Below, piece after piece: positions 1 to 20,893 of a DNA stretch of 20,893 nucleotides. Under the pieces are notes generated by a model that did not search any database, was not told the DNA's origin, and was given only the letters and a program-made list of their open reading frames with translations. A program made the position numbers and the translations under genes. Location of the stretch: the NCBI GenBank assembly GCA_026985515.1, contig JALSQH010000011.1:1-20893 (forward strand), given 5' to 3'. Origin of the DNA: a bacterium. GTDB taxonomy: Bacteria; JALSQH01. Within the stretch, counting starts at the first letter, position 1, and the number at the start of each line of letters is the position of its first letter.

Positions 1-897
1 ATGGGGATTAAAATTCCTTCTTGCAAAACATATAATGTGACAAGGAAAGTAATTCCTGAAACAAGTTGGGATTTATCCTCTGCGATTGCGTATCATACCA
101 TTGCATATTTCGTAGTTTTTAAGGCGTATAACGAGGATTATTGGTATCCTAAGTATGGAGAAGGTTATTGGGTAGGTTGTGGACCCGTTGCAGCAGCTCT
201 GGTTTTTCGTTACTGGGGGCTTATTAATAATGGTTATGCCAGATGCTTACCTAACCTTTTTTCGTATGAATTATTAGAAAAGATTCATGAGGAGGCACAT
301 ACAAGTTTTGATGGAGGAACTACCGATTTTGATTTGATTGAAGGAATTGAGAAAACAGCACAGTATTATGGAATGAAGTTTAATGCTGAATTTACTGTTA
401 GAGTTCCCTCTTTTTTTGAAGATGAAATTAACGATAATAGAATAGCAATTATGGGGGTAGTGAATGACCCGGAATGGGAAGATCATTTTGTTACTGTTTA
501 TGGTTATCAGATTGATCATAGAAGGGAAACCTGTTGTCAGATAGATTGGATTTGTCCAGATCATCATTATGTAAGAGTAATATTAGGATGGCCTTTGTGG
601 CGTACAGTATGTGAGTATTATGATGGTGAATATAAGTGTAAGACAGAGATGGTTGATATTGAATTAGCTACACGATCTATGGGACCTTGGTATAAAGACT
701 TAACGACTATTATCACTGGAATACAAGTTATCGCGAAGAAACCCTGTTCCTCGGGTGGGGGTGGAGGAGGTGGAGGTGGGGGAGGGTGTAGCATGGGAAA
801 TTTAAACATAATGAGTGGAATATTCATTATTGTAGTGTTTGCCTTTATTATGTTTAAACAGAGGTATAAAAAATGTTCGACAGGAAAAGATTGTTGA
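1..897 (+). CDS. Exported C39-like cysteine peptidase with C-terminal sorting signal, probably 5'-truncated
   Basis: Residues 57-73 carry the papain-like C39 motif WVGCGPVAAA with C60 as the likely nucleophile. A second motif, DHFVTVYGY around H162, supplies the likely catalytic His. This fits the Peptidase_C39_2-like family. Residues 252-262 are eleven consecutive Gly, followed by Cys-Ser (C263-S264), a hydrophobic segment (about 271-285) and a basic tail KQRYKK. This is the layout of Cys-containing C-terminal sorting signals such as MYXO-CTERM or Synergist-CTERM. Such proteins normally have a Sec signal peptide, but the reading frame starts at base 1 with no hydrophobic N terminus, so the true start may lie upstream of the window. 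The protein has many Cys, consistent with disulfides outside the cytoplasm. Its last 25 bases overlap the next lipoprotein gene, so it probably heads an operon with the two lipoproteins. Domain call fairly sure; substrate unknown. Confidence 0.7.
   Translation: MGIKIPSCKTYNVTRKVIPETSWDLSSAIAYHTIAYFVVFKAYNEDYWYPKYGEGYWVGCGPVAAALVFRYWGLINNGYARCLPNLFSYELLEKIHEEAHTSFDGGTTDFDLIEGIEKTAQYYGMKFNAEFTVRVPSFFEDEINDNRIAIMGVVNDPEWEDHFVTVYGYQIDHRRETCCQIDWICPDHHYVRVILGWPLWRTVCEYYDGEYKCKTEMVDIELATRSMGPWYKDLTTIITGIQVIAKKPCSSGGGGGGGGGGGCSMGNLNIMSGIFIIVVFAFIMFKQRYKKCSTGKDC
754..785 (+). repeat. G-rich (GGN)n tract coding for eleven Gly
   Basis: A run of eleven GGN codons precedes the Cys-Ser of the C-terminal sorting signal. 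The plus strand has several runs of three to five G, including GGGTGGGGG near the start and GGGGGAGGG near the end. It could form a G-quadruplex and could change length by whole codons. Its most direct role is as a flexible linker in the protein. Confidence 0.7.
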
Positions 898-2378
898 AAA
901 AAAAGATTTTTTCTGTGCCAGTGTTAATTTTTGTTATAAATTTGCTATCATGCCATCCTGATTTTCGTGGCGGGCCATGCCATCCAGAATGGGTGGTTGA
1001 TGGTGTAAAGGATATAGTTGTTTCTCCTCTTGAGAATGGATTATCACTTATAACGCTTTATGTTGAAAATGAGGGAATGGAAACCTATTATTCAACGGGG
1101 AAAGCAGAAATAAATTATTATCGTGTGAATTCTACTTCTCAATTACACATAGAAAAAAATTATCCTTTATTTGTTTCAACTTTTGCTCAGGAATATAACT
1201 TTTTTGACTTCCTGGATATTTATCCTGTTGAGGGAACGGGAAATACTTTTCTCTTTAAAGCGATGTTTTTTAAAGGTTGGCATTCTCCGGGAAAGAATCT
1301 CTATTTTCTAAATGAAAATGGCACTTTTAGAAAAATAATGAGTGGAGTTTTTAATACTGGTTTTAAAATTGACAGAGGATACTATTTTTCTTCAGTGTCC
1401 CTTTTTTACTGGGCTCCCTTTTATAGATACTCAACCTCATGGGAAAAATATGAATGGACTTATAAAGATTATGAGATCTCACAGGACAGGTTACCGGGAA
1501 TTTTTGAGGTATATCCTTACGATTCAGGATATCATCCCAGAATTTTTTTGAGAGATAAAGGGCTTGAGCTATCCAGGCTTTTTATTGTTGAAGGGGGAGG
1601 AGTTATCAGTGGAACCAGTAAGATGTATTTTCAGGGAAGTGATTCATTTGATTACAAAGAAGTTGAAAATGACCCAGAGTATTTAAAAAATATTGCTTCA
1701 TACCTTTTCATTGGTGATATTGTAGTTGGTGATTATTCAATGGATGTTACAGATGTTAGATATATTCAATTTAAAGATCCTGCGACCTTTGTTACTATTC
1801 TTGGTGCGGATTATTTTAAAGATATTGGTTTCGTGGTTTATGCAAGGGAATTCCCCAGAGATCTGGATTATGAGGTATGGGGAGGATTATCAGGTGTAAA
1901 AGATCGAGTTATGATTCTGGATCCGCTGAATTTATCACTTATAATGGGAAAAGAAATTATGTATGATGGTAAGGTAATTTTTCATGCTCCTCTCATGCTT
2001 TATCCTGATTCTGGTCCGATTCATCCTGTTGCTTTTGATAGGAAGAATAAAAGAATAATTTCTGTTTTTGGGAACAAAGTTACAATTATAAACCTGGGCT
2101 CATTCAAGATAGTGACCTTAACATTGCCTTCTCCCTGGGTTTGTGATGCAGAGAGCAGCGGGGTGATAATAGATAGCGGTGGAAATATCGGGGTATGGGT
2201 GGATGGTGATGGATATATCTGGATAGTTGCTCGGGATATGAATTCAGGAAAAGTGGAGAAAGAGGAGATAGTGAAACCATGTATTCACCTCAGACATGTG
2301 AGATTCAGATATGGTGTACTCAGGATAGAAGAAAAAAATGGCAATTATTCTATTAAGGTAGTAGGGGAGCTGAAGTAG
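873..2378 (+). CDS. Putative lipoprotein, paralog of the next gene
   Basis: The N terminus has basic residues, a hydrophobic stretch and a lipobox ending LLSC with C27 as the lipidated Cys, so it is predicted to be exported and lipid-anchored. AGAGG about nine bases upstream supports the ATG at 873, which overlaps the C39 peptidase gene. I recognise no family. The body is rich in alternating hydrophobic and aromatic residues with blocks such as IVVSPL, YHPRIFLRDK, MDVTDVRYI (about 290-298), VMILDPLNL and LPSPWVCD. The C-terminal part (VTIINLGS, WVDGDGYIWIVARD) looks like beta-propeller blades, but this is inference. The gene downstream is a full-length paralog with the same blocks in the same order. 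The pair may be surface sensor or binding proteins working with the peptidase. Codon use appears AT-rich compared with the GH15 block. Confidence 0.8.
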   Translation: MFDRKRLLKKKIFSVPVLIFVINLLSCHPDFRGGPCHPEWVVDGVKDIVVSPLENGLSLITLYVENEGMETYYSTGKAEINYYRVNSTSQLHIEKNYPLFVSTFAQEYNFFDFLDIYPVEGTGNTFLFKAMFFKGWHSPGKNLYFLNENGTFRKIMSGVFNTGFKIDRGYYFSSVSLFYWAPFYRYSTSWEKYEWTYKDYEISQDRLPGIFEVYPYDSGYHPRIFLRDKGLELSRLFIVEGGGVISGTSKMYFQGSDSFDYKEVENDPEYLKNIASYLFIGDIVVGDYSMDVTDVRYIQFKDPATFVTILGADYFKDIGFVVYAREFPRDLDYEVWGGLSGVKDRVMILDPLNLSLIMGKEIMYDGKVIFHAPLMLYPDSGPIHPVAFDRKNKRIISVFGNKVTIINLGSFKIVTLTLPSPWVCDAESSGVIIDSGGNIGVWVDGDGYIWIVARDMNSGKVEKEEIVKPCIHLRHVRFRYGVLRIEEKNGNYSIKVVGELK

Positions 2379-2416
2379 GGTTGAATGTTATCTATTTTGA
2401 GCAAAAGGCATAGAAA

Positions 2417-3892
2417 ATGTTCAGGGGTAGCTTTAAGATAAAAAGGATATATTTTCTTATCCTGTTGTTAGGACTGATTTTCTCTTCCTGTCATAATAAC
2501 TCTACAGAACCTAAAGGGGGAAGTCGTCCGCCATTAATTTTTATTGAGGGTATTGGTAATATTGTTGTTTCTCCTCTAAGGGATGGATTGTCACTGATAG
2601 CTATAAGAGCGAACAGATTCAAGTATAGTTCCTACCCTCCAATTCCTCCAATTGAAAGTGCAGAGTTGATAAATTACCGTGTTGAATCTTCTCAATTATG
2701 GGTTGAAAAGAGTCAACCTTTATATCCCTCTGCTTTAACTGATGGTTTTGAATTTTTCGATAGTCTGGAAATTTATCCTGTGGATGGAACAACTAACTCT
2801 TTTCTTTTAGGAGCTCGATTTATAACAGGGGAAACTGTGTCACATGAGACTTTTTTTCTGAATGAAAATGGTAAATTTAAGCAGGTAAAAGGAGGAATTA
2901 CTAACATTATTTTCAAAATAAGTAGTGGATATTATTTTTCCATTGTTTCAAATTTATATTGGGCTCCACTTGTAAGATATGCTTTTTTTGGAGAAGATGA
3001 AAAAAATTATAATCTCAGAATCTCACCTGATAGATTACCCGGATTCTTTGAAGCGTATCCTTACACTTCAGCGTATCATCCCAGAATTTTTCTGAAAAAC
3101 AGAGACATTGATCTTTCCAGACTTTTTATAGTTGAAGGGGGAGAAATAATTGGTGATACCAATCTGATTTATTTTCAGGGTTGTGATGCTTTTGATCTTG
3201 ATCTTCTTCGCAGTTTTCCCTCCCGGGCGGAAGATATTTCTTCTTACCTTTTTATTGGGAATGTTAAAGTTAATGGTTATTCAATGGATGTAACTGATGT
3301 TAGATATATTCGGTTTAATGATCCGGCAACTTTTGTCACAATTATGGGTGTAGAATATTTGAGAAATAAAGGGTTAGTGGTTTATGCGAGAGAGTTTCCT
3401 AAAGATATAACTACTCAGCAGGAAATCACAAAGATAAAAGACAAGTTGATGATACTGGATCCGGAAAATTTAAAGATTATTAGTGAGAAAGAAATCTTAT
3501 GGAGTGAGGTAAATTCATCGGAAGCTAATTTTAATTTTCCTTTACTTGTTGAATATGATGAAAATCCCCCCAAACTTATTGCTTTTGATAAGAGAAATCA
3601 AAGAATTGTGTCTGTTATGGGCAGTAGAGTTTTAATTATAGATTTGGGTTCCTTCCGGGTTGAAACATTGGAATTGCCGTCTCCCTGGATTTGTGACATA
3701 AGTGGTACCGGTGTGTGGGTAGATGCTACTGGACACATATGGGTAATTGCCCGTGATGTAAATTCGGGTAAAGTAGACAAAAAACGATTTAAACCAGGGG
3801 TTATCCTATTTGCAAAATTGAGGTTTGGAGTATTGAGTATAAATATAGAGGAGGGTAAATATTCTGTGAGAGTTGTGGAGGAGCTAAAATAA
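2417..3892 (+). CDS. Putative lipoprotein, tandem paralog of the preceding gene
   Basis: The N terminus has KIKR, a hydrophobic run and IFSSC with C25 as the probable lipid-attachment Cys. Phe at -3 is not ideal for a lipobox. A weak AAAGG lies eight bases before the ATG, and the gap to the upstream gene is 38 bases, so the two are probably cotranscribed. Shared blocks with the upstream lipoprotein include NIVVSPL, YHPRIFLK, LSRLFIVEGG, YFQG, MDVTDVRYI (starting at about residue 290 in both), FVTIMG, VVYAREFPKD, LPSPWICD and WVIARDVNSGKV. The two therefore arose by tandem duplication. The function is unknown; the C-terminal repeats of short beta-strand-like segments hint at a propeller or solenoid fold. 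Next downstream is a 461-base gap with the first repeat element. Confidence 0.8.
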   Translation: MFRGSFKIKRIYFLILLLGLIFSSCHNNSTEPKGGSRPPLIFIEGIGNIVVSPLRDGLSLIAIRANRFKYSSYPPIPPIESAELINYRVESSQLWVEKSQPLYPSALTDGFEFFDSLEIYPVDGTTNSFLLGARFITGETVSHETFFLNENGKFKQVKGGITNIIFKISSGYYFSIVSNLYWAPLVRYAFFGEDEKNYNLRISPDRLPGFFEAYPYTSAYHPRIFLKNRDIDLSRLFIVEGGEIIGDTNLIYFQGCDAFDLDLLRSFPSRAEDISSYLFIGNVKVNGYSMDVTDVRYIRFNDPATFVTIMGVEYLRNKGLVVYAREFPKDITTQQEITKIKDKLMILDPENLKIISEKEILWSEVNSSEANFNFPLLVEYDENPPKLIAFDKRNQRIVSVMGSRVLIIDLGSFRVETLELPSPWICDISGTGVWVDATGHIWVIARDVNSGKVDKKRFKPGVILFAKLRFGVLSINIEEGKYSVRVVEELK

Positions 3893-4020
3893 GTAATAAA
3901 GAATAAACCTGTTCCAAAAATAGGATAAAACCATTTACCAGGAAGGAGATTTGTACAAGGTGTGTGGTAGGTATTGGATTTTTCAGTTTATCATTTGATT
4001 CTTGCCCGAAAGTATTCTCA
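3893..4020. other. Gene-free stretch before repeat element 1
   Basis: This AT-rich stretch follows the second lipoprotein. It contains an isolated ribosome-binding-like GGAAGGAG near 3940, but only a frame of about 15 codons follows. I see no convincing gene, promoter or T-tract terminator. Confidence 0.5.
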
Positions 4021-4312
4021 TACCCAAAATCTCAATTAAGAGATTTTGGGTAACTAAAATTTATTATTTTAGAAAATATACCCTATATCATTCCGTCATC
4101 CTTTGGATGACGGAATGTGAGATTCTGAAATTTATAAAAAAATACCCTATATTCTGCCGTTACCCTTTAGGTAACGGAAGATGATATGCAGAAATTTATT
4201 ATTTAAAAAAATATTCTTCCGTCATCCTTTGGATGGCGGAAGATGAGATGCTGATTTATAGGCAAAAAAAGGCAGACGCTATATTAACCTGATTTCTATT
4301 TGAGGATTTCGG
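4021..4312 (+). repeat. Dispersed multi-hairpin repeat, copy 1 (four hairpins plus conserved tail)
   Basis: The copy opens with a 13-bp perfect hairpin (4021-4033 with 4040-4052, loop AATTAA). It continues with three related hairpins at 4089-4117 (13 bp, TTT loop), 4157-4177 (CCGTTACC, loop CTTTA, GGTAACGG) and 4216-4242 (12 bp with one G-U pair). Their centres are about 62-67 bases apart and the linkers are similar (AAATTTATTATTT, ATACCCTATATTCTGCCG). A tail from about 4243 to 4312 (GATGCTGATTTATAGGC through GATTTCTATTTGAGGATTTC) matches tails of two other copies in this window. No protein-coding signal is seen. A REP-, BIME- or MITE-like element, or a structured RNA, are the main options. 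Confidence 0.8.
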
Positions 4313-4316
4313 AAGT

Positions 4317-4345
4317 TTGTATTTTTTTCAATATCATACTATAAT
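4317..4345 (+). promoter_or_regulatory. Candidate sigma70-type promoter of the GH15 gene
   Basis: TTGTAT at 4317-4322 and a perfect TATAAT at 4340-4345 are 17 bases apart. The ATG of the GH15 gene is at 4354, eight bases after the -10 box, so a transcript would start at or within about two bases of the start codon. No Shine-Dalgarno sequence is present. The -35 box lies just beyond the end of the repeat element. Confidence 0.5.
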
Positions 4346-4353
4346 TTATAATA

Positions 4354-6663
4354 ATGATAGTCAGGTTCTTAATTTTAAGTTTTTTGCTAATTCCCTTTTC
4401 TCTCTTCTCCGCTGCAAACTCTGTGGAAACAATGTTCGGTGCAACCAACATATATGGTATAGCTGGAGAGGGGGGTTTAACAGCTGCATTTTCGAAAGAG
4501 GGAGAACTTACAGTATTAAGATGGCCCAATCCCAGTTTCTATGAACTGCTAAACTACATCACTTCAAACTTTTCCGATGCCAGAGAGATGCCCCATCTTG
4601 GAGCATCATCATACATGGGAGGTTTTGGAGGAGTTATTTTTTACCACAGGGGAAAACGATATGTTTCTGAACTTCGTAACAGTTCAGATTGGAGAGTGGA
4701 AACAACCTATCTCTCACCAGATGCAGAAATCTTACAGCACAAATTCAACAATCTTGCTTTTCCACTGAAAGTTATTCAGATTGATCTGGTGGATCCGGAA
4801 ACTGATGTTCTTGCAGTAGCATTCAAAGCTGATTATTCCAGTGAAATTACTGGAGTGAAATTTTTCTTCTACCTTGATCCGGCTATCTCCCTGAAGAGAA
4901 GAGAATTCATCCCAACCTATGCGTATGAAGATGACCCGGATAAGGGTTTCCTCCTCTTTTACATGAAAAACCACTCCATTTTCGTTGACTTTACTCCACA
5001 TGATCCTGATTCCTCAAAAAATCTCATTACCCGCTGGAAAAGCATCTTTAACCCCAACACCACTTCTTACGCAGATGTTGAAGAGATCCTGGGAAAGGGA
5101 CTTTACCTCGTTGTTGGAAGCAACTTCCCCATATCTTCATTCCAATGTGGAAGGGATGATGTTTTCAGCGGTAACAATGAAAGTGCATATCAGGATCTCA
5201 AGGATGGAAACTTAAATAACAATTATGTTTCCACATTTCATGAAAATCTGGCATTTACAGGTAATGCTCAGAAAGATGTATGGAAGGCAGTATTTATAAC
5301 AGCAGGATTCACTGTGACAGATGCAGTAAATCGTTTGAACATGCTGAGAAGATCCCAGTTTGAAGATGTTATTGAAAGGACACAGGAATGGTGGGAAGAT
5401 TTCCTGTCAAGGGCAAATATACCTTCAGATATACCCGTTGCAGAAAGAAATTTTATTAAAAGGACCATACAGACCATCAGGACCTCAATGGACAGGAAAA
5501 GTGGAGCCATAGTTGCCTCGGTAGCCACACAGCCTCCATACTTCCTGGACTGGCCAAGAGATGGTTCTTTCATAAACTACTTTCTCGACACCGCTGGTTA
5601 TCATGATCTCGTTCTTCAACATAATTTATTCTATTTGAAAATGCAGAGGAAGAAAGATGGTGAGAAAGCCCTCACTCCCAACAGTCCCGCGGGAACATTT
5701 GCAATGAACTATTATCCTGACGGAATGGTTGGCGGACCCATTGATTTTGAAATTGATCAGACAGGTCTGATTCTCTGGACCTGGTGCACCCATGGCAAAT
5801 TTATCAAGGACCCTGTTGAACAGAGAGAATATTATGAAACCTTTTATCCGGGTATCAAACTTGCAGCCGAAGCACTGATGAAGTGTTACGATCAGAAAAC
5901 AGGACTCCAGTGTATAACAAATGAGGATGATAACCCCATGCCCACCCAGGGACTTCAGGGAGCCATCACAGAGTATCTTGGATTGAAAAGTGCCTCTGAA
6001 GTTGCCTATTACCTCGGAGATGAAGAAAGTGCAAGGAGATGGTCAGAGAGAGCAGATGAACTGAGAGAAGCGATCTACAGGAACTTTTATGACATTAAGC
6101 TTGGTAGATTCAATGGCAATTTTGACTACTATGGAAACAGCGGATGGGCGATCTGGCCTGTGAAACTCTGGGATAAAAATGACCCAAGATGGAGAGGAAT
6201 TGTGGATTTTCTCTTTGAAACATTGAGAAATAACATCCTCTTTCCATCACCGGAGGGTTCAGCTTATGATGCAAAGGTATCTCTCGGGCTGGATTTCATT
6301 CTTCCCGCATACGATAAAAGAAGAACTGTCCTGGGAACGATAATAGAGAATCTCTCCACAAAACTTTCCACAGAAACTCTTCATGTGGGTGAAGCTTATA
6401 TGCCAGTTTACAACGATCACACCTTCAAATGGCAAAATGTTACTTCAATTCCTCATGTGTGGGAGGCTTCCCTCATTTCACTATCTGTAATTGCATATTA
6501 TCATCCTGAAATTCTCAACCTTCCTGCATTGAGTAAATATAAAGAGGAAACAGAGGGCTGCAGCAGTCTCAACCCGGGGAGAGAAAGAAATATTTCTTCA
6601 CTTTTTCTTCTGCTTCTGATAATTCCCATATGGAGGTGGTACAGATGGCGAAAATCGGGATAA
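4354..6663 (+). CDS. Exported glycoside hydrolase family 15 (glucoamylase/glucodextranase-like)
   Basis: Residues 1-20 form a signal peptide ending LFSA. Residues about 25-330 fit the beta-sandwich N domain found in bacterial GH15 enzymes. The catalytic (alpha/alpha)6 domain spans about 365-720, with WPRDGSF at 400-406, DQTGLILWTWCTHG, and HVGEAY with E680 in the place of the usual catalytic base. The usual acid-bearing WEE motif is not obvious; E524 in NEDD is a possible substitute. GH15 enzymes release glucose from alpha-glucans such as starch or dextran. The C terminus (G735-C736-SS, a hydrophobic FLLLLIIPI run, then WRWYRWRKSG) is a Cys-type tripartite sorting signal, so the enzyme is probably held at the cell envelope. 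There is no Shine-Dalgarno before 4354. The 3' end overlaps the phosphodiesterase gene by 19 bases. Confidence 0.85.
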   Translation: MIVRFLILSFLLIPFSLFSAANSVETMFGATNIYGIAGEGGLTAAFSKEGELTVLRWPNPSFYELLNYITSNFSDAREMPHLGASSYMGGFGGVIFYHRGKRYVSELRNSSDWRVETTYLSPDAEILQHKFNNLAFPLKVIQIDLVDPETDVLAVAFKADYSSEITGVKFFFYLDPAISLKRREFIPTYAYEDDPDKGFLLFYMKNHSIFVDFTPHDPDSSKNLITRWKSIFNPNTTSYADVEEILGKGLYLVVGSNFPISSFQCGRDDVFSGNNESAYQDLKDGNLNNNYVSTFHENLAFTGNAQKDVWKAVFITAGFTVTDAVNRLNMLRRSQFEDVIERTQEWWEDFLSRANIPSDIPVAERNFIKRTIQTIRTSMDRKSGAIVASVATQPPYFLDWPRDGSFINYFLDTAGYHDLVLQHNLFYLKMQRKKDGEKALTPNSPAGTFAMNYYPDGMVGGPIDFEIDQTGLILWTWCTHGKFIKDPVEQREYYETFYPGIKLAAEALMKCYDQKTGLQCITNEDDNPMPTQGLQGAITEYLGLKSASEVAYYLGDEESARRWSERADELREAIYRNFYDIKLGRFNGNFDYYGNSGWAIWPVKLWDKNDPRWRGIVDFLFETLRNNILFPSPEGSAYDAKVSLGLDFILPAYDKRRTVLGTIIENLSTKLSTETLHVGEAYMPVYNDHTFKWQNVTSIPHVWEASLISLSVIAYYHPEILNLPALSKYKEETEGCSSLNPGRERNISSLFLLLLIIPIWRWYRWRKSG

Positions 6664-7127
6664 TTTCAGACACACACGATAACTGTGATGCACTGAAAGA
6701 GGTTGTGGAGATATTCAGGAAGGAAGGAGTGGAGTTCATAATTCACGCTGGAGATATAATTGCACCATTTACAGCTAAGATTCTGGAAGAATCGGGTATT
6801 GATTACCGGGGAGTTTTCGGAAACAACGACGGGGAGAGGGAGTTCATGAAAAAGGTCACCAATAACAAAATTTCCACAAATCTTCTTGAGTTAGAAATCT
6901 TCGGAAAGAGATTTTTTGTTATCCACAACCTGGCAGAAGTGGAGGGTATCCAGTATGCCAATTACTACGATTATGTCATCCATGGCCATACTCACATACC
7001 GGAGGAGAAGAGAATAGGTAAAACCACAGTGATCAATCCGGGTGAACTTGGTGGATGGCTCTACGGCAGGAAAACCTTTGTGATACTGGACACAGAGACG
7101 AATCTTGTGGAGTTAAGAGAATTATGA
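6645..7127 (+). CDS. YfcE/MJ0936-type metallophosphodiesterase
   Basis: This is a 160-residue calcineurin-like phosphoesterase. Metal-site motifs are visible in order: SDTHDN (D9, H11), HAGDI, GNND, VIHN and HGHTH. It is likely a cytoplasmic enzyme using two divalent metals to cleave phosphodiesters; the natural substrate of this family is uncertain. I chose ATG 6645 over the in-frame ATG at 6630 because GGAGG at 6632-6636 lies eight bases before 6645, and the protein then begins MAKIGIISDTHDN as in relatives. The gene starts inside the end of the GH15 gene. Its TGA overlaps the ATG of the recombinase gene (ATGA), so the genes are probably translationally coupled. Confidence 0.9.
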   Translation: MAKIGIISDTHDNCDALKEVVEIFRKEGVEFIIHAGDIIAPFTAKILEESGIDYRGVFGNNDGEREFMKKVTNNKISTNLLELEIFGKRFFVIHNLAEVEGIQYANYYDYVIHGHTHIPEEKRIGKTTVINPGELGGWLYGRKTFVILDTETNLVELREL

Positions 7128-8026
7128 ACCTTGACAATCTTCTTGACCAGTTTTTAACCCATATTCTCACGGAAAGAGGATTGTCAAAAAACAGCGTTGA
7201 AGCGTACAATAACGATCTGAAACACTTTTTGAATTTTGTGGAAGAGAGAGGCATTCACAGTATCAACGATATCAAAAGAACTCACATACTTCTATTCCAG
7301 AAGCATCTGAAAGAGAAGGGGTACAATGTATCTTCAAGATACAGGTACCTCGTTTCCCTGAGGAGATTCTTCAAGTACCTTCTGAGGGAGGAGATCATCA
7401 CTGAGGACCCGACCAGAAACATTGAACTTCCCTCAAAAGATAAAAAATTACCCAAAGTTCTCTCTGAAGAAGAAGTTGAAAAACTTCTCAATGCTCCAGA
7501 TATAAATACTCCCTTTGGATTGAGGGATAAAGCTATGCTGGAACTCCTCTATGCCACGGGATTGAGAGTTTCTGAACTTGTAAACCTCAAATTAAATCAG
7601 GTCTTTCTTGAGCAGGGATACCTCTTCGTAATGGGTAAGGGAAGCAAGGAGAGAATCATTCCCTTTGGAGAAGTGGCAGAAAAGTGGCTGAGGCGATACA
7701 TGAAAGAGGGAAGAGGTGAACTTCTGAAGGGTAACACCCGCTCCCCATTTCTCTTCATAGGTTCAAGAGGAAAACCCATAACCAGACAGGGCTTCTGGAA
7801 AAATATCAAAAAATACGCTCTTCAGTGTGGGATTCCTCTTGAGATCATTTCCCCCCATACCCTGAGGCACTCCTTTGCCACCCACCTCCTTGAACATGGT
7901 GCTGATCTCAGATCAGTTCAAACAATGCTGGGACATGCAGATATCTCCACCACCCAGATTTACACACACATAACAAGGGAAAGATTGAAGAGAGAGTATA
8001 AAAAGTACCATCCCAGGGCGGAGTAA
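7124..8026 (+). CDS. xerD: Xer-type site-specific tyrosine recombinase
   Basis: The 300-residue protein has the length and layout of XerC/XerD. An N-terminal SAM-like core-binding domain (about 5-90) is followed by a catalytic domain with R148 (TGLRVSEL), K172 (GKGSKER), H245 and R248 (HTLRHSFATHLL), H271 (LGHADISTTQIY) and the nucleophile Y280. These enzymes resolve chromosome dimers at dif. I start at ATG 7124, which overlaps the upstream stop by four bases, rather than an ATG 69 bases earlier that would add residues unlike the family. The D versus C assignment is a guess from motif wording; many bacteria have a single Xer. The gene sits among housekeeping-like neighbours with no attachment site or phage genes, so a chromosomal role is likelier than an integrase. 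Confidence 0.9.
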   Translation: MNLDNLLDQFLTHILTERGLSKNSVEAYNNDLKHFLNFVEERGIHSINDIKRTHILLFQKHLKEKGYNVSSRYRYLVSLRRFFKYLLREEIITEDPTRNIELPSKDKKLPKVLSEEEVEKLLNAPDINTPFGLRDKAMLELLYATGLRVSELVNLKLNQVFLEQGYLFVMGKGSKERIIPFGEVAEKWLRRYMKEGRGELLKGNTRSPFLFIGSRGKPITRQGFWKNIKKYALQCGIPLEIISPHTLRHSFATHLLEHGADLRSVQTMLGHADISTTQIYTHITRERLKREYKKYHPRAE

Positions 8027-8051
8027 GTCAAGAGGGCTCAACCCTCCTGAC
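8027..8051. terminator. Hairpin between convergent genes, possible bidirectional terminator
   Basis: GTCAAGAGGG (8027-8036) pairs with CCCTCCTGAC (8042-8051) with a single A-C mismatch and a CTCAA loop. It begins directly after the recombinase stop and contains the stop codon of the opposing regulator gene. No T-run follows on either strand, so intrinsic termination is not certain. Confidence 0.45.
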
Positions 8052-8691
8052 TCTTCACATACTCCCCGATCTCTTTTAGAAGAGCCGCCGGGGATTTCAC
8101 GGGATAGGCAATTTCTCTTACAACCTCCGCTGCGTCTCTCCCCTTTATCTTCACTCCTGCAACTCTATCAGCAATATCTTCAGGAGAATTGAGAGGATAC
8201 TTAACACCCCTGATCTTCTTCAAAATTGCATAAGCCCATGGTATATCACACAAAGCTGCTGTTTCTTCACTCATTCCCCGGCAGAATTCAAGGAGTGTCT
8301 GGGCGTCGTTACCCTCTTTTACCATCTTATATGCAAGCTTGGCAATACCACCAGCTGTGTGGACCTTGAGTTCCTTTTTCTCCTCTTCTGCCAATTCATC
8401 AAAGTGTTCCACCTTGTAAATAGCCATATTGGGATCAGCCCTGAGGATATTTCTGACTGTGTTTCTCGTGAGCCCCACAATCTGGGCTATTTCATCCTCA
8501 GTTCTCAAATACTCCTCCCTCAGAACAACTGCAAAGGCTGCCCTTGCAAGAGAGGGAAGCCATGTGAGGGTTCTGAATTCAGCAAGTTTTTTCAAACCTC
8601 CAAGAAGATCTATGGATTTGAAAAAAACCCTGTTCACCAGGTGTTCATAATTTTCATCTGCTCCCATCTGTACACCATCAACTATGATCAT
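8038..8691 (-). CDS. Near_KaiC-type regulatory protein (HTH-containing partner of KaiC-like ATPase)
   Basis: The 217-residue protein has a helix-turn-helix-like segment at about 64-84 (TEDEIAQIVGLTRNTVRNIL). It is preceded by a helical region with LARAAFAVVLREEYL and followed by a helical C-terminal half. It lies 15 bases downstream of the KaiC-like gene, with GGAGGGG before its ATG. As I recall, TIGR03879 ('near_KaiC_dom') describes proteins encoded next to KaiC-like ATPases in archaea and thermophilic bacteria, and this protein fits that description by context and by its HTH. It is probably a DNA-binding or signalling partner of the ATPase. Assignment to the exact family is from memory and not tested. 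It is convergent with the recombinase gene, separated only by a hairpin. Confidence 0.7.
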   Translation of the reverse strand: MIIVDGVQMGADENYEHLVNRVFFKSIDLLGGLKKLAEFRTLTWLPSLARAAFAVVLREEYLRTEDEIAQIVGLTRNTVRNILRADPNMAIYKVEHFDELAEEEKKELKVHTAGGIAKLAYKMVKEGNDAQTLLEFCRGMSEETAALCDIPWAYAILKKIRGVKYPLNSPEDIADRVAGVKIKGRDAAEVVREIAYPVKSPAALLKEIGEYVKSQEG

Positions 8692-8706
8692 CTCTTTCCC
8701 CTCCTT

Positions 8707-9624
8707 TTATTTTTTTGAAATTGGTTCACCAATCTTCACCAGACCCGTTTCAGTTATTTCAAGGAATCTTGTTTTTGTGTCATGTCCCGACATCCTGCAA
8801 CCATCTATCCTGAACAATCTAACTATTTCACCCACCTCCTTTCCATATGTCTTTGCCTTGTAAGCAGAATCTATCAGTTCCTTGGCAAGGACCATTGAGC
8901 CATCCACAATGTGACTCACCGCATATCCGCCAGCTGCCTCTGCAGTCAATTCTTCATGACCGCTCCTCTTCTGTGAAATGAAAAGGGCAGTCTGATACCA
9001 CTTTTTCATGAAGTTAAACAACCTTCTGACCACCGCCCTTGCCATCATTTCTTTATTTTCATATAATCCCGTAACTGAATCTATCACCGTGAACTTCACA
9101 TTGTAATTCTTTATTACATAGGCGAGTGTTGAGAGCAGATCGGGTAAATTCTCCCTCAAAACACTATTGGAAGCTGCATCTATGAGAATGATATTATCCT
9201 GAATTTTATCAAAATCTATCCCTAAAGCAGCTGCTCTCAATTTCAGAGAAGCAATCACAAAGTTGGCAGGTGACTCAACTGTTATGAAAGCAACCTTCTT
9301 TCCTTTATTTGCCTGAAATACTGTGAACTGTTCCACCATAAGTGATTTGCCAGTATCAGAGACACCTGTTAAATTGAAAACAGAATAGGCAGGGATGCCT
9401 CCAAGAGGTTTTTTAACCACCTTTTTACCCTTAACTTCAACGGTAAAAAAAAGTTCATCCAGCCCCTCGATACCCGTCTCCACTCCATACACCTCAGGGG
9501 CCTTTTTCAGCGCCTCGCTTCCTATTAGAATACTCTCCTCAATTACTCTGCCCTTCCCCGACAATTCCTTCTTTTCCTCTTCAAAATTGTTCTGATGTTC
9601 CTTTTCAAATTCCTTTTTTTCCAT
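8707..9624 (-). CDS. KaiC-like RecA-superfamily ATPase
   Basis: The 305-residue single-domain ATPase has Walker A GVSDTGKS (87-94), a Glu after beta-2 (VESP, about 117), and Walker B FTVIDS (178-183). A later ISQKRSGHEE is typical of RecA/KaiC folds. The N-terminal 45 residues are a highly charged, probably coiled extension. It resembles single-domain KaiC-like proteins of thermophiles (the thermo_KaiC families) and is neither RadA nor DnaB: there is no zinc finger or primase-type domain. GGAGG precedes the ATG and a candidate promoter lies at 9644-9671. It is cotranscribed with the HTH partner downstream, so the pair may couple ATP-dependent assembly to transcription. No evidence of a circadian role. 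Confidence 0.8.
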   Translation of the reverse strand: MEKKEFEKEHQNNFEEEKKELSGKGRVIEESILIGSEALKKAPEVYGVETGIEGLDELFFTVEVKGKKVVKKPLGGIPAYSVFNLTGVSDTGKSLMVEQFTVFQANKGKKVAFITVESPANFVIASLKLRAAALGIDFDKIQDNIILIDAASNSVLRENLPDLLSTLAYVIKNYNVKFTVIDSVTGLYENKEMMARAVVRRLFNFMKKWYQTALFISQKRSGHEELTAEAAGGYAVSHIVDGSMVLAKELIDSAYKAKTYGKEVGEIVRLFRIDGCRMSGHDTKTRFLEITETGLVKIGEPISKK

Positions 9625-9643
9625 GACTCACCTCCCACTCTAA

Positions 9644-9671
9644 AATATAAACAGAGTACTACGAAAATCAA
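9644..9671 (-). promoter_or_regulatory. Candidate promoter of the KaiC-like operon
   Basis: On the minus strand TTGATT (9671-9666) and TATATT (9649-9644) are 16 bases apart. A transcript would start some 10-15 bases upstream of the GGAGGTGAG ribosome binding site of the ATPase gene. Confidence 0.45.
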
Positions 9672-9740
9672 TGACTTTCCTCTTATTAAATCCTGAGGTA
9701 TAATTCCCCCATCATCCCCATCATGTATTTTTAAGAATCT

Positions 9741-9920
9741 GGGATGTAGAAGAAATTTATTATAAACCCTTCCGCACTTTCATAAAGATGTAACTAAAAA
9801 TTTATAAAACATAATCTTACATCATGTCGTTATCCTGATGGTAACGGAAGTTATGATGCTGATATACAGGTAAAAAAGCCAAACGGTGGACTAAGCAGAT
9901 TTATACTTGAAGATTTAGGC
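9741..9920 (+). repeat. Dispersed multi-hairpin repeat, copy 3 (degenerate)
   Basis: AGAAATTTATTATAAA followed by a decayed hairpin at about 9768-9787 matches the unit linker of copy 1. TAACTAAAAATTTAT at 9791 matches the sequence just after the first hairpin of copies 1 and 2. A hairpin at 9828-9846 (CGTTATC, loop CTGAT, GGTAACG, one T-G pair) and a tail (GATGCTGATATACAGGTAAAA through ACTTGAAGATTT) complete the match. The AT-rich first hairpin is not recognisable. Orientation is the same as in the other copies. Confidence 0.65.
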
Positions 9921-9992
9921 TTATTCTGGTTAAGACCTCGCCTCCACCAAGATATATATGTTAATCAGGACTTCTTCTAAATCAACATACTT
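9921..9992. other. Spacer between repeat copy 3 and the lipoprotein gene
   Basis: About 70 bases after the repeat tail. I see no gene, promoter or clear terminator for the minus-strand lipoprotein that ends at 9993. Confidence 0.4.
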
Positions 9993-11687
9993 CTATCTGT
10001 TGTTTATCACTCCGTCCCCATATCTAGCAAAGAGGTCCCACTCAAAAACTATTTTATATGGATCCGCTGTTTCAACTATACTCTTCGGCAAAATAATCCC
10101 CTCCACAACATAAACAGGAAACTTATACTCATAACCAATAATTATTACTCCATCAGGAGAATCAACATATCCGCTTCTCCAGTAATTCTCACCATTGGAA
10201 GCAAAAACAATATGAAGAATCCCCTGCGAATCAGTGTAAGCCCCTACAGGCTGAAAGAAGAAGAATGCGCTTTGTGAAAGCTGAAAATCAAAGGGTCTAA
10301 GATACAAAACAAGTATTACATCCCTTGAAAAATCAACTCCAAAAGTTGCTGGATTCACGTAAGTATCAAATCCAGGATTCCAATCCATTGGAGACTCTAT
10401 TATCAAGTATGTGGCATGAAAATAACCCCGTAGCAGGTAATGTCTGGTGCCATCTGAAAAAGGCTCTCCAGCAGTAGTATTTCCAAAAATATAGCCTAAG
10501 TCACAGCGAAAGTGAAATCTTGACCCTTTAAAAAGATCACCATATGTACTCCCACAATCCAGGTTATCCCTATTCCACCAGTTAAAACCTTTCTCAACAA
10601 AAAATAAGGTATTGTAAACACCTTCGGTGAGCGAGGTATTATAAATTTCTTTATAATAATTTCCCACCTTTTCAACTCTACCTAGTCTAAATTTAAAAAA
10701 ACGCGGATCTCCCATAAGCACCCTGTCCATTTCCATGGCAATAGTAGCATTGCGAGAATATATTTCTATCATCCTCTCCTCAAGTGGAATAAGAGGGACA
10801 TTTACCACAGATGTACCACCCTTAAGAAATTTTTTCTTTTTAACACTGACACATACAGTGTTACTTGGACCGCTGCTTCCGTAAATATTGATGGCAAGTA
10901 CTCTGTAACAGTAGGAACCCCCTGTAACTGGATCAAAGTAAGATCCAGAAACAGGGATAAAATCTATGACCTCAAAATCTTCATCTTTTTTGCAATTTGA
11001 AATTGTATAATCACATCTCAATATTTCAAGAGTGGTAGCAAAGGGAAATGTTTTAGCCGATTCAGGATAATCAATACTCCCACTGAAATACTCAGGTATG
11101 AATGATGGAGGAGAAATTACCCGTGGGAAGAAGAGGGTAACACCATTTTTGCTTGCTGTTGCAGTGATAGGAGATAGATTCGCTGCAGGTAATTTTCTAT
11201 CAATTAAAAAGGAATCTGGACCATATCCAACGATTCTGAGGAGATTATACATTCTTGTCTCTGATGTAACTCCCTCAGAATTCCATTGAGTAACATACAC
11301 ATAGAAAATATCGGCTCCGTTGGTTAGACAAGCTCTTCCCAGAAAATCCCCACCTTTATTTCTAACATCCCAGCAATTCCCAATGAAACCATGAGCAGGT
11401 GATGCTGAATCTATGAAATAGTTCAGGTTTGATGATACTTTAATACTGCTTCCTACATCACAGTCTGGACAATCTCTACGGTAAATATAGTGCTCTCCAT
11501 TATCTCTTTTCCAGGAAAGAATTACCTGCCAAGGAGAAACAAACTGGAAATTGAAAGTAGAGGAAGTAATTCCCTTTGAATAGGAAGAGATACTCTTTTG
11601 AGCTGGTGGATTACTTCCTGTACAACCAATACACAAAAAAATTTTGATAATAATTAAAAGGGAAAAATACCTTTTATAAAAAGACAT
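9993..11687 (-). CDS. Putative lipoprotein with fibronectin-III-like segments
   Basis: The N terminus MSFYKRYFSLL... ends in LCIGC with C22 as the likely lipid-anchored Cys; the lipobox is imperfect (Cys at -3). Two segments look like fibronectin type III domains: about 45-150 (WQVILSWKRDNGEHYIYRR) and about 170-285, ending SYCYRVLAINIYGSSGPSNTV. The C-terminal half (about 290-564) is rich in aromatic residues and matches nothing I recognise. The ATG lies two bases after the subtilase stop, with GGGGGGA as a ribosome binding site, so it is the second gene of a minus-strand operon with the protease. It could be an envelope-anchored partner or substrate-binding protein for the protease, which is inference from position only. 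Confidence 0.75.
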   Translation of the reverse strand: MSFYKRYFSLLIIIKIFLCIGCTGSNPPAQKSISSYSKGITSSTFNFQFVSPWQVILSWKRDNGEHYIYRRDCPDCDVGSSIKVSSNLNYFIDSASPAHGFIGNCWDVRNKGGDFLGRACLTNGADIFYVYVTQWNSEGVTSETRMYNLLRIVGYGPDSFLIDRKLPAANLSPITATASKNGVTLFFPRVISPPSFIPEYFSGSIDYPESAKTFPFATTLEILRCDYTISNCKKDEDFEVIDFIPVSGSYFDPVTGGSYCYRVLAINIYGSSGPSNTVCVSVKKKKFLKGGTSVVNVPLIPLEERMIEIYSRNATIAMEMDRVLMGDPRFFKFRLGRVEKVGNYYKEIYNTSLTEGVYNTLFFVEKGFNWWNRDNLDCGSTYGDLFKGSRFHFRCDLGYIFGNTTAGEPFSDGTRHYLLRGYFHATYLIIESPMDWNPGFDTYVNPATFGVDFSRDVILVLYLRPFDFQLSQSAFFFFQPVGAYTDSQGILHIVFASNGENYWRSGYVDSPDGVIIIGYEYKFPVYVVEGIILPKSIVETADPYKIVFEWDLFARYGDGVINNR

Positions 11688-11689
11688 TT

Positions 11690-14344
11690 TTATCCCCCCG
11701 TTACTGTTCCGTTATAATATTGTTGTTTTATTGCTGTTATACAATTTTGACATTCATCAGAATGCATGGCATCTTCCCATCCACTTTCTAAATAAATGTT
11801 AACGCAAACCGAACAGTTTTCATTTTCTTGAAGTTGATTTCTATATTCCGACAAATTAAGCATCTCATTCACACAGGCATGACAGTTTTCAGTATCATAA
11901 TTCTCATTATTAATATCATCTTCGCACAGATCACAAGGGTCGTTCGTCATTGGTGGATCTTTACACTCCCAACACCAGGGACAGAACACCGGGCCCGCAA
12001 TGTAGCAGGGGATCCCGCATATTATTGGAAAATAATGAAAGTGCCAACTCAAAGAATATAATTCCACTCTAAAAGCCCTGTCAGGTGGATCTAATAAAAA
12101 AGGAAATACTACAGGATCATCAGGAGGTAAATTCCCATGTTCGTTCGTCCAAATTCCTATATTAAGAACATCAGTAGATTTCCAGTTAGAATAATGACCT
12201 ATTTGTAATGTAAATTCACGCTTACTGCCAGCAGTCAAAACCATAATATTTTCATTAAGAATAGAAATGTTCCATCCTTTTTGAAGCAAATCAAATCCAT
12301 TAATTGGCCTGACGACAATATATCCAGGCCTTTCAGCATCAGAAGAAGTAATCTCATTATGAAAAGTAAGTGTCAAGTGTTTAGTAACAAATTTCCTTCC
12401 ATATGTACATCCAATTACTATTCTGTTCCGTGTAGCACTTACTTCTATATTAGGAGGAGCTGGAACAACACTACTAGTAAATGCACTAGACCATGCATTA
12501 TAAGCATCAACAATTCCACTTCCCCAGCAGGATGAAGGATCACCATTAAAATAAACCCCAGGGACTTTTCTGGCAGTTTTTTTCAACAACTTTTCTGCTT
12601 CAGCAGGTGTTAAGCCTTTTACCAAACTGAAAAGACCTGCTGCTATTCCTGACACCATAGGGGCAGCACCAGAAGTGCCTGAAAAATTAGCTATGAAAGC
12701 ATCTATAGACATACCATCTTGAATAAGTAAACTTTCAGCTTTTTTCGATAATTGATAACAATCAATTGTTACTTTTTCTCCATCAAGAAAATAAGAACAA
12801 TCAACACCTCTCAACGAAGTATTCACTTTTTTTATACATCCATCAAATTTTTCATCCCAAATGGTCATTCCCGTATCACCTGAACGGGACCATACATTAT
12901 GAAAAACATCTAAAGCCAAAAAGCCTGGATTTTTTACTTGACCCCACCAAGTATAATTATAATTGTTATCTTCACATCCACTTATACCCCACCCTGTTGG
13001 TGCAGCAATGTCAATTTGGATCCCAGAACTTGAATAAAGGTAAATTCTTCCATCAGGCCTAGCAGCAGCAACAACAACATTACCTGTTACATCATACCAA
13101 TACTTTTGCGGGATCGCTACTGAATCATCTCCTCCATTAAGACAGTCTGTATTATAGTTATCAGGACTATAAGACCCTCCTTCATTGCCAGCCGCCCATA
13201 CAATTAGTGCTTTCGTCCCTATTTGGGCTAAATCACCTTTTCTATCAAACCATAATTGTTCTGGTATTCCTCCATCACCTAAAAGTCCCCATGAATTATT
13301 GATAACTTTCGCTCCCTTTGAGACTGCCCAAGCAAATGTATCAATAATAGTGTCTATTGATTGAATATTATGTAACTTTATAGGTATTATCTTCACATTA
13401 TCCCATAATATCCCAGCTAACCCCTTTCCTCCATCCTCAGTAGGACCTTTTGCACCAATTATACCAGCCACTGCTGTGCCATGAAAATTGTCGTAAGGGG
13501 GCCAATCAATATTTGTATTTGAAGGTTCTTCAGAATAATTCGGATCTGGACACCCACATGTTACTGCTAATGTCCAAAATTCATGATCATAGGAATTAAT
13601 GCAATTACTTCTATCTACTTCAAATACACCACAACCATCAATTAATTTTCCACTTAGTTCAGGATTTGTTCCATCCACTCCCGAATCTACCACTGCAACA
13701 GTCACAGGCAAAATGGAATGATATATATTACTTCCAGTATATAGAAACTTCCAACCTGCCAGCACTCTGGTTTCGCCAGGATAGAGGTCAATGTCATTCT
13801 TAAGATACCACTGTTCAGTAAGAAGTTTCGTTGTCCTATGGTAAGTATTTAAAAAAGTAGATATTTTACCTCCAGCATATCCGTAGGAATTAAACCAAAC
13901 ACTAAAAGATGGTCTTAAACTGATAATTCCTGGCACACCACTTAAGACCTTAATCAGCGTTACAATATATTGCATAGTCAAAAAACCTTCTAATTTTTCA
14001 GGTGACAAATACAATTCTTTATAATCTGTGGAATTGAAATACTTAATCACTTCAAGGACAAATCCAAATTTTCGGGCAATCAAAGAGATATAATTAAAAT
14101 TCTCCTCAAAATCCCTTACATTAATTTTTACAAAAATCAGGGGCCAAATAGAAGAACTTGGAAAAGAAGTATTGTCAATTAATGGTGTTATCCAAACAGC
14201 ATTTAATTGACTTAAGATTCTATAAATATACATTAAATCAGTAGTAACGTTGTTATCCACTTTATGGTATCGGTACAGAATGTATTCCCCATAAACAAAC
14301 TTATAGGGTAATGAAAAATCACGCTTATAACCTTCCTGCACCAA
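11690..14344 (-). CDS. Secreted subtilisin-like serine protease (S8), catalytic and C-terminal part of a frameshifted gene
   Basis: In this frame the S8 triad is intact: D220 (VAVVDSGVDG), H288 (FHGTAVAG) and S558 (FSGTSGAAPM), with N387 in AAGNEGG as the oxyanion residue. About 200 residues before the domain form a prodomain-like region. After the protease comes a beta-rich segment (about 625-775) and a Cys-rich tail (about 780-875) with repeated C-x-x-C pairs (CPWC, CDLC, CHAC, CSVC, CQNC). The frame opens only at a TTG directly after a TGA and a T8 run, with no ribosome binding site. The real N terminus is therefore encoded in the overlapping frame upstream, and one added T at 14343-14350 would join the two. 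The protein is predicted extracellular once joined to its signal peptide. The lipoprotein gene follows after two bases. Confidence 0.85.
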   Translation of the reverse strand: MVQEGYKRDFSLPYKFVYGEYILYRYHKVDNNVTTDLMYIYRILSQLNAVWITPLIDNTSFPSSSIWPLIFVKINVRDFEENFNYISLIARKFGFVLEVIKYFNSTDYKELYLSPEKLEGFLTMQYIVTLIKVLSGVPGIISLRPSFSVWFNSYGYAGGKISTFLNTYHRTTKLLTEQWYLKNDIDLYPGETRVLAGWKFLYTGSNIYHSILPVTVAVVDSGVDGTNPELSGKLIDGCGVFEVDRSNCINSYDHEFWTLAVTCGCPDPNYSEEPSNTNIDWPPYDNFHGTAVAGIIGAKGPTEDGGKGLAGILWDNVKIIPIKLHNIQSIDTIIDTFAWAVSKGAKVINNSWGLLGDGGIPEQLWFDRKGDLAQIGTKALIVWAAGNEGGSYSPDNYNTDCLNGGDDSVAIPQKYWYDVTGNVVVAAARPDGRIYLYSSSGIQIDIAAPTGWGISGCEDNNYNYTWWGQVKNPGFLALDVFHNVWSRSGDTGMTIWDEKFDGCIKKVNTSLRGVDCSYFLDGEKVTIDCYQLSKKAESLLIQDGMSIDAFIANFSGTSGAAPMVSGIAAGLFSLVKGLTPAEAEKLLKKTARKVPGVYFNGDPSSCWGSGIVDAYNAWSSAFTSSVVPAPPNIEVSATRNRIVIGCTYGRKFVTKHLTLTFHNEITSSDAERPGYIVVRPINGFDLLQKGWNISILNENIMVLTAGSKREFTLQIGHYSNWKSTDVLNIGIWTNEHGNLPPDDPVVFPFLLDPPDRAFRVELYSLSWHFHYFPIICGIPCYIAGPVFCPWCWECKDPPMTNDPCDLCEDDINNENYDTENCHACVNEMLNLSEYRNQLQENENCSVCVNIYLESGWEDAMHSDECQNCITAIKQQYYNGTVTGG

Positions 14345-15159
14345 AAAAAATCAACGTCATCCGAAGAATAATCTGATGGCATCCAAAATTCCAGGTAGTT
14401 ACCGTTCAAAGTAATAGAAATATCATCCTTTCCAATTCGAAATGTGGTCATCAACTTGTCTGGAAAGGTTCTTACGAAATCGCTTCTATAAATAAAAATA
14501 TTGCTACCAACAATAGAAATTTCATTTCCTATCATTTTACCAACATATTTATTTTTTCCGTGAACTTTTATCTTATTTGACCAAGTATTTATAAATAGAG
14601 TGTTATTTCCATCTATAGCTACTTCATTAGAAACAATCCAACTATCTTCTAGGTTAAGATGATTCATTCCCTTTATAACGACATGATCTCCCACTAAAAT
14701 TACATTTTTTCCATTTACATTCGCATTTTTCAGTATTAAATTTTTTATGTAATACACCCCATCTTGAATATAAATGTTTCCACTCAATATTACTTTGTTG
14801 CCAAAGATATAAGCATTTTCTATATCAGATATATTTTTACTCATATCTCGCGCTATTGGAATAAAATTGTCTACTTGAGGCAAAGGACAGGACTGCGAGT
14901 CATATTTATAAAAATGACCTATCACATTATTAAAGCCCCTTTCAACCAGCCCACCTTCACTGCTCACCACAATACTTCCACTTATGGTATTTCTCCCTTT
15001 TAATTTTACTACATAACGAGCATAAACATCTGCATACCCATTTCCTTCTCCTTCTACATCGTTATTGCCAATTAAATTCAACCTATTACAAGTTAAAATA
15101 CTAAATCCATCATTAACGCTTGATAAAATTTTCTTCGGCAACAAGGAAGAATACACCAT
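14233..15159 (-). CDS. N-terminal solenoid-like domain of the frameshifted subtilase
   Basis: The open frame gives up to 308 residues, but only the part before the T8 run at 14343-14350 (about 272 residues) looks like real protein; the rest is read out of the subtilase frame. The domain has short repeated strands such as LNLIGNND, VKLKGRNTISG, VILSGNIYI, NVNGKNVILVG, VAIDGNNTLF, KVHGKNKYVG and ISIVGSNIFI. This spacing suggests a right-handed beta-helix or solenoid. The ATG at 15159 has no ribosome binding site. In the same frame upstream lies a hydrophobic stretch ending VPVIAES, a signal peptide whose own start is in another frame. I therefore read 15257-11690 as a single protease gene of about 1189 codons once two single bases are restored. 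Confidence 0.65.
   Translation of the reverse strand: MVYSSLLPKKILSSVNDGFSILTCNRLNLIGNNDVEGEGNGYADVYARYVVKLKGRNTISGSIVVSSEGGLVERGFNNVIGHFYKYDSQSCPLPQVDNFIPIARDMSKNISDIENAYIFGNKVILSGNIYIQDGVYYIKNLILKNANVNGKNVILVGDHVVIKGMNHLNLEDSWIVSNEVAIDGNNTLFINTWSNKIKVHGKNKYVGKMIGNEISIVGSNIFIYRSDFVRTFPDKLMTTFRIGKDDISITLNGNYLEFWMPSDYSSDDVDFFWCRKVISVIFHYPISLFMGNTFCTDTIKWITTLLLI
14343..14350 (-). other. T8 run (coding strand) at the frameshift joining the solenoid and protease frames
   Basis: The coding strand reads GAT-TTT-TTT-TGG in the solenoid frame and TTT-TTT-TTG-GTG in the protease frame. A one-base lengthening, a -1 ribosomal shift on T-TTT-TTT, or transcriptional slippage would all join the frames. 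Confidence 0.75.
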
Positions 15160-15257
15160 CGATTCTGCTATTACTGGTACTGTTCCTATGGAGAAAAAAA
15201 TTAAAATTACTAATGAATGAATGAGAAGATAACCCTTTCAAATTTAATACTTTTCAT
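15160..15257 (-). pseudogene. True start and signal peptide of the subtilase, split by a one-base frameshift
   Basis: ATG at 15257 has AGGAGG (15268-15263) five bases upstream. It reads MKSIKFE and then leaves the useful frame at the AAAGGG run (15238-15233), ending at a TAG at 15212-15210. One extra base in that run gives MKSIKFEKGYLLIHS followed by a hydrophobic VILIFFSIG and a Sec cleavage region VPVIAES, continuous with the solenoid frame. Basic, hydrophobic and cleavage regions all appear in the right order, which random sequence would rarely do. Confidence 0.7.
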
Positions 15258-15282
15258 GCCACCCTCCTTTTATCCATTCTCA

Positions 15283-15288
15283 ATTATA
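15283..15288 (-). promoter_or_regulatory. TATAAT -10 box of the subtilase operon
   Basis: A perfect TATAAT on the minus strand lies about 15 bases upstream of the AGGAGG of the 15257 start. The only TTGACA (15316-15311) is 22 bases away, too far for a standard -35, so an activator may be needed. Confidence 0.4.
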
Positions 15289-15290
15289 TC

Positions 15291-15334
15291 TTGACAGAAA
15301 AATTTTTATTTGTCAAACTTTAACACTTGTTAAA
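15291..15334. promoter_or_regulatory. Two adjacent palindromes in the divergent regulatory region
   Basis: TTGACA and TGTCAA form inverted arms at 15291-15296 and 15311-15316 around an A5T5 core. TTTAACA-CT-TGTTAAA is a perfect 16-base palindrome at 15319-15334. Both lie just upstream of the subtilase -10 box, where a regulator could bind. Confidence 0.4.
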
Positions 15335-15397
15335 TCAGATAGTTAGGATATTCAGCTTCAGATTGGACTTTCTTGTTTGTTTATTCATATCATTTTC
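15335..15397. other. Spacer before repeat copy 2
   Basis: An AT-rich stretch between the palindromes and the repeat copy. I see no gene or clear signal. Confidence 0.4.
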
Positions 15398-15564
15398 CCC
15401 CAAAATCTCAATTAAGAGATTTTGGGTGACTAAAAATTTATTATTTTTAAAAAAATACCTTATATTCTGCCGTCACCCTTTAGGTGACGGCCGTGATGTG
15501 CTGATTTACATGGATAAAAAGACAGATGATGGATCAACCAGATTTCTATTTGGGAATTTTGGGT
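15398..15564 (+). repeat. Dispersed multi-hairpin repeat, copy 2 (two hairpins plus conserved tail)
   Basis: The first hairpin (15399-15409 with 15416-15426, loop AATTAA) is identical to copy 1 over its arms and loop. A second hairpin at 15469-15491 (GCCGTCACC, loop CTTTA, GGTGACGGC) corresponds to the second-type hairpins of copy 1. The tail (GATGTGCTGATTTACATGG through GATTTCTATTTGGGAATTTT) matches the other two copies. The right end GGAATTTTGGGT is an imperfect inverted copy of the left end CCCAAAATCTC, so the element has terminal-inverted-repeat-like ends. No clear target-site duplication was seen. Confidence 0.8.
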
Positions 15565-15573
15565 TTCTCCCCC

Positions 15574-15602
15574 TTGACTTTTTGATCCATTTCCATTAAA
15601 GT
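15574..15602 (+). promoter_or_regulatory. Candidate promoter of the GntR operon
   Basis: TTGACT (15574-15579) and TAAAGT (15597-15602) are 17 bases apart. The start point would fall within the palindrome at 15606-15620. TATAAG at 15602-15607 is an alternative -10 box but lacks a well-spaced -35. Confidence 0.4.
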
Positions 15603-15605
15603 ATA

Positions 15606-15620
15606 AGTGGTACGACCACT
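15606..15620. promoter_or_regulatory. FadR-type GntR operator, autoregulatory
   Basis: AGTGGT-ACG-ACCACT is a perfect inverted repeat with a three-base spacer. It matches the TGGTnnnACCA core known for FadR-subfamily GntR regulators. It sits 18 bases before the ATG of a FadR-subfamily gene and overlaps the expected transcription start, so repression of the whole operon by its own first product is likely. Confidence 0.75.
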
Positions 15621-15638
15621 ATACCTCTGGAGGTTTTT

Positions 15639-16376
15639 ATGGAGATTCTTGAAAAAATCAATCCTGTCAGACCATCCCGTATATCTGATGCAGTTTTTAA
15701 CTTCCTCATTGAGGAAATCCTTCTGGGCAACATCAAACCGGGCGAAAAAATTCCACCGGAGAGGGTTCTCGCTGAAAAATTTTCGGTCCACAGAAACAGT
15801 GTGAGGGAAGCACTTAAGAAACTTGAAATGCTTGGACTTGTGGAGATTCGTCATGGAGAGGGTACATTTGTGAGTTCCCTCACAGACAGAGGAAACATTC
15901 TGCTTCTGGAATACATAATGCAGAACCCGGATGTGGTAACAATAAAAATACTGAAGGACCTCATAAGAATGAGAGAAGTACTCGAATGCGACGCAGCAAT
16001 GGAAGCTGCCATCAACAGGACAGAGGAAGATCTTGAAATAATGGATGAGATCCTGTATCAGGAGGCCAAACACATAGCAGATCCACCCTATTTCACCACT
16101 CTCGATTTTCAATTCCACAGGGCCATTTTCAAAGCATCAAAAAACATAGTTCTGCAACTGATGCTGAACTCCATCAAATCAACCTACACAACCTTTACCG
16201 GCATCTTTTTCTCTGATCCATCAGTAATTCCATATGTGCACCAGAAGCATGAAGAGCTTTATCTGGCCGTCAAAGAAAAAAATCCCGACCTATCAGTTGA
16301 AATTATGAAAGAACTTCTCAAACATGGGGAGGAGCATCTCCTCAAAAAACTGGAAGGAGGAGAAGAAAATGGCTGA
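15639..16376 (+). CDS. GntR-family transcriptional regulator, FadR subfamily
   Basis: The 245-residue protein has an N-terminal winged helix-turn-helix (about 10-78) with PGEKIPPERVLAEKFSVHRNSVREALKKLEMLGLVEIRHGEGTFV split over the recognition helix and wing. The C-terminal FCD all-helical ligand domain (about 100-240) carries LDFQFHRAI, HQKHEELY and HGEEHLL, whose Asp and His side chains fit the metal site of this domain. The FCD domain usually binds small carboxylates. GGAGG lies five bases before ATG 15639. The operator just upstream and the eight-base overlap with the glycyl radical enzyme gene argue that it controls that enzyme and senses its substrate or a product. The ligand is unknown. 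Confidence 0.9.
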   Translation: MEILEKINPVRPSRISDAVFNFLIEEILLGNIKPGEKIPPERVLAEKFSVHRNSVREALKKLEMLGLVEIRHGEGTFVSSLTDRGNILLLEYIMQNPDVVTIKILKDLIRMREVLECDAAMEAAINRTEEDLEIMDEILYQEAKHIADPPYFTTLDFQFHRAIFKASKNIVLQLMLNSIKSTYTTFTGIFFSDPSVIPYVHQKHEELYLAVKEKNPDLSVEIMKELLKHGEEHLLKKLEGGEENG

Positions 16377-18765
16377 AAAATCAACTGTTGAAATATGGCA
16401 GCCTTCAGAAAAGCTGCCACCAAGGATAAAAAAACTGCGGGATGAATATTTCTCTTTCTACAACCGGGACTATTTCAGAAATGAGGTGAGAGCCTACACA
16501 ACAGGAATGCCGGGAGATCCCGTATGGTCACCTCACAACTGGGGGGTCGTACCCGAACTGTTTCCCTTCATGCGGGGAATGTTTGATGCACTCAGAGCAA
16601 TGGCTGAAAAGGTGGAAGTTCCCGCTGATTTCTGGAAACACACGATAGCTTACAGAAGGGGCCTTTTCTTTAAAATAGTGCTTGAAAAGTATCTCCCTGT
16701 CAAAATCCTTGATGGAGAATTAATTGTTGGTTCCTATTTCAATACCGCCCTTTCCAAGGTCCTGACCCCGAAAGAACAGAAAAGGTGGTACAAAAGGGAA
16801 TTCAGATGGCTCAAAAAGGTGGAATTTCTCAATGAAGTGGGTATTGGAAACACAGGGGCCATCCCTGGACACATAATTCCTGATTATCCCCGGGTACTGA
16901 AAATGGGAATGAAGGGAATAGTGAATTACATCAGGATGGAAATGAAAAAGGAGAAGGACAGGGAGAAGAAAGAGTTTCTCGAATCAATGATTCTCGCCCT
17001 TGAAGGGGCCAGAACCTTATCAGAACGATACAGCTGGGAAGCAAGAAGGCTTGCAAAGAGGGAGAAAGATCCACAGAGAAAAGCTGAACTGGAGGAAATT
17101 GCAAGAATAACAGCAAAAGTTCCCTGGGAGCCAGCAGAGACATTCTGGGAAGCCCTGCAATCTCTCTGGTTCACCCATATGCTTGTTATGGCAGCAGAAT
17201 CTTACCCCGGAGCAGGGCTCTCATACGGCCGGTTTGATCAGTATGTTTATCCCTACTTCAAAAACGACATTGAGAGTGGGAGAATCACAAAAGATTTTGC
17301 AAAAGAACTCCTCATGGCTTTCTGGATAAAACACAACTATGTTTACGATTATCAGGGAAGAGTGGGACAGAATCAGGGAATTAATTCAGGTTTTGGACAG
17401 CTGATGACCCTCAGCGGAATGGGTCCCAATGGGGAAGATATGACTAATGAACTGACCTGGCTCATCTTTGATGTGATTGAAGAGATGAATATGCTTGAGC
17501 CCAAACCAAACATCAGGGTCCACAAAAACACCCCTGATGAAGTTCTGAAAAGAATCACCAGAATGGTTCTGAAGACTCAGGGGTCACCCTTTCTGATAAA
17601 CTTTGATGAACAGGCAATAAAGGGGCTGCTCTGGCAGGGGATGCCTGAGGATGAGGTGTGGAACTATGCACCTGTGGGATGCCTGGAAAACACCTTTCAG
17701 GGTAAGGATAGATCAGGCACAGTTGATGTGAACATAAATCTTTTAAAGGCAATTGAACTCACCATGTTCAACGGGATAGATCTGAGAAGCGGGAAAAGAA
17801 TAGGTTTGAAAACTGGTGACCCCAGAAAATTCAAAAACTTTGAAGAGTTCAAACAGGCATTTTTAAAACAGTTAAAGCACATACTGGATATGCTCCTTGA
17901 AGCAGCCATGGAAGCTGACGCAATAAGGGCGGAATTTGAACCAACTCCCTACCTCTCTGCACTGGTTGAAGGCTGCATAGAGAAGAGAAAAGACGTGACA
18001 GCGGGAGGACCGGTTTACAATTTCATCACAGTGGAAGGTATCGGACTTGCCAACACTGCTGATTCTCTCACAGCTGTTAAGAAACTTGTCTTTGAAGAAA
18101 AGAAAATCTCCATGGATGAGCTTATTCACCATCTCAAAAACAACTTTGCCGGAAGAGATGGGGAAAGAATAAGACAGATTCTCATCAACAAGGCTCCCAA
18201 ATATGGCAACGATAACGACGAAGCTGATCAGATGGCAAGATTTGTCTCTCAATTCTGGACGAGGTATGTTTTCACGAAAGTAAGCCCGGCTACAGGGCGG
18301 AGATTCCGTGGTGGCTACCTCTCATGGAATTACTGGATTGCCTATGCACCAAGTACGGCTGCCACTCCGGATGGGAGGAGGCAGGGAACATTCCTTGCCA
18401 ATGCCATCGGACCTATCGACGGAATGGCCAAAAAGGGACCCACAGCAGAGGTTTTATCTGTGGGTAAACTCGGTCTGGAAACGGCACCAAATGGAGATTC
18501 TCACACCATGAATTTCAGTCCAGCCATGCTGAGAGATGAGGAGCACATTGAAAAAATGGCAAATTTTCTCCGAACATACAATGAACATGGAGGGACTGCT
18601 CTTCAGATCAACATTATAGATGCTGATACACTCAGAGAGGCGCAGAAACATCCGGAAGAGTATCAGAATCTTCTGGTAAGGATAACTGGCTACAACGCCT
18701 ACTTTGTAATGCTCGGAAAGGAAATGCAGGATGAGATTATTGCAAGAGAGTCTCACAAACTATAA
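16369..18765 (+). CDS. Glycyl radical enzyme of the pyruvate formate-lyase/glycerol dehydratase superfamily
   Basis: The 798-residue protein spans the family length. The glycyl radical loop is VRITGYNAYFV with G774 near the C terminus. The thiyl Cys is C438 in VGCLEN, followed by E440, a C-x-E pattern seen in eliminating dehydratases and decarboxylases and not in pyruvate formate-lyase (which has CC). Other family motifs are GHIIPDY, SYGRFDQY, GGPVYNF, KYGNDND and PDGRRQG. The usual Pro after C-x-E is Asn here. The substrate cannot be told; a dehydratase or lyase is possible, and thermophile 'PflD' proteins are close in style. ATG 16369 has GGAGG eight bases upstream and starts inside the end of the GntR gene. 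The activase gene overlaps the 3' end. No microcompartment genes are seen. Confidence 0.88.
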   Translation: MAEKSTVEIWQPSEKLPPRIKKLRDEYFSFYNRDYFRNEVRAYTTGMPGDPVWSPHNWGVVPELFPFMRGMFDALRAMAEKVEVPADFWKHTIAYRRGLFFKIVLEKYLPVKILDGELIVGSYFNTALSKVLTPKEQKRWYKREFRWLKKVEFLNEVGIGNTGAIPGHIIPDYPRVLKMGMKGIVNYIRMEMKKEKDREKKEFLESMILALEGARTLSERYSWEARRLAKREKDPQRKAELEEIARITAKVPWEPAETFWEALQSLWFTHMLVMAAESYPGAGLSYGRFDQYVYPYFKNDIESGRITKDFAKELLMAFWIKHNYVYDYQGRVGQNQGINSGFGQLMTLSGMGPNGEDMTNELTWLIFDVIEEMNMLEPKPNIRVHKNTPDEVLKRITRMVLKTQGSPFLINFDEQAIKGLLWQGMPEDEVWNYAPVGCLENTFQGKDRSGTVDVNINLLKAIELTMFNGIDLRSGKRIGLKTGDPRKFKNFEEFKQAFLKQLKHILDMLLEAAMEADAIRAEFEPTPYLSALVEGCIEKRKDVTAGGPVYNFITVEGIGLANTADSLTAVKKLVFEEKKISMDELIHHLKNNFAGRDGERIRQILINKAPKYGNDNDEADQMARFVSQFWTRYVFTKVSPATGRRFRGGYLSWNYWIAYAPSTAATPDGRRQGTFLANAIGPIDGMAKKGPTAEVLSVGKLGLETAPNGDSHTMNFSPAMLRDEEHIEKMANFLRTYNEHGGTALQINIIDADTLREAQKHPEEYQNLLVRITGYNAYFVMLGKEMQDEIIARESHKL

Positions 18766-19699
18766 TGTGGATGAAAACAGGGTCCTGATCTTCAACATAG
18801 AAAGATTCAGCACTGAAGATGGGCCGGGAATAAGGACCACCATTTTCTTCAAGGGATGTCCCCTGAGATGTCCCTGGTGTCACAATCCTGAAAGTATTTC
18901 AAGGGAACCACAGCTTGTCTGGTACTCTGTCAGATGTATAGCAGCCATGGATTGTATGAAGGTCTGCCCTGAAAATGCTCTGAAGTTAACCAGAGAGGGA
19001 ATGATTATTGACCGTGATAAGTGCACAGCCTGTGGAGATTGTGTGGAAGCTTGTCCTTCCGGAGCACTTGAGGTAATTGGTGAAGTCAGGGAGGTTGAAG
19101 AAATATTTGAAGAGGTTATGAGAGATAAACCCTTCTATGAAAAATCTGGCGGGGGGGTCACCTTTGGGGGTGGTGAGCCGCTACTTCAGTTCAGACCCCT
19201 GAAAAAAATGGCAGAGATGTTCCACAACGCGGGCCTGCATGTTGCCATTGACACAACTGCTTTTGCTTCAAAGGAAGTCATTGAAGAAGCTTTGCAGAAC
19301 ATTGATCTCGTACTCCTTGACATAAAGCAGATAGATCCTGAACTTCATAAAAAGTACACAGGCGTTCCCCTGGAGCCTATTCTTGAAAATGCAAAGTTTA
19401 TTTCCCAAACCCTGAGAAAGAAAATCTGGGTGAGGACTCCGGTGATACCTGGTTATACTGATCAGGATGAGAACATTGCAGGAATTGCGAAGTTCATAAA
19501 GGAGAACCTCCCCACATGCGAAAGATATGATCTCCTTGCATATAACAACACCTGCAAGGATAAGTATGAGAGGCTCAATATGCAGTTCCTTTTAAAAGAT
19601 ACTCCTCTAATGAGCAGGTACAGGATGCAGCAGCTCCTTGAAATAGCCGTAAAACATGGGATAAAAAACAGCTACTGGACGGGAACAGTCAGAGATTAG
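18731..19699 (+). CDS. Radical SAM glycyl-radical-enzyme activase with ferredoxin-like insert
   Basis: Residues 43-50 form the radical SAM motif C-x3-C-x2-C (GCPLRCPWC). An insert has two sets of Cys for additional 4Fe-4S clusters: C69, C75, C79 and C98, C101, C104, C108. GGGEP at 146-150 is the SAM-binding motif. This layout is typical of activases for dehydratase-type glycyl radical enzymes; PFL activase itself lacks the insert. It should make the Gly radical on the upstream enzyme using SAM and a reduced cluster. ATG 18731 is preceded by AAGGA at an eight-base spacing and overlaps the upstream gene by 35 bases. A GTG at 18767, just after the upstream stop, is an alternative start. The GRE and activase are in one operon. 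Confidence 0.9.
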   Translation: MRLLQESLTNYNVDENRVLIFNIERFSTEDGPGIRTTIFFKGCPLRCPWCHNPESISREPQLVWYSVRCIAAMDCMKVCPENALKLTREGMIIDRDKCTACGDCVEACPSGALEVIGEVREVEEIFEEVMRDKPFYEKSGGGVTFGGGEPLLQFRPLKKMAEMFHNAGLHVAIDTTAFASKEVIEEALQNIDLVLLDIKQIDPELHKKYTGVPLEPILENAKFISQTLRKKIWVRTPVIPGYTDQDENIAGIAKFIKENLPTCERYDLLAYNNTCKDKYERLNMQFLLKDTPLMSRYRMQQLLEIAVKHGIKNSYWTGTVRD

Positions 19700-19708
19700 G
19701 AGGGAATT

Positions 19709-20512
19709 ATGCTTACAAAAGGTGCAATAGAAATCTTCAGAGGACCACTTAATCCAAAATTTCTGGCAACGGTGGGGGAAGATGGTAAACCCAATGTGGT
19801 ACTGATTATTTCTCTCACTGTACCGAAGGAAGATCATCTGGCCTTTGGAGAATTCATGATCTGGAAAACAAAGAAGAATCTGCTTCACGACAACAGGGTT
19901 TACATCCTTGCTTTTACCCAGCAACTTAGAGCAACTGGCGGAAGGGGAATTTTCAAAGAATTCGTTAAAACAGGTCCTGATGTTGATTACATAAACAACA
20001 ATGAGCTTTTCAGATATAATGCCTATACCGGCATAAGAAGCGCAGGCATAATACAACCAGTTTCTGAATTCAAAACTTTCAGAATACCAGTACTGCAGAA
20101 TCTGAATGGAGTTATTCTATCAAAGATTGGAAAAGCGCTGCAGAGGGAAGCAGGAAATTCAATTGAAATTCCCGAAGCTGTGAGAGAGAAATTTGACAGA
20201 CTGATTGGCTTTAAAGTTATCTCCTTTGTGGAAGATGATGGGTTTCCATTTATTTACCCTACTCTCGCAATGGGATTAAAAGGGGATCTGCTTTTCTTCC
20301 CGATAATGAGATATATGAAAAAAATCAAAAAACTAAGAAAGGGCCAATATATTGCAGTTAACATCCTCACTCTTGAGCCAGCTTCATATCAATTGAAAGG
20401 AATATATGAAGGAATTGGCCATCTGGGAATTACTCCATTTGCAAAAGTGAGAGTAAAAGAGGTATACTCAGCCTCTCCTCCCGTTCCGGGAGAGCTGATT
20501 GCAAGAAGTTAA
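19709..20512 (+). CDS. Tandem split-barrel (PNPOx-like) flavin-binding protein
   Basis: The 267-residue protein has two halves, each resembling the pyridoxamine-phosphate-oxidase-like split barrel. The first (about 1-110) contains PKFLATVGEDGKPNVVLI, and the second (about 165-260) contains FIYPTLAMGLKGDLLFFPI. Such folds often bind FMN, F420 or heme, or serve as reductases, but neither cofactor nor substrate is clear here. GGAGG lies before ATG 19709, nine bases after the activase stop, so it closes the GntR operon. It may supply reducing power or handle a product of the glycyl radical enzyme, which is inference from position. The protein is predicted cytoplasmic, with no signal peptide. Confidence 0.65.
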   Translation: MLTKGAIEIFRGPLNPKFLATVGEDGKPNVVLIISLTVPKEDHLAFGEFMIWKTKKNLLHDNRVYILAFTQQLRATGGRGIFKEFVKTGPDVDYINNNELFRYNAYTGIRSAGIIQPVSEFKTFRIPVLQNLNGVILSKIGKALQREAGNSIEIPEAVREKFDRLIGFKVISFVEDDGFPFIYPTLAMGLKGDLLFFPIMRYMKKIKKLRKGQYIAVNILTLEPASYQLKGIYEGIGHLGITPFAKVRVKEVYSASPPVPGELIARS

Positions 20513-20518
20513 AAATTT

Positions 20519-20546
20519 TTGCAATTTATATTTTTTCTGATATCAT
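20519..20546 (+). promoter_or_regulatory. Candidate promoter of the terminal lipoprotein gene
   Basis: TTGCAA (20519-20524) and TATCAT (20541-20546) are 16 bases apart, with the expected start near 20553. This gives an untranslated leader of about 68 bases. Confidence 0.4.
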
Positions 20547-20561
20547 AAAAGAAATAAAAAA

Positions 20562-20604
20562 GGCTGGATTCTGAATTAAATCCCTCCACAATTCGTGTTC
20601 AGCC
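20562..20604 (+). other. Possible leader hairpin upstream of the lipoprotein gene
   Basis: GGCTG (20562-20566) can pair with CAGCC (20600-20604), and GAATT with AATTC inside it, around a 12-base loop. It lies between the candidate promoter and the AGGAG ribosome binding site at 20611-20615. The stems are short, so it is only a suggestion. Confidence 0.3.
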
Positions 20605-20620
20605 GGAAAAAGGAGTTTTT

Positions 20621-20893
20621 ATGAAGTTTAAATTTTTGGTGACGGGGGTTTTATTATTACCATTACTGTTTTTTATGAGCAGTTGCGGTAACAATGAGGG
20701 AAAAAAAGAGGAAACAGCAAAGGCTGGATATTTTTTCTACATTCAGAAAGATTATTCACAGAGCAAAGACAGGGTTATCTCCCTTCATCTCTACAATCCT
20801 GTGGGAGGGGACAGGGTTATCGATGAAGGTGGAAAAATCAAAAAATCTAAAGATGAAAATTCAGGTTATTCTTACTACACAACAGGCCTTGGT
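20621..20893 (+). CDS. Putative lipoprotein, 3'-truncated by window end
   Basis: ATG 20621 has AGGAG five bases upstream. The first 21 residues (MKFKFLVTG and a hydrophobic run LLLPLLFF) end in MSSC with C22 as the likely lipidated Cys, followed by a charged linker GNNEGKKEETAK. The 91 residues visible then begin a beta-strand-rich body (YFFYIQKDYSQSKDRVISLH). The style resembles the two lipoproteins at the start of the window, but too little is visible to claim homology. It has its own candidate promoter, separate from the GntR operon. Confidence 0.75.
   Translation, partial: MKFKFLVTGVLLLPLLFFMSSCGNNEGKKEETAKAGYFFYIQKDYSQSKDRVISLHLYNPVGGDRVIDEGGKIKKSKDENSGYSYYTTGLG

Follow-up and report, generated by a model that had tools for sequence, protein, structure and literature searches.

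An old and probably inactive repeat family of MITE-like, modular design in a bacterium almost without sequenced relatives

The window analysed here, a 20,893-nucleotide stretch of bacterial DNA read on the forward strand, carries copies of a dispersed repeat that we consider likely to be an ancient, short and non-autonomous MITE-like element with the modules A-B(n)-C, one that has probably ceased to move. The repeat family is old and probably inactive, new by itself but of a known kind, and it brings the design of the BOX and BrickBuilt elements, in which fixed ends enclose an inner module of variable copy number, to a lineage that has almost no sequenced relatives. This suggests that such a design arises repeatedly. 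With 18 one-unit copies, a single three-unit copy and short direct repeats at the unit borders, the family also offers a simple case of the gain and loss of a palindromic module, and it carries a warning for annotation: in genomes of this type, a small hairpin array may be no new RNA but an old mobile repeat.

Copy 1 of the element (A1-B3-C1, 290 bp) lies on the + strand at 4023..4312, its bounds being placed where identity drops to near chance outside. The four hairpins described in the earlier note at 4021-4312 are all present, and the three GC-rich ones are regularly spaced, with unit starts 64 and 62 bases apart. Folding is far beyond that of shuffled sequence, with z = -8.9 for the region as a whole (reached by 0 of 100 shuffles) and z from -5.4 to -9.7 for each hairpin taken singly. 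The first hairpin is AT-rich and is the end of the element, a distinct module and not a member of the array. This module A (4023..4050, +) consists of the 5′ terminal repeat CCCAAAATCTCAATTA and its own inverted copy and reads CCCAAAATCTC-AATTAA-GAGATTTTGGG; it forms 11 pairs, or the 13 given earlier when the neighbouring TA/TA is counted, and 92.9% of its pairs are kept across copies. The B units follow, all on the + strand, with hairpins H1 at 4089..4117 (13 pairs, all intact), H2 at 4153..4181 (11 of 13 pairs) and H3 at 4215..4243 (13 pairs, one G-T among them). The conserved tail reported behind the hairpins is real and runs to 4312: it forms module C (4244..4312, +), which ends in the 3′ terminal inverted repeat, the reverse complement of which is CCGAAATCCTCAAATA.

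The source genome is a draft of 2.36 Mb in 268 contigs, 97.6% complete, and copy counts rest on sequence searches, namely BLAST with copies 1 and 3 as queries and a covariance model trained on 15 copies. Between them they returned 19 near-complete copies and one fragment (contig C73), so that the covariance-model check proposed earlier as a means of telling a repeat family from a local duplication speaks for a dispersed repeat of about 20 genomic copies. The family consensus is 163 bp long and has three parts, the hairpin at the end, a single GC hairpin unit and a conserved tail; in order, it runs from the left repeat and its inverted copy (hairpin A) over a spacer to the GC hairpin, for which the consensus is CTGCCGTCACCCAAAGGGTGACGGCAG, and from there over another spacer to the tail. 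Mean identity among copies is only 74%, from which it follows that the family is old. One GC hairpin is found in 18 of the 19 near-complete copies and three in copy 1 only; the earlier suggestion that the unit itself multiplies, drawn from the lower number of hairpins in other copies, holds for this one locus, where the event is old, and not for the family in general. Elsewhere in the window, copy 3 (15399..15562, +) is a full A1-B1-C1 element near the family consensus, exactly where a copy had been placed at 15398-15564. Copy 2 (9781..9919, +) retains one GC hairpin and the tail behind a decayed 5′ hairpin; the copy assigned to 9741-9920 is real, but its start is better placed at about 9781, as supported by both the model and BLAST, its 5′ part being decayed. 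A lone degenerate module A hairpin without the remainder of the element was also seen at C65:6411-6450 (L146).

Relatives of the element were sought in other genomes. The only same-family genome (G001) is distant, and neither it nor 39 more distant genomes, forty in all, gave a significant match; in G001, moreover, the probe gene for an empty-site comparison has no clear orthologue. The exact module A pattern was absent from the 84,980 species genomes scanned, a collection that may leave out records near the source genome, and from viral contigs, an exact pattern being one that diverged relatives would escape in either search.

The ends of the element are well defined, since pairwise identity is near chance in the flanks (0.23-0.37, against 0.45-0.93 inside the element) and changes abruptly, at CCC on the left and after CGG on the right. 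The termini read CCCAAAATCTC.../CCGAAATCCTC... and carry terminal inverted repeats (CCCAAAATCTCAATTA versus CCGAAATCCTCAAATA) that are imperfect, matching at 12 of 16 positions, a level reached by 0.07% of shuffles. The flanks are suggestive of target-site duplications of 5-6 bp: identity between them is in excess at 5 bp (p 0.003) and 6 bp (p 0.013), both values being uncorrected for the ten lengths tried, and candidate duplications such as TTTGA, GAATAA and CTAAAY are clear in 3-4 of 17 copies; even in the least diverged copies, duplications are not clear. The element is thus short, non-coding, dispersed, multi-copy and sharp-ended, with terminal inverted repeats, as expected of a MITE. Because the duplications are only nominal and no autonomous partner was found, we call it MITE-like and not a MITE; among the readings that the earlier note left open, this is the best supported, on the strength of its dispersal, sharp ends and inverted repeats.

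The 97.6% complete draft yielded no transposase whose ends match those of the element, and searches of the genome for PF01609, PF01797 and PF13701 returned no match. An IS4/IS5-type source was rejected on the absence of PF01609, and an IS1380-type source on that of PF13701. The genome's only rve-type transposase match (C106:1711-2871, L127) abuts an element copy with its 3′ end, and a direct repeat, GTGGTTGCATTATT, flanks the transposase copy on this contig; as a source the transposase was rejected, since its own ends differ. A pair of inward-facing end-like sites on C168, 2.5 kb apart, was likewise set aside, as it encloses MazG-domain, zinc-ribbon and unknown genes and no recognised transposase. 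Unpaired element ends are in no clear excess in the genome. The copies may have been spread by a transposase that acted in trans and once recognised the element ends, and whose source would since have been lost or missed, possibly because it is diverged or unassembled.

The earlier note knew of no named element with this form, but two known elements share its architecture. BOX of Streptococcus pneumoniae is a composite interspersed repeat in which end modules, boxA and boxC, surround a variable number of tandem inner boxB modules, boxB folding largely on its own, and which has inverted-repeat ends and a history of old proliferation with slow current movement (PMC3049150). The present family follows the same plan, with A-B1-C in 18 copies and A-B3-C in one. 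It differs in belonging to another lineage, in sharing, as far as tested, no sequence with BOX, and in having one inner unit in 18 of 19 copies and about 20 copies in total; moreover, a similarity of the BOX ends to ISSpn2 has been proposed (PMC3049150), whereas the present element is without an identified source IS. The BrickBuilt MITE of Porphyromonas gingivalis likewise combines a leader, inner tandem repeats and a tail with inverted-repeat ends, and has 19 genome copies, all intergenic, and a narrow host range (PMC4596501). Its inner repeat is, in contrast to the 62-67 nt unit described here, which holds a hairpin, a 23-nt minisatellite without spacers, present in 1 to ~23 units (PMC4596501). 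Judged by architecture, the element would work like BOX and BrickBuilt, its likeness to BOX being one of design.

The motif ATTTAT bounds the units of copy 1, at element positions 36, 107, 171 and 231, and in single-unit copies occurs as a pair 62-69 apart where both survive. Short direct repeats around a palindromic unit favour its gain or loss by slippage or unequal recombination. Those around the hairpin unit could have let either process add or remove whole units, and the number of units in copy 1 was probably changed at this one locus by slippage at the flanking ATTTAT. The copy-1 junctions read CTGAAATTTAT, the crossover not lying exactly within ATTTAT. As the units of copy 1 are just 66-78% identical, their multiplication either dates far back or made use of different copies, and a gain by slippage or unequal recombination would have taken place in copy 1 long ago. 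The other option is that the three-unit array was assembled from different family copies, through recombination or nesting, and not by in-place tandem duplication. This bears only on how the array came about and can be combined with the mobile-element reading; we view it as possible, if on the doubtful side. The copy-1 units are indeed about as different as units across copies (mean identity 63%, 95th percentile 78%), the unit nearest to H2 is that of the window copy at 15399 (L002) and not H1 or H3, and the pair variants of H1/H3 and of H2 are found in other copies too. Against this, the H1 and H3 hairpins are identical at 24 of 25 positions, and a TTT loop and a GGA 3′ stem end are common to H1, H2 and H3; the tree of hairpin units neither shows nor rejects a single clade of the copy-1 units (p-AU 0.45).

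Pairing in the GC hairpin is above chance at family level and decays in single copies, a pattern that speaks against a structured RNA on which the host depends. Across 20 GC hairpins, standard pairs fill 82.7% of pair cells (76.9% in shuffles), and covariation reaches 0.270 against 0.182 in shuffles (0 of 500); it is weaker when copy 1 is left out (0.214 versus 0.158, 5 of 500). The shuffles ignore relatedness, which makes the comparison less than strict. Copies differing from the consensus at 4-6 positions often show broken pairs. H1 and H3 are among the hairpins furthest from it, with 7-8 differences (three in the loop), yet keep 13 of 13 pairs, while the compensated variants of copy 1 recur in other copies (pair 4/26 in L007 and L019, 11/19 in L009, 9/21 in L029) and are for that reason probably old family variants rather than the product of local repair. 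Compensated base changes of this type would mean that the palindrome was maintained in the source lineage before single copies decayed, either through selection for mobility, in which the hairpin DNA played a part, or by way of template-switch repair of palindromes.

The alternative left open earlier, that copies are transcribed and that the host keeps them as structured RNAs or cis-regulatory elements, with hairpins acting as attenuator, stabiliser or ncRNA, could account for this excess of pairing and covariation and its weaker persistence without copy 1, for the full pairing of H1 and H3, and for the position of several copies 13-76 bases upstream of a start codon. It is nevertheless a weak reading, which we regard as unlikely. 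Rfam gave 0 matches in the window at gathering score, RNAalifold of the whole element retains module A only, with no compensated pair, and module A is without covariation; pairs are broken in many copies, down to 5 of 9 core pairs, and template switching is likewise known to produce compensated base changes (PMC8794818). The genomic context points the same way. Every copy is essentially intergenic by approximate gene calls, with a few reaching into the last codons of a gene, and copies occur on either strand relative to the flanking genes, without a fixed orientation or side. These genes are ordinary and of many kinds; most are arranged in tandem, while about three settings are convergent and two divergent. 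Element edges lie a median of 5 bases from stop codons as opposed to 60 from start codons (nominal p 0.02), distances that derive from approximate gene calls and were partly judged by hand. No intrinsic terminator or terminator-like tail was found in the element copies, and promoter-like sites are no more frequent in them than in shuffles; the lack of a fixed context, of a terminator and of a promoter excess argues against a dedicated leader RNA. Retention of the GC hairpin as a folded DNA/RNA module, with copy 1 serving as a host-retained three-hairpin regulatory array before the gene at 4354, would explain why the copy-1 hairpins are far from the consensus but almost fully paired, and is a proposal to which we attach little credence.

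The weakest of the readings raised earlier, and one that is mostly refuted, makes the array a cluster of REP/BIME-type palindromes that owe their movement to a RAYT-like Y1 transposase; we hold it to be very improbable. REPs of the GTAG and CGTC superfamilies are palindromes of 20-40 bp that carry GTAG or CGTC, unpaired, at one of their ends, and the GTAG type is linked to RAYT transposases (PMC3733652). Small GC-rich palindromes in intergenic regions, often downstream of genes, are common to REPs (PMC3733652) and the present family, whose GC palindromes have a CGTC-containing stem and often lie near stop codons. Here, however, CGTC lies within the stem and is not an unpaired tag, the palindrome occurs inside a 163-bp element, none having been found without the rest of it, all units have the same orientation, the inverted-repeat ends are foreign to REPs, and Y1_Tnp (PF01797), detected in 5 control genomes, is absent from this one. 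Integron attC and CRISPR readings were set aside on form alone, the units being non-identical and most copies single-unit.

Other features of the surroundings of the MITE-like element were recorded. In the window, the genes at 873-2378 and 2417-3892 are tandem paralogues without a Pfam match, with stretches that are 77% identical at the DNA level. The gene at 8038-9624 encodes a KaiC-like ATPase (TIGR03878) and is accompanied by a gene with a near-KaiC domain. The ATPase has its closest relatives (<=80% identity) scattered over Aquificota, Thermodesulfobacteria and other thermophiles, a distribution that suggests lateral transfer. A second short repeat (GATTAAAATTTATTATCTG...) stands beside two element copies, at C106:1485-1554 and C212:181-253. 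Finally, a repeated gene start (MKNFKFQLVNSLPSFLP...) contains a (TTCC)n array of a length that differs per copy, with ATTC as the repeat in C205; its loci are C106:3095-3475 (L127), C211:7703-7897 (L145), C65:6032-6398 (L146) and C205:4679-4740 (L147). In C106 and C65, the frame of the start codon closes soon past the array while another frame is open, and from their sequence these gene starts look as if a secreted protein were subject to slipped-strand phase variation.
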